64,000 nt of DNA. Origin: Nitrosomonas marina (lineage in GTDB: Bacteria; Pseudomonadota; Gammaproteobacteria; Burkholderiales; Nitrosomonadaceae). This document shows positions 1 to 64,000 of this stretch, piece by piece; position 1 is the first letter of the stretch; every line of letters begins with the position of its first letter. The DNA lies in the NCBI RefSeq assembly GCF_900110145.1, contig NZ_FOCP01000012.1, positions 1-64,000 of the forward strand. Direction: 5' to 3'. The notes beneath the pieces are model-generated. The model saw only the letters and a list, made by a program, of their open reading frames with translations. It had not been told where the DNA came from and ran no database searches. Made by a program: the position numbers and the translations under genes.

Positions 1-177
<177 letters not shown>

Positions 178-212
178 AGCTGATTAGTTATTGATCATTT
201 AATCCCCCCACT

Positions 213-242
213 CCCCGCTATTGGCCAGGTTCAATAGCGGGG
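213..242 (+). terminator. hairpin terminator after amoC
   Basis: A perfect 11-bp stem (ccccgctattg at 213-223 with caatagcgggg at 232-242) and an 8-base loop lie 35 bases after the amoC stop codon. The stem is GC-rich at its base, but the following sequence (atattcgtt) has no clean T run. It may therefore act as a weak terminator or as an mRNA 3'-end stabiliser. The rest of 243-489 shows no gene. Confidence 0.6.
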
Positions 243-489
243 ATATTCGTTAAGAAAATACATTCTGGAAACGATGTATATTCCTGAAATCCGCAAAGCC
301 GGCTTTACAATTTACAAACCATAGCTGGTTTTTTACAGTTTCTGCGAAAGCATGTTTTTGAACTGACATTTTTCGCTGATTTCTCAACATTCAAATTACT
401 CAATCAGGCTGTGAAATTTTTGACAAAGATCATTCTTTTCAGTCATTGATGATATGATCTTAATTGAAAAACGAACAGCAGGAGGTTAT

Positions 490-1206
490 ATGAGCAACCC
501 AGATTCGAATCATCACCAGTCAACCGATCCGGATTCAAATAATACAGAAGCGAAAAATACTGAAGAAAATTCCATGAAATCAAGCACCAACACCAGCCTT
601 GTCATGCCTGTTGCGCTACTGCTGGTTTTATTGGTGATTCCGTTCTCGATTAACTCCTTCATGCACATGCTGGCGAACAAGAACCAGTTCGTTCATCCGG
701 TCATCATGAAGATTCCTCTAGCCAGCAGTGTTATAACCGCACCGAAAGAAGCGCAGCAATATCAGAGCATTGAAGTCAAGTTACGTGTCAATACGGATCA
801 ACTGGCAGAATTTATCAACGAACTTGTTTCCATGTCTTCGGCCGGCACTTCGATACAGGGCATTACCGGCTATGTCTCACCTCAAATGCAGGCAGAAATT
901 GCAGGTGAAAATTTCCGTATCGAGAATCCGGGACCGCAACGGCAAATGTATATTCTAAACGATGCAACTGAATGGACCTGGCAAGTTGCACCGCAATCAT
1001 CCGGTACACAAAAAATAACTTTTAAAATGCATGTTACCTCGACCGATCGAGACCAACAAAAAACTCACGAAATCGAGCTTGCAGAAGCCAACATAATCGT
1101 TGAATCGAATACGCTTATGTGGATGGTTTACAACTGGTGGATTCTTGCTTTAACAGGATTGATATTGTTTGGCGGCTGGAAAGCGTTGCGACGCTACAAT
1201 ATATAG
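490..1206 (+). CDS. membrane-anchored protein of unknown function next to amoC
   Basis: The start at 490 is set by an excellent Shine-Dalgarno (caggaggt) seven bases upstream; an earlier in-frame start at 454 has none. The 238-residue product begins with a polar Asn/Ser/Asp-rich tail (about 1-40). A hydrophobic segment (about 42-62), a domain of roughly 150 residues that contains no cysteine, and a second hydrophobic segment ending GGWKALRRYNI follow. This suggests a periplasmic or cytoplasmic domain held by two membrane anchors. The architecture is like that of AmoD/AmoE-type proteins, but I see no metal-binding motif or clear sequence match, so I assign no function. It is separated from amoC by a hairpin and probably has its own promoter. 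Confidence 0.75.
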   Translation: MSNPDSNHHQSTDPDSNNTEAKNTEENSMKSSTNTSLVMPVALLLVLLVIPFSINSFMHMLANKNQFVHPVIMKIPLASSVITAPKEAQQYQSIEVKLRVNTDQLAEFINELVSMSSAGTSIQGITGYVSPQMQAEIAGENFRIENPGPQRQMYILNDATEWTWQVAPQSSGTQKITFKMHVTSTDRDQQKTHEIELAEANIIVESNTLMWMVYNWWILALTGLILFGGWKALRRYNI

Positions 1207-1574
1207 AAAAGACAACAAAACTCACCCGAACACTAACATATATTGCCTTTGATATCCGGGTCTGCCGTCACGTAGACCCCAATCAATCCGACAAGATAAG
1301 AAAAAATGTTCACAAAAGTTTCGATACAAGGCAGCTTATCAGGTCATCAATAGGAAAGGCGCAAGCTCAATCATATATGGTCACAGACTATTCCATGTGG
1401 CCTGGTCTGCCTTGCAAACTTATCAGTTAATCTGCTTTTCTTTTCTGATATCCAGTTGCTTCCGGCAGAACTGACTTATCGTCAGTTATCGCAGGCAAGA
1501 AGATTTCTTCTTGTAGTCGTATTTTCATCAAAGAGATACAGCGCAACAGATAAATAAAAGTGAATGAACAGCGC
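1207..1574. other. intergenic, no gene seen
   Basis: This 368-bp stretch lies between two convergent genes. It holds only small inverted repeats: a short one formed by actgac/gtcagt near 1470, and caagaaga/tcttcttg near 1497-1514 with almost no loop. I see no convincing coding sequence. Confidence 0.5.
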
Positions 1575-2006
1575 TTATTCGTTCGGCTGTGATTCTATGA
1601 CTTCATAATCATGTGTAATATTCACGGTATGCTTTAGCATGATAGAAGCTGAGCAATACTTTTCCGCGGACAGATTAATCGCACGCTCGATCTGTTGACG
1701 ATTAAGCCTGTTTCCAGTGAGAATGAAATGTAGATGTATTTGTGTAAATACCTTAGGATCGGTTTCCGCACGCTGAGCCTCGATCTCCACAACACAATCG
1801 GTTACGTCCTGACGCGCTTTTTTTAATATGAAAATGACATCAAATGTTGTGCATCCACCCAGGCCCATCAATATCATTTCCATTGGGCGCGGCCCCTGGT
1901 TTTGCCCGCCAGCCTCTGGCGCTCCGTCCATCAGGACCTGGTGACCGCTGCCCGATTCAGCAAGAAAACTGACGTTCCCTTTCCATCGAATATGTGTTCT
2001 CATCAT
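1575..2006 (-). CDS. OsmC/YhfA-family peroxiredoxin-like protein
   Basis: This 143-residue cytoplasmic protein has the OsmC-family layout, with a central helix carrying the first redox cysteine in LMGLGGCTTFDV and a second cysteine in SAEKYCSASIML. In the family these two cysteines reduce organic hydroperoxides. The short length and the GGC/EKYCS context point to the YhfA-like subgroup, whose substrate is less certain. It sits downstream of cytochrome c-552 on the same strand, but an intrinsic terminator separates them, so it is probably transcribed on its own. The start could be either of two adjacent ATG codons (2006 or 2003). Confidence 0.88.
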   Translation of the reverse strand: MMRTHIRWKGNVSFLAESGSGHQVLMDGAPEAGGQNQGPRPMEMILMGLGGCTTFDVIFILKKARQDVTDCVVEIEAQRAETDPKVFTQIHLHFILTGNRLNRQQIERAINLSAEKYCSASIMLKHTVNITHDYEVIESQPNE

Positions 2007-2045
2007 GGTATCTTGTCAAAGAAAAATCGCATGATAGCAATAAAA

Positions 2046-2069
2046 AAGCCGACGTTGAAACGTCGGCTT
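2046..2069 (-). terminator. intrinsic terminator of cytochrome c-552 gene
   Basis: A perfect 10-bp stem (aagccgacgt at 2046-2055, acgtcggctt at 2060-2069) with a 4-base loop runs into a six-base T run when read on the minus strand. It lies 20 bases past the stop codon of the cytochrome gene and should end its transcript before osmC. Confidence 0.88.
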
Positions 2070-2088
2070 GTTAGCACTCGAACTCAGT

Positions 2089-2400
2089 TTATTTGAGTGA
2101 CAAAATGAAATCTGCCAGTACTTTGGCATTTTCATCGCTAACCATTGCGTTTGGTGGCATAGGAACCGGTCCCCAGACACCATTGCTGCCATTTTTGATT
2201 TTATCGGCCAGATAATCCGAAGCATTCTCTTGTCCGGCATATTTTGCAGCAATCTCTTTCAACGCTGGACCGACAAGTTTAGTATCGACATTATGGCAAT
2301 TCAGACAACCGCTGTTTTTAGCCAGATCTGCATCAGCGTGTACGCCAGTTGCCAACAGCAGTGCTGAAGCGGCAGCCATACTAATCAAAATTCCTTTCAT
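2089..2400 (-). CDS. cytochrome c-552 (small class I c-type cytochrome)
   Basis: The 103-residue precursor has a signal peptide (about residues 1-22, cleavage near VHA/DAD), a CLNCH haem-binding motif soon after it, and a distal methionine candidate in the VPMPPNAM segment. The mature size of about 80 residues fits the cytochrome c-552/c-551 family that shuttles electrons in the periplasm of ammonia oxidisers, from hydroxylamine-derived electrons towards terminal oxidases and peroxidases. It is a monocistronic gene with its own terminator. Confidence 0.93.
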   Translation of the reverse strand: MKGILISMAAASALLLATGVHADADLAKNSGCLNCHNVDTKLVGPALKEIAAKYAGQENASDYLADKIKNGSNGVWGPVPMPPNAMVSDENAKVLADFILSLK

Positions 2401-2638
2401 CTTTCTTTCTTCCTTATTAAAAATTATACAGGAAACACTATTCTACCCTGAACTTCACAGATATGCAGCAACTCTGTAGATTGGAAATCAATGGATAAGC
2501 CAATATTCTCCTTGCAAATCCATCTAGCAACTGCGCTAGCCAAATCCTCTGCTCACAGGGTTTTGTTATGACATACGGATAAATCAACAAGTTCCACAAT
2601 ATGGTCTGAAGATGGTGTCAAAAAAGAAGAGTGCACGG

Positions 2639-3991
2639 CTAACCAGATGATCTGTCGATACGCGCATACAAATCGTGCGCATCCGATTTTTCCACCAGAA
2701 CATCCACAAAATCACCAACATGCAAAGTATCGGATGGATTGTTGATATAAACGAGACCGTCAATTTCGGGCGCATCGGCGCTGCTCCTTGCGATCGCCTC
2801 TCCTTCCTGTATGGAATCAACCATGACGGTGATTCTGCGCCCGATTTTGTTGGCCAGGCGTTGACGACTAATGTCCTCCTGAAGCTGCATGAATCGGGCG
2901 TAGCGTTCTTCTTTGACTTCTTCAGCAACAGGATCAGGCAAGGCGTTAGCTGCAGCGCCTTCAACCGGTGAGTATTTAAAACAACCTACCCGATCAAGCT
3001 GGGCATCCTGTAAAAACTGCAGCAATTCTTCAAATTCAGATTCCGTTTCACCTGGAAAACCGACTATAAACGTACTGCGCAGCGTAATATCCGGACAAAT
3101 ATGTCGCCACTGCTGGATACGTGTCAGATTATTCTCGACACTCGCCGGTCGCTTCATGGCTTTGAGAATTCGCGAATTGGCATGCTGCAGCGGAACATCG
3201 AGATAAGGCAGTATTTTTCCTTCGGCCATCAGCGGAATAACCTCATCGACATGTGGATACGGATAAACATAATGCAACCGCACCCAGACGCCGAGTTCCC
3301 CCAGTGCATTTGCAAGTTCCGTCAGGCGCGTTTTAACCGGCCTGCCCTGCCAGAATCCCATACGGAATTTCATATCAACGCCATAGGCGCTGGTATCTTG
3401 GGAGATGACCAATAATTCTCTGGTACCGGCATTCACCAGACTCTCCGCTTCCTGCATCACTTGATGTATCGGGCGGCTGATCAGGTCGCCGCGCATCGAC
3501 GGAATAATGCAAAAAGTGCAGCGATGGTTACAGCCCTCGGATATTTTGATATACGCATAATGTTTCGGCGTCAGCCGGATGCCCTGGGGAGGAATCAGGC
3601 TGATAAACGGGTCATGCGGCTGCGGCAAGTGGGCATGAATGGCAGCCATCACTTCTGGCATTGCGTGCGGACCGGTGACAGCGAGCACCTGTGGATGTGC
3701 TTCACGGATAATATTGCCATCCTTCTTGGCTCCCAGACATCCTGTGACAATGACTTTGCCATTTTCAGCCAGCGCTTCACCAATTGCGTCGAGCGATTCT
3801 TCCACAGCGCTGTCGACAAACCCGCATGTATTGACGACTACCAGATCGGCGGTCTCGTAAGAAGCTGATATCTCGTAACCCTCCGCTCTAAGTTGCGTCA
3901 GGATATGCTCGGAATCCACCAGCGCTTTTGGGCAACCCAGTGAAATAAAACCGACTTTGGGTGATGATTGCGATTGTTTTGATAGCGACAT
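2639..3991 (-). CDS. rimO: ribosomal protein S12 methylthiotransferase RimO
   Basis: The 450-residue protein has the three domains of a methylthiotransferase. First is an N-terminal UPF0004 domain ([15 protein letters not shown], with further cysteines in VVNTCGFV and VTGCLGAKK). Next is a radical-SAM core with the CNHRCTFC cluster motif. Last is a C-terminal TRAM domain ([15 protein letters not shown] onwards). RimO adds a methylthio group to an aspartate of ribosomal protein S12. The opening [10 protein letters not shown] favours RimO over the tRNA enzyme MiaB. It is divergent from the EndoU gene. Confidence 0.96.
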
Positions 3992-4096
3992 GAAAATAAT
4001 GAAAATGAAATACGTGATAATAAGATGCTAGAATTTTAACCGATTCGACAGACTAACTCTTCAGAATCTCGCAAAAAAATCTTACAGGTCTAAACA

Positions 4097-4663
4097 ATGC
4101 ATCGATACAATTTTGCCACTGGATTCACTGTTTTATTGCTACTATGGTCGTTGTCTGCCTATTCCGTCCATGCACAGATTGACTGTGGAACACTGCAGCA
4201 ATGGATCACAATAGACAGCAAACTTTCAATCAATCAGAAACATGTATTTTGTGGTGAGTGGGATCGCAAGCGCCCAAAAGGATTACACTCCAGACCAAAC
4301 GGTATCAATCCCGATACCGTTGCAGTATTTACGGTACAGGATAAACCCAACGAAGCCGGCATCTATACGGGGCGCTGGTCACACAAGGATAATCCGAATA
4401 AAAACAAATTTTCTTCCATGTTTCCTGATAACTGCTCGGTCACGCAGGTTTTAAATTCGATCACTCATGCAGTTACGCATCCATTCCAATGCCCCGCGGG
4501 CGCACCCGACTGGACACAATGCGGCTTCAATAAACCCCGAATGACAGAATCTACTGTAGAAAACAATGAACAATACTGCAGCCAGAACGACAGGTTGTTT
4601 ACCATTGGCTTTGCACCACCGAGGGACGGCAGGGTCAACACAGCTTTTCCACTTTTCGAATGA
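4097..4663 (+). CDS. secreted EndoU-family ribonuclease (probable toxin)
   Basis: The 188-residue protein has a signal peptide (cleavage near VHA/QID) followed by a compact domain matching the bacterial EndoU pattern. Candidate catalytic His49 lies in KHVFCGE and His64 in KGLHSRP. Lys104 comes just before the FSSMFPDNCS segment, where EndoU toxins usually have K.ST.FP. Six cysteines in the mature part fit an oxidising compartment. EndoU domains cut RNA and are usually the C-terminal warheads of large contact-dependent or polymorphic toxins. Here the domain is alone behind a signal peptide. The next gene overlaps it by four bases and is a probable immunity gene. Confidence 0.78.
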   Translation: MHRYNFATGFTVLLLLWSLSAYSVHAQIDCGTLQQWITIDSKLSINQKHVFCGEWDRKRPKGLHSRPNGINPDTVAVFTVQDKPNEAGIYTGRWSHKDNPNKNKFSSMFPDNCSVTQVLNSITHAVTHPFQCPAGAPDWTQCGFNKPRMTESTVENNEQYCSQNDRLFTIGFAPPRDGRVNTAFPLFE

Positions 4664-4989
4664 GACAAGACAACTGCAACTGGCCGGGCCGAATAGCGGA
4701 CGATCCTTCGCATGATCTTATTGCCGCGTATTTAACGCTGGATATTCAAAAAAGCACGGCATGGGTCGATGAACTGGCTCAGAAAATCAATGAAGTACAA
4801 TCAGGACGGCTGGCTTCATGGGAACGCACTGGCAATGCCTACTGTCTGTCGGTTTATCCACAGCATGTCGAAATTGAAGCAAACTACGCTGAGGGAGCGG
4901 TCAAAACCCAGCGCATCCCCCTGACAATGTTTGCCGAGGCGGTAAAAGCCTGGCAGGCGTGGATCTATCAGCACAACACCGGAAATTGA
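4660..4989 (+). CDS. probable immunity protein, YacL (UPF0231)-like
   Basis: The 109-residue protein has no signal peptide, so it is cytoplasmic. Its ATG overlaps the stop of the EndoU gene in an ATGA junction, which implies translational coupling. The stretch SGRLASWERTGNAYCLSV followed by HVEIEANY resembles what I remember of E. coli YacL (SERSWQRAGHEYTLW followed by VMVRANQ). The C-terminal part (AVKAWQAWI) also matches the end of that family. Small genes coupled to toxin nucleases are typically cognate immunity genes. That role is inferred from position and size, not from a known structure. Confidence 0.68.
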   Translation: MRQDNCNWPGRIADDPSHDLIAAYLTLDIQKSTAWVDELAQKINEVQSGRLASWERTGNAYCLSVYPQHVEIEANYAEGAVKTQRIPLTMFAEAVKAWQAWIYQHNTGN

Positions 4990-5013
4990 TACGCAGTCTT
5001 TCGCGCAAACTGT

Positions 5014-5574
5014 TTACTGCAGAGGAAAAAACTCCGGCGTTCCAGGCGGTTGCGTGGCAGGCTGATTTACCGTGCAGGCATCTCCGACCCATTGGGCCCG
5101 GGTCTGCGCGGTTGCAAAAACCGGTGTGCCCATCACTACACTGTCGAACTCGGTATGACTTGAAAACTGTTCAGGACTGATGAAAACTCCCTCTGCAACG
5201 CCATTTCCCTGAAACCGCGCGTTATCGCAAACCAGTTCCAGTTGAAAACGGTCACCACGACGACTGGCATTCTGAACCGAGCAGCCTGACTGGCTATCAT
5301 AGAAATACGTAGGGATTTCATGCCTGGCCATTGCCGGCGTGATACAAATCTGTGAGATTGCCGCATTATCTTTGATTTCCGGCAAAACCAGTCCATATTG
5401 CCCGGCCAGTTCGGTAATCTGGCGCATTTGTCCGGATGGAATATGCGGCACCAGCGACAGCAAATCCGATGTAGTCGTGACTTCCCATAATCCGGGACGA
5501 ACAGGGTATTGCTCCGCTGCAGCGGGCGTCACCGTAACAGCAAAACAGAAGATAAAGAATAACACTCTACGCAT
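5014..5574 (-). CDS. DUF3617-family periplasmic protein
   Basis: The protein starts with a clean signal peptide (MRRVLFFIFCF to AAAEQ) and then YPVRPGLWEVTTTSD, the hallmark opening of DUF3617 proteins. It continues with ISQICITPAMARHE and SGCSVQNASRRGDRF, giving the cysteine pattern of that family. The function of the family is unknown. Alternative in-frame starts exist at 5592 and 5604; I prefer 5574 because it gives a compact signal peptide. It is convergent with the immunity gene. Confidence 0.75.
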   Translation of the reverse strand: MRRVLFFIFCFAVTVTPAAAEQYPVRPGLWEVTTTSDLLSLVPHIPSGQMRQITELAGQYGLVLPEIKDNAAISQICITPAMARHEIPTYFYDSQSGCSVQNASRRGDRFQLELVCDNARFQGNGVAEGVFISPEQFSSHTEFDSVVMGTPVFATAQTRAQWVGDACTVNQPATQPPGTPEFFPLQ

Positions 5575-5690
5575 GGCTGATAAAATCCGCATAAGTAAAA
5601 CCACAGTATCTGAATTTTACGCCGAAAATTTATAGACAGTTACATGAAACTGACTTTCAGGACACAGCAACAGAAAATTTCAGGAAGCAA

Positions 5691-6146
5691 ATGAAAAAGT
5701 TTTTATTGATACTAATCTTGGCCGGATTATCCGGATGTGAAACAGTTCCAGACAAGTTTCAACAGTCACACACGGATGACAGGCTGGTCGGTATCTGGAC
5801 AGGCGAATACGTCGAGCAAGACGGCTCTGTCAGAAGCTGGACACAAACGCGCAAAGCGGACGGCACCTATTCGATTGAATTCCTTTTCATGGAGCCGGAT
5901 GGCACTATTGAGCGGCAGACTGAAACGGGACGATGGTGGACTCAGGATGAATTGTTTCATGAAATTGCACCACCGGGGATGAAACAGCCGGACAGCTACC
6001 GGTATCGTTTTAAAGATGACCGTTGCCTGGAATTCCTACTTGTTGACAGCGAAAATTCGATTGAAGATATCGGTCGTTATAGATTTGTCGAATGTCTCTC
6101 CGACGCAGTGGCCCTGAGATTTCATCACGGAAAGATCATGCATTAA
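5691..6146 (+). CDS. small lipoprotein of unknown function
   Basis: The 151-residue product starts with a lipoprotein signal ending in LAGLSGC, so the mature protein would be lipidated on a cysteine near position 16. The rest is hydrophilic and rich in Trp and acidic residues, with GIWTGEYVEQDGSVRSW and GRWWTQDELFHEI. This is a beta-rich pattern like small lipocalin-type envelope lipoproteins. I do not recognise a family. A Shine-Dalgarno (aggaag) precedes the ATG. Confidence 0.72.
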   Translation: MKKFLLILILAGLSGCETVPDKFQQSHTDDRLVGIWTGEYVEQDGSVRSWTQTRKADGTYSIEFLFMEPDGTIERQTETGRWWTQDELFHEIAPPGMKQPDSYRYRFKDDRCLEFLLVDSENSIEDIGRYRFVECLSDAVALRFHHGKIMH

Positions 6147-6151
6147 TTTAC

Positions 6152-6634
6152 TCAATTCGTGCAATCCTGCAGATATTCCCACGCTATCCTGCTGACATAG
6201 GGATCGCCCTTGATTGCGGCATGATTTGAAACGTGATCGGCCTGCTTGATTGTCAACACAAACCCATAGCCGTACCTGGGTTCCCTGATCTTTTGCACAT
6301 CGTTCAGGATCTCCGGTCCAGAGCCAGTGTAGTCCCTAATGGCATCCGGATTCTGTGGTGAATTGCTAGCGTAAATAGCAGGCAGGAATCTTGTGTCGTA
6401 TGCGAAAATCTGTGTGGCCGTAATATCTGGATAAATCTGGAGTCGATAGTGATAAAGCTGCATGGATGGCCGGGTTTCCGCATTGAGTGCGCGCATCACA
6501 CAACGCGCCAGTGTGAGAGAATCACCAGCAATCTCTGCCTGATAACGTAACGGTTTGTCTTCTGAAGTAATCAACCCTGCGCATGCGCTAAGCAGCAATG
6601 TCAGCGCGGCAGCAGTGGCAAGATAGTTTCTCAT
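6152..6634 (-). CDS. lipoprotein of unknown function
   Basis: A lipobox LLSAC follows a short hydrophobic signal (MRNYLATAAALTLL), so this is a membrane-anchored lipoprotein of about 160 residues. Two later cysteines (in LARCVMRAL and at the extreme C-terminus) could pair. No known domain is recognised. The ATG at 6634 is preferred over a GTG at 6646 because a GGAG lies 11 bases upstream of it and the resulting signal peptide is canonical. It is convergent with the preceding lipoprotein, with a five-base gap. Confidence 0.7.
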   Translation of the reverse strand: MRNYLATAAALTLLLSACAGLITSEDKPLRYQAEIAGDSLTLARCVMRALNAETRPSMQLYHYRLQIYPDITATQIFAYDTRFLPAIYASNSPQNPDAIRDYTGSGPEILNDVQKIREPRYGYGFVLTIKQADHVSNHAAIKGDPYVSRIAWEYLQDCTN

Positions 6635-6707
6635 AAGTGTCCACACTCCATTCTACATGCTGTATCGTAACAGCATGATCTGCAAACAACAGTCGCACCG
6701 GACAATA

Positions 6708-7580
6708 TCAAATAATGTCATGATGCCGGGTAACCCATCCGTCAATCAGGCAACACAAAATATCGGGATGCGCCGCTGGTATCCAGTGCTCAGACTCCAT
6801 CTCGACAAACTCGATGGCAGGCAGCGCGCCGAACAAGTCCCTGGTTTTTTCCGGATCGGTCATGCTTGTTCCACTGGACTGTATGATCAGACCGGGACAG
6901 CGTATCATGGTAACGGGCAGCGGACGCAGTAGCGCTATAAAATTCTTGACATATTGCGAAACTGGCGTGACTTTCAAATTCTGCCAGATCGAACCGTGAC
7001 GTGACAGCGCCTGTCTTCGCGATTCTGCACTGGCCTGGTGTACCGGATAGTCCAGTTCCCTGAGATCAACAATTTTAAATTTCCTTCGGCGCAATCCGGC
7101 GCGCTCAATCAGATTAAACATGAACACAGTGCAATGCAACAGCCAGGTAATGGATTTCAGCCTTGCCAGTATGCCGGTTACCGCATTCGACGCCATCGGT
7201 TCAATCAGTATCAATCCAGTGCTGTGTTCTGGATAATGCGCGGCAAAATGCAGCGCAATATTGGCGCCAAGACAATGCCCGACGACAACGGCTTCCTCGC
7301 GCTGCTCATGATCAAGCATTGCTGCAAGATCCTTGATCCAGTGCTGAATATCGGCGGTGCCATGCCACATGGATTCTCCATTACCACGCAAATCCGGTCG
7401 AAATATCGTCCTGTTCCGGGTAAGTTGCGTATGCTCGATAAAATGCCACCAGCGGGTAGAATTACTGGCCGCCCCATGCAGCAATACAATCGGAACCTTT
7501 TTTTGATGCTCCACAGGCTGCCATCGCCGGTACATTAATGTAACGCCGTCATAGCTGCGGAAGTAACGTTTCTCGTCCAT
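6708..7580 (-). CDS. alpha/beta-hydrolase with Cys in the nucleophile position
   Basis: The 290-residue protein has the alpha/beta-hydrolase pattern, with an oxyanion HGAASNSTRWW motif, FRPDLRGNGES, the nucleophile elbow VVVGHCLGAN, and a late SEHWIPAAHP that supplies the catalytic His. The elbow codon is TGT, so the nucleophile is Cys instead of the usual Ser; dienelactone hydrolases are a known Cys-using group. The substrate cannot be predicted. It has no signal peptide and is probably cytoplasmic and monocistronic. Confidence 0.85.
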   Translation of the reverse strand: MDEKRYFRSYDGVTLMYRRWQPVEHQKKVPIVLLHGAASNSTRWWHFIEHTQLTRNRTIFRPDLRGNGESMWHGTADIQHWIKDLAAMLDHEQREEAVVVGHCLGANIALHFAAHYPEHSTGLILIEPMASNAVTGILARLKSITWLLHCTVFMFNLIERAGLRRRKFKIVDLRELDYPVHQASAESRRQALSRHGSIWQNLKVTPVSQYVKNFIALLRPLPVTMIRCPGLIIQSSGTSMTDPEKTRDLFGALPAIEFVEMESEHWIPAAHPDILCCLIDGWVTRHHDII

Positions 7581-7883
7581 GCATTTTTAGCCGCACCCTT
7601 ATCTTTATAATTTATTGCACAAGATTTTATAAATCAAGCGCGTCGAAATCACAAGTATGCTATTCATACAAACAAAATGATGCTGACATCTTCAAGCATC
7701 GACATACCTAAAATACCGAATACGAATTGACCTGCCATTTTTTGAAGGCTATTCTTCAGTTATGGTTACTAAATTCTCATATAGCCAAGAATATACTACC
7801 GAGCAGGAAGATACGACAAATATCGACAATAGATTGCAACATCATTAACGTTAGTTCTCACCAGCTTTTGGAGGAGAAGCCTC
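7581..7883. other. divergent promoter region upstream of the copper oxidase
   Basis: This 303-bp AT-rich spacer separates the divergent hydrolase and multicopper oxidase genes and must hold both promoters. A strong ribosome-binding site (ttggaggagaagc) precedes the oxidase ATG. I could not identify a specific operator. Confidence 0.45.
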
Positions 7884-9572
7884 ATGAATAATCAGATTTT
7901 AAAATTTTCATATCAATTGATTGTTGCGGCAGCTTTCCTGGTCGGAAATTCAATTATCATGGCCGGAGATATTCAGCCGCATTGCGCGTACCTGCCGATC
8001 GATATCGGTAAGTATGGCAAGCAGCCGTTTCGGAATCCGCCGGAAATCCGCGCGGAAAACGGCCAACTGAACACAACATTTACAGTTCAGTATACCGATG
8101 GCGAAACCACCACGCTGGGCGGATGTCCGCTGAAACTGAGAACTTACAACGGCGAGTTAACCGGGCCGACTTTACGTGTCAGCCAGGGTGATGTGATTAA
8201 CCTGATGCTGAAGAACCGCCTGCCAAAGGAAACGCCCGACCAAATCCAGGCCCAGTTCGAACAGGAAAACCAGAATGCCTATCTCGACACCACGCCGGCT
8301 TCGTACAATACCACCAACGTACATTACCACGGCATGCATGTATCGCCCGTCGGCAACAGCGACAACGTGCTGCTGGCAATTCCGCCGCAAAGCGACTTCG
8401 GGTATGAAGTGAAAGTACCGGCCGATCACCCGATTGGCTCGTACTGGTATCATGCACATGCACATGGTTCGACAGCGATCCAGGTCGGCAGCGGCATGGC
8501 GGGCGCACTGATCGTCGAGGACGATCCCGAAGAGATACCTGCAGCGCTGAAAGCAGCGAACGCCAGCGAGAAGATTTTTGTGTTGCAGACAATCCTGTAC
8601 GACCAGCAGGGCGAGCTCAACAACATTACCAGCCTGTTTCCCGGTCCGTCAAACCCCACGCCGGAAAACTGCAACGATCAGGGTGAAATGGATACCTGGC
8701 ACTGCTCGCGCCGCCATATCACCATCAACGGTCAGATTGTCCCGATTATCTCCATGAAGCGCGGTGAAGTGCAGCGCTGGCGGCTGATTGATACCGCGTT
8801 CCGCGAATCGATTTTCTTTGCTGTCGAAGATCATGACCTGCACGAGATCGCGCTGGACGGCAATTACCTTGGGCGTGTCGATAGCTGGAAAGCAGGTACA
8901 CCGATCGAACTTCAATCGGGTTACCGCAGCGATGTGCTGATCAAGGCCAACATGAAATCCGGCGATTACCGCATTATCGACCAAACGGCTTCCAGCAAAA
9001 AATCGCTACGCCAGATCAACGAGCCGGAAAATCTGCTCGCCATTCTCAGAGTTACCGAAGAAACCGATGACATGGCACTGCCGACCAGTAAGGAAATGGC
9101 GCCGCTTGCGCCATTTGGCGATACTGATCTGCGCAATGAAGCCGTCGGCGTGCAAGAGGTCGTGTTCAAGCTTGGCCAGGACGTAAAAGGCAAAAAAAAC
9201 TACTTTCAGGTTAATTACCGTGCATTCAATCCGGATCATATACGCCAGCTGGAACTCGGTTCGGTTGACATGTGGTCGTTGACGACTGTCGGGGACCCGG
9301 CAGCCATTCCCAACGCCATACCGCCGACACCGCATGTATTCCACATTCATGTCAACCCGTTCCAGTGGGAACGAAACGGGCCTGACGGCAAGCCCCAGAT
9401 GGTCTGGAAAGATACGCTGCTGGTGCAGGGACCGGCGGTAACCAATATCTATACAAAGTATCGCGATTACATCGGAAAATTCGTCATTCATTGCCACATA
9501 CTCGATCATGAAGATCTGGGCATGATGGAAGTTCAGGAAGTCGTCAATACGCCGGTTGCACAGACGCATTGA
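7884..9572 (+). CDS. three-domain multicopper oxidase
   Basis: The 562-residue protein has a signal peptide (to about residue 28) and all four copper-binding segments. These are VHYHGMH (His147 and His149), WYHAHAHG, HVFHIHVNPFQ, and HCHILDHEDLGMM near the end (His536-Cys537-His538 with the downstream His and Met of the type 1 site). It should therefore bind one type 1 copper and a complete trinuclear centre and reduce O2 to water while oxidising an organic or metal substrate in the periplasm. It heads a co-directional cluster with tyrosinase and LodA/LodB genes, so phenolic or amine-derived products are plausible substrates, but this is inference from position only. Confidence 0.93.
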   Translation: MNNQILKFSYQLIVAAAFLVGNSIIMAGDIQPHCAYLPIDIGKYGKQPFRNPPEIRAENGQLNTTFTVQYTDGETTTLGGCPLKLRTYNGELTGPTLRVSQGDVINLMLKNRLPKETPDQIQAQFEQENQNAYLDTTPASYNTTNVHYHGMHVSPVGNSDNVLLAIPPQSDFGYEVKVPADHPIGSYWYHAHAHGSTAIQVGSGMAGALIVEDDPEEIPAALKAANASEKIFVLQTILYDQQGELNNITSLFPGPSNPTPENCNDQGEMDTWHCSRRHITINGQIVPIISMKRGEVQRWRLIDTAFRESIFFAVEDHDLHEIALDGNYLGRVDSWKAGTPIELQSGYRSDVLIKANMKSGDYRIIDQTASSKKSLRQINEPENLLAILRVTEETDDMALPTSKEMAPLAPFGDTDLRNEAVGVQEVVFKLGQDVKGKKNYFQVNYRAFNPDHIRQLELGSVDMWSLTTVGDPAAIPNAIPPTPHVFHIHVNPFQWERNGPDGKPQMVWKDTLLVQGPAVTNIYTKYRDYIGKFVIHCHILDHEDLGMMEVQEVVNTPVAQTH

Positions 9573-9774
9573 CATTTCAGAACCTGCTCAGGATCTCACC
9601 GAAGCGTATCGCTGCGTTAAAATCGCGCTTAAAATGCTCACATACTTTGTGTATGCTCCGTTTTTTTGCTCAATTTTGCCTGGCGCTGCATCTCTTGATC
9701 AAGATCTGGAACAGGTTATGCTTGCTCACAATTAATAAACCATGGTTGACGACCGATCAGGCTATTCGAGGTGA

Positions 9775-12006
9775 ATGATGAGTAACAGAAAAAAATTGTC
9801 GCGTTATCAACGCGTCCAGCAGATTCTGGATCAATCGCAGGGGCCGTGCATTCCGGATTACCAGGGACTTGGAGCTTTCTGGCGGGACTTGAGCACACTC
9901 AAAACAGCCGAATTGTACGGTCAGCGTCTGATCGCATCCGAACCGGATGAATCCGACCATCAGCCGGACAGTCTCGGTGGTAAAAGCTGTTGCGGTGAGG
10001 GCGACGGTATGGTTGACTCTCTTGCCGCCAGTGAATCGGCATTGAACCAGGCGCTGATCCCCGGTGGCAGCGACGCGACTGTAGGTGAATGCTGGCCGAC
10101 CGGCGGCAAGAATCCGGCCCAGCAGACCGCCAGCAGTCTTGCCGGCAATACTGACCGAACGGCTGAGCAGGGCTATCAGACGCGCAGTGATCGATCCGCC
10201 CTGATCAAAGGCCTGCGCAAACAGTTTCCTTTTGACGGCAGTCAGTTTCCGCCCTTACTCTGGCAGGCGGAAAATGCAGTCAGCCCTTCGGATATTGACT
10301 TTATCGCAACGTGGATCGATGACGGCTGTCCCGAATCGGACGACCGTCAAGACAATTCTGATGAAAGTACCGGCACGCAAATGGGTTACGGGCTCACACA
10401 GTCCGGCGCGTCAATACTTGCCCTGGCCAGAGGCGATGCGCTGCATACGGTTTCCGCCAAGCATTGCAACGCAATCAGCGATGATGTGCAGAGCTTGAAG
10501 ATCAGAAAAGAGGTGAGCACGCTGTCTGCAAATGAGCTGTCGCTGCTGCGTGAAGCACTGGCCTGTATGTACACCTATGATCCACATATATTTGATGAAC
10601 GCAGTTTTAACTACTGGGCGCGCATCCATACCGATTCGTGTCAGCATGGCTGGGAACAGTTTCTGCCGTGGCACCGGCTTTATCTGTATTTCTTCGAACA
10701 AACGCTGCAGGATTACGATGCATGTATCACGCTGCCCTATTGGTCGTGGAGCGATTATGCCGACGTCAACCGTGCTACGTATAATACTGAGCAACTCGAT
10801 ATGGGTATACTTCCCGAAGCGTACGGCTGCTTTCTCGATGCCGCAGGCCTTGCCGCGCTGAAGGACAGCGGGCTGTTCAGTGACAGCGAATTGGCTAGTC
10901 TCGCCAGACTGCAGAAAAAAGGAACAATCTATAATTCCGGTCTGCGCTTTCTCAAAGCGGCCAAAATTGATTACACCTTGAAGCTCAGCGTCGGCAAGGT
11001 GATGTGGTCGGATAAAGTCAACGCGATTTATGCCGAACTGCGCCGCGCTAATCCGCTGTGGTTTCCGAACCGCTGGCCGGGTTCGCTGGGCATTGCAACG
11101 CATTATCCCACTGCTGCAAATGTGCAGGGTATTCTGTCGTCAAACAACTGGAACCAGTTCGGCGGCGGCCCTGTGTACGATCATCATTTTGGCTGGCTGG
11201 AAGAAATGCATAACGGCATGCATAATTTCTCGGGCGGACAGAATCCCGCGTTTTTATCGGCTGCCAGAGCCATTGGTGTGGATAATCCCGACCCGCAAAA
11301 CAGTTTCAATCCGAACTACGGCTACATGACGGATAATCGTGTCACCGCTTTTGATCCGATTTTCTGGGCGCATCATGCGAATGTTGACCGGCTATGGGCT
11401 GTCTGGCAGGAGGCGCATCCAGGCCTTGATCCTGAAGACCTGGACGGCATACTGCCACCCTGGTCGATGAATGTAGGCGATACACTCAGCACGCGCAAAC
11501 TGGGTTACGAATATATGCGGGACAGCTACCACTACCCGGTGAGCGGACAGCAGGGGTTGCTGCGGTTCAACGCTGAGAAAGCCGGCGTTAAACCACAGGT
11601 ACTCGATACGTTTCGTAAAGCCGAGATACGCCTGCACCGCATGCACGTCGCCAATCTGTTCAACGCCGTCATTCGCGTATTCCTCAACGCCCCTGACGCC
11701 ACGGTAGCAACGTCGGTGGACAATAACCCGCATTTTGTCGGCCAGGTCACCACGTTTCACGGTTCGTGTTACGGCGGGCCCGGGCACTGCGATAAACCGC
11801 TGCCCAAAACGCGCAGGTTTGATCAACGTCCTTTGCACCATCATGAACCGCGCAACTTCCGTATTGACGCAACCGAGGCGGTGCAGCGCATGCTGGCGAA
11901 CGGCGAGACTGATATCAGCGTACATCTGGTCGTCATGGGGCTCGATGGCAAACCCATGGATGACGCAGTGTTTATTGACGGTGTTTCTCTTAATTTCATG
12001 GATTAG
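9775..12006 (+). CDS. tyrosinase-family type 3 copper oxidase with long N-terminal extension
   Basis: The 743-residue protein has a tyrosinase core. The CuA region reads RIHTDSCQHGW then FLPWHRLYLYFFEQ (His300 in PWHR). The CuB region reads MHNGMHNFSGG (His479, His483) then DPIFWAHHANVDRLW (His533). The first 220 residues are not part of the catalytic core. They include a Cys pair (KSCCGEGDG) and FPPLLWQAENAV..DIDFIATWIDDGCPE, which resembles haem-less cytochrome-like helical segments. About 180 residues after CuB form a C-terminal domain with a His-rich patch (RPLHHHEPRNF). No signal peptide is visible. The gene sits directly upstream of the LodA homologue (17-bp gap), so the two are likely co-transcribed. 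Confidence 0.92.
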   Translation: MMSNRKKLSRYQRVQQILDQSQGPCIPDYQGLGAFWRDLSTLKTAELYGQRLIASEPDESDHQPDSLGGKSCCGEGDGMVDSLAASESALNQALIPGGSDATVGECWPTGGKNPAQQTASSLAGNTDRTAEQGYQTRSDRSALIKGLRKQFPFDGSQFPPLLWQAENAVSPSDIDFIATWIDDGCPESDDRQDNSDESTGTQMGYGLTQSGASILALARGDALHTVSAKHCNAISDDVQSLKIRKEVSTLSANELSLLREALACMYTYDPHIFDERSFNYWARIHTDSCQHGWEQFLPWHRLYLYFFEQTLQDYDACITLPYWSWSDYADVNRATYNTEQLDMGILPEAYGCFLDAAGLAALKDSGLFSDSELASLARLQKKGTIYNSGLRFLKAAKIDYTLKLSVGKVMWSDKVNAIYAELRRANPLWFPNRWPGSLGIATHYPTAANVQGILSSNNWNQFGGGPVYDHHFGWLEEMHNGMHNFSGGQNPAFLSAARAIGVDNPDPQNSFNPNYGYMTDNRVTAFDPIFWAHHANVDRLWAVWQEAHPGLDPEDLDGILPPWSMNVGDTLSTRKLGYEYMRDSYHYPVSGQQGLLRFNAEKAGVKPQVLDTFRKAEIRLHRMHVANLFNAVIRVFLNAPDATVATSVDNNPHFVGQVTTFHGSCYGGPGHCDKPLPKTRRFDQRPLHHHEPRNFRIDATEAVQRMLANGETDISVHLVVMGLDGKPMDDAVFIDGVSLNFMD

Positions 12007-12023
12007 ACCTGGAGAAAATAAAC

Positions 12024-14228
12024 ATGCAAACGTTTAAAATTCACCCGGCCATCGGCTGCGCGCGCATCGGCAACAGCGACGATTTTTACCTCGCGCCCGA
12101 GCAGACCGGCGCACTACCGATCGAATGCGATGAACAGGGACGTGAAATTATCGATGATAACGGGCTGCCTGTTCGCGTCAACCAGTTTAAAGAAACGGGT
12201 AACCTTGGCCGCATCAAACGTCAGGCTGCGCGTTTTCGTATTTTTGTATACGAAGAAAACCAGCTGGACAGTGACCGGGAATTGAAAATCGGCGATAAAT
12301 TCCAGTTTCCATTAAACACATCAACGACCGGACCGCAAATGGTGGAAGGCACGGTTATCGATATCGAATGGACCGTGCATCTGGCCAATAAAAAGGCATC
12401 TTGGTATGCATTCAGCGAAAATGACGGCAAGCATGGCTACAGGCCCGATCATCCCCTGCGCAATCCGCAGGTCACACAACCTGACCAGCGGCGTCAGTTG
12501 ATTATCGATCCCGGGCCGCGCACAATTTCCGGCGATAATGACAAGGCATCATTCTCTCAGAACGACGGCAACGCTTACCCGCAGCGTTTTCCGCCACCGG
12601 ATATTCAACCGTACAGTATCAATTCTCTGGGCGACATGATGGTTAATGAAGATAGCGATCATCACCGGCGCCTGGTCGTGCTGGGCGGTTATGGGCGCTC
12701 CGGTTTCAAAGACGCTGACGGCAGCACGATACCGGTTATCAGCAATTACGCCAATAATGACGGCTGGTATGACGATGTCTCCGACGGTCCGGTACGGGCG
12801 AAAATCAGATACAGCTATATCCATCGCTATACCGACGCGCAGGGCAAACCGGTCAGAGAAAAAAAATTTTCAACAGTTGACGTGAACGCGTCAGCCTGGC
12901 TGCTTGTAGGCTATCCATCGTATGCGCCTGAAATCGAAGACATGATCACCATGGATGAAGCGATTTATGATTTATCGGTGCGTCATTTTGCTTACGAACC
13001 CGCGTTGTATGGCGTAGCGCCCTTCGACCGGCAGAGCAATCAACCGCAGACAACAGAACAATGGGCTGTATGGCGCAATAATGCCGCATACAATCCGGAA
13101 TACTATCCCCATTTTTTCAGGGATATCTGGCCTATCTTCAACCGGCCGGACAATTACAGCTTCACGTATGATTTTGATCCTTTTGGAGGCGGTGTACCAC
13201 ATAACCGCGGCACCGGTGGCAATCTGGATAAAGCGGCCTTGTCACAGCCGCCTAAAAACGGACACGACCCTAACCGGCAGCATCGAGAATTTATTTATGC
13301 GATCATGCGCAAGCAGGGACAGGAAAATCTTTATACCGTCCCCGACGATCTGAATCAGCGCTACGTTGTATCATTTACCAACTCGGCTTCAAAGCCGCGT
13401 CTGATGCCAATGCTGAACGGTGATAATCCTATCAGCAATACGGTGACGGATAAATTTCTGCGCATGACTGATACCCAATTGTTTTTCCTGAAGCAATGGA
13501 TGGAAGGCAAGTTTATTAATGAATGCGATGAATGGGGAGCAACCAATGCTGTCTGCGACAACCCCTGGGCCGTCCCACCCAAAACCGGTAGCGCGATTGA
13601 TCGCGGTGTACTGGGCAACGTACTGGGTGGTGCGTTCTGCCCCGGCGCCGAGGTCGGATGGATCATGCTCAATCCGGCTATTTACAGCAGCGCTTATCGT
13701 ATCCATCAGGCTGCATACATTGCTGGCGGCCTCAGTATTCCGGCTCCAGTGGCCATCAAAGACGGCAGCCAGGCCGACGACATAGCCAGAGGAATGGAGC
13801 CGGGCGATCTGACCAAGTACATGGGGTTGCCGTGGCAGGCGGATTTTCACGAATGCACCGATCAGAACATCAATGTCACTTATGAAATGTGGAATGACAT
13901 TTACCCTGACAGTACCGGCGATCCGGTGAAACAGGATCTCGCGTACAACATACCCTGGTGGCCTGGACACCGGCCAATAGTTATTCAGAAAGCGGATGGC
14001 GGGCAATACTACTGGACATCGGGTATTTCGAATAACAATGCCGGGAGTGTGCAGATGGTGCGCGACTGGGTCAATCTCGGCTTTATCAAATTTGATTCCA
14101 ATGACGACAACCCCGGCTATTATCAGATAGAACGAAATGACCAGGCACTTGGACCGCAGTTAAAACCAGGAGAGCGAACATTGGGCGGTGATATAAAAGC
14201 AAGCAAGGGAGATCCTGACAATGAATAA
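12024..14228 (+). CDS. LodA/GoxA-like cysteine tryptophylquinone (CTQ) amino acid oxidase
   Basis: The 734-residue protein opens with FKIHPAIGCARIGNSDDFYLAPE, the typical start of LodA-family oxidases. These oxidise the amino group of lysine (LodA) or glycine (GoxA) and release peroxide and ammonia. Candidate cofactor residues are Cys539 (GGAFCPGAE) and Trp604 (GLPWQADFHEC). Their spacing of 65 residues equals the 516/581 spacing that I recall for LodA. It has no signal peptide, as in LodA, which leaves the cell by an unusual route. CTQ formation needs the LodB flavoprotein, encoded two genes downstream. The substrate cannot be read from the sequence. Confidence 0.9.
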   Translation: MQTFKIHPAIGCARIGNSDDFYLAPEQTGALPIECDEQGREIIDDNGLPVRVNQFKETGNLGRIKRQAARFRIFVYEENQLDSDRELKIGDKFQFPLNTSTTGPQMVEGTVIDIEWTVHLANKKASWYAFSENDGKHGYRPDHPLRNPQVTQPDQRRQLIIDPGPRTISGDNDKASFSQNDGNAYPQRFPPPDIQPYSINSLGDMMVNEDSDHHRRLVVLGGYGRSGFKDADGSTIPVISNYANNDGWYDDVSDGPVRAKIRYSYIHRYTDAQGKPVREKKFSTVDVNASAWLLVGYPSYAPEIEDMITMDEAIYDLSVRHFAYEPALYGVAPFDRQSNQPQTTEQWAVWRNNAAYNPEYYPHFFRDIWPIFNRPDNYSFTYDFDPFGGGVPHNRGTGGNLDKAALSQPPKNGHDPNRQHREFIYAIMRKQGQENLYTVPDDLNQRYVVSFTNSASKPRLMPMLNGDNPISNTVTDKFLRMTDTQLFFLKQWMEGKFINECDEWGATNAVCDNPWAVPPKTGSAIDRGVLGNVLGGAFCPGAEVGWIMLNPAIYSSAYRIHQAAYIAGGLSIPAPVAIKDGSQADDIARGMEPGDLTKYMGLPWQADFHECTDQNINVTYEMWNDIYPDSTGDPVKQDLAYNIPWWPGHRPIVIQKADGGQYYWTSGISNNNAGSVQMVRDWVNLGFIKFDSNDDNPGYYQIERNDQALGPQLKPGERTLGGDIKASKGDPDNE

Positions 14229-14669
14229 TGTCACAGCATGCGTATCACCTATTCTGGTCGGTACATGGACTTACCGAAGCTTTTTCTGAGCAATCCCGAT
14301 GTAAATGCCGGTTTTGATACGCTTGAATTCGGCCGAGGCACTATCCGTATCGATTCGGGACCGATGCAGACATTCGCCGGTTTGATTTATGGCCCTGGCT
14401 GGGAGCTGAAACTGAAAGGATCAATCGGTTATGGCAATCCATTCAACGTGCAATTTCAGGGGATCGGCATCGTGAACGGTGCACAGTGGATATACGATTA
14501 TCTGGGATATCTGGTTCCCGAATGGCCCAACGGCAATGATCAGCGGCCGGCGCTGGTAGGTTCAATTGTACGCGCAATACCGCACCCTACCGGTCCGGGC
14601 GGAAAATCAACCGCACCGGCCGGCGTAGTAGCACAATGGATCGCAGTTAAAGAGGACAGCGACAATTAG
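14221..14669 (+). CDS. lipocalin-like protein between lodA and lodB, apparent frameshift
   Basis: A well-placed Shine-Dalgarno (aaggga) leads to an ATG at 14221 that overlaps the end of lodA. That frame encodes MNNVTACVSPILVGTWTYRS and then hits TGA at 14287, just after a five-T tract (14281-14285). A one-base shift there continues as FLSNPDVNAGFDTLEFGRG to the stop at 14669. GTWTYRSF..NPD..LEFGRG reads as one continuous lipocalin-like beta-barrel opening. The alternative start at 14238 in the second frame lacks a ribosome site and begins with unconvincing sequence. The rest (WELKLKGSIGYGNPF, VNGAQWIYDYLGYL) is beta-rich. It may be a partner or substrate carrier of the oxidases, but the function is unknown. 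Confidence 0.65.
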
Positions 14670-15807
14670 TTCCAGGCATTTATACGCAGATGTCGTCATT
14701 ATCGGAGCGGGGGTCGCAGGTTGCGCTGCGGCAATTGCGTTACGGCAACAGTTACCTGACCTGACAGTTCTGCTGCTTGATCGTAAAAGTCAGTCGGCGC
14801 AATCCTTTAACATTGGGGAAACACTGCCCCCACAAACAATGCCGCTATTGCAGCAACTGGGAATATCAGAAAACTTCCTAGCGCGCGGCGACCTGGTCGC
14901 TCTTGGCACGCGGTCCATCTGGGGCAGCGAGCAAATCAATGAGTACCCATTCTGGTATTCCAGTTATGGTCATGGCTGGCATATTGATCGGGCATCATTT
15001 GACGACTGGCTAGTGCGACAAGCTGAAAATGCAGGTGCAACTGCGCTATTTGGCGTAACTGTGAGCGGCACGCCGAAATATCGTCATGGCTGGCATTTGA
15101 CGGCAAACCATGCCACCGCCTCGGCGTTCACCATTCAATCATCGCTGGTAGTCGACGCAAGTGGAAGCAGTAGTTCTTTTTCCCGCAGGATGGGAATCAG
15201 CACGGACAAACTCGATCAGCTGACAGGAAGTTTCTGTTTTTTTCAAGTCCAGGCGAATGATACCGTGCATGGTGTTGACAGCTTCACGCTGGTTGAAAGC
15301 AGCGATATTGGGTGGTGGTATTCAGCCCCTTTACCACAAGGGCTGTGGGTTGCAGCGCTGATGACCGACAGCGATCTCGCCCGTGATGTAAATGTGTTTG
15401 ATGAAACTGGATGGTTCAAGGCCCTGGCACATACCCGCCTTACGCGCACCCGCTTTGATATCAAAAAGCCGTTGACACCTCTACGCGTTAAACCGGCACG
15501 CAGTCAGCGCCAGCAACAATTCTGTGGACGGGGCTGGTATGCAGTGGGTGATGCGGCATCCGTCTTCGATCCACTGTCGTCGCTTGGTATATTCAAAGCG
15601 CTGCGTCATGGCCTGCTGGTTTCATATGCAATCAGGGATGAATTACAGGACAAACCGAATGCAGCACAAAAATTTCAATGGCTGCTTGAATCGGAATTCA
15701 GGCACTATCTGCACATGCACCGGCAGTATTATCAACTTGAAAAACGTTTTATGCAGGCACCATTCTGGTTGCGCCGGCAGCGACCGGCGTTTGCCAGAAA
15801 TGTATAA
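14665..15807 (+). CDS. LodB-like FAD-dependent maturation oxidoreductase, ATT start
   Basis: The frame encodes YADVVIIGAGVAGCAAAIAL, a Rossmann FAD-binding fingerprint, then FNIGETLPPQTMPLLQQLG, which is typical of the LodB/tryptophan-halogenase-like flavoproteins. Near the C-terminus GWYAVGDAASVFDPLSSLGI is the second FAD-contact motif. LodB proteins are needed to make the CTQ cofactor of LodA. No ATG, GTG or TTG lies between the upstream in-frame stop (14629) and the fingerprint. An ATT at 14665 sits 8 bases after AGAGGA and overlaps the previous stop codon. Starting there gives a normal 380-residue protein; starting at the first ATG (14857) would delete the FAD fingerprint. Confidence 0.85.
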   Translation: MSSRHLYADVVIIGAGVAGCAAAIALRQQLPDLTVLLLDRKSQSAQSFNIGETLPPQTMPLLQQLGISENFLARGDLVALGTRSIWGSEQINEYPFWYSSYGHGWHIDRASFDDWLVRQAENAGATALFGVTVSGTPKYRHGWHLTANHATASAFTIQSSLVVDASGSSSSFSRRMGISTDKLDQLTGSFCFFQVQANDTVHGVDSFTLVESSDIGWWYSAPLPQGLWVAALMTDSDLARDVNVFDETGWFKALAHTRLTRTRFDIKKPLTPLRVKPARSQRQQQFCGRGWYAVGDAASVFDPLSSLGIFKALRHGLLVSYAIRDELQDKPNAAQKFQWLLESEFRHYLHMHRQYYQLEKRFMQAPFWLRRQRPAFARNV

Positions 15808-15850
15808 TTATGACTGAATTCGCTGTACGCCGTCCGTAACCAACCAGTTT

Positions 15851-16408
15851 TTAGGGCCCGGCCGAGTGTGAATGCCAGGGCGCCACTTCGCTCGCGCTGA
15901 TCAGTTTGTGCTTACTGATTTTGAAATTATCGAAATTAGCCTGCTCAAGCGCACTGATCAGGTATTCACCGGCCGCGACATGTAACTTGATCTGTCCCTG
16001 TCCTACCGAAACAATATGATCGCCGTTTTTCTGCATACGCACACTGAAGCGCGTGCCAAGATCTTCAATCAGTGCCTCACCGACTTTTATACGAAAATCA
16101 TCTGCCTGCTTTTTCTTGATATCAAAATAAGCACTTCCTCTGAATAACTCTATGCGCAGCGGCTCGAAATCGGTAACTGCACAAGAACTGCCATGATCGA
16201 GCGATACATCTATCTCCGGTGTCAGGGAAACAGTAAGATGTTCTTGAGCTCCAGTTTCATGAAAACGGATGCTTTGCGGTCTGGACAAATACCAGGAAAA
16301 CAATCCCAGCATTACGCAGAGACAGAGAAGTGCAAAATGAAACAGCAGCTGCTTCCAGCTGAGTTTAACGGCTTTTGATTTAGAATCGGATTCTTTTTGT
16401 TCAGGCAT
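15851..16408 (-). CDS. FecR-domain membrane protein, orphan
   Basis: The start at 16408 (MPEQKESDSK) gives a short cytoplasmic tail, one membrane segment (LLFHFALLCLCVMLGLFSWYL) and a periplasmic FecR domain. The domain shows LDHGSSCAV, IELFRGSAYFDI, FRIKVGEALIEDLGTRFSV and VSVGQGQIKLHV. FecR proteins usually relay a signal from an outer-membrane transducer to a cytoplasmic sigma factor. Neither partner is nearby, and the usual N-terminal anti-sigma motif is not evident in the short tail. It may bind a cell-wall or metal ligand in its own right. Confidence 0.8.
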   Translation of the reverse strand: MPEQKESDSKSKAVKLSWKQLLFHFALLCLCVMLGLFSWYLSRPQSIRFHETGAQEHLTVSLTPEIDVSLDHGSSCAVTDFEPLRIELFRGSAYFDIKKKQADDFRIKVGEALIEDLGTRFSVRMQKNGDHIVSVGQGQIKLHVAAGEYLISALEQANFDNFKISKHKLISASEVAPWHSHSAGP

Positions 16409-16535
16409 GTTACAAAATACCTTAAAAAAACAAACGACAATTATAACGGGCACGTACTGGCAATTCCAGTTATTCAATCCAGGCACACCATGTAACATGC
16501 ACCCGTCATGACGTCATGTTTACTGTATCAGACCG

Positions 16536-16994
16536 TCAATGGCTGGATTTCAAATTTTGTGCATCTGATTGATATCTAGTCTGAACTTGATAGGTTGCAT
16601 GGCATGCAACACACTTTTTCATCGTTTCACTTAACTGTCCCAGCGTATGCCTGGGGTTTTTCAGCGATTCAGCATCCATCGCAATCTGATCAAAATCACG
16701 ATGAACTGACATTCCAAGTTGCATAAACTCGCCGGGTAACACACCGCCAAGCTGACCCTCGGCTTTGTGAGTCATACGGGTACCGAGTGACTGTGCATGC
16801 TGTGCGACAGCTGTCATATTCTCTTCGGAGAGCGAATAAAGAATTTGCTGTGTTCCAGACAACAAGGCGCGCATTTCCTCAAGAATATGCATACGCTGCA
16901 TTGCGTTCACTTCAAGAATCTGGCGCTTGTCCGAATCATTGGCTTGAGCGACAACGACAACCATACTGAAAATACACGCTATTACAATTTTCAT
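16536..16994 (-). CDS. cytochrome c'-like (class II) monohaem cytochrome
   Basis: A signal peptide (MKIVIACIFSMVVVVAQAN) is followed by a mostly helical protein with a single CVACH haem motif near the C-terminus. This is the order typical of class II four-helix cytochromes such as cytochrome c'. Such proteins bind or buffer nitric oxide, which is relevant in an ammonia oxidiser. The upstream ATG at 17063 would add 23 residues without a signal-like character, so I prefer 16994. Confidence 0.78.
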   Translation of the reverse strand: MKIVIACIFSMVVVVAQANDSDKRQILEVNAMQRMHILEEMRALLSGTQQILYSLSEENMTAVAQHAQSLGTRMTHKAEGQLGGVLPGEFMQLGMSVHRDFDQIAMDAESLKNPRHTLGQLSETMKKCVACHATYQVQTRYQSDAQNLKSSH

Positions 16995-17106
16995 ATTAAT
17001 CCGTAAAGAAAAAGAATTTTTATTGCGGCTGCATGCAGGTCTCAGATATTTGCAGCTGATCAATCAAACACCCGCATTCTCGTCATAAACGCGTTTCTGC
17101 GATTTG

Positions 17107-17394
17107 CTAGTCGTCCTCAAACTCGACCAGCGTCCCGTCCTCCTCCACTTTAATTTCTACTTGATCGCCGTCGGGCTTTGTTATCTTTGCCTCATAAACG
17201 GTGATGGTTTTTTTCTTTGATTTTTTTTCGATTTCTTCTATTTTTCCACCATGCAAATGAGACGCGATTGTATGCTGGACTCTAGCTGGTACCTTGGGCC
17301 ACTCAATTTTTTCCTCGCTGAATAAACTGGCAGAACCATTTGATGAGAAAAACAGAATTGCTACCGAAACAAGTACAAACACGCTAATTTTCAT
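17107..17394 (-). CDS. PepSY-like small periplasmic protein
   Basis: The 95-residue product has a signal peptide (to about SASLF) and then WPKVPARVQHTIASHLHGGKI..ITVYEAKITKPDGDQVEIKVEEDGTLVEFEDD. The pattern of a helix, then a Y-E-A strand, then D-G-x-V/L at the end is that of PepSY-type domains. These often occur in periplasmic inhibitors or sensor modules. A Shine-Dalgarno (AAGGAA) precedes the ATG. It lies on the same strand as the class II cytochrome gene. Confidence 0.72.
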   Translation of the reverse strand: MKISVFVLVSVAILFFSSNGSASLFSEEKIEWPKVPARVQHTIASHLHGGKIEEIEKKSKKKTITVYEAKITKPDGDQVEIKVEEDGTLVEFEDD

Positions 17395-17615
17395 TTTAAT
17401 TTTCCTTATTAATTACGTTAACTTCGGTATATTGAAAAACTCAAAGACAGTCGGACGACAGACAAATAACCGCTGACGCTAACGCTTCTTTCTGTAAATT
17501 ACACAACAAATTGATTTGATAGATTGCTTTATCTAAGTGAAAATATCAGTCAATTGGTCTTCGCAACATCGCTAACTGATATCCTGCCGTATGGTCGTTT
17601 AAACATTAAATAATC

Positions 17616-17837
17616 TCACTTGTGCTGCTCCGCTTCTGCCAAGAGCCAGTCCTCCAGTTCGTGCCCCGGTTCAAAGCCGCGAGCCTGCGCCTTATAATAA
17701 GCGGACACGGCAATACGGGCATTTCTTTCTGTTTCGGCCGACTCAATCAACCCGATTTCCGGCTTGCTGTCATTGATGACAGATAATTTATTGTTTGTGT
17801 TTCTGGTGCGCTTGAGTTGCTCTTTATCTGATTCCAT
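17616..17837 (-). CDS. DUF2934 protein
   Basis: The 73-residue cytoplasmic protein carries ERNARIAVSAYYKAQARGF then PGHELEDWLLAEAE. This matches the DUF2934 pattern (R...I...AY..A..RG..PG.E..DWL.AE). The function is unknown. A strong ribosome site (AAGGAG) precedes the ATG. Confidence 0.85.
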   Translation of the reverse strand: MESDKEQLKRTRNTNNKLSVINDSKPEIGLIESAETERNARIAVSAYYKAQARGFEPGHELEDWLLAEAEQHK

Positions 17838-18152
17838 TTCAACTCCTTGCTAAAAACTAAGCCTATCTCTATCTATTAGTCAACAGATAACCACCTGCAT
17901 AACAGTGATAGCGTTTGTTTGGAGGAAACGGCTGCCAAAAAGCAGTTTTCAGCAGTTTTCGGTATACTGCAGGGCAAATAACTGGCCCGTATGAAACAGC
18001 AGGCAGCTACACCTGCTTTACAATGATGACACCGAATATGCTTTTTAACAGCCCGTTTTGCGCAAAACGTGAACGTTTACGCCGAGAAAACCTGCGTTAC
18101 TCGTAAAATGCTATAACGCGATAGTGAAATAGCCACTACCCACGTATCCAAA
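17838..18152. other. intergenic, no gene seen
   Basis: This 315-bp spacer contains a short tandem of agcagttttc (about 17941-17961) but no credible coding sequence or strong hairpin. It must hold the promoter of the DUF2934 gene. Confidence 0.4.
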
Positions 18153-18293
18153 TTAGTAATTACCGGGCTCACTCGATCCATTCTCACGCTCATCCAGAAT
18201 ATTCTGGCTAGGAGGGTACTGGCCAGGCTTTGGTTCACCACATGCAACTAATAATAATCCTGCAACAATCGCAACAAACACTGCATTTTTCAT
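18153..18293 (-). CDS. 46-residue lipoprotein
   Basis: The ATG at 18293 is preceded by AGGGAT. The translation is MKNAVFVAIVAGLLLVACGE, then a short Pro/Gly/Gln-rich tail (PKPGQYPPSQNILDE) ending SSEPGNY. The lipobox LVAC makes this a small secreted lipoprotein whose mature part is only about 29 residues. Similar tiny lipoproteins (entericidin-like or LptM-like) are common in proteobacteria, but I cannot assign a family. Short length and isolation lower certainty, although the signal, ribosome site and stop are all in order. Confidence 0.66.
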   Translation of the reverse strand: MKNAVFVAIVAGLLLVACGEPKPGQYPPSQNILDERENGSSEPGNY

Positions 18294-18867
18294 GGTTCTG
18301 ATCCCTGTTGATGGAGTTTTAAACAAATAACGTCAATAATGCAAATAGAAGCGAAAGAACCGCATAGCGCGTTGAAAACGACAAGCGCACCAGCAATCGA
18401 CCAAAACATCCAACCCAGAATCGAACTTACTGATTATCCGTATCCGACGATTTGAACTATATCGTTCAGCAAGCCCAGATTGAGCAGATGCTCAAGCAAT
18501 CGTTATCAAGCGAAAATCAGCAGAAAAAATGACAAAGCTATTACGCATTATTCCTTTATCAGAGCTGCACCGCCAAAATAATGAATTGCTCGCAAACACT
18601 CTAGGTCAGACAAAGCAAGAAATATATTAGGGAAACCATTATTCTTTACTAAGCGTAACCATTAGATAGTTTTCACGCACCGACCGAATAATCGATACGA
18701 TACTATTTGCTTGCTTTAATTGATTTCGAATCGCAAAACAGGATTTCACACTATATGAGGCAAGCAGGCCGGGACAATCAAACCGCGCTTAACACATCCG
18801 CCGGCACAATGGGTTGTGCGAATTTCGGCGGTCTCGGAATACAGATAAAACAGCGTTTCCTGACCGC
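18294..18867. other. intergenic, no gene seen
   Basis: This 574-bp stretch lies between the arginase stop and the start of the small lipoprotein gene. It is AT-rich in its middle and shows no convincing open frame, RNA gene or terminator. Confidence 0.4.
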
Positions 18868-19803
18868 TCACCGTTTCGAACCGCCGTGCCGCGCCAGTAT
18901 CTGCTCGCCAAACAGGCTGGCCGTCATTTCGACGGCGATTTCTGCGGTCTGGTTGCGAATATCCAGTGCCGGATTGATTTCCACGAGATCCAGGGAGCCG
19001 AACAGGCCTGTGTCGTAGATCATCTCCATGCATAACTGTGCTTCACGGTAATCGGGACCACCTTTGACCTGCGTGCCGGTACCCGGTGCGATCAACGGAT
19101 CGAGAAAATCGATATCAAAACTGACATGCAAGTGCCCGCCCCGCGCTTTGACTTTGTCCAGAACCTCATCCATAACCGCACGCATGCCGGTTTCATCAAT
19201 TCGACGCATATCGTAAATTTCGAGTCCCGCGGTCAGAACAGCCTGTTTTTCAATACGATCGATAGAGCGCACACCAATCAGTTGAAAACTGTCCACGGCA
19301 ACAGAGGCGTTGCCCGGCCCCATGTTACGCAGCATTTCCGAATCAGGGTCAGTCAGTAGCGCTACGGGCATACCGTGCAGATTGCCCGAGGGTGAAGTGG
19401 TCGGTGTATTGAAATCTGCATGTGCATCAAGCCAGAGTATTGTCAGTGGAATATCGCGCTCACGACAATATCGCGCAACACCGGAAACTGACCCGATTGC
19501 TATGGAGTGATCGCCACCCAGCACAACAGGGCATTGTCCTGCCGAGAGGGTTTCATAAACCTGTTCAGACAATGTGCGGAACCATGCCACTGCCGTATCG
19601 AAATGGCGATAGCCGTTACTGAATACTTCTCCTGTCGCTTTTGGCCCTTTAATATCACCCATGTCCACTACTCGCCCGCACAAACGCTGCAGTACTGTGT
19701 AAATACCGGCCACGCGCAAAGCTTCAGGTCCCATGGAGCAACCACGGCGGCTGGCCCCCAAATCAGTTGGTATGCCGATTAATGCGGGAGTTGTTTTAGC
19801 CAT
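18868..19803 (-). CDS. rocF: arginase
   Basis: The 311-residue enzyme shows the manganese-ligand motifs of arginases: [23 protein letters not shown] and [17 protein letters not shown]. The N-terminal [21 protein letters not shown] is also typical. It hydrolyses arginine to ornithine and urea. Its ATG overlaps the stop of the ornithine aminotransferase gene by 8 bases, forming an arginine degradation operon. The urea could feed a urease, since many ammonia oxidisers use urea as an ammonia source, but no urease gene is in this window. Confidence 0.95.
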
Positions 19804-21019
19804 CAGACGATAATTCAGGAATGATGCGTTCCAGCGCCCAGTCCACTTCGGTTTCCGTGATAATCAATGGAGGAGCAAAACGAATGGTGGACTCATGCGT
19901 TTCTTTAACCAGAACTCCTCGCTGCTTCAACGCATCGCAGAAAACTCTGACATTACCGGCCTCTGGATGAAAATCTACCGCCATCATTAATCCACGGCCG
20001 CGAATTTCCCGGATGAACGGATTCCGAATGGCTTCAAGTCCCTTCATAAAACGTTTTCCCATTTGTTCGGCATTCTCAATCATACCTTCCTCAATCAACA
20101 CTTTTAGCGCCATTCTCGCCACCGCGCATGCAACCGGATTGCCACCATATGTGCTGCCATGCTGTCCGGGCTGGAGAACGCCCAGCGTTTCACTATTGGA
20201 CAGCACAGCGGAAACCGGATACATACCACCTGACAAAGCCTTTCCAATCAGCGTGATATCCGCCTCAATGCACTCATGTTCTTCTGCCAGCAGTTTACCG
20301 GTTCGACCCAGTCCGGTCTGAATCTCATCCAGTATCAGAACGACCCGATTGCGGTTGCAGATTTCACGCACCTGCTTCAGATAACCATCAGGTGGAATAA
20401 TGACTCCGGCCTCCCCTTGTATCGGCTCAACCAGAAATCCTGCGGTATTCGGTGTTATGGCCTGCTCCAGGGCCTGCGCGTCACCAAAAGGTATTGTCTT
20501 GAACCCACGCGTAAACGGGCCAAAGTGACGCCGCGAATTATCATCCGTACTGAACCCGACCAAAGTAATCGTGCGACCGTGAAAGTTGTTCTCGCATACA
20601 ATGATTTCAGCCTGGTCTGGCGGAATACCCTTGACCTCATATCCCCATTTGCGTACCACTTTCAGGGCGCTCTCAACGGCCTCGGCACCACTGTTCATCG
20701 GCAGTACTTTGTGCGCGCCTGTCAATGCGCAGATATCTTCATAAAAACCAGCCAGCTGGTCATTATGAAAGGCCCGTGAAGTCAATGTCAGTCGTTGAGA
20801 CTGCTCAACCAGCGCCTTATAAATACGCGGGTGGCAATGCCCCTGGTTCAGGGCCGAATACGCAGACAGGCAATCCAAGTATTTACGTCCCTCAATATCC
20901 CAGACCCACACCCCTGCACCGCGGGACAGTATTACATCCAGCGGCGCATAGTTATGAGCGCCAAGCTCGTTTTCCACGGCCAGCAACTGCTCATGAGATT
21001 GTTGACGCGAATAGCTCAT
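19796..21019 (-). CDS. rocD: ornithine aminotransferase
   Basis: The 407-residue PLP enzyme has [15 protein letters not shown] (cofactor phosphate site), [14 protein letters not shown], the [15 protein letters not shown] Asp motif and [16 protein letters not shown] with the PLP lysine. This set of motifs and the neighbouring arginase identify ornithine delta-aminotransferase, which gives glutamate semialdehyde. The start at 21019 is chosen because AAGGA lies seven bases upstream. It is the first gene of the rocDF operon. Confidence 0.94.
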
Positions 21020-21025
21020 CGGCAA

Positions 21026-21704
21026 TTCCTTTAAATTAAATAAGTGGTTATTGTACAGACAGCTACAATCGATTTATGCCTGAAAAGCTTATCACACCCT
21101 GTTCAGAAAAGGGATGATTACAGATTGTTTTACAAGCGCTTGTCTCGGTAGGTACAACAGCACTACAGACCTGTCAGCACGTAACGTCTCAAACAAATAA
21201 AGGTAGTCGGCGAATCAGACACAAGGTTCCTGCGCGACAAAATGTCACATTGTTTCGATACACTTTGACGTGATAATCAGGTTGCGTGGGCAAATTCATC
21301 GCTCTACTAAAGTTTTTACTGTTTAGGATTGCTCTTTAATCCTGCCTTGACCGGAATTCACCGGGAACAGACTATTGAGACGTAATATAAGATACAGAGA
21401 ACAGAATTCACTACAGCAGAAAAACAGCTGACTGATTAACTGTCTGAAAAATTTTATATGTACAGAATACGTGTTTGCCCGTATTTAATTTCCCAGGTAT
21501 TTTCGGTATCTTACTGTTCTCGGCTTTATTAATCGAAACACCTGTATCTGGTTTTCACCAGGCTAATATTGACGGTGCATATGATTATCAACCTAGCCTG
21601 TTACGCTAAAATGGTAGCATCCGGTTTTTTTCTGTTGCAACGGCTTATAATAAAATGACAGATAATAGTTTTAATACGTTTTGACAATCAATTGTGGAGG
21701 TCAT
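21026..21704. other. long intergenic region upstream of the peroxidase
   Basis: About 680 bp separate the divergent rocD and peroxidase genes. The region is AT-rich with only small inverted repeats (aatacg/cgtatt around 21466-21487). No gene is credible. Promoters for both flanking genes must lie here. Confidence 0.4.
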
Positions 21705-22934
21705 ATGAAACTGATTTTAATACTTGCTTTTTTTATGTGTGCACAGGCGTATGCGTCTGAGGATACGCGCGACCATCCTGATGGTGAAAGCGAAAGAGTA
21801 CAGGAACATAAAAGTAAAGAACATGACAGTGGCAAGCATGGTGACGACCATGAACATGGCGGCATGAAACATGGCGATGACAGCCATGATGGCGATCATG
21901 GTCACGGGCACAAGGGCATGAAACATGACGGCGACGACCACGGCGGAGGGCATGGTCACGGACATGGTGGCGACAAGCACGGCGACCACGGTGACGATCA
22001 TGGCCATGGCGGCGGCCATGGACATGGTCATGGCGGCAAACTGGATGAAACCCGCCTCAAACAATTTTTTGAACCACTGCCTGAATCCATAATCGATGAG
22101 CAGAAAAATGCTGCACTGATCAAGCTGGGAAAAAAACTTTACATGGATCCACGATTATCTGTGAATGACAAGATTTCGTGTAATTCATGTCACAGCCTCA
22201 GCAATTTTGGCGTGGATAATGAGCCGACATCTCCGGGCCATGAAGGCAAACGTGGCGATAGAAATTCCCCAACAACCATGAATGCGGCGCTTCATATTGC
22301 TCAGTTCTGGGACGGTCGTGCCGCGGATGTCGAGGAGCAGGCACTGGGACCGATATTGAACCCGGTTGAAATGGGGATGCCCAGCGAAGAAGCTGTCGTC
22401 AATAAACTGAAAGGCATCGCCGAATATAAGGCGTTGTTCGCCGAAGCATTTGGCAATGAAAAAGATCCGCTGAAATACAAAAACATCGGAGTTGCAATCG
22501 GCGCTTTCGAACGAACGTTGCTAACCCCGTCACGGTTTGATGATTTTCTCAGAGGTGACAAGAACGCACTCAGTAAAAATGAAAAAAGAGGTTTGAAGAA
22601 ATTCATTAACATGGGTTGCGTCAATTGTCATAATGGCGCAGTCATTGGTGGCAACTCCTACAAAAAAATCGGTCTGGTAGTGCCCTATGAAACTTCGGAT
22701 ATGGGTCGATACGGGGTTACCGGGCTTGAAAACGACAAAAAGGTTTTTAAGGTGCCGAGTCTTAGAAACATTACCCAAACAGCGCCGTATTTTCATGATG
22801 GTTCAGTCGAGACACTGGATGAAGCGATTGAACTCATGGCTAAACATCAGCTGGGGCGCGATCACGTCGGCCATGGTATGATTAGGGATATCAAAGCCTT
22901 TTTGGGTTCTCTGACAGCCAAAAGCGCCGAGTAA
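21705..22934 (+). CDS. di-haem cytochrome c peroxidase with His/Asp-rich metal-binding N-terminus
   Basis: The ATG at 21705 follows a strong GGAGG. After a signal peptide (ending YASED), about residues 25-115 consist of repeated HGDDHGHG/KHGD units, a likely copper, nickel or zinc buffer. The catalytic part then shows ISCNSCHSLSNFGVDNEP (first haem), TMNAALHIAQFWDGRA and MGCVNCHNGAVIGGN (second haem). These are the hallmarks of bacterial cytochrome c peroxidases of the MauG/CcpA superfamily. It should reduce peroxide in the periplasm using cytochrome c electrons. The low-complexity His region is well outside the normal family length. Confidence 0.92.
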   Translation: MKLILILAFFMCAQAYASEDTRDHPDGESERVQEHKSKEHDSGKHGDDHEHGGMKHGDDSHDGDHGHGHKGMKHDGDDHGGGHGHGHGGDKHGDHGDDHGHGGGHGHGHGGKLDETRLKQFFEPLPESIIDEQKNAALIKLGKKLYMDPRLSVNDKISCNSCHSLSNFGVDNEPTSPGHEGKRGDRNSPTTMNAALHIAQFWDGRAADVEEQALGPILNPVEMGMPSEEAVVNKLKGIAEYKALFAEAFGNEKDPLKYKNIGVAIGAFERTLLTPSRFDDFLRGDKNALSKNEKRGLKKFINMGCVNCHNGAVIGGNSYKKIGLVVPYETSDMGRYGVTGLENDKKVFKVPSLRNITQTAPYFHDGSVETLDEAIELMAKHQLGRDHVGHGMIRDIKAFLGSLTAKSAE

Positions 22935-23053
22935 ACACTAACGATAGATACTGGAAGCACGCACTGTTGAATGTACGCTACCGCTTCGGCCGCGCGTGCG
23001 CCTTTTGTTAAAATCAGTAACTGGTCCGGCACCTCAAAAATACAATAGTTTTG

Positions 23054-23869
23054 TCATTCCTCCTGCGCGATACTTTTTATGATGTAACCGCCTGATTTCT
23101 CATCGTGTTCCAACTCCATCAAGTTGCTGTCCCGAGCTGCCTCGAGGAGCTTCCCAAAAGTTCGAAATCCGTGATAGGTTTCATTGAAGCCCGGCTTACG
23201 CCGCTTTATTGTCTGCTTGACCATGGATCCCCAGACTTTTTCTTCGGCACCGCGTTCTTCGAATAAGTCCTCAACGGTTTCCATAACCAGATCCAGCGCT
23301 TCCTGCTTTTTATCTTCTTCGGACTGGGTACTTGCCTGCGGCGCAGTTTTCTTGGCTGTGGATTTGCGCTTTGCCTTGCGCTGTTTCTCTGTTTCGCGAA
23401 TCAGATCGTCGTAATAAATAAATTCGTCGCAATTGGAAATCAACAGATCGGACGTGGATTTTTTTACACCGACACCGATGACCACCTTATTGTTTTCACG
23501 CAACTTGCTAACCAGTGCCGAAAAATCGGAATCGCCACTGATGATAACAAAGGTATCAACATGCGCTTTGGTATAACAGAGATCGAGGGCATCGACAACC
23601 ATGCGAATGTCTGCCGAATTTTTGCCCGATTGACGCACGTGTGGAATTTCTATCAGCTCGAAAGCCGCTTCATGCATGGCCGCCTTGAATTCTTTGTAAC
23701 GTTCCCAGTCGCAATATGCTTTTTTTACAACAATATTACCCTTGAGCAATAGCCGTTCGAGCACTTTTTTAATATCGAAAGCAGCATACTTGGCATCCCG
23801 CACACCCAGCGCGATGTTTTCAAAATCACAAAACAATGCCATGTTTTGTGTCTTGGCGTCTGCTGCCAT
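23054..23869 (-). CDS. NYN-domain putative ribonuclease with LOTUS/OST-HTH domain
   Basis: The 271-residue cytoplasmic protein has an N-terminal NYN (PIN-like) domain with acidic metal-site motifs ALFCDFENIALGV, SADIRMVVDALDL and FVIISGDSDFSALV. A charged linker (KRKSTAKKTAPQAS) and a C-terminal winged-helix LOTUS/OST-HTH-like domain (VKQTIKRRKPGFNETYHGFRTFGKLLEAA) follow. Proteins of this LabA/MARF1-like design bind and may cleave RNA. GGAG precedes the ATG. Confidence 0.87.
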   Translation of the reverse strand: MAADAKTQNMALFCDFENIALGVRDAKYAAFDIKKVLERLLLKGNIVVKKAYCDWERYKEFKAAMHEAAFELIEIPHVRQSGKNSADIRMVVDALDLCYTKAHVDTFVIISGDSDFSALVSKLRENNKVVIGVGVKKSTSDLLISNCDEFIYYDDLIRETEKQRKAKRKSTAKKTAPQASTQSEEDKKQEALDLVMETVEDLFEERGAEEKVWGSMVKQTIKRRKPGFNETYHGFRTFGKLLEAARDSNLMELEHDEKSGGYIIKSIAQEE

Positions 23870-23951
23870 ATTTTCTCCGATTGTTAGTTATACGCGCTGA
23901 AGCGTAACACATACTGGTTACTGATCAAACCATCAGCCGTTGTCGATAGCG

Positions 23952-24707
23952 TTAGACGACGCTCTCCAGTGCAGGCCGGTATTTTTCTCTGGCGTTCCCA
24001 ATCACCGGATCGCCGTGGCCCGGAAGGACATGATTGAACTCATAACTCAGCAGATCACTGACTTCTCTGCTATCGACACCAGAATACTTGAGCCAGCCGG
24101 GTCCAATATGATAAGGGTGAAAAAACCCCAGGGTCTTCATCATTACTTTGGCCAGCCAGTTATGATACTCATCCGGATGGGGTGTATTCTGCAGTGAATC
24201 CGCAGTTATCAGGATACCGCCGTTTTGTTCGAGTCTCAAAACAGCTTCGGGCGGCCGGGCGGATTGAAACCAGATCAGCGAAGCATTGGTTATGGGTAAC
24301 CGATCACCAACATCCAGCACGACATCAGCCTGCATGTAACCCGTTTCGAAATCATCAGGCAGATTACTGATTTTATGTGTATAAACATGGCCTTTCAGCG
24401 CATACACAGTTGCATGATACTGCGATTTGTAAAAAGCATCGTCTCTGCCGTGGAATCCGCCAATTCTGATTACAGTGCTTATTTTTCCAAGGCTCTCCAG
24501 TGCCTGCATTCCCGATTCAGATAACCGTATCGGATTGATCAGAACCAGTTCATCGTTTTCTTTGATAACTGTCATAGACCGCGAGATATGCATGGGCAAA
24601 AACATGGCCATTTTGAGTTGCCCTTTCACAAACCAGATGTTTTCAAACAACTGCACGATGCTGCCATGAATTGATGGTGGATGGATGACGCATCTTTCCT
24701 TTTTCAT
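23952..24707 (-). CDS. metallo-beta-lactamase-fold protein (DUF4336-like)
   Basis: The ATG at 24707 has AGGA seven bases upstream and gives a 251-residue protein. It shows the MBL-fold order but with altered metal motifs: GGFHGRDDAFY where HxHxDH is usual, GGILITADSLQN, and HVLPGHGDPVIG. It resembles DUF4336 or flavoprotein-like MBL relatives that may bind metal poorly. Substrate unknown. No signal peptide. Confidence 0.68.
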   Translation of the reverse strand: MKKERCVIHPPSIHGSIVQLFENIWFVKGQLKMAMFLPMHISRSMTVIKENDELVLINPIRLSESGMQALESLGKISTVIRIGGFHGRDDAFYKSQYHATVYALKGHVYTHKISNLPDDFETGYMQADVVLDVGDRLPITNASLIWFQSARPPEAVLRLEQNGGILITADSLQNTPHPDEYHNWLAKVMMKTLGFFHPYHIGPGWLKYSGVDSREVSDLLSYEFNHVLPGHGDPVIGNAREKYRPALESVV

Positions 24708-24722
24708 AAATAATCCTGCCAA

Positions 24723-25229
24723 TTAATCCTTCCGATTGCTTTTTGGGCTCTTCAGTAGAGACGCTGGTGTATGTGATGAATATACGATGCCAAGCGTATC
24801 ATTGTATACGATCCGGTTTGTAAAAACCCAGTCTCCGTATCTACCAGATTTTGGATTGTCATGCGGATATTGTTTATTCAGACAGCGGTGCGGTAAAATG
24901 TCGCGGCATCGGGTCAAGAATACAGGCATTGTGTGTAAACCAAAACTCAAAAAAGGCGAGAACAAGCTCGTTCCTTGATTAATTGCCTAACACACTTTTG
25001 TTTGCACTGACTCCTATTGTCAGTTTGCGAGGTCTTCACCAAAACCGTCCTGGTGATTGATATTCACCACGGATCAAACTGTTTTGACAGAACGTGCATT
25101 CCGCCCATTTCTGGTTGAATAATAATCGGATGATACTGGCCATCATCTAGACGGCCCGGGCACAAGCGGCCAATTCGATACAGAGTCATTGAATTTGGCA
25201 TGCCAACATAGTTAATTGATCAGAAAAAC
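24723..25229. other. divergent intergenic region with alternating stems
   Basis: About 500 bp separate the MBL-fold gene and the diguanylate cyclase gene. At 25036-25069 the words tcacca, tggtga and tcacca occur in series, so the middle one can pair with either neighbour. A small actgac/gtcagt stem lies just before them. No gene is seen. Confidence 0.4.
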
Positions 25230-26807
25230 ATGAATAATCAGTTGCACCTGCATATCACCCGCATCGTCACACTGGCTGCGATTCTGTTTGTCATCATTGT
25301 TTCGACCGCGTTCCTGTTTTACACGCGGACCGTTCAGCAGAATATGATGGAAAAATCGATTGAACAGTTGTTTCTGGCAGTCAGCAATCCGGCAAGGATT
25401 GCTGCATTTCTCGGTAATAAAGAACTTGCGACTGAAATTGTTGAAAATTTGTCTAAAAACGATATTATTTCCGCTGCCATCTTGACCAGCGTATCTGGCT
25501 TGAATATAGCATCAAGCGAACCATTACCCGACTCCGATAACATTCTGTTTTTTTCACTTCCCAACCCGTTCGATTCAACCGAGCGCGTAGGTGAAATCCG
25601 GATACACTCCAATCAGCAAATGCTGAACCAGTACGTCAAAAATTCAACTCTCAAGCAAGTTTCTATTCTGCTGGCTTTGGTTCTGCTTGTCGCTGTGCTG
25701 ATGCTGAATCTGATGCACCGCGTCTTAACCACTCCGATTCAATCAATAGCCGCCAACCTGCACAGGATTAAACCCGGCGAAACAGGTCAGCTGGTTTGCC
25801 CTCAAGGACACGAGCATAATGAAATCGGGAAACTGGTAGCCGACATTAACATGCTACTGACATCAGCCCGCTGCACAATCAAGCAGGAGCGGAAATTGCG
25901 CAATCAAGTAGAAAATATGGAGAGGCATTTCAGGCTCATATTTGAACGCGCCAGTGCCGGCATTTTCCTGCTTGATAAAGGACTTTATCTGACATCATCG
26001 AATGAGGCTTTTCAAAAAATAGCGGGCATTGTCGCAGATGAACGCAGAAAAAATATGAAACATATTTATCTTCCTGATTTGTTTTATGATTCAAAAATTG
26101 TGCATGAGATGCTTCGGGACATACAGAAAACGGGGCGACAAACCGCCTGCGATCTCAGACTCGATGTGACGATCAATGGAGAAGGGCGCTGGCTGCACTG
26201 TCTGTTTTCGACTGTGCAAAGTGACATAGAAGAAACAATGATTGAGGGACTCGTCATCGACGTTACTGAGAGAACTTTCCAAATGGAGCGTATACTGTAT
26301 GAATCCGAACATGACCCCCTGACCAGGCTGTTCAACAGACGCGCGGGCATGCAATTATTAAAAATCATGTTGTCCAAGGCAAGAAAAAATAATAACCTGC
26401 TCATACTGATGCTCATTGATCTGGATGGCTTTAAAGCGGTCAATGACAACTTTGGCCATGATGCCGGAGACAGTGTACTGGTTGAAATCGCCAACAGAAT
26501 GCAAATGACCATTCGCAAAGAGGACATACTGATTCGAATGGGCGGGGACGAATTCATCATCGCGTTTGCAATAAAAAATTTTGTTCGTGACGAAATCGAT
26601 CTTTTCGTTGATAAACTGCAAAGCCGCTTTAGAATGGAAATTCAGATCAATAATTTTCAAAAGGTCACGATAGGGTCCAGCATTGGAATTGCCGCCTTCC
26701 CCCATGACGGCGATAATATTGAAACCTTGATCACCAATGCCGATTCGGCAATGTATCAATCCAAACGCAATGGCAAGAACTGTGCGTCCTATTATCTGGC
26801 GGCATGA
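25230..26807 (+). CDS. membrane-bound diguanylate cyclase (HAMP-PAS-GGDEF)
   Basis: The 525-residue protein has an N-terminal membrane segment and a short extracytoplasmic sensor region (about 35-145). A second membrane segment (VSILLALVLLVAVLMLNLM), a HAMP-like linker, a PAS domain (FRLIFERASAGIFLLDKGLYL) and a C-terminal GGDEF domain follow. The active site reads RMGGDEFIIAF and is intact. An inhibitory RxxD site (RKED) sits five residues upstream, so the enzyme should make cyclic di-GMP with product feedback. The signal sensed is unknown. It overlaps the next gene by four bases. Confidence 0.93.
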   Translation: MNNQLHLHITRIVTLAAILFVIIVSTAFLFYTRTVQQNMMEKSIEQLFLAVSNPARIAAFLGNKELATEIVENLSKNDIISAAILTSVSGLNIASSEPLPDSDNILFFSLPNPFDSTERVGEIRIHSNQQMLNQYVKNSTLKQVSILLALVLLVAVLMLNLMHRVLTTPIQSIAANLHRIKPGETGQLVCPQGHEHNEIGKLVADINMLLTSARCTIKQERKLRNQVENMERHFRLIFERASAGIFLLDKGLYLTSSNEAFQKIAGIVADERRKNMKHIYLPDLFYDSKIVHEMLRDIQKTGRQTACDLRLDVTINGEGRWLHCLFSTVQSDIEETMIEGLVIDVTERTFQMERILYESEHDPLTRLFNRRAGMQLLKIMLSKARKNNNLLILMLIDLDGFKAVNDNFGHDAGDSVLVEIANRMQMTIRKEDILIRMGGDEFIIAFAIKNFVRDEIDLFVDKLQSRFRMEIQINNFQKVTIGSSIGIAAFPHDGDNIETLITNADSAMYQSKRNGKNCASYYLAA

Positions 26808-27184
26808 AAACCCTGTTCAAAATGGCTCTGTCCCTGTTATTGTCCGGACTCACTGGTTTTTATATACAAACCGTATTGCTTATCACCACTGATCTGTCTG
26901 GCTGGGAAAGTCTGGTTTTATCGCTGTCCTGTGCAGCATGGGTTGGATGGCATTCATGGAAGCTGCTTGCAGGCGCACAAATTCGTGTCAGCTCTGCAAT
27001 ACTGACCGGCGCACTCATTTTTGGTGCCTTCGCTTTCATTTTCAGTTTCTTCGGAACAATGCTGATATTGGCAGACTCACGGGAAACGGCGTTCACAGGC
27101 ATTATAATAATTAGCTTTCTGGGTCTGTTACTTGGTGCCGCCAGTGGCTATTTTTTTGCAAATAATCAGAAAAAACGTAATTAA
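26804..27184 (+). CDS. small integral membrane protein coupled to the diguanylate cyclase
   Basis: The 126-residue protein has four predicted membrane segments (about 5-25, 35-53, 62-85 and 95-118). Its ATG overlaps the stop of the diguanylate cyclase in an ATGA junction, implying coupled translation. No family is recognised. The small size and coupling suggest an accessory subunit or modulator of the cyclase, which is inference. Confidence 0.75.
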   Translation: MKTLFKMALSLLLSGLTGFYIQTVLLITTDLSGWESLVLSLSCAAWVGWHSWKLLAGAQIRVSSAILTGALIFGAFAFIFSFFGTMLILADSRETAFTGIIIISFLGLLLGAASGYFFANNQKKRN

Positions 27185-27208
27185 AGCCTTCTATTACACA
27201 ACAAACAA

Positions 27209-28429
27209 TTATTCAGGATTCAGTTTTCCATGTCCCCGGGTCAGATAATTTTCTGACTGCATTTCAACCAGCCGTGACACCGCCCGTTCAAATTCAAAAC
27301 CTGATTGTCCTGATTTAAAAAGTAATTCAGGAGGTGCGTCAGCCGAACACAAAAGTTTGACGCCGTGCTCGTACAGCGCATCTATAAGATGAATGAAACG
27401 CGTTGCTTCACTGGCATTTTCATGGGTAAATTGCGGAATCGCGACCACAATAACGGTGTGATAGGCTCTGGCAATCGCAAGATAATCTGCCGTTCCCAGC
27501 GGATTGACACAAAGCCGTTTAAATGAAAATACTGCAACACCACGTGCCGATTTTGGTACAAACAGTCTGCGTCCTTGCACGATTAACTCGCCGCTGGGAA
27601 CTTTGTGCCGATCTTCTACACTACGGTCCGTCAAACGGAAAAAAGCTGCGGACAACGCATTAGTAGTCTGTTCATTAACAGGATAAAAATATGTCTCGAC
27701 ACCTTTTAACCGGTCGTATCGATAATCCACAGGACCATTCAGTGCGATAATTTCCATTTCCGCTTTGACACGGTCAATAAAAGGGACAAACCGTTGCCGG
27801 TTCAAACCGTTTTTATACAAGTCATCCGGCGGTCTGTTTGAGGTGGCCACTGCAACTACCCCCTGTCTGAACAATTCATCAAATAACCGCGCAACAACCA
27901 TGGCGTCAGCTATATCGGTTATCTGAAGCTCGTCAAAACATAATAGCGTTGCATTTCTTGCAATCTGCTGTCCGACAGCAGGTATTGGATCGTCCAGATC
28001 AATCTTTCTACCTTGTATATTCTGCAACTCAGAGACTGCCCGTTTGCGCTGTTGCGAGGAAAGACTATGCCAGGCTTTCAGGTGATGCTGGACTTCGAGC
28101 ATGAATTCGTGAAAATGCACACGCCGCTTGATTATCACCGGTGCTACGCTATAAAACAAATCCATCAGCATGGATTTGCCGCGACCGACGCCGCCATGCA
28201 GATAAATGCCTCTGGGGGGTTCCAGTAAACCATGACGCCTGCCAAAAAAACGGGCAAACCAGCTTTTTCTCCGGATTCCCGCTGGCGCATAGCCAGAGAT
28301 CTCATGATGCAGTCGTTCCAATGCCTCTACAGCACTGGCCTGGTCCGCGTCCGGTTTCAGCTCACCGTCCTGCATCAGCTGCCGATATTCCGACGCTGGC
28401 GTCCTGATTGTGCCTGACTGTTCAGTCAT
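27209..28429 (-). CDS. zapE: ZapE/AFG1-family P-loop ATPase
   Basis: The 406-residue protein has PRGIYLHGGVGRGKSMLMDLF (Walker A), FHEFMLEVQHHL, LLCFDELQITDIADAM (Walker B) and ATSNRPPDDLY. This is the signature set of the AFG1/ZapE family. In E. coli ZapE acts on the FtsZ ring during division under low oxygen or stress. It is slightly longer than the E. coli protein at the N-terminus. It stands alone, convergent with the diguanylate cyclase operon. Confidence 0.92.
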   Translation of the reverse strand: MTEQSGTIRTPASEYRQLMQDGELKPDADQASAVEALERLHHEISGYAPAGIRRKSWFARFFGRRHGLLEPPRGIYLHGGVGRGKSMLMDLFYSVAPVIIKRRVHFHEFMLEVQHHLKAWHSLSSQQRKRAVSELQNIQGRKIDLDDPIPAVGQQIARNATLLCFDELQITDIADAMVVARLFDELFRQGVVAVATSNRPPDDLYKNGLNRQRFVPFIDRVKAEMEIIALNGPVDYRYDRLKGVETYFYPVNEQTTNALSAAFFRLTDRSVEDRHKVPSGELIVQGRRLFVPKSARGVAVFSFKRLCVNPLGTADYLAIARAYHTVIVVAIPQFTHENASEATRFIHLIDALYEHGVKLLCSADAPPELLFKSGQSGFEFERAVSRLVEMQSENYLTRGHGKLNPE

Positions 28430-28541
28430 GTTTCACGAAATTACAACAGGCATGAATTTATCCTGCTTGAATAACTGCATATGCTGTCAGTCCGGTAATA
28501 AGCATAATAGCCATGTACACATGCTTGAATTGATACAACAG

Positions 28542-29726
28542 CTACCTCAGTCGAGCATAAGCCGCTCGAATATTTTCGAGTATTTGTGTGACGGTTTTTT
28601 GGGATGCGCCTATATTCAGGCGCATGTATCCACTACCTTGTTTGCCAAATAGTATGCCTGGGCTCAAACCAACACCGGCCTGCGCAATGAAAAACTGTTT
28701 CAACGATGCGTCTGTCATTTTCATTGCTTTACAATCCAGCCAGAGCAGGTATGTACCTTCGGATGGTGTGACACGAATATCAGTCAGATGCTTATCCAGA
28801 AAAGCCGCGACACAGTCACGTGTTTTACCCAGATAACCGCGCAACGCATCCAGCCATACATCTCCTTCCCTGTAAGCGATTTCAAAAGCAACGTTGCTGA
28901 ACGGATTGGACGCGCTGACATGCCAGGTCTCGAAAATTTCGGCAATAGCTTTACGAATTGTTTGATCCTGAATGATTAACATGGAAAGATTCAGACCAGG
29001 AATATTAAATGTTTTGCTCGGCGCCATTGCTGTAATCACGCGTCTTTCGCTGCCTGGAAGAGTGGCCAGCACAGTGTGCCTGCATTCTGGATAAACCAGA
29101 TCAGCATGGATTTCATCGGACAAAATCATCAGATTATGTTTCTCAGCAATTTGCAATAATCGCGCCAGTTCTTGCGGCGTCCAGACACGCCCGACGGGAT
29201 TATGCGGAGAACATAGCAGCAGCAATTTAGCTTTCTGCGCGCAATACTCAAGATGATCAAAATCGAACGTATAATGACCGCGTTCGAATTTCAACGGATT
29301 CTCGATGAGCTTTCTACCCGTTCGAGTGACAGCCGAAAAAAACGGAAAATAAACGGGTGGCTGGATAATCACAGATTCACCGGGTTGGGTAAATGCCATG
29401 ACAGCCGCATTTAGCGAAGGCACTACACCGGGGCACAAGACAATCCAGTCGCGCTCAATCGCCCAGCCATGACGCCGCTGCATCCAGTCGATCGCTGCCT
29501 GGTAAAGACTATCAGAAAATAGCGTATAGCCATAAATCGGATGCCTGGCGCGCTCAATTAGTGCCTGCGTCACCGCAGGTGGCGCAGCAAAATCCATGTC
29601 TGCCACCCAGGCCGGGATCACATCCAACTGGCCAAACATGGCCCCGCGACCATCGTATTTGGTACTGCTGGTACCAGTACGATCAATATATCGATCGAAA
29701 AAATCCGGACCGATACCGGCACTCAA
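28542..29726 (-). CDS. PLP-dependent C-S lyase, probable OvoB
   Basis: The 394-residue enzyme matches the MalY/PatB class of fold-type I C-S lyases. It shows VIPAWVADMDFAAPPAV, SDEIHADLVYP, and AMAPSKTFNIPGLNLS with the PLP lysine. Alone it would be called cystathionine beta-lyase. Its ATG, however, overlaps the stop codon of the ovoA reading frame by four bases. In ovothiol synthesis a PLP lyase (OvoB) cleaves the histidyl-cysteine sulfoxide made by OvoA, so that role fits best. Confidence 0.85.
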   Translation of the reverse strand: MSAGIGPDFFDRYIDRTGTSSTKYDGRGAMFGQLDVIPAWVADMDFAAPPAVTQALIERARHPIYGYTLFSDSLYQAAIDWMQRRHGWAIERDWIVLCPGVVPSLNAAVMAFTQPGESVIIQPPVYFPFFSAVTRTGRKLIENPLKFERGHYTFDFDHLEYCAQKAKLLLLCSPHNPVGRVWTPQELARLLQIAEKHNLMILSDEIHADLVYPECRHTVLATLPGSERRVITAMAPSKTFNIPGLNLSMLIIQDQTIRKAIAEIFETWHVSASNPFSNVAFEIAYREGDVWLDALRGYLGKTRDCVAAFLDKHLTDIRVTPSEGTYLLWLDCKAMKMTDASLKQFFIAQAGVGLSPGILFGKQGSGYMRLNIGASQKTVTQILENIRAAYARLR

Positions 29727-30223
29727 AGCACCCGCTCCCAGACAGTCACCTCTGACAAGGTATGCTGATGTTTATGGCTTGTTTCGCGGATTACAAACGG
29801 AACCGATTGAGGCCCCTGAATCAGTTTAAAATGCCCACCAAGGATTTCTTTCAATCCGTCCAGTGTGGTGAAGTTTTCACCGTCACGTTTGTAACCGCCG
29901 ATCCAGTGCTCTTTCTTGGTATGTTCCGTCAACCAGGTATAGGGTGAAGCAATCATTAACAATCCGCCCATATTGATACGCGTATGAATGGTACTGAGCA
30001 GCTTCGCTGGCTCATACAGTCGATCAATCAGATTGGCGGCCAGAATCAGATCGTATTCCGTATAAAGCGGTTTCAAGTTACATGCATCACCCTGATAAAA
30101 GTCCACCTTATTTTTAACGCTCTCCAATCCCAAACCGCTCAGGGTGCGTTCCTTGTAGAAAACCAGATCGCCTTCGTCCGTCAGGGTATAACGCAACACG
30201 CCCTGCTGCGCCAGTTGAACGCC
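29723..30223 (-). pseudogene. ovoA: C-terminal methyltransferase part of ovoA after an in-frame amber codon
   Basis: This segment continues the ovoA frame directly after TAG (30224-30226) with GVQLAQQGVLRYTLTDEG and runs open to the stop at 29723-29725. It encodes the rest of the SAM methyltransferase domain, including YDLILAANLIDRL and the WIGGYKRDGE segment seen in 4-mercaptohistidine methyltransferases. Motif I of that domain lies before the stop codon, so this part cannot fold as a complete enzyme on its own. A GTG at 30199 could start a 158-residue fragment, but no ribosome site is evident. Confidence 0.72.
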
Positions 30224-31837
30224 CTAACCGATAAAGCGCGCGGAAAAATCGACACCGGTAACATGATCGAAATGGCGTGCAAGCTCAAATGTCGATCGTC
30301 CGGATGCGCAACCGAGATCAAGCGCCTTATGCGCAGGTCGGTCACCCATCGCCGCAATCGCCAGGTCTGCCAGTGCCTTGGGAAAATTAGGCACGTCAAA
30401 ATACGTGTCGCCATAGTGAAATTCTGCGTATTCCGACAGCAGCTTGTCAGTTTCATAATTCGAGGTTTGAATCACGGCCGGTGCATCTGAAACAACATAA
30501 CGAAACCCGGCATGCTGGAAAAAATGCCGGCGAAAGGCGTATCGCGAACTCCGCAACGTTTCGTTGCCGCATGAAATCCACGATCCGCCTTTGATGAGAT
30601 TGTGCTGGTTGTCAAATGTCGGCGTTGTAAAATCATCATACAACGGATGCACATCAAAACCTTCGAACGGATAAGTCGGTGTCTCCGTCCACTGCCAGAC
30701 ATTACCGACAATATCGTAAAAATCGCCCTGCTGAAATTCATTGACCGGACAACTCGAAGCGTAATAATCAAGATGCAGGTTGCCGGTTGCGGGTTTACCA
30801 TGCGAAATTTCAGAAAGGCCTGCAACATCGTATAAGCGGTACCACTCATCTTCAGTTGGCAACCTGAACGGCTTTCCGGTAGTCTTGGTTTTCCAGTTAC
30901 AGAACGCTTTTGCTTCATGGTAATTGACATCGACCGGCCAGTCCCACGGCATCGGTATTTCATCAGTCATGGTACGCATAAACCAGTCCTCACCCTTTTT
31001 GACCCAAAAAGTGGGATGCGTCGATTTACAAAAATTGCGCCACGAAAGACCTTCTTCCTCCCAGTAATCATCGGTCTGGTATCCATTCGCATCGACAAAA
31101 GACCGATATTCCTGATTGCTGACAAGATATTTGCTGGCCTGAAATGCGGTGATATCAGCACTATGGTGACCATACTCATTATCCCAGCCATAGTGCATAT
31201 GTGTGGATTTATTCTTTCCGGTTTCTATCGTGCCGGCCGGTACCGGAATAAGTTCATTGGCTGGTGCAGCGCCGGTTTTCTGGCAAGGACGCCACTGCTC
31301 GTGCGGCTGAACATAATCCATGGCGTGCTGCCGGATCAGCACCGATGATGTTTCCAAATGAATCTGTTCATGTTCGATACCCATCAGAATCGGCCAGAAA
31401 GGGCTTTCCCAGCTAATCGGTAATGTCAGTGGCAGGTCGCTGATCAATTTGTCAACCATTTCGCGCATTCTGCGGCGGTATGCTGTGACTTCCTCGACCG
31501 CAGGCCAGTCGTAATGTGTATTGTCCAGATCATCCCAGCTCATTTCGTCCACACCGACTGCAAACATCGACTCAAACTTTGGATTGATCCGTTCAGTAAT
31601 CAGTCCTGCCAGCATCAGTTTATTGACAAAAAAGGTCGCTGTGTGCCCGTAATAAAAAATTAACGGATGACGCAACGAAATTGATTTTTTGTAATACGCC
31701 TCATCATTACGTAATGTCTTAAAAAGTTGTTCATAACAATCGAGCGTAGCATGAAAATATGTGCGAATTTCTTCGCGTTTGGTATTGGCTTCTTCGCCAT
31801 TGAGCAAAGGCGTTCTCTGAATCAGTTGTGTTGACAT
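30224..31837 (-). CDS. ovoA: ovothiol biosynthesis sulfoxide synthase OvoA, interrupted by TAG
   Basis: The 537-residue open part has a DinB-like iron-binding domain ([31 protein letters not shown]). A formylglycine-synthase-like domain ([56 protein letters not shown]) follows. The start of a methyltransferase domain ([28 protein letters not shown]) comes last before the TAG. OvoA joins cysteine to histidine C5 as a sulfoxide and then methylates the thiol-histidine. Both halves together (29723-31837, 703 codons) equal the usual OvoA length. The truncated protein would keep the sulfoxide synthase but lose the methyltransferase. Confidence 0.9.
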
Positions 31838-32099
31838 ATAGTGTTGTATTCATCAAGTTATTCAAAATCTGGGCGTTATTATAACCTCTCGCAAAATGGC
31901 AATCACTCTCATCCGATAATTTTGGTCACCAGCAATATTCTGGATTGTTTCGCAACACATCATATTTCTGCTCGCATAAGGAATGCGGATGATTATACCG
32001 AATCCCCCAAAATATTCGGAGGCGTGCTGGAGCAGGTTGGTAATTCGAATTATAATGTACAGGGCAGTTGTAAATCTCCCACCAGCCCGAGGACACATT

Positions 32100-32579
32100 A
32101 TGAATTACCTTTATATTTTGATTAAGTTTATATGCATACCTGCTGCATTCTTGACTGTAATGCATACGTCGCTTGCAAGCGAAACACCTGGCGTTCAATG
32201 CGACAGGCAATCTGAAACCAATCACCCGTGTCCATTTGAACTACCCGTTGACACGATATCAAAACTCAAAATTGATGCTGGTTTTGGCTGGGGAATCTTT
32301 AATGGCAGCATCTACAATGGCAATAGCGAATACACTGTCACCCAACTCGACATCAGCATGGAGCCTGTCCACGATCTCCATTCAATGGAGATGGCACACG
32401 CGGAACATGCCGGATCACATGAACCCAGAATGAAGCAGATCGAAATGAACCTTCAACCACTGACCAAAGGCGCTATTTCATTGGCCTTGGACGATGATGT
32501 AGTACATGTACATGACTTCAAATGGAAAGTAGTCAGGGTCTATGGTCATAAAGCGCAAAAAGGAAAGAAAACACAATAG
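32100..32579 (+). CDS. secreted protein of unknown function
   Basis: A GAGGA precedes the ATG at 32100. The 159-residue product has a signal peptide (cleavage near SLASE), two early cysteines (VQCDRQ, HPCPFEL), a repetitive Gly/Asn patch (FGWGIFNGSIYNGNSEYTV) and a His/Met-rich stretch (HDLHSMEMAHAEHAGSHEPRMK). That stretch could bind copper. The pattern IFNGSIYNGNSEYTVTQL resembles domains thought to describe extracellular additions, but I do not assign a family. It is followed after 44 bases by a membrane protein gene. Confidence 0.68.
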   Translation: MNYLYILIKFICIPAAFLTVMHTSLASETPGVQCDRQSETNHPCPFELPVDTISKLKIDAGFGWGIFNGSIYNGNSEYTVTQLDISMEPVHDLHSMEMAHAEHAGSHEPRMKQIEMNLQPLTKGAISLALDDDVVHVHDFKWKVVRVYGHKAQKGKKTQ

Positions 32580-32623
32580 ATACGTCATGACACATTCTAT
32601 CTGCCACGCCCAGAGTGCGGTTC

Positions 32624-33193
32624 ATGCAGCAATCTATTAAAAATATCCGCGGCATCCTGATTTACACCGCCAGTGTTTCTCTGGTTTCTCTGGTTTATTT
32701 CATTTATGCCTATTCCAGTTATCCTATTCCCGAAGAACGCGAAACTTTTCTCTCTGAAGTGGGTGAATTTTTCGGTAAAACAGGTCTGGGTCTGCTTGGA
32801 TTCATTTATTTACGCACGATTTTGAAGCTGATGCTGGGTCAAGGCAAGCTGGCACAGCGGTTGTTGCCCGATTATCAGGCGCCTATTCATTCCTCAGCCC
32901 TGGAATATCTGCTTGCCTGGATGAACCGTACTCATGTTTATTTCGGTATCGCAGCCATTGCTGTAATGTTGCTGCATATTTCTTTGATGGATATTTCACG
33001 CTATAGTCATATTTTATTTTTTCCGGCATTACTTGCACTAATCGTCTGGCAGGGATTATTTGGTATGTTTCTGGCATGGCGTTACTCACCTGCCGAATTG
33101 AAAAAATTCTCCCATGTGGTGCACGCGCAATTCATTACCGGCATCGCGATTGGAATTTTTGCCTTTTTCGGGCATATTCTCATCGATGACTGA
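32624..33193 (+). CDS. His-rich integral membrane protein, possible b-type cytochrome
   Basis: The 189-residue protein has about five membrane segments. Paired histidines lie in or near the helices: NRTHVYFGIAAIAVMLLHISL, KFSHVVHAQF and FFGHILIDD. Spaced His in antiparallel helices is the usual way ferric-reductase-like and cytochrome b561-like proteins hold haem b. That makes electron transfer across the membrane a reasonable guess but not proven. A GTG at 32615 is an alternative start. Confidence 0.72.
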   Translation: MQQSIKNIRGILIYTASVSLVSLVYFIYAYSSYPIPEERETFLSEVGEFFGKTGLGLLGFIYLRTILKLMLGQGKLAQRLLPDYQAPIHSSALEYLLAWMNRTHVYFGIAAIAVMLLHISLMDISRYSHILFFPALLALIVWQGLFGMFLAWRYSPAELKKFSHVVHAQFITGIAIGIFAFFGHILIDD

Positions 33194-33333
33194 TCACCAT
33201 TAACAAGCATATGTTTGTTGCTGTAATCATTTACATGATCGGTGCAATGTATCATGCGAAGATGTATGAGGCGCATTGACGTTACCATCAACGTGACGCA
33301 ATTCATGATTTGCAGGGATGTCTGCCGTTGCTG

Positions 33334-34935
33334 CTATGACGACTTCCGCAACACAGTATCACGCGCTTGCGACAGTAATGCCGGATAATCCCTGCTGAAA
33401 TGTAATCCACGACTTTCGTGCCTGAGCATCGCGCTACGCACGATCAGATCGGCGGTGTCGACCAGATTGCGCAACTCAAGCAAGTCGCTGGATACACGAA
33501 AGTGGGTATAAAACTCATTGATTTCTTCACGCAGCAGATCGATTCTGTGCTGCGCGCGCTGAAGACGCTTGGTCGTCCGAACAATGCCGACATAACTCCA
33601 CATACAACGACGCAATTCATCCCAGTTATGCGAAATGACAATTTCTTCATCGGCATCGGTGACACGGCTTTCGTCCCAGTCAGGTATCTTGGGCATTGCT
33701 GTCGAAGTTTGGCCGTTAATATCCTTCGCGGCAGCTCTGGCAACAACCAGACACTCCAGCAACGAATTGCTGGCGAGCCGGTTTGCACCGTGCAGTCCGG
33801 TATGGGCTGTTTCACCTATCGCGTATAAATTTTTCAAATCCGAACGCCCTGTCCAGTCTGTCAGAATACCACCACAGGTATAATGCGCCGCAGGCACAAC
33901 TGGAATTGGTTCTTGCGTCAGGTCTATCCCCAGTTTCAGGCAATGCGCGTAAATAGTCGGGAAATGCTGCTGCAGAAAATTTGCCGGCTTGTGCGAAATA
34001 TCCAGATAAACGCAATCAAGGCCTCGCTTTTTCATCTCAAAATCGATTGCTCGCGCCACGATATCGCGTGGTGCCAATTCTGCACGTTGATCATGCGCCG
34101 CCATAAAGCATTCACCATTGGGCAACTTGAGCAGGCCACCTTCGCCGCGAACCGCTTCACTAATTAGAAACGATTTGGCGTGCGGATGATAAAGACAGGT
34201 CGGATGAAACTGAATAAATTCCATATTGGCAACACTGCAACCTGCTCGCCACCCCATTGCAATCCCATCGCCCGTCGCCGTATCAGGATTGGTGGTATAC
34301 AGATAAACCTTGCTTGCACCACCTGTGGCTAGCACAGTGTTCTGCGCTGTAAACGTGCGCACACTTCCGTTACTGCGGTCCAGCACATACGCCCCCAGGC
34401 AGCGCCTGTCAGCCGGACCCTTATTCGTATTGCCGCTGATTTTATCGCTGGTGATCAGGTCAATGGCGATATGCTGTTCCAGAATCATGATATTGGAACA
34501 GTTGCGCACCTTTTCGATCAAAGCTTGCTGAACTGCCTTGCCCGTTGCGTCCCCGCTGTGAATAATGCGCCGCGTACTATGTCCGCCTTCCTTGGTCAGA
34601 TGATAGCCGGTATCATGATTATCGTCTTTACTAAATTCAACACCCTGCTCGATCAGCCACTTTATAGCTTCTTGCGCATGCTCGGCAATAAACCGGACTG
34701 TTGATTCATCGCATAAACCGGCACCGGCAATCAGCGTATCCTGCACATGTTTCTCTGGCGTATCTTCATCGGACAAAGAAGCAGCGATACCGCCTTGTGC
34801 CCATCCGCTTGCACTGTCATTGAGAGTCAGTTTTGTAACGACCCCCACCCGCTGAGTACGCGCCAAATTCAAGGCAAGTGTGAAGCCGGCCAAACCGCTG
34901 CCAATAATCAAAGTATCAAAATATAAATTATGCAT
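33334..34935 (-). CDS. nadB: L-aspartate oxidase
   Basis: The 533-residue flavoprotein opens with DTLIIGSGLAGFTLALNLA (FAD-binding) and contains ASGWAQGGIAASLSDEDTPE, EGGHSTRRIIHSGDATG and VPAAHYTCGGILTDWTGRS. This is the standard set for NadB of the succinate dehydrogenase flavoprotein family. It oxidises aspartate to iminoaspartate, the first step of NAD synthesis. Neighbouring nadA/nadC genes are not present. Confidence 0.96.
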   Translation of the reverse strand: MHNLYFDTLIIGSGLAGFTLALNLARTQRVGVVTKLTLNDSASGWAQGGIAASLSDEDTPEKHVQDTLIAGAGLCDESTVRFIAEHAQEAIKWLIEQGVEFSKDDNHDTGYHLTKEGGHSTRRIIHSGDATGKAVQQALIEKVRNCSNIMILEQHIAIDLITSDKISGNTNKGPADRRCLGAYVLDRSNGSVRTFTAQNTVLATGGASKVYLYTTNPDTATGDGIAMGWRAGCSVANMEFIQFHPTCLYHPHAKSFLISEAVRGEGGLLKLPNGECFMAAHDQRAELAPRDIVARAIDFEMKKRGLDCVYLDISHKPANFLQQHFPTIYAHCLKLGIDLTQEPIPVVPAAHYTCGGILTDWTGRSDLKNLYAIGETAHTGLHGANRLASNSLLECLVVARAAAKDINGQTSTAMPKIPDWDESRVTDADEEIVISHNWDELRRCMWSYVGIVRTTKRLQRAQHRIDLLREEINEFYTHFRVSSDLLELRNLVDTADLIVRSAMLRHESRGLHFSRDYPALLSQARDTVLRKSS

Positions 34936-35080
34936 TCACGCTGATAAAGCATACTTGGTTATTATTTGTATTATGTAGCTGCTATCATAGCAGAGTGCAC
35001 AACCTACATGCGAAATCTGTAAATTTCCAACTGCGGCAAACTCTGGTCTGACCGTATTAATCTTTCATGACAAGTTACAG

Positions 35081-35521
35081 TTATTGGCACGCCACTAAAT
35101 CGATAGTGCCCTGCTGATAGATACCAAAAACATCGTTTTCACCATCTCTCTTTACCAGTTCTATAACGTTCCATGTTCCACTCAGCGTTGAAGGATCCAG
35201 TTTGGCTGCAAACGTTTCAGTCCAGAATTCTATACCTTCCTCCCGGTCAGCACTCACTATGGTAAGTTTCACGCTGTCACCAAGCAATATTGCATTGCCG
35301 TGCGCTGCGGACAGAGTGTTTTCATAATCAACCGAGCCAAATAATGCAAAATGACCGCCCTCTTTTTCGTAAACACCAAACTTGTACTTCCAGTACGGTT
35401 CGCCATTTTGACTAAATACCTGCCAGCAAAATTCACCACGGAATGTTTCTGCAAAAGAGTTAGATACACTCGTCAACATGAAAATAACGGATAAAGTACC
35501 GATTATGCGTTTAGTTACCAT
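35081..35521 (-). CDS. secreted protein of unknown function
   Basis: The ATG at 35521 is favoured because GGAG sits six bases upstream, inside a four-codon upstream extension that begins at 35533. The 146-residue product has a signal peptide (cleavage near SFAET) and a beta-rich body with FRGEFCWQVFSQNGEPYWKYKFGV and LSGTWNVIELV, ending VACQ. The two cysteines could form a disulfide. It looks like a small lipocalin-like periplasmic protein; no function is assigned. Confidence 0.7.
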   Translation of the reverse strand: MVTKRIIGTLSVIFMLTSVSNSFAETFRGEFCWQVFSQNGEPYWKYKFGVYEKEGGHFALFGSVDYENTLSAAHGNAILLGDSVKLTIVSADREEGIEFWTETFAAKLDPSTLSGTWNVIELVKRDGENDVFGIYQQGTIDLVACQ

Positions 35522-35855
35522 TCTCTTCTCCATAATTTAACAATGTTACCCTGTTTTCCCATCAACAAAACCATCACATTCAATACGATAGTTCATTTAG
35601 CAAAAACAAACTCATAGAAATATTAAAGCATCTGAATTTACAGGTGAATATATCCACTCAGATGACGAAAATCAGGCTATATTCATCCGCACATCAATAC
35701 GGTAAAATCCGCGTTCGGCATTGATTCTGATCATGGGTTATTATCCGCTGTTCGAGACTTCTTGCCTAATCTGGTGTACATATTGCAATAGCTTTGACTG
35801 TTGCATATGCCATCATGTTCAACATTTACAAATGCAATTCAAGAAAAGGAATTTT

Positions 35856-36446
35856 ATGACAACCAATATCCCCGGATATACCTACGGCAGCGCAGAAGTA
35901 GCACAATCTCCAATATCAATGGGTGATTTTGCCAATTTAAAACAAGCGACTTTATTCGGCGACGAAGATATCCGCTACCTGAAAATGTCGCACGATATCC
36001 TGAAAGACCAGGTTGAACAAATTCTTGATGTCTGGTACGGCTTCGTAGGTTCAACGCCGTTTCTGCTTCACTATTTCACCAACAAGTCTGATAATCAGCC
36101 AAACACGGATTATCTTGGCGCGGTACGTAAACGTTTTGGCCAGTGGATTCTGGATACCGCAAATGCCAATTATGATCAGGACTGGCTGAACTACCAGTAT
36201 GAAATCGGTCTGCGCCATCACACTACCAAGAAAAATAAAACCGACGGGGTTGATGCTCAACCGATTATCAATCTGCGTTATGTGCTGGCGCTGCAGGTAC
36301 CTATCACGACAACGCTGCGACCATTCCTGGAAAAAGGCGGTCATTCAAGTGAAGATGTTGACAAGATGCAGGATGCCTGGCGCAAATCCGTGCTCATGCA
36401 AGTGATTTTATGGTCGCAACCGTATATTCACGAAGGCCAGTTCTAG
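35856..36446 (+). CDS. single-domain protoglobin
   Basis: The ATG at 35856 follows AAAAGGA. The 196-residue protein matches the protoglobin/globin-coupled-sensor fold. It has an N-terminal segment (MGDFANLKQATLFGDEDIRYLKM), the helix HDILKDQVEQILDVWYGFV, and the proximal-histidine region YEIGLRHHTTKKNK. Such proteins bind O2, CO or NO on haem; in an ammonia oxidiser NO is a likely ligand. It lacks any output domain. An ATG at 35721 would add 45 unlikely residues. Confidence 0.9.
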   Translation: MTTNIPGYTYGSAEVAQSPISMGDFANLKQATLFGDEDIRYLKMSHDILKDQVEQILDVWYGFVGSTPFLLHYFTNKSDNQPNTDYLGAVRKRFGQWILDTANANYDQDWLNYQYEIGLRHHTTKKNKTDGVDAQPIINLRYVLALQVPITTTLRPFLEKGGHSSEDVDKMQDAWRKSVLMQVILWSQPYIHEGQF

Positions 36447-36835
36447 TCTGAAAGAGCAGCATAATTGCTGCTCGCGGGCTCCAAGCAACCGTTTCAATAA
36501 TTGAATCCCTAATTCAATTTCAGCGCTACAGCATCGGCGTTGATGGCGGAATCGGAACTGATCCGCCACCTCACCGGTTTTGATGGTATTTTACATTTTC
36601 CCCATGCCCGGGATTGATAAGACTAGTGACCCAAATGGCGTCTGCTTGGTCTGAATGTAGGCGATTTAAAGCAATTGAAGTGAATAGTACATCGATATGC
36701 CGGCAACTTTGAAAAAGGGTACAATTGGTCTGTTTCGAATAATGTGATTACGTATTTACTCGATGCAGAGTCTCCGATATTCGTGGAAACATCAGACTAT
36801 AGACTTAACAAAATAATAAACACAAACAATCTATT
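36447..36835. other. intergenic region between protoglobin and DAHP synthase
   Basis: A small hairpin (gagcagc at 36454-36460 with gctgctc at 36467-36473) follows the protoglobin stop without a T run. The remaining 360 bp show no gene. No leader peptide rich in aromatic residues was found before the DAHP synthase. Confidence 0.4.
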
Positions 36836-37903
36836 ATGAAATTTCAGACCGATGATTTGCGCATTATTGGTATGCATGAACTCCGCCCACCAGTCGAGCT
36901 GCACATCGATTACCCATTGACGGAAATTGCAACAGAAACGGTTTATACCGCACGGCAGGATGCTCACCGTATTTTACAAGGCGGCGATGACCGCTTGTTG
37001 GTAGTGACAGGCCCCTGTTCCATCCATGATACCGACGCCGCACTGGAATATGCTGTTCGTTTGAAACATTTGCGCGAAGTTTTTAAGAATCACTTACATA
37101 TCATCATGCGCGTTTACTTTGAGAAACCCCGCACAACAATCGGGTGGAAGGGTTTGATCAACGATCCTGACCTGGACAACAGTTTCCATATCAATAAAGG
37201 ATTGCGAATAGCACGCAAGCTACTTCTGGACCTGAACAGCCTGGGTATGCCAGCAGCAACGGAATATCTGGATTTGATCAGCCCTCAATACCTTTCCGAT
37301 TTAATAAGCTGGGCAGCGATTGGCGCGCGCACGACTGAAAGCCAGGCGCACCGCGAGCTGGCTTCTGGAGTATCCTGTCCGATAGGTTTCAAGAATGGCA
37401 CATACGGCAACTTGAACATTGCCATTGATGCCATAGCTGCCGCCTCGCGCCCGCACCATTTTCTTTCAGTTACCAAAGAGGGACGTACTGCAATTTTCGC
37501 GACCCAAGGCAATGAAGATTGTCACATCATTTTACGCGGCGGTCGTAAACCCAACTATGATGCTGAAAGCGTAGCCTCGGCCATCGAGGCATTGAATAAA
37601 GCCAAGTTACCGGCCTACCTCATGATCGATTTCAGTCATGCGAACAGCCACAAGGATTACCGTCGCCAGACAGAAGTGGCGGCCGACGTGGCATCTCAAA
37701 TAGCGGCAGGCAATCACGCGATTTGCGGCGTCATGATCGAGAGTCATTTAATCGAAGGCAATCAAAAAATTGACGGCAGGAAGCGCGAGGAACTCGTATA
37801 CGGGCAAAGCATCACCGATGGCTGCATCAGCTTTGAAACTACCGAACAGATATTGCAACAGCTCTCTGATGCCGTGGAAAAGCGCCGGGGTGTTCAGCAC
37901 TAG
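36836..37903 (+). CDS. aroG: 3-deoxy-7-phosphoheptulonate (DAHP) synthase, class I
   Basis: The 355-residue enzyme shows VVTGPCSIHDTDAALEYA, MRVYFEKPRTTIGWKGLINDP, ARTTESQAHRELASG and MIDFSHANSHKDYRRQ. These are hallmarks of the AroF/G/H class that condenses PEP and erythrose 4-phosphate at the head of aromatic amino acid synthesis. Which amino acid inhibits it cannot be read with confidence, so the symbol aroG denotes the class only. Confidence 0.95.
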   Translation: MKFQTDDLRIIGMHELRPPVELHIDYPLTEIATETVYTARQDAHRILQGGDDRLLVVTGPCSIHDTDAALEYAVRLKHLREVFKNHLHIIMRVYFEKPRTTIGWKGLINDPDLDNSFHINKGLRIARKLLLDLNSLGMPAATEYLDLISPQYLSDLISWAAIGARTTESQAHRELASGVSCPIGFKNGTYGNLNIAIDAIAAASRPHHFLSVTKEGRTAIFATQGNEDCHIILRGGRKPNYDAESVASAIEALNKAKLPAYLMIDFSHANSHKDYRRQTEVAADVASQIAAGNHAICGVMIESHLIEGNQKIDGRKREELVYGQSITDGCISFETTEQILQQLSDAVEKRRGVQH

Positions 37904-37988
37904 TACATAGACCGAAAGGCAACAAGAACCCAACCACAACAAATTGTCATATTTTCTGAACGCTCCACCAGAAATTGTTTCTGTACGG

Positions 37989-38807
37989 TCACTGTTTTGC
38001 CGACACTGGCGTTCTTCTTTGCAGCATTCTCACGATCAACCAGATCGCCCATGCTGCAAGCAAATGTTTTACTGTGTGTCCGCTAACGATCCCGACCAGA
38101 TTGTAAATCTCATGATCGAAAGTCTCTGCCAGTTTGGCCAGCGCATAGAAACCGATAACCCGAAATATTTCATTGCCATGGGTATAACGGGAAGGCAAAA
38201 GTATACTTAACAGCACTATCAGCAATAGCGAGTAAAACTGAATCACAATATAAAAATTCAGATTTCCGATTCCGCGGAGTTCTCCCAGGTACCAGTAAAT
38301 CACGCTGGCCATCCCCATAAGTACAAGTATCGGCAAAACTCCTGTTCCCAGCTTCGGATGAACCCGTTCCGACAATACAGCTGCCAGCAAAGCGGTAACA
38401 CCTAATGCGATTGGCAGCCTGTCCCAGAGTAGGCTGGCATTATCTGGCTCCCAGTGATAATAAGCAGAACCCGGCACTACCATGACAGCACTGACAAATA
38501 CAAGCAGGTACGGGAAGTATTCTGCAGTCGTCAAAAAACACAGTTGCTGGCACTCGTTCAGTCTTCTGTATGAGCGCCAGAGAAACAATAATCCCGTCGC
38601 CCCACTCAGCAGAATCGCGAGATTTGAAATTACATTCATGAAATTCGGAATGCCGAACAGTAAACGCTGGTCGGCAAACTGATGGTAGGCTTGCGGTTGC
38701 GAAGTTGGCGGCATAGATACAGCAAGCAACACGACCACGAATGAAAATATCAACAACAATATTAATCGTCTGCGCGTTGACTGATTGAAAGTACCGGTAG
38801 GAATCAT
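37989..38807 (-). CDS. ceramidase-like (CREST superfamily) integral membrane protein
   Basis: The protein of about 272 residues has roughly seven membrane segments. Spaced His/Asp/Ser residues typical of the alkaline ceramidase/CREST hydrolases occur in VVPGSAYYHWEPDNASLLWDRLP and near the end in VSGHTVKHLLAAWAIW. In that superfamily a zinc ion held by His, Asp and Ser cleaves amide bonds in lipids. The start (ATG at 38807 or TTG at 38819) lies immediately after the radA stop, so it is probably co-transcribed and coupled. The substrate in this bacterium is unknown. Confidence 0.8.
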   Translation of the reverse strand: MIPTGTFNQSTRRRLILLLIFSFVVVLLAVSMPPTSQPQAYHQFADQRLLFGIPNFMNVISNLAILLSGATGLLFLWRSYRRLNECQQLCFLTTAEYFPYLLVFVSAVMVVPGSAYYHWEPDNASLLWDRLPIALGVTALLAAVLSERVHPKLGTGVLPILVLMGMASVIYWYLGELRGIGNLNFYIVIQFYSLLLIVLLSILLPSRYTHGNEIFRVIGFYALAKLAETFDHEIYNLVGIVSGHTVKHLLAAWAIWLIVRMLQRRTPVSAKQ

Positions 38808-38822
38808 ACAGCGTATCAACGG

Positions 38823-40175
38823 TTACTCATACATCTGTGCCACCGCCTCGCCTATCCTGGCAACAGCCAGTACCTCAATACCGGAAACCGGTTGCTTGGT
38901 TTTATTGGCCAATGGAATAATTGCGCGTGTAAAACCGAGCTTAGCTGCTTCTTTCAGTCGCTCCTGTCCACGCTGTACTGGACGCACCTCCCCTGCCAGA
39001 CCAATTTCACCAATTACCACCATTCTTTTAGCCAGCGGTTTGTTTTTTAGCGACGAAACAATGGCCAACAACACCGCAAGATCTGCGCCTGGCTCAGTAA
39101 TTTTTACGCCACCGACCGCATTTACGAAAACATCCTGATCAAAACACGGAATTCCAGCATGACGGTGCAAGACCGCCAGCAACATCGCCAACCGATTCTG
39201 CTCCAGGCCAACGCTCAATCGCTTGGGATGTGATGAACGGGCATCATCGACCAGCGCCTGTATTTCAACCAATAACGGACGCGTACCCTCCTGTGTCACC
39301 ATAATACAGGAACCCGCCACCTGTCCGTCATGATGTGACAGAAACAATGCCGAGGGATTTCTGACTTCACGCAGCCCCTTCTCGCTCATGGCAAATACAC
39401 CCAGTTCGTTCACAGCACCAAAACGGTTTTTGAATGCACGCACCAAACGGAAGCTGGAATGCATGTCACCTTCAAAATACAATACAGTATCGACCATGTG
39501 CTCCAGTACACGCGGACCGGCCAATGCGCCTTCCTTGGTAACATGACCAATCAATATCAGTGCAATACCGCTGGCTTTGGCCATCCTGGTCAGTTGAGCT
39601 GCACATTCCCGCACTTGCGCCACCGAACCTGGTGCAGATTGCAGCGTTTCAGAGTATATTGTCTGAATAGAATCAACAACAGCAATATCAAGCTTATTCC
39701 CGCTCAATACCGTCTGAATTCTTTCCAGTTGAATTTCTGCAAAAAGCGACACTGCCTGCACATTCAAGGCAAGACGTCTGGCGCGTAACGCAACCTGTTG
39801 AGCTGATTCCTCGCCGCTGATATACAAAACCTGATGTTCAGTCGACAAATGCGCCAATGCCTGCAGCAATAATGTGGATTTGCCAATACCAGGATCCCCA
39901 CCCAACAGCACAACACCACCTCGTACCAGACCGCCGCCGAGTACCCGGTCAAGCTCGGAGATTCCGGTCGAATATCGTGACTCATCCTGCACCTCGACAT
40001 CACTCAGGTTTTCCACCCTGTCGATTTTCGATATCGGACTAAATCGCGTTACCTGTTTTTCGGCTACGGTCTCGACCAGCGTGTTCCATGACTGGCAGTG
40101 TGTGCACTGCCCCTGCCATTTCAACATCTGCCCGCCGCATTCCGTACAAACGTAAATTGATTTCTGCTTAGCCAT
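38823..40175 (-). CDS. radA: DNA repair protein RadA
   Basis: The 450-residue protein has an N-terminal four-cysteine zinc finger (CTECGGQMLKWQGQCTHC), a RecA-like ATPase (LLGGDPGIGKSTLLLQ, and LDIAVVDSIQTIYSE), the RadA-specific KNRFG motif, and a C-terminal Lon-like domain (KPLAKRMVVIGEIGLAGEVR). It takes part in processing recombination intermediates. It lies upstream of the ceramidase-like gene on the same strand. Confidence 0.97.
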   Translation of the reverse strand: MAKQKSIYVCTECGGQMLKWQGQCTHCQSWNTLVETVAEKQVTRFSPISKIDRVENLSDVEVQDESRYSTGISELDRVLGGGLVRGGVVLLGGDPGIGKSTLLLQALAHLSTEHQVLYISGEESAQQVALRARRLALNVQAVSLFAEIQLERIQTVLSGNKLDIAVVDSIQTIYSETLQSAPGSVAQVRECAAQLTRMAKASGIALILIGHVTKEGALAGPRVLEHMVDTVLYFEGDMHSSFRLVRAFKNRFGAVNELGVFAMSEKGLREVRNPSALFLSHHDGQVAGSCIMVTQEGTRPLLVEIQALVDDARSSHPKRLSVGLEQNRLAMLLAVLHRHAGIPCFDQDVFVNAVGGVKITEPGADLAVLLAIVSSLKNKPLAKRMVVIGEIGLAGEVRPVQRGQERLKEAAKLGFTRAIIPLANKTKQPVSGIEVLAVARIGEAVAQMYE

Positions 40176-40189
40176 GCGCTATCTGGTTT

Positions 40190-40741
40190 CTACAATGCTT
40201 CGTAAACCTCTGCTGCTTTGAGCGACAACCCCTGCATGTCCTTTTCAGATAGAATCGGTTCTCCATCGATGGGCCAGTCAATACCCAGCGCAGAATCCTT
40301 CCAGAGAATACAGCGCTCATGTTGCGGGGCCCAATAATCGGTTGTCTGGTACAGAAAATCAGCGTATTCAGACAGCACGACGAAACCGTGCGCAAACCCG
40401 GCAGGCACCCAGAGTTGTTTTTTGTTTTCAGCGCTCAGTATCTCGCCAACCCATTGTCCAAAAGTCGGCGACATACGGCGTAAATCAACCGCTACGTCGT
40501 AAACTTCACCTACAACCACACGAACCAATTTGCCCTGTGGCTGCCTGATCTGGTAATGCAGTCCGCGTAGCACCTGTCTGGCTGAACGGGAATGATTTGC
40601 CTGCACAAAGGACACATGCTGACCGATTGCGTGTTGAAACTCGCGCAAGTTAAAACTCTCGAAAAAAAAACCGCGCGCGTCACCAAACACTTTCGGTTGT
40701 ATCAAAAAAACTTCGGGTATTTCCAATTGTGTTGCTATCAT
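40190..40741 (-). CDS. rfbC: dTDP-4-dehydrorhamnose 3,5-epimerase
   Basis: The 183-residue enzyme starts MIATQLEIPEVFLIQPKVFGD and has ARGFFFESFN, QANHSRSARQVLRGLHYQ and LWVPAGFAHGFVVLSEYADFLYQTTDYW, which are diagnostic for RfbC/RmlC. It makes dTDP-4-keto-L-rhamnose for surface polysaccharide. The other rml genes are not in the window. The upstream extension to 40795 is not family-like, so 40741 is used. Confidence 0.95.
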   Translation of the reverse strand: MIATQLEIPEVFLIQPKVFGDARGFFFESFNLREFQHAIGQHVSFVQANHSRSARQVLRGLHYQIRQPQGKLVRVVVGEVYDVAVDLRRMSPTFGQWVGEILSAENKKQLWVPAGFAHGFVVLSEYADFLYQTTDYWAPQHERCILWKDSALGIDWPIDGEPILSEKDMQGLSLKAAEVYEAL

Positions 40742-41171
40742 CGGGCAAGACTCAAATTTTCCGTTTCGGTAGCTGTTGCAGGCAGCATCCCACATCTATT
40801 TCCTGTCTGTCGAATGGCGCTTAAGAATGGTACAGATTATATTCGCAGGAATTATCATCACTCAGTGACCGTAACGGGTTATCGTTGCAAATATACGGTT
40901 CGCTAGTCAGAAAAACATTGGTCAACCTGAGATTACTGACGAACAACAAACCCAGGCTTTCGGGTAATTCGGGTAATGATCGCACCAGAACCGCATAAAA
41001 CAATCGGTCAATCACGTGCTGAACCGGAAAACATTGTACTATATTACTCCTGATCACATAAAACCCAAGCTGAAGCTTCTGGCTTAAAATACTGGCTGTC
41101 GTTCATATAAAACAGACCCAGAGGCTCTCGTTTTATCACTGGAAACCGCGTAATACCAATTTCATACATAT

Positions 41172-42827
41172 ATGATTCACACACAATATTACAAGCGCCT
41201 TGCAGAAAAAATGACTTCCTGTCGTGAAATGCTCTTTGTTGCATTGCTGGTAATATTTATTATCGCATTCACTCTGTCAGCTATACCCTTTTACATTCAA
41301 AAGATACTGCACGCCGCATTTATTGAAAAAAACACATATGCCATACAGGCAGGATTTCTGGCAGTGATGCTATTGCTGACCATCCGCAGTCTCGCTGAAT
41401 ACGGCAACAAGTACCTAGCGGGAAAGACGAGCAATTGTCTTCTCAAACAACTGAACGCCGATTTATTCAACACACTCCTCAATCTGCCCATATGTCGTTA
41501 TCAGCAGCTGGACAAACATCTGTCGACAACAAAGGCGCTTACCAGCATCCGAGAAATTTCCCGACTTACAGTTCATATAATCACTGTACTTGTGCGCGAT
41601 ATACTGATCCTTTTCGGCTTGGTCGCATACCTAGTCTGGCTTGATCAGGATTTTGCACTCTTTATTGCTTTGCTGATTCCTTTTGCTATTCTGATGCTGC
41701 AAGTCATGCAGGGACAACGCAACGCCTTTCTTCATGTAGAAAAACCATCGTTTAACGCGCTGGTTAGACATTTACGGCGTTCGATCGAAAATTTTCGACA
41801 TATACGGCTTTACCACGGCCAGCAGCAAGAATACCGCCTTTTAAAACAGGCGTCGCACTCATTACAACAAACAATCATACAGCAGACCAACTATAGTGCA
41901 TTTATCCAGACATTGTGCCAGCTTGTTCTTGCTTTGATCATTGTTGCCATATCGTATCTGATGATGCAACAGGCAGTCAGAAGCCAATTTTCAATTGACC
42001 AACTTGGAGCCTATGTCGCAGCTACATTGTTAATGATGGCACCCATCAGTCGACTGGCGGATTTGCCCCGAATATCACGAAGCATACAAAAAGATCTCGA
42101 TCAGATTGTCTTGTTACTCGATCAACACACCGTTTATAGTCATGATAAACCGGCAATTCCAGCTACAAAAGGCAGCCTTTCATTTGAATCAGCCAGCTTT
42201 TACAGTTCGGTACCGGAAAGAAGTTTGCAGTATACGCTTGATCTAAAAATCAAACCTGGCGAGATCGTGGCATTAGTGTGTCAATCCAAATCAGATTGCG
42301 CTTTGCTGATTGATATATTGCTCGGCTTCAAGAAACCTTCAGCGGGAAAAATACTGCTGGATGATATTCCGTATGAAGCCATGGAACACGCTGATCTGCT
42401 CGCACACTTTGCCATGGTGTCAAACAAGCCTGTCATCCTGAACAGTACTGTAGCCAATAATATTGCGTACGGTTTGACAGAATGCGCCAACGAAGCCAGC
42501 ATTACTGCTGTTGCCCACATCGCACGAGCCTCACGCTTTGTTCGTGAAATGCCCGACGGACTGCAAACCCGGGTTGACGAAAACGGCGCAAGCTTGACCC
42601 GACATCAGTGGCAGAAAGTCGAAGTCGCTCGAGCACTGCTGAAAAACTCTCCGGTTTTGATTATAGACAATCTGTGGCTGCAACCGAATCGACCACTTTT
42701 GAATGAAGCGCTTATGACCTTGATGCAAAACCGTACCGTGATTGTTCTCCTGCAAACTATACCTGCAACAGACGAGCACATCGATCGAATTTTTTTACTG
42801 AATAACGGCGCAATAACAGAAAAATAA
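41172..42827 (+). CDS. MsbA-like ABC exporter with a degenerate ATPase domain
   Basis: The 551-residue protein has the half-transporter layout, with six membrane segments in about 1-300 and a nucleotide-binding-like domain in about 330-551. The Walker A region reads VALVCQSKSDCALL (residues 366-378), with Cys376 where the catalytic Lys should be. The signature is SLTRHQW (474-480) in place of LSGGQ, and Walker B is LIIDNL (496-501) with Asn instead of Glu. The frame is intact, so it seems conserved as a non-hydrolysing protein. The neighbours are polysaccharide genes, which suggests an envelope role. An ATG at 41211 is an alternative start. Confidence 0.85.
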   Translation: MIHTQYYKRLAEKMTSCREMLFVALLVIFIIAFTLSAIPFYIQKILHAAFIEKNTYAIQAGFLAVMLLLTIRSLAEYGNKYLAGKTSNCLLKQLNADLFNTLLNLPICRYQQLDKHLSTTKALTSIREISRLTVHIITVLVRDILILFGLVAYLVWLDQDFALFIALLIPFAILMLQVMQGQRNAFLHVEKPSFNALVRHLRRSIENFRHIRLYHGQQQEYRLLKQASHSLQQTIIQQTNYSAFIQTLCQLVLALIIVAISYLMMQQAVRSQFSIDQLGAYVAATLLMMAPISRLADLPRISRSIQKDLDQIVLLLDQHTVYSHDKPAIPATKGSLSFESASFYSSVPERSLQYTLDLKIKPGEIVALVCQSKSDCALLIDILLGFKKPSAGKILLDDIPYEAMEHADLLAHFAMVSNKPVILNSTVANNIAYGLTECANEASITAVAHIARASRFVREMPDGLQTRVDENGASLTRHQWQKVEVARALLKNSPVLIIDNLWLQPNRPLLNEALMTLMQNRTVIVLLQTIPATDEHIDRIFLLNNGAITEK

Positions 42828-44696
42828 TCAGTGCACTGTTTCGCCGTTCGGCGCATATTCAGGCACCCAGCCCGCGAGTTCAATTCGCGCCTCCGCATCG
42901 TTAAGCGACTTGATTTTTTCAAACCGGGCCACAAACGCCACCAGCCATTGCTCATTGACCTCAGGCGCCTGTGCAATTCGGAGTTTTGTGTGTGGTGTCG
43001 GCACGGTGTTTTCATTTGCTGACAATAATTCTTCGTGCAGTTTTTCACCGGGTCGCAACCCGGTATAGATTATGCGGATATCGTCTTCACCCAGACCGGA
43101 CAGGCGAATCATGTCACTGGCAAGGTCCTTGATTTTTACGGGATCGCCCATATCCATCACGAAAATTTCCCCGCCGCCTTTCAACCCCCCCATCAAACCT
43201 GCCTGCAACACCAGTTGTGCAGCTTCTGGAATCGACATGAAATAACGCGTCATCTCCGGGTGAGTAACTGTTATCGGACCACCACTTGCAATCTGTTTGC
43301 GAAATTTGGGTATAACACTCCCCGCGCTACCCAGGACATTACCGAATCGCACCATTACAAAGCAGGTTAACTGATTGTGATTCCTGGTCGATTGCTGCAT
43401 TGCCTGGCAGACCATTTCTGCCAGACGTTTGCTGGCACCCATGATATTTACCGGATTGACTGCTTTGTCGGTTGATACCAGAACAAACTTCTTTACCTGA
43501 TAACGTATTGCCGTACTGGCCAAAACATAAGTACCCATCACATTATTCATAACGGCCTGCCAGGCATTTTCATGCTCCATCAACGGCACATGCTTGTAAG
43601 CAGCGGCATGGAAAACGACAGTTGGACGAAACTGCCGGAACAGCTGGTCGATACGCGCACCGTCCTTGACGTCCCCGATCGCAAACGACATTTTAGTTTC
43701 AGGAAACTTCTTTGCAAATTCCTCCTGCACACAATACAAAGCATATTCGTTACGTTCGAGCAATACCAGATATTCAGGCCGGAATGCAATAATCTGACGA
43801 CACAGCTCAGCACCGATTGAGCCACCCGCACCGGTAACCATGATAACTTTGTCTGTCAGAAACCCATGCAGCCCTTCATCATCCAGCACGACAGGCGCAC
43901 GCCCCAGCAGATCGTCCAATTGAATTTCACGAATCTGTGAAATAGTTGTTTTGCCATTAATAAGATCCTGATAAGATGGAACTATCATCGCTTTTACACC
44001 CATTTCCGAACACATTTCCAATATGTGCCGGCGCAACCGGTGCGAGAGTGAAGGCATGGCGATAATGACATGCCCTACGTTTAACTTCTGCACCCAATGC
44101 GGTAAATTGTCAATCACTCCCAGCACCCGCACGCCATGTAGACGGGTACCCAGCTTTCTGGGATCATCGTCCAATAAACCGACGACATGCCAGTCGTGAC
44201 TGCTTGCCAGATCTTTGACGAGATTAACTGCTGTACTACCTGCACCCAATATCAGCACCAGCTTTCCATCGTAGTTCTCAAGGCTGTATAAGCGACGCTC
44301 TTTCCAGGCACGATAGATCAGCCGACTGCCGCCCATAATCATCAAGAGCAGAACCGGCGCCAGCACACTGACCGAGAATGGCACCATCTCCAGGAGCCCA
44401 CGTTGCCAGATAACAATTGAAACAAAAACCGCGCTTAACAATACCGAAACAGTGATACGCTTCAAATCCGGCAGGCTGGCGTAACGCCACAGCCCTCTAT
44501 ACAAACCGAGCCACAGAAAAGTAACTGCCTGAACCGGCAATATCCAGGACATTAAATCGAAAAATAACGCAAACGGTAAAACTGAAATTCTAAAATCTAT
44601 ATAAAACAGAAAGGCAAGTAACCAGGCTGTTGCAACCGCAAACAAATCATGAGAGAACGCAATAACTGAACGGATACCGAATTTGTTTCCCAGCAT
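42828..44696 (-). CDS. CapD/FlaA1-type nucleotide-sugar dehydratase/epimerase, membrane-bound
   Basis: The 622-residue protein has four N-terminal membrane segments, a first Rossmann unit (VLILGAGSTAVNLVKDLA), and a catalytic SDR domain. The SDR domain shows VMVTGAGGSIGAELCRQI, FHAAAYKHVPLMEHEN, FVLVSTDKAVNPVNIMGASK and ITVTHPEMTRYFMSIPEAA. These are typical of WbpM/CapD-type UDP-sugar 4,6-dehydratases used in O-antigen or capsule synthesis. The ATG at 44696 has AGGTGAG upstream and follows the wecA-like stop by one base, so the two are coupled. It is convergent and nearly abutting with the ABC transporter gene. Confidence 0.93.
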   Translation of the reverse strand: MLGNKFGIRSVIAFSHDLFAVATAWLLAFLFYIDFRISVLPFALFFDLMSWILPVQAVTFLWLGLYRGLWRYASLPDLKRITVSVLLSAVFVSIVIWQRGLLEMVPFSVSVLAPVLLLMIMGGSRLIYRAWKERRLYSLENYDGKLVLILGAGSTAVNLVKDLASSHDWHVVGLLDDDPRKLGTRLHGVRVLGVIDNLPHWVQKLNVGHVIIAMPSLSHRLRRHILEMCSEMGVKAMIVPSYQDLINGKTTISQIREIQLDDLLGRAPVVLDDEGLHGFLTDKVIMVTGAGGSIGAELCRQIIAFRPEYLVLLERNEYALYCVQEEFAKKFPETKMSFAIGDVKDGARIDQLFRQFRPTVVFHAAAYKHVPLMEHENAWQAVMNNVMGTYVLASTAIRYQVKKFVLVSTDKAVNPVNIMGASKRLAEMVCQAMQQSTRNHNQLTCFVMVRFGNVLGSAGSVIPKFRKQIASGGPITVTHPEMTRYFMSIPEAAQLVLQAGLMGGLKGGGEIFVMDMGDPVKIKDLASDMIRLSGLGEDDIRIIYTGLRPGEKLHEELLSANENTVPTPHTKLRIAQAPEVNEQWLVAFVARFEKIKSLNDAEARIELAGWVPEYAPNGETVH

Positions 44697-44697
44697 T

Positions 44698-45690
44698 TTA
44701 ACGCTCACCTGCGTAAGGTTTCTTACTCAGATCTGCCATCAATATCAATCCCAGATAGATCGCTCCCCATATAAGAACGACAGCTAATTGAATATATGCA
44801 GCCTGACCATTAATCCATACGGCACTCGCACCTGCTAACAACATCAGCCCATATCCAAGTAATGCCGTATTTTTATGCCCCAGACCGCTTTGTACCATTC
44901 GTTGATAATAATGTTCTCGATGCGCCTGCCAGATTTTCTCACCACGCAGCAATCGTTTTATTAGGGTCACCGTTGTATCCACAATAAATGGCGAAAAAAC
45001 CAATAATGGCACCCATAATGACCATAACCCATTCATCCATCCAATCAATCCCATGACGGCTGCCAGGAAACCTGACGGAATCGCACCCACATCGCCAAGA
45101 AAAATCCGTGCCGGATGAAAATTATGAAGTAAAAACCCGAGTGACGCTGCCGCTACTGATACATTGGTTACAGCAAAACCGATATCACCGGATAAAAAAG
45201 CCATCAGCCCGTAAAAACCGAATCCGAACAATATCATGCCACCAGCAAGGCCATCAGAGCCATCCATAAAATTAAACAGATTGCACATCCACAGCATTGC
45301 CAGCGTAATGCCTACTACCAGCGGCCATTCATGCAAATCGAGCATTAGAGAAAAGCAGCATCCCAGCGCAACCAGCAAATGTACACATAAACGATAGCCG
45401 ACTGGTACGTTCCGGATGTCATCAACAATCGATATTCCGGCCAATATGCCAATACCCAGCCAGACAGGTACCGGTAGCTGTACCGATACAGCCAGCCATG
45501 CCAAGATCACACCGGCCAACAAACCGATACCACCAATACGCGGCACAGGTTTGGTGTGCAGTGATCTTGAATTCGGATAATCAAGAACTGCAGATGTTTT
45601 CCACTGTATGAGCCATGCAATTGAGCAATAGGATACAAAAAAAGCTATCAGCAATGCAGCAACAACCGATAGAGGAAAATCCAGAAGCAT
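44698..45690 (-). CDS. WecA/MraY-family undecaprenyl-phosphate sugar-phosphate transferase
   Basis: The 330-residue protein has about ten membrane segments and the family motifs LDYPNSRSLHTKPVPRIGG, ISIVDDIRNVP, CNLFNFMDGSDGLAGG and HNFHPARIFLGDVGA. It should transfer a HexNAc-1-phosphate to undecaprenyl phosphate and so start an O-antigen or capsule unit. It forms an operon with the downstream capD-like gene. Confidence 0.93.
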   Translation of the reverse strand: MLLDFPLSVVAALLIAFFVSYCSIAWLIQWKTSAVLDYPNSRSLHTKPVPRIGGIGLLAGVILAWLAVSVQLPVPVWLGIGILAGISIVDDIRNVPVGYRLCVHLLVALGCCFSLMLDLHEWPLVVGITLAMLWMCNLFNFMDGSDGLAGGMILFGFGFYGLMAFLSGDIGFAVTNVSVAAASLGFLLHNFHPARIFLGDVGAIPSGFLAAVMGLIGWMNGLWSLWVPLLVFSPFIVDTTVTLIKRLLRGEKIWQAHREHYYQRMVQSGLGHKNTALLGYGLMLLAGASAVWINGQAAYIQLAVVLIWGAIYLGLILMADLSKKPYAGER

Positions 45691-45724
45691 AATGATCGGA
45701 TCATCCCAAATTCGTTTCTAAGCA

Positions 45725-45758
45725 CCGTTTTTCCACTTCACGAACAGTGGAAAAACGG
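45725..45758. repeat. inverted repeat between wecA-like and aminotransferase genes
   Basis: A perfect 13-bp stem (ccgtttttccact at 45725-45737, agtggaaaaacgg at 45746-45758) with an 8-base loop lies in the 141-bp gap between two minus-strand genes. Neither side has a long T run. It could be a weak terminator for the aminotransferase gene or an operator of the wecA-like operon. Confidence 0.55.
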
Positions 45759-45831
45759 GTTTTAAGGCGTATAAACCGAAAACAACTTCGGATTAACGTA
45801 AAAAATTTCGCAAAACCTCAAGGCATAGCGC

Positions 45832-47049
45832 TTAAGGCATTGGATTCTCTGCATAGCTTTGATGTGCCGCAGATTCAGCGGTCCCGCGTTTGAGATTCAC
45901 ACCCATGTCCAAGAACACCGTTTCCAGCGCGTTCAAACACATCACCACATTTTCAACTCGGCTGGATGTACCCATTAAACCAAAACGCCAGACTTTCCCG
46001 GCAAAATCGCCAAGACCGGCGCCGATTTCCAGACTGTAATCGGCGAGCAATCTGTCCCGAACCGCTTTATCATCGACGCCGTCCGGTATATAAACGGAAT
46101 TCAACTGTGGCAAACGATATTGCTCGTCAACCACATAACGGATGCCCATGGTTGCAAGGCCCGCTTTAAAAGCTTCATGATTGCGCCGATGACGCGCCCA
46201 CGAACGCTCAAGACCCTCCTCATACAGTATCACCAGGGATTCGTGTAAACCATACAATGAATTGGTCGGTGCTGTGTGATGATACGTACGAGTCGACGAT
46301 CCCCAGTAACCCAGCAGCAAGCCAATATCCATAAACCAGCTATGCACCTTGGTTTTACGATTCTTAACCAGATTGGTCACGCGTTCGGAAAAGCTGACTG
46401 GCGATAAACCTGGCGGACATGAAAGGCACTTCTGACTGCCTGAATAAATAGCGTCAATACCCCATTCATCGACCTTGATAGGTGAACCACCCAGCGACGT
46501 TACCGTATCAACAATCGTCAAACAATCATATTTTCGCGCAATTTCACACAGTGTTTGCGCATCTGACAGTACGCCGGTCGATGTTTCGGCATGAACAAAC
46601 GCCAGAATTTTGGCATCCGTATGTTGCTTGAGCGTATCCTCGACTTTTTGCGGGTCAACGGGCTCACCCCACTTGTCATCGACAACTACCGCAACCCCGC
46701 CATGTCGCTCTACATTTTCAATCATACGCGAACCAAATACGCCATTACGGCAAACCACCACTTTATCACCCGGCTCTATCATGTTGACAAAACACATTTC
46801 CATTCCCACAGATCCGGGGCCTGAAACTGAAAACGTCATTTTGTTTTTGGTTTGAAAAGCATAACGCAACAGATCCTTGATTTCTTCCATCATATCGGCA
46901 AAAACGGGGTCAAGATGACCCAGCGTTGGCCGTGCCATGGCCGATAGAACACGATGGTGCGTATCGGACGGGCCGGGGCCCATTAAAATTCGTTGTGGTG
47001 GATAAAATGTAGCAATATTCTTTGCAGAACGAAAATCTTCGGTAGTCAT
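45832..47049 (-). CDS. serine-glyoxylate / alanine-glyoxylate aminotransferase
   Basis: The 405-residue PLP enzyme shows MGPGPSDTHHRVLSAMARPTLGH, FSVSGPGSVGMEMCF, FVHAETSTGVLSD, TIVDTVTSLGG and YSGSQKCLSCPPGLSPVSF. It is therefore a class V aminotransferase of the serine/alanine-glyoxylate type. It probably links glyoxylate from photorespiration-like 2-phosphoglycolate salvage to glycine in this CO2-fixing lineage, which is inference. The ATG at 47049 (AGGA upstream) is preferred to a TTG two codons earlier. Confidence 0.92.
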   Translation of the reverse strand: MTTEDFRSAKNIATFYPPQRILMGPGPSDTHHRVLSAMARPTLGHLDPVFADMMEEIKDLLRYAFQTKNKMTFSVSGPGSVGMEMCFVNMIEPGDKVVVCRNGVFGSRMIENVERHGGVAVVVDDKWGEPVDPQKVEDTLKQHTDAKILAFVHAETSTGVLSDAQTLCEIARKYDCLTIVDTVTSLGGSPIKVDEWGIDAIYSGSQKCLSCPPGLSPVSFSERVTNLVKNRKTKVHSWFMDIGLLLGYWGSSTRTYHHTAPTNSLYGLHESLVILYEEGLERSWARHRRNHEAFKAGLATMGIRYVVDEQYRLPQLNSVYIPDGVDDKAVRDRLLADYSLEIGAGLGDFAGKVWRFGLMGTSSRVENVVMCLNALETVFLDMGVNLKRGTAESAAHQSYAENPMP

Positions 47050-47388
47050 GAACAATCCTAGTATTATTGTAAAGTTAAAATGTTTCTTAGCATCATCAAA
47101 GGGCTAATTTTAACAAGTGATTGGAAAGTTTACTATAAACCAGATAGTATTCAGTCAATTTTATTTATCTGTCTTGTATGTACCGTATGCAAATAATGCA
47201 ACAGTTCATATTGTGCCCAGGCACTTATTGAACCAGAAATACCATGAAATGTCTCAGTATCATGCCAGTCGACAAACCGGTTTTTTACAACATTAGGAAA
47301 AGACTCCAAACGCGTTTACGAAGCGGGCATCAGCACACGAAAAGGCGTTTATCGCCCTGCTTCCAGTATACTCCTTCAACAAATCATC
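47050..47388. other. divergent promoter region
   Basis: This 339-bp AT-rich spacer lies between the aminotransferase gene and the MacA-like exporter gene. Only a small gtgcc/ggcac stem near 47212 was noticed. No gene is seen. Confidence 0.4.
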
Positions 47389-48540
47389 ATGTTTATTCGT
47401 AACACCCGATCTATCATCACAGTGCTGCTTCTTTTAAGCGCGGCGTCGTTGTACTGGTACTCACCTAATGACGATGAACCTGAGGCCAGTTCTTTTCTGA
47501 CGCGCACACTGGACTATGGCGATATCATCCAGACCATTTCCGCGAACGGCACATTGACACCTGTTGTTCTCGTGAATGTCGGCACGCAGGTTTCAGGTAC
47601 AGTTGCCAAACTGCACGCCGATTTTAACGACCAGGTCGAGACCGGCCAGATACTTGCGGAACTCGACCCGGCACTGCTGCAGGCACAGTTACAGCAATCC
47701 AGGGCCAATCTGCTTAGTGCGCAGACGCAGTACAGTATTGCGCAAAGCAAGCTCAAGCGTCATCGAGAGCTGCATGAACAAGGCTTTATCTCGATTGAAG
47801 CACTCGATATCGTCAGGCAGGAACTCGATGCAGCCAATGCACAACTGGCGGTCAGTCAGGCGCAGGTTGAAAGAGACAGCGCCAACCTGAATTACAGTAT
47901 TATCAAATCACCGATATCCGGTGTCGTGATTGCGCGCGATGTTGATGTCGGACAAACCGTTGCCGCAAATTTTCAGACGCCTGTGCTGTTTCAGATAGCC
48001 AAAGACTTACGTGAAATGCAGATAAATATCAGTGTTGCTGAGGCGGATATCGGTTTATTACGCATCGACCAGCCAATCAATTTTACCGTTGACGCCTATC
48101 CGGAGAGCACATTCACCGGCAGAGTCAAACAGGTTCGTCTGAACCCGACGATACAGGAAAACGTCGTTACCTATAATGTTGTTGCCATGGTCAATAACAT
48201 TGACGGTTCGCTTTTACCTGGCATGACTGCCAATATTCACTTTGTTGTCAATCAGAGACAAAATGTATTGCGCGTACCAAATGCTGCGCTACGATATCAA
48301 CCTAAAGCGTCCGAACCCAGCCCAGACAAGCAGCAGCGACCTGCCGGACAGCCCGGTCAATCCGTGATTTACCGGCTGATTGACGGCCGCCCAGTTGCGA
48401 CACTTATATCCAGAGGAATTACAGACGGCCATTTCACTGAAATAGTTGCCAGCACCGTTAACGCTGGCGACACTGTAGTCATACGGGAAAAAAGTGATCC
48501 GAAGGATTCCCAGACCAAATTTAGATTCAGGATGTTCTGA
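47389..48540 (+). CDS. MacA-like periplasmic adaptor of a tripartite efflux pump
   Basis: The 383-residue protein has an N-terminal anchor (IITVLLLLSAASLYWY) and a lipoyl/hairpin arrangement (ISANGTLTPVVLVNVGTQVSG, a coiled coil about residues 95-165, then YSIIKSPISGVVIARDVDVGQTV). A beta-barrel segment (VRLNPTIQENVVTYNVV) follows. This is the membrane-fusion protein of MacAB-type pumps, bridging an inner-membrane ABC permease and a TolC-like channel. It is the first gene of a three-gene operon; no TolC homologue is included. Confidence 0.92.
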   Translation: MFIRNTRSIITVLLLLSAASLYWYSPNDDEPEASSFLTRTLDYGDIIQTISANGTLTPVVLVNVGTQVSGTVAKLHADFNDQVETGQILAELDPALLQAQLQQSRANLLSAQTQYSIAQSKLKRHRELHEQGFISIEALDIVRQELDAANAQLAVSQAQVERDSANLNYSIIKSPISGVVIARDVDVGQTVAANFQTPVLFQIAKDLREMQINISVAEADIGLLRIDQPINFTVDAYPESTFTGRVKQVRLNPTIQENVVTYNVVAMVNNIDGSLLPGMTANIHFVVNQRQNVLRVPNAALRYQPKASEPSPDKQQRPAGQPGQSVIYRLIDGRPVATLISRGITDGHFTEIVASTVNAGDTVVIREKSDPKDSQTKFRFRMF

Positions 48541-48549
48541 TAGATTCAA

Positions 48550-49308
48550 ATGTCGACAAACCAGCCAGCGCCCTCTCCCACTACGCTAATTCGAATTGCA
48601 CAACTGCACAAAAGCTACAAACTCATTGATGCCGATGGCAATACAATCGAAAACCCGGTGCTACAAAATATCAATCTGATTATTGAAAAAGGTGAATTTG
48701 TCGCTATCATGGGCCATTCTGGATCAGGAAAATCGACTCTGATGAATATACTCGGCTGCCTGGATACACCAACGAGCGGGGATTACTGGCTGGAAAACCA
48801 GAATGTCGCCATGCTGTCGAATGACGCACTTGCCCGGCTTCGCAACCGTTATATCGGTTTTGTATTTCAGGGGTTCAACCTGTTAAATCGCATGACAGCG
48901 CTTGATAATGTCGCAGTACCGCTATTATATGCCGGAGAAAACCGCGCCAGCAGTCGACAACAGGCTATGGAGCAGCTACGGCGCACCGGACTGGAAAAAT
49001 TCGCCATGCACCATCCCAATCAATTATCCGGCGGCCAGCAACAACGCGTAGCCATCAGCCGCGCACTGATCAACCAGCCACCATTGATTCTCGCCGATGA
49101 ACCCACGGGTAACCTTGACACCCAAACCAGCCAGGAGATCATGACCTTATTTGAGCAGCTAAACCGAGAACAGGGCATCACAATTGTTCTGGTAACGCAT
49201 GAAAATGACATCGCAGCTTACGCCAGAAGGTTGATTCTTATCAAAGACGGAAGCATTGTATATGATGGTGATCAGGCACTTGAGAACGTACCTGACCCGG
49301 TTGTATGA
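48550..49308 (+). CDS. MacB-type ABC transporter ATP-binding protein
   Basis: The 252-residue protein has an intact Walker A (MGHSGSGKSTLMNILGCLD), Q-loop (VFQGFNLLNRM), signature (QLSGGQQQRVAISRAL) and Walker B (PLILADEPTGNLDT). It belongs to the LolD/MacB ATPase subfamily. It lies 9 bases after the adaptor gene and before the permease gene, so it is the energy unit of the pump. Confidence 0.95.
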   Translation: MSTNQPAPSPTTLIRIAQLHKSYKLIDADGNTIENPVLQNINLIIEKGEFVAIMGHSGSGKSTLMNILGCLDTPTSGDYWLENQNVAMLSNDALARLRNRYIGFVFQGFNLLNRMTALDNVAVPLLYAGENRASSRQQAMEQLRRTGLEKFAMHHPNQLSGGQQQRVAISRALINQPPLILADEPTGNLDTQTSQEIMTLFEQLNREQGITIVLVTHENDIAAYARRLILIKDGSIVYDGDQALENVPDPVV

Positions 49309-49393
49309 TTCATTATTATCATTCCTTCCGTTTGTCTGCTTACTATGATGCAATATACCCTGACGTTAACCTCTTTCCGATTGCTGCAGTGAT

Positions 49394-50617
49394 ATGAAGC
49401 TGATCACCATCATTGGAGAAGCAATGCGTGCTCTGCGCATGAACCGTTTGCGCACCGGGTTAACCATGCTCGGCATGATTATCGGCGTAGCCGCCGTGGT
49501 CCTGATGCTGTCTATTGGACAGGGAGCGCAAACAAAAATCAATCAATCCATCGAAACGATGGGCAGCAATTTGTTTATCGTACTGCCGGGTGCAACTTCA
49601 TCAGGCGGCCTGAGTTTTGGCAGCGGAAGTGTAAAAACATTAACAGTGAATGATGCAATGGCCATTGCGGAACTCCCTGCGGTCAATGCAACGGGGCCGG
49701 TCATCAGCGGTACGGCTCAATTAAATTTCAATGCAAAAAACTGGAGTACGTCAATCACAGGAACCACGCCGGATTATTTTATGGTTGGAAACTGGACCAT
49801 CGAAGACGGCTCGATCTTTTCCGAGACTGATGTACGTTCAGCGGCGCGTGTCGTCGTATTGGGTTCCATCACAGCTGAAAACCTGTTTGGCACGATTAAC
49901 CCGGTCGGCAAAACAGTCAGGATCACCAATCGACCTTTTCTGGTTGTTGGCGTGCTTGCCGCCAAGGGTCAAAGCTTAAGTGGACGCGATCAGGACGATA
50001 ACGTCTTTATTCCCATTACGACCAGCGAACGCCAGATAACCGGCAACCAGTTCCCCGGCTCGATACGTTATATGCTGGTTCAGGGAAAATCTGCTGAGAC
50101 AATGGAAGAAGCAGAAATTGAAATTACACAGCTTCTGAGGCAACGTCACCGTATCTCCGATGGAATGGAAAATGATTTTACAGTACGTAATTTGACCGCC
50201 ATTGCGGATGTCGCTACCGACACAGCGAAAATTTTGTCTATCGTGCTGGGTGCTATCGCTTCGATTTCATTACTGGTTGGCGGTATTGGCATAATGAATA
50301 TCATGCTGGTTTCCGTCACCGAACGCACCCGCGAAATCGGCATTCGTATGGCTATCGGGGCCAACAGAAATGCTATTCTAATTCAATTCCTGCTGGAAGC
50401 CATTATGATCTGTTTTATGGGCGGTATGATTGGTGTTATTCTGGGGATTGGCAGCGCATGGATAATCAGCCAGCTTATTGATATGCTTGTGGTCATTACT
50501 CTAAGCATGGTTTTTCTGGCCTTTCTGTTTTCCTCGGCAGTGGGAATTTTTTTCGGTTTTTATCCGGCCCGAAAAGCCGCGTCACTGAAACCGGTTGATG
50601 CTCTGCGGTATGAATAA
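49394..50617 (+). CDS. MacB-like ABC transporter permease
   Basis: The 407-residue protein has an N-terminal membrane segment (TGLTMLGMIIGVAAVVLMLSIG) and a large periplasmic domain (about 45-275). Three C-terminal membrane segments follow, containing LLVGGIGIMNIMLVSVTERTREIGIRMAIGA, the standard FtsX-like signature. In E. coli MacB the ATPase and permease are one protein; here they are separate genes. Export of peptides, lipoproteins or small molecules is possible. Confidence 0.94.
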   Translation: MKLITIIGEAMRALRMNRLRTGLTMLGMIIGVAAVVLMLSIGQGAQTKINQSIETMGSNLFIVLPGATSSGGLSFGSGSVKTLTVNDAMAIAELPAVNATGPVISGTAQLNFNAKNWSTSITGTTPDYFMVGNWTIEDGSIFSETDVRSAARVVVLGSITAENLFGTINPVGKTVRITNRPFLVVGVLAAKGQSLSGRDQDDNVFIPITTSERQITGNQFPGSIRYMLVQGKSAETMEEAEIEITQLLRQRHRISDGMENDFTVRNLTAIADVATDTAKILSIVLGAIASISLLVGGIGIMNIMLVSVTERTREIGIRMAIGANRNAILIQFLLEAIMICFMGGMIGVILGIGSAWIISQLIDMLVVITLSMVFLAFLFSSAVGIFFGFYPARKAASLKPVDALRYE

Positions 50618-50736
50618 CACGATCAAAATCCATTCAATACCACCGGTTTTCATGATCAGCAATAAAAACCGTTCTATACGACTTTACCGGACAGAAATTA
50701 TCTGGAAAGATACGGCCTACAGCGTAGGAAAAACCG

Positions 50737-51396
50737 ATGAGCACTAATCCGGGCAATAATAACAATACATCAGCGCAAAACAATAATAACGCAAAAGAGC
50801 GTTCCACCTCTGAGCTGCTAGAAACAGTCGTTGTTGTTTATAGAAGCGACACAGTGTCCATTGGCGAGATCAAAAACTCTCTGCACGAACGCGGTTTTGG
50901 CATTCTGCTGGCAATCGCAGCTTTACCGCTCTGCCTTCCGGTACCGGTACCTCCCGGTTACACCACTTTTTTTTCAATTCCACTCTTTATTTTCTCAGTC
51001 CAGATGATCATCGGCATGCAATCACCCTGGCTGCCGCTATGGATCACGACAAAAAAAATTAAACGCGAAAGTCTGGAGAAACTGATTGTAAAAGCCAATC
51101 CATGGCTAAAAAAAATAGAAAAACGGTTGCAGCCACGACTGACTTATATCAGCGTACACACCTGGGAACGAATCATTGGTATTTTTACGTTTGTTTTCGC
51201 ATTATCAATATCGCTCCCCATACCATTAACCAATTTTCCTCCTGGCTGGGGTATTCTGATAATGTCACTTGGGCTGCTGAGCAAGGACGGCATCACCATA
51301 CTAATCGGTATGATTATTGGCACCATAGGTGTCGGTATCACCATGATCATTCTCGTTTTACTGTGGATGGGAATGTCGCTACCAACGTTTTATTAA
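50737..51396 (+). CDS. ExoD-family membrane protein
   Basis: The 219-residue protein has an Asn-rich polar start (about 1-22) and the ExoD pattern: HERGFGILLAIAALPLCLPVPVPPG, IFSVQMIIGMQSPWLP, SLPIPLTNFPPGWGILIMSLGLLSKDG and a final membrane helix. ExoD was linked to exopolysaccharide synthesis and nodule invasion in rhizobia; its biochemical role is not settled. It stands after the exporter operon on the same strand. Confidence 0.9.
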   Translation: MSTNPGNNNNTSAQNNNNAKERSTSELLETVVVVYRSDTVSIGEIKNSLHERGFGILLAIAALPLCLPVPVPPGYTTFFSIPLFIFSVQMIIGMQSPWLPLWITTKKIKRESLEKLIVKANPWLKKIEKRLQPRLTYISVHTWERIIGIFTFVFALSISLPIPLTNFPPGWGILIMSLGLLSKDGITILIGMIIGTIGVGITMIILVLLWMGMSLPTFY

Positions 51397-51622
51397 TAAC
51401 TCACTTTGCACCACCGCTTTCCACCAGGCAGGTTTTAAATATCTATTCGCATTTTCCTGTACCGGCTGTTACATAAATTTTTCAATGTTTCCCTGTTTGT
51501 GCGAATTCCCACAGATAGTTTCCCGGTCTTTCCTTAGACTGCCTCCGTGTTTGTTGATTTGTACGATTAATTCAAAAAACACTATTCATTTCTAACATTG
51601 ACTTCAATTCAAAGGAAAACTG

Positions 51623-51904
51623 ATGGAACTTACAAAAAACACCTCTATTGCCTGCACCCTGTCATTATTATTTTACGCAAACGCATGGGCTGTTTCAGAT
51701 GGCGCCATCGATAGCAGATGGCATCGAACAGGAATCGCAACAAGCCAGAGCACCATGAACACATCGAACGACAGGGTATTAAAAAAGACAACTATTCGCC
51801 CAGATACACAGCTGTCATGTACGGTCAGTAACCAAGAAAAAGTCAATACCCGTAACCAGCCCACGTCATATAACAATCAACTTGTTCTGCAGCAAGTTTG
51901 TTGA
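51623..51904 (+). CDS. small secreted protein of unknown function
   Basis: AAAGGAAAAC precedes the ATG. The 93-residue product has a signal peptide (cleavage near AWAVS) and a polar, Ser/Thr/Asn-rich mature part with two cysteines (LSCTVSN and the C-terminal QQVC). No domain is recognised. The composition suggests a disordered or small disulfide-linked periplasmic peptide. Confidence 0.58.
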   Translation: MELTKNTSIACTLSLLFYANAWAVSDGAIDSRWHRTGIATSQSTMNTSNDRVLKKTTIRPDTQLSCTVSNQEKVNTRNQPTSYNNQLVLQQVC

Positions 51905-51920
51905 ATTAGATATTGGGGTC

Positions 51921-51981
51921 GTCATGTAATCCAGAATTCTGAATTCTTTCCAACAATGCCTGCAATTCTGGATTACGTGAC
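51921..51981. repeat. long inverted repeat with 18-bp arms
   Basis: The arms gtcatgtaatccagaatt (51921-51938) and aattctggattacgtgac (51964-51981) match at 17 of 18 positions when one is reversed, with a 25-base spacer. It lies just downstream of the small secreted protein gene and has no T run, so it is not a classical terminator. It may be a dispersed intergenic repeat or the remains of a miniature element. The rest of 51905-52406 shows only a small ttccgg/ccggaa stem and no gene. Confidence 0.62.
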
Positions 51982-52406
51982 AGCTCCAAATCGCATCTTC
52001 CGGCAACCCCGGAAATATGTATCCACTCTAAGAAAAAGCCACGCCTCGAAATTTTAGTAAAGCATTCCTAATTTTTGTACCAGCCAGCCTTTGTCAGCAC
52101 CCTTCATATTTTTCCCGACGATCAGATAAATATATTCACTCATTGATTGCGCTTCGGAAGACATGCACGAACTAACGTTGGTAATCTGGATCGAATTCAT
52201 CAAAAGCTATTGAAGAATTACATGCAAGAGTGAACATGCTTGAATGCAGATCGACATAGTCCTTCAACAACACGCAGTCTCTGCATTCAATTAACATGTT
52301 CGAATAATCCATGGTGCTGGTTGATGGCGAACACAAAGTACAGGCCGGTACTACCGACAGAGAAAACAACGACAATTCACACATTGTTCGGAAAAAACTG
52401 TGCCGT

Positions 52407-53021
52407 CTATTTTTTTGGTGAGCAAATATTGTTCAGCAATGTAATCGCAGATATCTGCCTGGGCTGCGCTCGTCCGCGCCTTGCCTGATCATAGACAGCG
52501 TTAATCTGTAGCGTGTCTGCATATATGGCAGCTTCCACTGTATATGCGTCAAAACCGAAACTTGCACCGAAATTAATCCAGTCCAGCGGCATTGTAAATT
52601 TTGTTCCCCGATCAATTCGTGTCGCGCTAAACCCGGCATATTGGCTGCTTAGCGGTGATTCTTTAAAGGTAATCGCGGTCAACTGACTATCCGGTTCCAG
52701 CGCGGCTTCATAAATCCGAACTGCTTCATTCGCCTCTCTATTCAAAGGAATAATCAGTGCATAGGCTTTTTCGTGCTGAATATGAAGCATTACATAATCA
52801 TTACTTTCCCCGTCTACCCGCTCTCCCTTGGTTTGCACCTGGAATACCAGGTGATTGTCCGATGTAACATCAGAAGTGACACGTAAAATGTCCTGCTCCG
52901 GCGGCAGCGATTTATCCATAAAAGAAATGATAACGCGCGGATCAGCCTCCAGCTGCATGGCTACAGCGGGTCCAACCAGCAAACCGAACTGGAAAAACAG
53001 CAAGGCGATCCTGGCAATCAT
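52407..53021 (-). CDS. secreted protein coupled to the SCO1-like gene
   Basis: The 204-residue protein has a signal peptide (ending VAMQLEAD) and a beta-rich body (HLVFQVQTKGERVDGESNDYVMLHI, FTMPLDWINFGASFGFDAYTVEAAIYADTLQ). No family is recognised. Its ATG overlaps the stop of the SCO1-like gene by four bases, so the two are probably made together and act together in the periplasm. A role in copper-site assembly is possible but is based on position only. Confidence 0.72.
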   Translation of the reverse strand: MIARIALLFFQFGLLVGPAVAMQLEADPRVIISFMDKSLPPEQDILRVTSDVTSDNHLVFQVQTKGERVDGESNDYVMLHIQHEKAYALIIPLNREANEAVRIYEAALEPDSQLTAITFKESPLSSQYAGFSATRIDRGTKFTMPLDWINFGASFGFDAYTVEAAIYADTLQINAVYDQARRGRAQPRQISAITLLNNICSPKK

Positions 53022-53617
53022 AAGAACAACCCCCTGTTTTTCTTAAACAGTGACGCAATGTCAGCTGCGTCTTTGACTGCGTCGAACATCACCTTGATCC
53101 TGCCTTCCGGATCAATCAGAAAAGCGGTCGTGCTGTGGTCAACCTGATAGTTTTCCATATTTCCTGCACTTTTCGTATAGAAAGCGACTTCAACACCGAA
53201 AGCATTTTTAAATTGCTCCAGTTGCTCACCTTCAAAACGTAAATACGAAATATCAGATCCGAACCGCTCTGTATAGCTCGACAACGCAGCAGCAGAATCA
53301 CGATCAGGGTCGATTGAAACGAAAGTGCCGTTTAATTGAATATTCTCAGCGGAAGCGGCCTGAATCAGCATATGCAGGTTGCCAAGCGAGGTCGGGCAAA
53401 TATCCTTGCAGCGGGTAAACCCGAAAACCACCAGTTGCCATTGATCGCTTTCATTGGCGTTCACATGCGCCTGTTTCAGATGCGCGATTGTCTCTGCCTG
53501 CAGGGGGACGGGGCGCGGCAGAACGAGTGGCGCCGCCGCAAGACCGGTCTGCATGAAAAGCAGCACCGCAGTTATCACTGCAAACACGCTGCTCTCATGA
53601 AAAAACATTTTTTTCAA
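53018..53617 (-). CDS. SCO1/SenC-family copper chaperone/thiol protein, TTG start
   Basis: A strong AAGGAG eight bases upstream selects TTG at 53617 and gives a 199-residue protein with a signal peptide (to about GLAAAP). The SCO motifs are present: FGFTRCKDICPTSLGN with the CxxxC copper-binding pair, and DHSTTAFLIDPEGRIKVMF with the third ligand His. SCO proteins deliver copper to, or reduce, CuA sites of oxidases. No oxidase subunit gene is adjacent. The neighbours are a beta-propeller protein and, across the porin gene, the split multicopper oxidase. Confidence 0.9.
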   Translation of the reverse strand: MKKMFFHESSVFAVITAVLLFMQTGLAAAPLVLPRPVPLQAETIAHLKQAHVNANESDQWQLVVFGFTRCKDICPTSLGNLHMLIQAASAENIQLNGTFVSIDPDRDSAAALSSYTERFGSDISYLRFEGEQLEQFKNAFGVEVAFYTKSAGNMENYQVDHSTTAFLIDPEGRIKVMFDAVKDAADIASLFKKNRGLFL

Positions 53618-53747
53618 CTTAGCATCTCCTTTTAGATTTAACACAAAGAATCGGTGCAGCGTTTCAAAAACCCACCAGCCAGAGACCAGTTCGTGCATCT
53701 GCCGTGAGCAGCCGATGGGTTTTGACGTGCACTATAAACGCCTAGCT

Positions 53748-55139
53748 TCAGCGAGTTCCGCCTGCTGCAAAAATACCATGCGGCTGCACCAGCCCATCCT
53801 CAGGACCCCACTGTTTAACAACCTGGTCTGTCACCGTGTCTATTTTCAACACATAACCAGAAACCCAGCTTGCCACAATCAGATACCGGTTGTCCGGCGT
53901 CGGGCTGATGGTGTGCGCAACAGAGTACCCCTGCGGCAGTTCATGCCCCGGTTTCATCCGCTTAATGAAACGCGGATTGTAGCGATCGGTCAAATCCCAG
54001 ACCGAAATATAACCGTCTTCACCAAACTCATAATCCAGCGAATCTTCCTCAGCCAGATAAAGTTTGCCGTTGACAACCGCCAGATCGGAAGGCGAGCGGA
54101 ATACACCGCGCCCGTTCACACGTTTCGTGTGGCGTATAATTTTCGTAGCAGTCCCTTCAACGGTGTCCAGCAACCATACACTCGGTGGAATAATCTTTCT
54201 GGTAGTGTCCGGTGTCAGCGACGTTTTATCAAACTGCATCGAGGCCGTGACAGCGAAACGCTCGTCCAGCCAGTAGACAAAATGCGTAAAGGCGGCATGT
54301 CGTTTCTCATTACCCAGCATGATCTGGCCAACCACTTGCAATTCCCCTGTCTCTCTATTGGGCTTGTATACATCGATCATACTATTATCGAAGAAATAGC
54401 CTGTGCCCAGACCGACTGTGCCTGACCGATTGAAGTTAATGCCATGCGTTTGCTCCGTATAACCCGGTATTGCTATCGGGTCGACACTGGCCAGCTGGTT
54501 CGTCTTCAGATCGACGACCCGCACTCTGTCCGAGGTAAATTCGGTCATATACATGAAATCCGAATAAGGCAGCAGCGTATTACCGTGAATCTGCGTTCCT
54601 CTGCCGATCAGCCAGTTAGGTACATTCTGGACATCATTGACCGGTTCGACGAAAGGCAGCTCGGCCGGTGTATTCGGGCTGTCCGCCACCATCAACGATT
54701 CCAGATTCAATGACACCGTTCCTGCATTCCAGTCAATGTCGAGCACTTTTAATGCAATCACATAAGACGGGTGGTTTTCCGTGTTGTCAGACGTGATATA
54801 AATCATATCGCCCTCCGGCAATACCGCGGTATGCTGCAGCGGTATATCACCCGGCCAGCCGTTAATACTTGTCAGCGGATCAATGATAATCAGTTTGTCG
54901 TTTTCATAATTAAACAGGTAAATCACACGGGTGTGGTAATCGATCGCGGTAACCACAGGCTGTAAATGTTCATTGTAAACAGCCTGATTGTGATTTCCTG
55001 AATAGTTATTACTGCGAAAATGCACTTCATTATCACCGTCGAACTCAGTTTCTTGGGCGCTGAGTGTGCTGGCTGAGAATGCCAGCATACATGCTGCTGT
55101 TAGCGAGGCCATATGGCCAGGCTTTATTTTTGAAATCAT
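53748..55139 (-). CDS. periplasmic beta-propeller protein
   Basis: The 463-residue protein has a signal peptide (ending TLSAQE). Repeated blade-like segments follow, such as VVTAIDYHTRVIYLFNYEN, DRVRVVDLKTNQLASV, SPSDLAVVNGKLYLAEEDS and TPDNRYLIVASWVSGYVLKI. It is best described as a YVTN/NHL-like propeller without haem motifs. GGAGGG precedes the ATG. Several His residues (THGINFNRSG, RHAAFTHFVYW, VAHTISP, QPHGIF) fall at blade tops, where they could bind a metal. It is upstream of the SCO1-like gene on the same strand. Confidence 0.78.
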   Translation of the reverse strand: MISKIKPGHMASLTAACMLAFSASTLSAQETEFDGDNEVHFRSNNYSGNHNQAVYNEHLQPVVTAIDYHTRVIYLFNYENDKLIIIDPLTSINGWPGDIPLQHTAVLPEGDMIYITSDNTENHPSYVIALKVLDIDWNAGTVSLNLESLMVADSPNTPAELPFVEPVNDVQNVPNWLIGRGTQIHGNTLLPYSDFMYMTEFTSDRVRVVDLKTNQLASVDPIAIPGYTEQTHGINFNRSGTVGLGTGYFFDNSMIDVYKPNRETGELQVVGQIMLGNEKRHAAFTHFVYWLDERFAVTASMQFDKTSLTPDTTRKIIPPSVWLLDTVEGTATKIIRHTKRVNGRGVFRSPSDLAVVNGKLYLAEEDSLDYEFGEDGYISVWDLTDRYNPRFIKRMKPGHELPQGYSVAHTISPTPDNRYLIVASWVSGYVLKIDTVTDQVVKQWGPEDGLVQPHGIFAAGGTR

Positions 55140-55586
55140 TAAAATCCCTCCAAGATTGACATAAAACTCCTAATCCATTGCGAATAAGTGACTCAATGGA
55201 TTAGGAAAACTGAACCGAAAGTTGTGTTTGAAACATCCTTCGGTTTTAAAACCCAGAGTTGAACCGGAAAACCCGTTCAATTCCGGGGGCAAAAATTAAC
55301 GTAAAACGCCCGGCATCATAATTCGAAACAGGCGTCATTCCCTGTGAGTTTTCCCACATTACCCCGGTCAATTTATCGTTTATGGACAATCAATCCGGGT
55401 TGTGAGAATCCCCACATCTTTCGCGGTCCGGTTGCTTTATCGTTCGACTCCGTTTTCATCAAAATGAAACGATTCGGCTTTATCTTCCCACTTGCGCAGA
55501 CTTGGAAGGATTGTAGAAGTCCTTTGTTACAGGCTTATAAAGCTTTGTTTTCAAATTTATTAAACATTTCATACAAAATAAGGATT
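55140..55586. other. divergent regulatory region between propeller and porin genes
   Basis: This 447-bp spacer holds promoters for both directions and a clear 12-bp inverted repeat (separate entry). No gene is credible; the open frame before the porin start lacks a ribosome site. Confidence 0.45.
55169..55205. promoter_or_regulatory. 12-bp inverted repeat in the propeller/porin divergent region
   Basis: Perfect arms cctaatccattg (55169-55180) and caatggattagg (55194-55205) with a 13-base spacer lie 30 bases upstream of the propeller start codon. The position suggests a 5'-UTR hairpin or an operator. Confidence 0.5.
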
Positions 55587-56777
55587 ATGATGAGTAAGCA
55601 TTTGATTGCTATGATATTAGCCGGTCTTGTCACATTAATTGCCACAGCATCCGCTTTCGGATCTAAATTTTCTGTTGTTGGCAGGATCCAGTCTGAATAC
55701 AGTCATATCAATATCGAGGGATATTCCAGTCAGTCCACGGTAAACGACCCAACGTTTTTTTCCTCATGGGGGTTCCGTGTGTTTGAAGACCTGGGCGGGG
55801 GTTTTCAGGCAATGGCGATGATCGATTTCGGCTTCAATACCAACGGCGCAACCCAGGGCAGCCGGGAAATTTTCGTCGGCATCAATAACGACAAAATCGG
55901 CACATTAAAAATCGGACGCACGCATTCGCCGTTCGCGGATTTTGCCGGTGGCTGGACCATTGATCCATTTGTCTATACAACCTTGCAGGCTGCCGGCAGT
56001 GGCGGCACCATGATCGCCAGCGCCAACGGCCTCGGCGCCGGTGCATATTCTGCGGTCAATAGTGTTGTCCGGTTTACCTCCACCGAATTTCACGGTTTTT
56101 CTTTCGCTGTCCTGTTGATGCCCGGAGATGCTGAAAAACTGGAAGCCCATCTCGGCGGCGCGCTCGGCGGCGACGGCTTTAATATCGGCGAGACCGGTGG
56201 CGAGGACGGCGAATGGGACGTTCAGGTAGCCGCGAAATATAATTTAGATTTTCAGGCGCATAAATTCCAGGTCTTCGGCGGATATTCAAGGGACAATGTC
56301 AGTACGTTCCAGAAACGAGTGACCACTGCCAACCTGAAAACCGAGGAAGTCGGCCGTATCGGCGGTGTCTGGTCATATAATGATTTTCAACTGCAGGGTC
56401 AGTATGAGTCCGTCAGTGATGCGATAGGTGCAGCAACCTGTTCGGACGCTGCCGCGCTCGGTTCAATCAAAGAAATAAAAACCCGGCAGTGTAATTCTGC
56501 TATGAATCCCGGCGGCGATGGCGATGTCTGGTATGTAGGCGGTCAATACAAACTTGGTAACGCTACCCTGGTCGCACAGGGCGGAATGACCCATGCCAAA
56601 CGTACGGCTTTTGCGAACAAGCGCGATGCCAAAAGCTTTACCGTTGGCGCACTGTATCATCTGAGCAAGCGGACGAATCTTTTCGGCGGCTATCAACGCG
56701 TTAATGTCATCGACAGGAATACGACAGTGGACCGTGACCGCAACACCTGGACAGTCGGCTTACGCCACCTGTTTTAA
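55587..56777 (+). CDS. general porin (trimeric outer-membrane type)
   Basis: The start at 55587 follows AAGGA and gives a 396-residue precursor with a signal peptide (to about SAFGSK). The sequence has alternating beta strands, FGFRVFEDLGGGFQAMAMIDFGFN, REIFVGINNDKIGTLKIGRTHSPF and TVGALYHLSKRTNLFGGYQRV, and ends WTVGLRHLF with the terminal Phe needed for outer-membrane insertion. It is a Gram-negative porin of the proteobacterial type. It lies between the SCO1/propeller genes and the split oxidase operon. Confidence 0.93.
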   Translation: MMSKHLIAMILAGLVTLIATASAFGSKFSVVGRIQSEYSHINIEGYSSQSTVNDPTFFSSWGFRVFEDLGGGFQAMAMIDFGFNTNGATQGSREIFVGINNDKIGTLKIGRTHSPFADFAGGWTIDPFVYTTLQAAGSGGTMIASANGLGAGAYSAVNSVVRFTSTEFHGFSFAVLLMPGDAEKLEAHLGGALGGDGFNIGETGGEDGEWDVQVAAKYNLDFQAHKFQVFGGYSRDNVSTFQKRVTTANLKTEEVGRIGGVWSYNDFQLQGQYESVSDAIGAATCSDAAALGSIKEIKTRQCNSAMNPGGDGDVWYVGGQYKLGNATLVAQGGMTHAKRTAFANKRDAKSFTVGALYHLSKRTNLFGGYQRVNVIDRNTTVDRDRNTWTVGLRHLF

Positions 56778-57072
56778 CCCCACACAATCAAACCCTTCTC
56801 AGGCCGTAAAGCAGGTATTCAAGCCAAATCCCAGAATTGGCGAAAACAAGCGGCCCAACCACTCAAAGCGGATTCCGGATGGCCCGGAATCCGGTAACAG
56901 CGCGATACATAGAATAAAATTCAGGTAAACACTCCAACCGCCGATCAATACATCACGCTATTTGCAATTGCCGCCCGTCTTAACGCAGTCACGTCATACC
57001 GTGGATCGGGCGCTGACAGGCAATCTGTCGTACTGCGCGGAATAGCAGAGCCGTTGAATATCGGAAAAAAAC

Positions 57073-57106
57073 AGCCTTCCATGAAAACGGGTGTTTCCGG
57101 AAGGCT
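57073..57106 (-). terminator. intrinsic terminator (minus strand)
   Basis: An 8-bp stem (agccttcc at 57073-57080, ggaaggct at 57099-57106) with a partly self-paired interior is followed on the minus strand by a run of seven T. It lies about 150 bases past the end of the small secreted protein gene at 57258. The remainder of 56778-57257 has no gene. Confidence 0.72.
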
Positions 57107-57257
57107 CTAGATACAAATCAAAAACTGCTAAAACCAGGGTGGCTTTACACAGTTTTTTTGCGAGTAGCGTGATAAATGAAAAATTGTTAGAACTGAACGA
57201 ACAGTCGAAAAGTATTGACTCATCAACAGCTGTCGCGACTATTCATCAAGCATGAGT

Positions 57258-57509
57258 CTATTTGGCCTCGAGCTTCTTATTATAACGCTGGACGATACTG
57301 TCACCGGTAGATAAGGGTGACAATTCCTTACGTAATTTTAATAATTTTTCATTGATCCGCTTACCGAGCGAACTGGTTGCAATGCCCACAGCATGTTCCC
57401 GCAAACTTTTTTTCAGTGCAGTTTCATTTTTTGCATATAACGGACCACTTATCATTGCAATGGCCAGTGCAAAGATTACCAATCCCCCTGAGATATTTCT
57501 GTACTTCAT
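57258..57509 (-). CDS. small secreted helical protein of unknown function
   Basis: The ATG at 57509 has GAGGTG six bases upstream, giving an 83-residue product with a signal peptide (cleavage near LYAKN). A basic, helix-prone mature part (TALKKSLREHAVGIATSSLGKR, KLLKLRKELSPL) follows. No cysteine and no known domain are present. It is divergent from the split oxidase operon and shares its 660-bp upstream region. Confidence 0.62.
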   Translation of the reverse strand: MKYRNISGGLVIFALAIAMISGPLYAKNETALKKSLREHAVGIATSSLGKRINEKLLKLRKELSPLSTGDSIVQRYNKKLEAK

Positions 57510-57828
57510 GTTTGACACCTCGTAGTCATTAAAAATTTACCATAAAACAACAATGCTGCAGGAACATACGATACGCCGCATTTATGTACAGAAAATTACA
57601 GATTATTTAATTTTTGATGAAATTTCGTGTAATGGCATGCATTGATTTGCCATATTTCATAAGACTGCATTTATACGCTCACCACCGGCCCTGGTTTTTG
57701 TTGCACACACTCTGATTTCAGGAAAATACTCAATAAGCATTTGATAAATAATTCATAAAATACGTCTTAATCTCCAGCCTTTTGTGCTCACCTCATCATA
57801 CTGTCGAAAAATTTTACACTGCATTTTT

Positions 57829-57861
57829 GGCACAGGTGCGACAAATTGTCGCACCTGTGCC
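57829..57861. promoter_or_regulatory. perfect 15-bp inverted repeat, possible activator site
   Basis: The arms ggcacaggtgcgaca (57829-57843) and tgtcgcacctgtgcc (57847-57861) are perfectly complementary around the 3-base centre aat. The repeat lies about 240 bases upstream of the sigma-54-like promoter, a usual distance for an enhancer-binding protein site. It has no T run and is too far from any gene end to be a terminator. Confidence 0.62.
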
Positions 57862-58069
57862 TGTGAAAGTTGCTTAGCTTTCAACAAATTGAAACCATTT
57901 TGAAACATTTCAAACCTGATAATAACCATATGATAATTAATGCTTTTAGTGCTCAAATTGTGTCGAAATATTTTACTTAATGTCATTATGGTTTTTTGTT
58001 TCGAGATACAATCCGCACCTCAAATTTTTATCTCATAATAATCAACGGGTTAAATATCTAATAAATTTC

Positions 58070-58085
58070 TGGCACAAAAAATGCT
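58070..58085 (+). promoter_or_regulatory. sigma-54-type -24/-12 promoter
   Basis: TGGCAC, five A residues, then ATGCT fits the TGGCAC-N5-TTGCW consensus with one mismatch and exact spacing. Transcription would begin near 58096, about 75 bases before the first oxidase ATG. A 9-bp inverted repeat (acgtaattt at 58099-58107, aaattacgt at 58114-58122) would form a hairpin at the start of the mRNA. Confidence 0.6.
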
Positions 58086-58171
58086 TGGAAAAACATTGAC
58101 GTAATTTTCACTGAAATTACGTTTCTGAATTTAGCACCAATCTAGATAAATCATTAACGGAGGGGAATTAA

Positions 58172-59224
58172 ATGATACGTAAAGTAATGCATACATTACG
58201 GCCGAAACATTCGCACTTGGCGTCTACGGCAACAGTGTCTGCTCGACGAGGCGCGCAAAAACAGACCAGTTTTGTTTTTTATATACTGACCGCGCTCGCG
58301 TTAATATTGTGCATCCAGACTGCATTCGCTGCCAGCGCAGGAAAAACACACATAATCGAACTGTGGGCCGAGAAAATACCGGCCGGCGTTGAAGGCGGAA
58401 ACGATCTGTTTGCTTACCGTATGGCCCGGCACATCATTAAAAAGGGCAACAAGGAAACCGATGTGACATCCAGGTATGTATCGGAGCCGACGATACCGGG
58501 ACCAACCCTGGTCATCGACGAAGGTGATGAAGTCGTACTCACGTTGAAACACGTATTCGACCCGGGCAATTCGGCCACACTTGAACAGGTCAGCGTCCAT
58601 GTACATGGCGTGCATTACGATATTCACAGTGACGGCACCCTCGAATACATTAATCTGGTTGCAGACGAAAGCGCCACGCCCACGATGAGTTATACGTATC
58701 ACTGGGTTGCCGCACCCGGCACAGCAGGTACATGGCCCTACCACGATCACAATATGATCACGCTCAATGGTGCCGAGGACAGAGGGTTGTATGGCGCTGT
58801 CATTGTCAATGGGCGCACCAGTATGCAGGCCCTGAACAAGACCGGAAAGCTAAAAAATGTGCCTGTTTCCAGTATCAAAAAGGAATATGTCCTGTTTATC
58901 GGTGATGACGCGTTCTGGGGAACCGAAATCGATAACAAGACAGGCCAGCAGACGCCACTCTGGCATAACCCGACGCTCTCGGCCCATCAGGGCAACAATG
59001 TCCGCTTTCATCTGATTGCGCTTGGTTCCAATTCACACAATTTCAAAATGAACCATTACGGATGGATCGATCCCGGTACAAATCTGATTATTACTGAAAA
59101 AGTGATTGGCCCATTAGAGAAGCATGTTTTTGCTGTCCAGGCAGCATGGGATTCACAGTATAAGGATGACACCTTTCCCGGTAACTCACTGGGTATGCAG
59201 GGCAACTTTAACGTTAATCCCTAA
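58172..59224 (+). CDS. multicopper oxidase half-subunit keeping domain-1 ligands only
   Basis: A strong GGAGGGG fixes the start. The 350-residue protein has an unusually long signal sequence (hydrophobic part about 33-53, cleavage near AFAAS) and two cupredoxin domains. Domain 1 keeps VSVHVHGVH (His143, His145) and TWPYHDHN (His191, His193), the trinuclear copper ligands. In domain 2 the expected HxxHxH reads HNFKMN (289-294). The final HCHxxxHxxxxM block is absent, replaced by DTFPGNSLGMQGNF. It therefore cannot hold a type 1 copper or a complete trinuclear centre alone. The next gene, 33 bases downstream, has exactly the complementary ligands. Confidence 0.88.
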   Translation: MIRKVMHTLRPKHSHLASTATVSARRGAQKQTSFVFYILTALALILCIQTAFAASAGKTHIIELWAEKIPAGVEGGNDLFAYRMARHIIKKGNKETDVTSRYVSEPTIPGPTLVIDEGDEVVLTLKHVFDPGNSATLEQVSVHVHGVHYDIHSDGTLEYINLVADESATPTMSYTYHWVAAPGTAGTWPYHDHNMITLNGAEDRGLYGAVIVNGRTSMQALNKTGKLKNVPVSSIKKEYVLFIGDDAFWGTEIDNKTGQQTPLWHNPTLSAHQGNNVRFHLIALGSNSHNFKMNHYGWIDPGTNLIITEKVIGPLEKHVFAVQAAWDSQYKDDTFPGNSLGMQGNFNVNP

Positions 59225-59257
59225 TTGAAACGTAATTCTCAATCAAAGGACAGAAGA

Positions 59258-62032
59258 ATGAAATTTATTATCTTTGGATCGAATAAAAAAACAGTGGCGG
59301 CAACGGTTGCGTTCATAACCGCATTGTTCTTTTCAAGTATCGCGCTGGCAGCCACGCATACAATCAGCCTTTCAGCGGAGACGCTGCCAAACGGCCAGCT
59401 TGGCTATAAAATGATCAGCCACGTCGGGTCAAATCAAAATTACCCGGCAGAAACAGCCATACCCGGCCCGACTCTCTTTGTCCAGCAGGGTGATACAGTC
59501 AACATTTCACTGACGAACAACACCAGCGTTCCCGTTGGCATCAATATTCCCGGCATTCTGGAAAACGCGGCCGAGGCTGCCGCTGGCGGCGGTTCACAGA
59601 ATTACTCCTTTACTGCCAGCAAAACCGGCACATATCCGTATCATGACGACGGGTCCGGATTGCTGGGCCTGTTTGGTGCTCTAGTCGTCAACGCCGCCGA
59701 CGGTTCCGTACAAAGCTATATTGACGGTGACGGCACCATCACCCCGACCGACATCGCCGATCTGGACAAGGAATACATCATGTTCATGGTTGGTTCCACG
59801 TTCTGGGGCGCTGAAATTGTCAACGGTACGCAGACCCCTCTGTGGACCAACCCGGTACTTGGTGCCAATCTGGATGAAATCGTGCGCTTTCATGTGCTGT
59901 CATTAGAACACGACCATACATTCCATTTGCACGCACACCGCTGGCTAGACGAGGTCGACCCGATCAACCAGGGCCGCACACCGCATATCATTGACGTCAA
60001 AATACTGGCCGGCAAGGCGGACAGCCACGCCTTCACGCTTAAAGCAGGTAGCGGTGTCGGCGCGGGCATGTGGCACTTGCACTGTCATGTGGTATCGCAC
60101 ATGGAATCCAACATGGCCGCACGATTCCGTGTGGACGAGCACGGTGCTGCATCCGGTGTCAGTGTTGCGGGCGCGTCACCGTATGGTGCGATACTTCTGA
60201 GTCCCAACCAGAGCGACCCTGGTCTGGTCACCTTTGAAATTTCGGACGAGCCCGGCAGCTGGTTCAGAAGTGCGCGCAGCGACGCGATCATCGACCCCGC
60301 CGGCCCGATCGGTGCACTCAATATCAAAACGCGTTCACTTGAAGTAATGGCCCCAGGCAGCAGTGCGCATTTCATTATGTCGGACACCAACGCGGTGCAC
60401 ACCATTACAACCCTGATCTGGCCAAGTGATGCCGACACAGATAACAAGCATGACATTCCGTTTGACCAGACCAAGGCCTACCGCGGCGGCGGCATTGTAC
60501 AACTCAATACACCGGGTCTGTATGTATTCACCTGTAAAATCCATCCTTATATGTTTGGCGCCGTGATCGTAGACGATCCCAGCACGGACGGGCTGGATTT
60601 GGGCGAAGCAATTGATCTGGTGGTTGGTATCCATGATTTGCCGACTACCAGCGATCTCGCTACGCGCTTGCTGAGAACATTTTTTGTCGCCACTACCCAG
60701 AGAAACTGGCAGGATTACACATCTGCCGCACCATGGCATGCGGAATACCCGAACGTTGACGTACGCTTGAGTGGTGGAGCGGTGTTGAATCTGAAGGCTG
60801 TACTCGAAAGCCGGTATGGTCAGGACATTGCCCTGAGTCCGTTGTCCAATCCTGCTACGCCAGGAGTCGGCGAGGTATGGATTAATACGCAGTTTGAAAA
60901 AACGGCCAGCAAAACCAAACCCGGAACCATCACCGTACTCGACACGTCGGACTGGACGATCAAACGCAAGATTGCATTGCCGTCAATCAACATGAATCAT
61001 CCACATAATATGTGGATTGATCGCAATCAATCGACCGTTTTCCAGACACAATGGTTCGACAACAAGCTGACATTCATCAATCAGTCCAACGGCCAACTGA
61101 TCGACAATATTCGGATTGGCGATTCACCGTCCCATGTCATGACGATGCCGGACAGTGATGATATTACCGTGGCCATTAATGGCGAAAACAGGGTGGTCAC
61201 CATTCCGGCAGGCACGACGACGCCGGTATCCAGCATCCCTACGCAAATGCCTGGACAGGTGCCAGCAAACCCGCATGGTCACTGGATTACACCGGAAGGT
61301 AAAATCGTTACACCAAATATCAATACATCGGATACCGGTTTTTATGACGGCAATTCCGGGCAGATCATGGCACGTCCGGCCGCTGGTGGTAATTTCCCGC
61401 ACGGGCCACACCCAATCGCGATTGGCGTCGGCAATGACAGAATTTACGCCGCCAACCTGCTGGACCACTCATTGAATGTTTATGACTTTGACGGTAACCC
61501 GGTTCCGGTAGCTGCAAACGGCGGCAAACCATACATCAATCTGATTGCTGCCTATAATCCCGTAACGGGCGAAGGTGCAGCAAATTCCGGCATCTTACCG
61601 ATCCAGACCCCTGTTGATCCGACCGGCCGCGTGGTGGTAACGGCAAATACGGGCGGCACAATCACCGTTGTCGACACCAGCTCTGATACAGTCGTGGCCA
61701 TATTACCTTGCGACCCTGGCTGTCATGGCGTCAATTTCGGCGCCAAAGCCGGAGGAGGTTATTACGCTTACGTCAGCAGCAAATTTTCCAACCGACTGAT
61801 TGTGGTTGATCCTGACCCTAATGGCGACGGCAATTTCTCTGATGCTATTGTTGCCGGCACAATCTCCATGGCAGATAGCACTGCGGCTACAGATGATGCT
61901 GTGGTCAGCCTGGCAGGCATGGGCGGTCAGGGCGTACTGGCAATCCCTAATGTGTATAACGGCTGGGTACAACATCTGCCATCCGGATGGCAGACTGGTT
62001 TGACTGATGCGCAGAAAAACGCTGTTCCCTAA
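59258..62032 (+). CDS. multicopper oxidase half-subunit fused to a cupredoxin and a beta-propeller
   Basis: AAAGGA selects ATG 59258; the precursor is 924 residues with a signal peptide (to about ALAAT). Cupredoxin 1 has lost its ligands: VPVGINIPG (Gly94, Asn96) and YPYHDDG (only His129). Cupredoxin 2 is intact, with HTFHLHAH (His220, His223, His225) and HLHCHVVSHMESNM (His275, Cys276, His277, His281, Met286). A third cupredoxin has a full mononuclear site (His381, Cys426, His429, Met432 in FTCKIHPYM). From about 490 to the end a YVTN-like beta-propeller follows (ITVLDTSDWTIKRKI, DSPSHVMTMPDSD, TITVVDTSSDTVVAI). The upstream gene supplies the missing domain-1 histidines. A terminator follows at 62081. 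Confidence 0.9.
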   Translation: MKFIIFGSNKKTVAATVAFITALFFSSIALAATHTISLSAETLPNGQLGYKMISHVGSNQNYPAETAIPGPTLFVQQGDTVNISLTNNTSVPVGINIPGILENAAEAAAGGGSQNYSFTASKTGTYPYHDDGSGLLGLFGALVVNAADGSVQSYIDGDGTITPTDIADLDKEYIMFMVGSTFWGAEIVNGTQTPLWTNPVLGANLDEIVRFHVLSLEHDHTFHLHAHRWLDEVDPINQGRTPHIIDVKILAGKADSHAFTLKAGSGVGAGMWHLHCHVVSHMESNMAARFRVDEHGAASGVSVAGASPYGAILLSPNQSDPGLVTFEISDEPGSWFRSARSDAIIDPAGPIGALNIKTRSLEVMAPGSSAHFIMSDTNAVHTITTLIWPSDADTDNKHDIPFDQTKAYRGGGIVQLNTPGLYVFTCKIHPYMFGAVIVDDPSTDGLDLGEAIDLVVGIHDLPTTSDLATRLLRTFFVATTQRNWQDYTSAAPWHAEYPNVDVRLSGGAVLNLKAVLESRYGQDIALSPLSNPATPGVGEVWINTQFEKTASKTKPGTITVLDTSDWTIKRKIALPSINMNHPHNMWIDRNQSTVFQTQWFDNKLTFINQSNGQLIDNIRIGDSPSHVMTMPDSDDITVAINGENRVVTIPAGTTTPVSSIPTQMPGQVPANPHGHWITPEGKIVTPNINTSDTGFYDGNSGQIMARPAAGGNFPHGPHPIAIGVGNDRIYAANLLDHSLNVYDFDGNPVPVAANGGKPYINLIAAYNPVTGEGAANSGILPIQTPVDPTGRVVVTANTGGTITVVDTSSDTVVAILPCDPGCHGVNFGAKAGGGYYAYVSSKFSNRLIVVDPDPNGDGNFSDAIVAGTISMADSTAATDDAVVSLAGMGGQGVLAIPNVYNGWVQHLPSGWQTGLTDAQKNAVP

Positions 62033-62080
62033 ACCGGTCAGCTATAACTTGCATCACTAGAAACCAAGCTGGTATTTCTA

Positions 62081-62117
62081 AAAAAACCGTGCACCATTTT
62101 TTGGTGCACGGTTTTTT
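62081..62117. terminator. strong bidirectional intrinsic terminator
   Basis: A perfect 16-bp stem (aaaaaaccgtgcacca at 62081-62096, tggtgcacggtttttt at 62102-62117) with a five-T loop lies 48 bases after the oxidase stop codon. The stem is flanked by A and T runs, so it can end transcription from both directions, serving the split oxidase operon and the minus-strand gene at 62250-62750. Confidence 0.93.
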
Positions 62118-62249
62118 ATTTCGTCAGCATATCCGGATTTAAAGCGACATTCAGGCATACTTTTGCCGATTTTCCGCAACCGCCTATTATTCTTTTTTCA
62201 ATCAACGAATGATGCAGACGTTGACCTGATGCTCGGTCTTATTCGGGTC

Positions 62250-62750
62250 TTATTCGTAACGCAAAAACTCCTCGGCCAGTGCATCACCACCGTGCCGATT
62301 GATTAACGCATCAATTTCTGCAAGGAGCGCATCATCTTCGTCTTCATCCAGCACACCATCTCCAACGAGCCTTGCCGGCAACCCCATTGCGATAGCCTCT
62401 CTGACCGCTTCCAGTGTCGGCGGGGTATCCTGATCCCTGCTGTTAATGACCGCATCAATGACTCTTGACATGGGTTCGCTGGCGCTGTTTTGCACGAAAT
62501 CACTCGCCAGCGCCGTTTCGCCAAATTCTTCAATCAATGCGTCCAGCTCGTCAAGCAGCGAATCATTAATATCAAAGTGATGAATATGTTCCGTCTCGGT
62601 AAACGCCGCCGACAGCATATCGGTCAGATAATCTCGTATAACTGCGAGCGTGACATACTCCTCGGGATCTGCGGTATTCAAACGTGTTTCAATCAACGCG
62701 GAGAGATTGGAACTCACACGCGTTGACACATCTATTGGATTACGAATCAT
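62250..62750 (-). CDS. acidic protein of two tandem repeats, function unknown
   Basis: The 166-residue cytoplasmic protein (AAGGA before the ATG) consists of two units offset by about 77 residues. SLLDELDALIEEFGETALA (64-82) corresponds to ALLAEIDALINRHGGDALA (141-159), and TLAVIRDYL (34-42) to TLEAVREAI (112-120). It is very rich in Asp and Glu and helix-prone, with one DEDEDD patch (135-140). No family is recognised. It lies downstream of tyrS on the same strand. Confidence 0.72.
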   Translation of the reverse strand: MIRNPIDVSTRVSSNLSALIETRLNTADPEEYVTLAVIRDYLTDMLSAAFTETEHIHHFDINDSLLDELDALIEEFGETALASDFVQNSASEPMSRVIDAVINSRDQDTPPTLEAVREAIAMGLPARLVGDGVLDEDEDDALLAEIDALINRHGGDALAEEFLRYE

Positions 62751-62799
62751 GATTTTTTCCTTAATAAAAGTTAGACAAACCGGACAAAAATCAAGTGAC

Positions 62800-64000
62800 T
62801 TATGCAGTCGTCACCCTGGCAAACTTGCGCTTGCCGACTTGTATAACTATTGTCTCACTTCGCTGTATTTCTCTCGATTTATCTTCGATCTTTTCTCCAT
62901 CGACTTTGACAGCACCCTGATCGATCATGCGCATTGCTTCACTTGTGCTTGCTGATAGTCCCGCCTGTTTCATAAGAGACGTCAACCGGATGGTTTTACC
63001 ATCGACCTGAACAGTCTTTTCAGGTATTTCGTCTGGAAGCGCACCGCGCTTGAACCGCATTTCAAAATCAACGAGTGCTGACTCTGCTGCGTTCCGACTG
63101 TGAAAGCGCGTAACGATTTCCTGCGCAAATATTACCTTGATATCTCTTGGATTCCGTCCTGTATCGACCTCCTGTTGCCAGGCATGTATGGTTTCGATAG
63201 GCTCGGATGACAATAATTCAATATAACGCCACATTAATTGATCTGAAACCGACATCAATTTGCCAAAAATTTCTGTCGGACTTTCTGTAATCCCGACATA
63301 GTTATTCAGTGATTTGGACATCTTATTGACACCATCCAGGCCTTCCAGTAGAGGCATGGTGAGAATGCACTGCTGCGGCAGGCCAAAATGCTTTTGCAGT
63401 TCTCGCCCTACCAGCAGATTAAATTTCTGATCCGTTCCTCCCAACTCCAGGTCTGCTTTCAATGCAACAGAATCGTATCCCTGTACCAATGGATACAAAA
63501 ATTCGTGAATCGCAATAGACTGATTATTGCGGTAACGTTTCTCGAAATCATCGCGTTCCAGCATACGCGCAACGGTGTATGTCGAAGCTAACCGGATCAG
63601 GTCCGCTGCATCAAACCCATCCATCCAGGATGAGTTAAACACAATTTCAGTCTGTTCAGGATGCAGAATTTTAAATACCTGGTCCGTGTAAGACCTTGCG
63701 TTATCGGCTACTTGTTCACGTGTCAGCGGTGGTCGCGTCGTGTTTTTACCGCTAGGGTCGCCTATCATGCCGGTAAAATCACCGATTAGGAACAAAACAT
63801 GATGCCCAAGTTCCTGTAATTGCCGCATTTTGTTCAACAGCACCGCATGACCAAGGTGTAAATCCGGAGCGGTTGGATCGAACCCTGCTTTAACCCGCAA
63901 CGGCTTGCCGGCTTTCAATTTACTCTCGAGTTCCTTTTCTATGAGCAGCTCATGGCTGCCGTACTTTATTATTTCTATTTGCTGATTGACTGTATTATCC
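62800..64000 (-). CDS. tyrS: tyrosyl-tRNA synthetase, N-terminus beyond window
   Basis: The frame is open to the window end; residues upstream of the apparent TTG at 63918 read [20 protein letters not shown], which is typical of TyrS, so the true start is outside. Class I motifs are present: the HIGH-type HLGH in [18 protein letters not shown] and the KMSKS motif in [12 protein letters not shown]. Tyrosine-site [13 protein letters not shown] and a C-terminal S4 RNA-binding domain ([20 protein letters not shown]) also appear. The HLGH and KMSKS form and the S4 domain indicate the TyrS2/TyrZ-like class found in many proteobacteria. Confidence 0.96.

Follow-up and report, generated by a model that had tools for sequence, protein, structure and literature searches.

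Two adjacent genes in the window, the whole 64,000-nucleotide stretch of Nitrosomonas marina DNA that was analyzed, probably encode two obligate subunits of a single secreted multicopper oxidase, whose trinuclear copper site would lie between domain 1 of the first protein, MCO-A, and domain 2 of the second, MCO-B. Neither chain holds all eight trinuclear histidines, since A is limited to the four that belong to domain 1 and B to the four that belong to domain 2. Among distinct sequences, all 81 A proteins that span the four sites and all 78 full-length B proteins keep their own half, and none has the opposite half, indicating that the split is not due to chance. A first-pass annotation had described two adjacent genes with opposite ligand loss, and we found both frames open where it had placed them, with the residues as claimed.

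Domains and copper ligands of the two proteins

The MCO-A gene (positions 58172 to 59224, forward strand) encodes a probably secreted two-cupredoxin protein of 350 amino acids with the trinuclear-site half of domain 1 intact. The four domain-1 histidines lie in the motifs HVHG (H143 and H145) and YHDH (H191 and H193). The codons of H143-V-H145, the T2/T3 ligands, are at 58598 to 58606 on the forward strand, and both residues are His in all 81 of the distinct A sequences covering the site, one more being cut by a contig end. Those of H191-D-H193, the T3 ligands, are at 58742 to 58750 on the same strand, with His in 82/82. The 350-residue translation reads HNFKMN in place of the expected HxxHxH and has no HCHxxxHxxxxM block. 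The type 1 site of A is incomplete, without the Cys and the second His, and A alone has no type 1 site in domain 2. What is left of this site are the equivalent of the first His (H289; 72 of 81 distinct sequences) and that of the Met (78 of 82). A matched the Pfam family Cu-oxidase_3 (E value of 6.8e-11), and its best PDB matches were two-domain laccases (3t9w; E value of 5e-14), on which basis a degraded nitrite reductase was dropped as a reading.

The MCO-B gene occupies positions 59258 to 62032 of the forward strand. The listed frame opens at a TTG at 59225 (935 amino acids), and the likely start is the ATG at 59258 (924 amino acids), which has AAAGGACAGAAG just before it and from which we count B residues. 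The protein consists of domain 1, with no copper ligand set, domain 2, with a type 1 site and half of a trinuclear site, a third cupredoxin, and a beta-propeller. Domain 1 reads GIN and YHDD where copper ligands would sit, and a remnant, His at the position equivalent to H191, is present in 46 of 79 distinct sequences. Domain 2 contains HTFHLH (H220, H223, and H225) and HCHVVSHMESNM (H275, C276, H277, H281, and M286). The codons of the first motif, which supplies T1, T2, and T3 ligands, are at 59915 to 59932 on the forward strand, and the three residues are His in 79/79 distinct B sequences covering the site. Those of the second, with T3/T1 ligands, are at 60080 to 60115 on the same strand; the residues are kept in 78/78 full-length distinct sequences, one frameshifted copy differing and one fragment being without the region. 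The type 1 site of domain 2 (H220, C276, H281, and M286) is therefore present in all 78 full-length sequences. The best PDB match of B was the two-domain oxidase 9ix9 (E value of 1e-20), and a fold comparison covering B's two oxidase domains only aligned them with two-domain oxidases at a Z score of about 23 over 228 residues, with no six-domain oxidase among the 50 matches listed, an absence that has no bearing on an A-B complex.

The first-pass annotation had treated B as a two-cupredoxin unit. The two oxidase cupredoxins stand, and a third cupredoxin and a propeller follow them. The third cupredoxin (60188 to 60622, forward strand) has its own type 1 site, with H381, C426, H429, and M432 all kept in 91 of 91 sequences and a CxxHxxM loop that we take to resemble that of amicyanin. 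The propeller (60830 to 61972, forward strand) is of the YVTN type, its best PDB matches being proteins with the YVTN/YncE fold. Its five histidines (H583, H626, H673, H675, and the last residue of C818-x3-C822-H823) are conserved in 90 (H583) or 91 of 91 sequences, as are the two cysteines in 91, in a comparison of residue identity. Nitrous oxide reductase also joins a beta-propeller with conserved histidines to a copper cupredoxin; the CuZ site of its propeller has seven His, compared to the five conserved ones found in the propeller of B. However, its domain order is the reverse of that in B, and the cupredoxin of B carries a single-Cys type 1 motif rather than CuA; with one Cys in the CxxHxxM of 91/91 sequences, B was rejected as a nitrous oxide reductase.

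In the window, A and B share a reading frame, and plausible ribosome-binding sites are present. Directly after B, at 62081 to 62117 on the forward strand, is a hairpin with a T-rich 3' arm (fold z-score of -8.86) that probably serves the A-B operon as an intrinsic terminator; it was absent from the list of a consensus scan.

Conservation of the ligand partition and of the gene pair

At A-B, the window is 93 to 95% identical to N. marina Nm71. A sequencing or assembly artefact was dropped as the cause of the split, since the split recurs in many genomes. The first-pass annotation held that homologues of either gene occurring alone with all ligands intact in close relatives would speak against a divided enzyme. 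None was found: the alignment comprised 82 distinct A and 80 distinct B sequences, nearly all of them from the Nitrosomonas family and with the window's A and B taken once each, and no sequence in it had an intact ligand set. Intact homologues do occur in another order, with a separate cupredoxin-propeller gene, as described below.

The second shell of the copper site and the conservation of whole domains are divided in the same way as the ligands. The equivalent of Tyr109 is present in 80 of 81 A sequences but in none of the 68 B sequences having a residue there, whereas the equivalent of Asp260 is present in 79/79 B sequences and in only 9 of 81 A sequences; the roles of these two residues are those described for SgfSL (PMC10419308). 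Among the 20 complete forms, 5 have Phe at the Tyr109 position, indicating that Tyr is not strictly required at this position. Mean pairwise identity within A was 0.629 for domain 1 versus 0.574 for domain 2, and within B it was 0.659 for domain 2 versus 0.566 for domain 1. The distance matrices of A and B were correlated at 0.949, compared to a maximum of 0.257 in 500 permutations, a correlation that is confounded by common species history. These identity and distance comparisons used 80 A rows, 79 B rows, and 54 pairs, the window being included twice with little effect on the means.

The retention of H289 and the Met equivalent in A, though the type 1 site itself is gone, would suit a copper carrier or chaperone, a pseudo-oxidase whose four histidines bind copper for B. 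B would then be an electron-transfer protein with no trinuclear site, and its two type 1 sites could shuttle electrons. We regard this as unlikely. H223, H225, H275, and H277 of B, which by homology serve T2/T3 only, are present in 78/78 full-length sequences, and A has exactly the complementary four histidines together with the T2-channel residue equivalent to Tyr109; a pure chaperone would need neither, nor would it need tight gene pairing.

The first-pass annotation had proposed searching genomes for co-occurrence of the two genes with the same ligand pattern, and such co-occurrence was borne out, with the pattern in all full-length copies. Of 80 clear A genes, 77 are directly upstream of B, and the remaining 3 are at assembly breaks; these genes come from 72 of 125 family genomes. 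The genome of Nitrosomonas europaea, which was searched, has one A-B pair. Two genomes (L014 and L021) carry two tandem pairs each, and both partners of each pair are kept.

This retention of both members, like the close tracking of A and B distances, argues against a very improbable alternative in which another cellular oxidase lends its domain 1 to the trinuclear site of B, A pairs elsewhere, and the adjacency is historical. The window's genome does have further proteins of the multicopper oxidase superfamily, such as that of a 3-domain gene at 7884 to 9572. However, the two of these matches that were read are that 3-domain oxidase and a nitrite-reductase-like protein (named by eye); two more are frames of 552 and 616 amino acids.

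The pair is not universal or everywhere intact. No clear A match was found in 53 of the 125 family genomes, and some B copies are broken or shortened (G012, G032, G064, and G092). In G012, B adjoins A but is without its first 263 residues. In a further genome (G059), no clear A is present, and what resembles B is a C-terminal fragment containing a stop. Absent and broken copies could point to A and B as relics of an ancestral enzyme that are decaying and no longer act as an oxidase, a reading to which we give hardly any credence: the ligands are retained across three genera of the family, the frames are full-length in most copies, the window has the ribosome-binding sites and terminator noted above, and decay would not keep complementary halves.

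The flanking genes vary among the lineages compared, and no substrate follows from the gene neighborhood. Near the window's pair are a porin gene and what we take, by eye, to be a tyrosyl-tRNA-synthetase-like gene; near another pair (L022) are genes presumed, also by eye, to be thyA/folA-like and response-regulator genes.

The complete single-gene form and the origin of the pair

A complete two-domain oxidase, with all ligands in 20/20 distinct sequences, is present in another order of the same class. Directly downstream of it in 21/21 loci is a cupredoxin-propeller gene whose product is homologous to what follows the oxidase domains in B. The loci with the complete form (L061, L062, and L100 to L120) are homologous to A-B throughout and have the same gene order, with identities of about 39 to 46% to A, 36 to 41% to the oxidase part of B, and about 40 to 47% to the remainder of B. 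They differ in having every ligand in one polypeptide and in consisting of two genes rather than a duplicated and fused pair. Stand-alone cupredoxin-propeller genes at L085 to L091 and L094 to L096 had no such oxidase alongside.

Sequence homology establishes that the Nitrosomonas family has two tandem homologues of the complete oxidase, of which the second is joined to the cupredoxin-propeller part, with the ligands divided between the two. The history was most likely one of tandem duplication, fusion, and reciprocal ligand loss, by which each copy would have become dependent on the other. Duplication with reciprocal loss, as the first-pass annotation had suggested, is well supported by the complete single-gene homologues, by the separate A and B clades, by the parallel division of second shell and domain conservation, and by a pair that is seldom found apart. 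In the tree, A and B are each on one side of a branch (SH-aLRT of 100) and the complete form is separate (82); this topology is compatible with A and B as sisters or with one of them lying nearer the complete form, and it carries a program warning of converging long branches.

We also looked for a link between the complete form and ammonia or methane monooxygenase (AMO/pMMO). PF02461 was found in 11 of 14 genomes examined that have the complete form, plus two more that were positive. However, one genome (G872) is PF02461-positive without the complete form, and no enrichment was shown. Among three A-B genomes examined, one (G116) had no PF02461 match.

The predicted enzyme and its relation to known copper proteins

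The best PDB sequence matches of A and B are type B two-domain multicopper oxidases, or small laccases (SLAC, SgfSL, Ssl1, and CjMCO), which share the same ligand motifs and have the type 1 site in domain 2; A and B likewise each contain two cupredoxin domains related to two-domain laccases. In the known two-domain oxidases, every chain bears both halves of the ligand set, as judged from family motifs, whereas A and B have one half per chain and B carries a fused cupredoxin and propeller in addition. Two studies describe the known enzymes as homotrimers in which two protomers contribute to each trinuclear site (PMC6650940 and PMC13151041).

As between neighboring subunits of these enzymes, a trinuclear site would form only where A domain 1 (H143, H145, H191, and H193) meets B domain 2 (H223, H225, H275, and H277). 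Electrons from a reductant would enter at the type 1 copper of B (H220, C276, H281, and M286), perhaps via the type 1 site of its third cupredoxin, and would pass along the His-Cys-His path to the A-B trinuclear site, where O2 would be reduced to water. Because the interface of B domain 1 and A domain 2 has no ligand set, an A-B oligomer would have fewer trinuclear sites than a homotrimer. The 1:1 or 3:3 ring of the first-pass annotation is not straightforward, since A and B can alternate around a ring only if its subunit count is even, which excludes a trimer such as the known enzyme. An AlphaFold2 model of a single chain, made of mature A, a linker (read through the TAA), and B through the third cupredoxin, with 33 alignment rows, gave a pTM of 0.52 and a mean pLDDT of 69.7; confidence was low around A's first His pair (block means of 42 to 65), and the third cupredoxin was poorly predicted.

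Ceruloplasmin offers a second comparison. Its cupredoxins are homologous, and only the interface of domains 1 and 6 retains a trinuclear site (PMC3738974). By analogy, A domain 1 would correspond to its domain 1 and B domain 2 to its domain 6. However, ceruloplasmin and the other six-domain oxidases are one chain of six domains, while A-B would be two chains with four oxidase domains and an extra cupredoxin: A has two cupredoxins, and B has three, the additional one included, besides its propeller. A rather doubtful elaboration is a self-contained oxidase of the ammonia oxidizers, built as an asymmetric heteromer like ceruloplasmin, whose one trinuclear site per assembly came from splitting the active site of one enzyme across two duplicated genes. 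In it, the His-lined propeller of B (five conserved His and CxxxCH) would bind a further metal or heme and oxidize a substrate, either nitrogenous or a metal, with electrons passing via two type 1 coppers in succession to the A-B trinuclear site.

Among the titles and abstract openings listed by full-text searches of open-access papers, there was no description of a heteromeric two-domain multicopper oxidase. A study of phage-infected N. europaea reports two multicopper oxidase genes with log2 changes of 6.16 and 6.14, near-identical values that suggest an operon (PMC13356812). That this is the A-B pair of N. europaea is a lead only. For NE1543 (PMC10781756), no correspondence to A or B could be made out.

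Annotation could easily treat A and B as two independent multicopper oxidases, yet probably neither works alone. To our knowledge, the periplasmic redox chemistry of these ammonia oxidizers, involving NO, hydroxylamine, and copper, is not fully assigned, and the pair points to an uncharacterized putative copper oxidase in N. europaea and in 72 of the 125 family genomes. If the proposed A-B enzyme is real, nature would offer an example of a single catalytic metal site split across two paralogues through reciprocal loss, and with the undivided relative still alive, the evolution of an obligate heteromer would be directly testable.

Genes and copper ligands of MCO-A and MCO-B

MCO-A (58172-59224, plus strand) encodes a protein of 350 amino acids with a long hydrophobic N terminus, and MCO-B follows on the same strand, listed as a frame opening at TTG 59225. 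The likely start of MCO-B is instead ATG 59258, preceded by AAAGGACAGAAG, which gives 924 amino acids (59258-62032). Downstream of MCO-B, the sequence can fold into a 16-pair hairpin whose 3' arm is T-rich (62081-62117; z of -8.86 against shuffles). This hairpin was absent from the list of the consensus scan, and the promoter-like sites found by that scan were no more numerous than in shuffled sequence. With signal peptides judged by eye from the translations, the sequence makes MCO-A and MCO-B look like a two-gene operon encoding secreted proteins. The host genome is 3.5 Mb in 69 contigs, with the window in contig C23, and among named relatives Nitrosomonas marina Nm71 is closest at this locus (93% identity for MCO-A and 95% for MCO-B). 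Nearby, within 53018-55139 on the minus strand, genes for an SCO1/SenC-like copper chaperone (Pfam E value, 3.3e-29) and a 463-amino-acid His-rich protein with no Pfam match are present; both recur in N. marina locus L013. A separate three-domain multicopper oxidase gene is found at 7884-9572 (plus strand).

MCO-A matched Pfam Cu-oxidase_3 (E value, 6.8e-11), and MCO-B matched Cu-oxidase_3 and Cu-oxidase_2. The best PDB sequence matches were the two-domain laccases 3t9w (E value, 5e-14) for MCO-A and 9ix9 (E value, 1e-20) for MCO-B, and the predicted fold of MCO-B domains 1 and 2 matched two-domain laccase chains with a Z score of ~23 over 228 residues. The pair probably functions in the manner of type B two-domain multicopper oxidases, although neither chain has the defining ligand set of that family. 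In MCO-A, all four domain 1 ligands are present (H143 and H145 in HVHG, H191 and H193 in YHDH), and the domain 2 blocks are lost (HNFKMN, with no Cys and no HCH). MCO-B has neither His pair in domain 1 (GIN and YHDD), and its domain 2 is complete (H220, H223, H225, H275, C276, H277, H281, and M286). The roles of these ligands at the T1, T2, and T3 coppers were assigned by homology. In the two-domain laccase SgfSL, T3alpha is bound by His105 and His290, and His235 is a ligand of T2, according to PMC10419308. A phmmer alignment with the SgfSL mutant 6rh9 placed SgfSL H235, R240, and D260 at H223, R228, and D246 of MCO-B, and motif spacing equated SgfSL H105 and Y109 with H145 and Y149 of MCO-A.

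Ligands were counted on the aligned oxidase parts of 82 distinct MCO-A, 80 distinct MCO-B, and 20 distinct complete forms (undivided two-domain oxidases), with the window counted once; duplicates of identical sequence and the shortened MCO-B of L018/G012, which was not classed as MCO-B, were left out beforehand. The first-pass annotation had described MCO-A as keeping only the domain 1 set and MCO-B only the domain 2 set. This was right, and the division recurs throughout: all four His were kept in 81/81 MCO-A covering them (one further sequence is cut by a contig end), and all eight domain 2 ligands in 78/78 full-length MCO-B, the other two being L083, which carries a frameshift, and the fragment L084. 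The MCO-A equivalents of H223, H225, H275, and H281 were never His and that of C276 was never Cys, while that of H277 was His once. In MCO-B, the equivalents of H143 (0/79), H145 (0/75), and H193 (0/31, with 49 gapped) were never His; that of H191 was still His in 46/79. MCO-A retains the equivalents of the first T1 His (72/81) and the T1 Met (78/82), which are remnants and not a type 1 site.

Residues beyond the ligands were divided similarly. Tyr109 and Asp260 of SgfSL belong to the T2 channel, as described in PMC10419308. The Tyr109 equivalent was found in 80/81 MCO-A (one Phe) and in 0/68 MCO-B having a residue there, and the Asp260 equivalent in 79/79 MCO-B versus 9/81 MCO-A. Phe replaces this Tyr in 5/20 complete forms, which counts against a strict reading of its division. 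Mean pairwise identity was 0.629 in domain 1 versus 0.574 in domain 2 of MCO-A, and 0.566 versus 0.659 in MCO-B. The undivided form gave 0.738 and 0.783, so the domain ratio of MCO-A is reversed relative to it.

Occurrence of the pair

Peptide patterns of MCO-A, scanned against 84,980 species at one genome per species, yielded 23 further loci, 20 titled Nitrosomonas and one each from a Nitrospirae, a Chromatiales, and a Pseudomonadales MAG. A complete MCO-B lay directly downstream in 21/23. The contig of L009 ends after MCO-A, and in L018, an N. communis MAG apparently identical with genome G012, MCO-B lacks about its first 263 residues. In the MAGs labelled Nitrospirae (L009), Chromatiales (L010), and Pseudomonadales (L011), MCO-A (in the latter two also MCO-B) was 61 to 72% identical, which may reflect either mis-binning or a horizontally transferred pair. 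L014 and L021 each carry two tandem pairs of different subclades, every MCO-A with its own MCO-B.

Among 125 genomes of the family, 80 clear MCO-A matches (E value below 1e-60) occurred in 72 genomes, and 77/80 had MCO-B adjacent on the same strand, counting the shortened MCO-B of G012 and frame-broken copies in G032 and G092. The two genes of G038 lie at the ends of two contigs, MCO-A of G064 is frame-broken and runs into an MCO-B fragment at a contig end, and a stretch of N breaks up a second copy in G050. G059 gave no clear MCO-A match and has a C-terminal, MCO-B-like fragment containing a stop codon. The broken MCO-B copies, found in a few genomes, may be pseudogenes or result from faulty assembly.

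The undivided relative and the history of the pair

An MCO-A profile at an E value of 1e-10 matched two genomes outside the family among 369 genomes of the class, and found no match outside the genus among 398 genomes of the phylum. The two matches (L061 and L062) are single two-domain oxidases with all ligands intact, each followed by a separate cupredoxin-propeller gene homologous to the rest of MCO-B. Within the order of one of them, 21 of 151 genomes carried the complete form; a 22nd had only a weak, different oxidase. The cupredoxin-propeller gene lay directly downstream in 21/21 fetched loci (20 from this order and one from the other), and every ligand was kept in 20/20 distinct sequences. 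The AMO/pMMO family PF02461 was present in 11/14 tested complete-form genomes versus 0/14 control genomes; two more complete-form genomes were positive, as was G872 among the three genomes of the order tested that lack the complete form. We infer that this order represents gammaproteobacterial methanotrophs.

A tree of 51 rows built by a quick method (13/82 MCO-A, 13/80 MCO-B, 21 complete forms, and 4/6 outgroup sequences) placed MCO-A, MCO-B, and the complete form each on one side of a branch (SH-aLRT of 100, 100, and 82, respectively). The tree did not fix a branching order among the three, and long branches meet in it. The simplest history would start from the gene order oxidase followed by cupredoxin-propeller, with tandem duplication of the oxidase gene, a fusion that joined the downstream copy to the cupredoxin-propeller gene, and reciprocal loss of ligands between the copies. 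Duplication with reciprocal loss, as originally proposed, is strongly supported by the conserved partition, the intact relative, and the matching second-shell and domain patterns. Distances within MCO-A and within MCO-B over 54 pairs (window entered twice) correlated at 0.949, versus at most 0.257 in 500 permutations; genes inherited together should show such a correlation, which is by itself no proof of contact.

The C-terminal part of MCO-B and the proposed assembly

The type 1 site of the third cupredoxin (H381, C426, H429, and M432) was intact in 91/91 cupredoxin-propeller sequences (76 MCO-B, 13 stand-alone, and 2 of the complete-form type). The propeller has a YVTN/YncE fold (best match, 1l0q; E value, 2.1e-16). 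Five of its His, within residues 583 to 823 (61004-61726, plus strand), are conserved in 90 to 91 of these 91 sequences: H583 was kept in 90/91, and H626, H673, H675, and CxxxCH (818 to 823) in 91/91. The spacing of H583, H626, and H673 by 43 to 47 residues, about one blade, suggests a possible ring of His, and these residues with CxxxCH may perhaps form a metal or heme site. Stand-alone cupredoxin-propeller proteins (about 600 to 625 amino acids), with no two-domain oxidase encoded beside them, occur commonly in the family (L085 to L091 and L094 to L096); at L085, a protein resembling a copper P-type ATPase, judged by eye, is encoded nearby.

An AlphaFold2 model of the pair gave a pTM of 0.52 and a mean pLDDT of 69.7, and the blocks covering model residues 71 to 120, with the first His pair of MCO-A, averaged 42 to 65. 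The best explanation of the sequence patterns is that MCO-A and MCO-B form an obligate heteromer, which we consider quite probable. Domain 1 of MCO-A with domain 2 of MCO-B is the sole pairing of the two that rebuilds a complete site. Because the ligands are missing from the reverse pairing, the assembly has to be asymmetric. A ring in which the two strictly alternate would need an even number of subunits, and a trimer of either A1B2 or A2B1 would hold a single complete site, as does ceruloplasmin, for which PMC3738974 describes a single complete trinuclear site. In such a heteromer, electrons would leave the type 1 copper of MCO-B domain 2 through His-Cys-His, and the type 1 site of the third cupredoxin could feed that copper.
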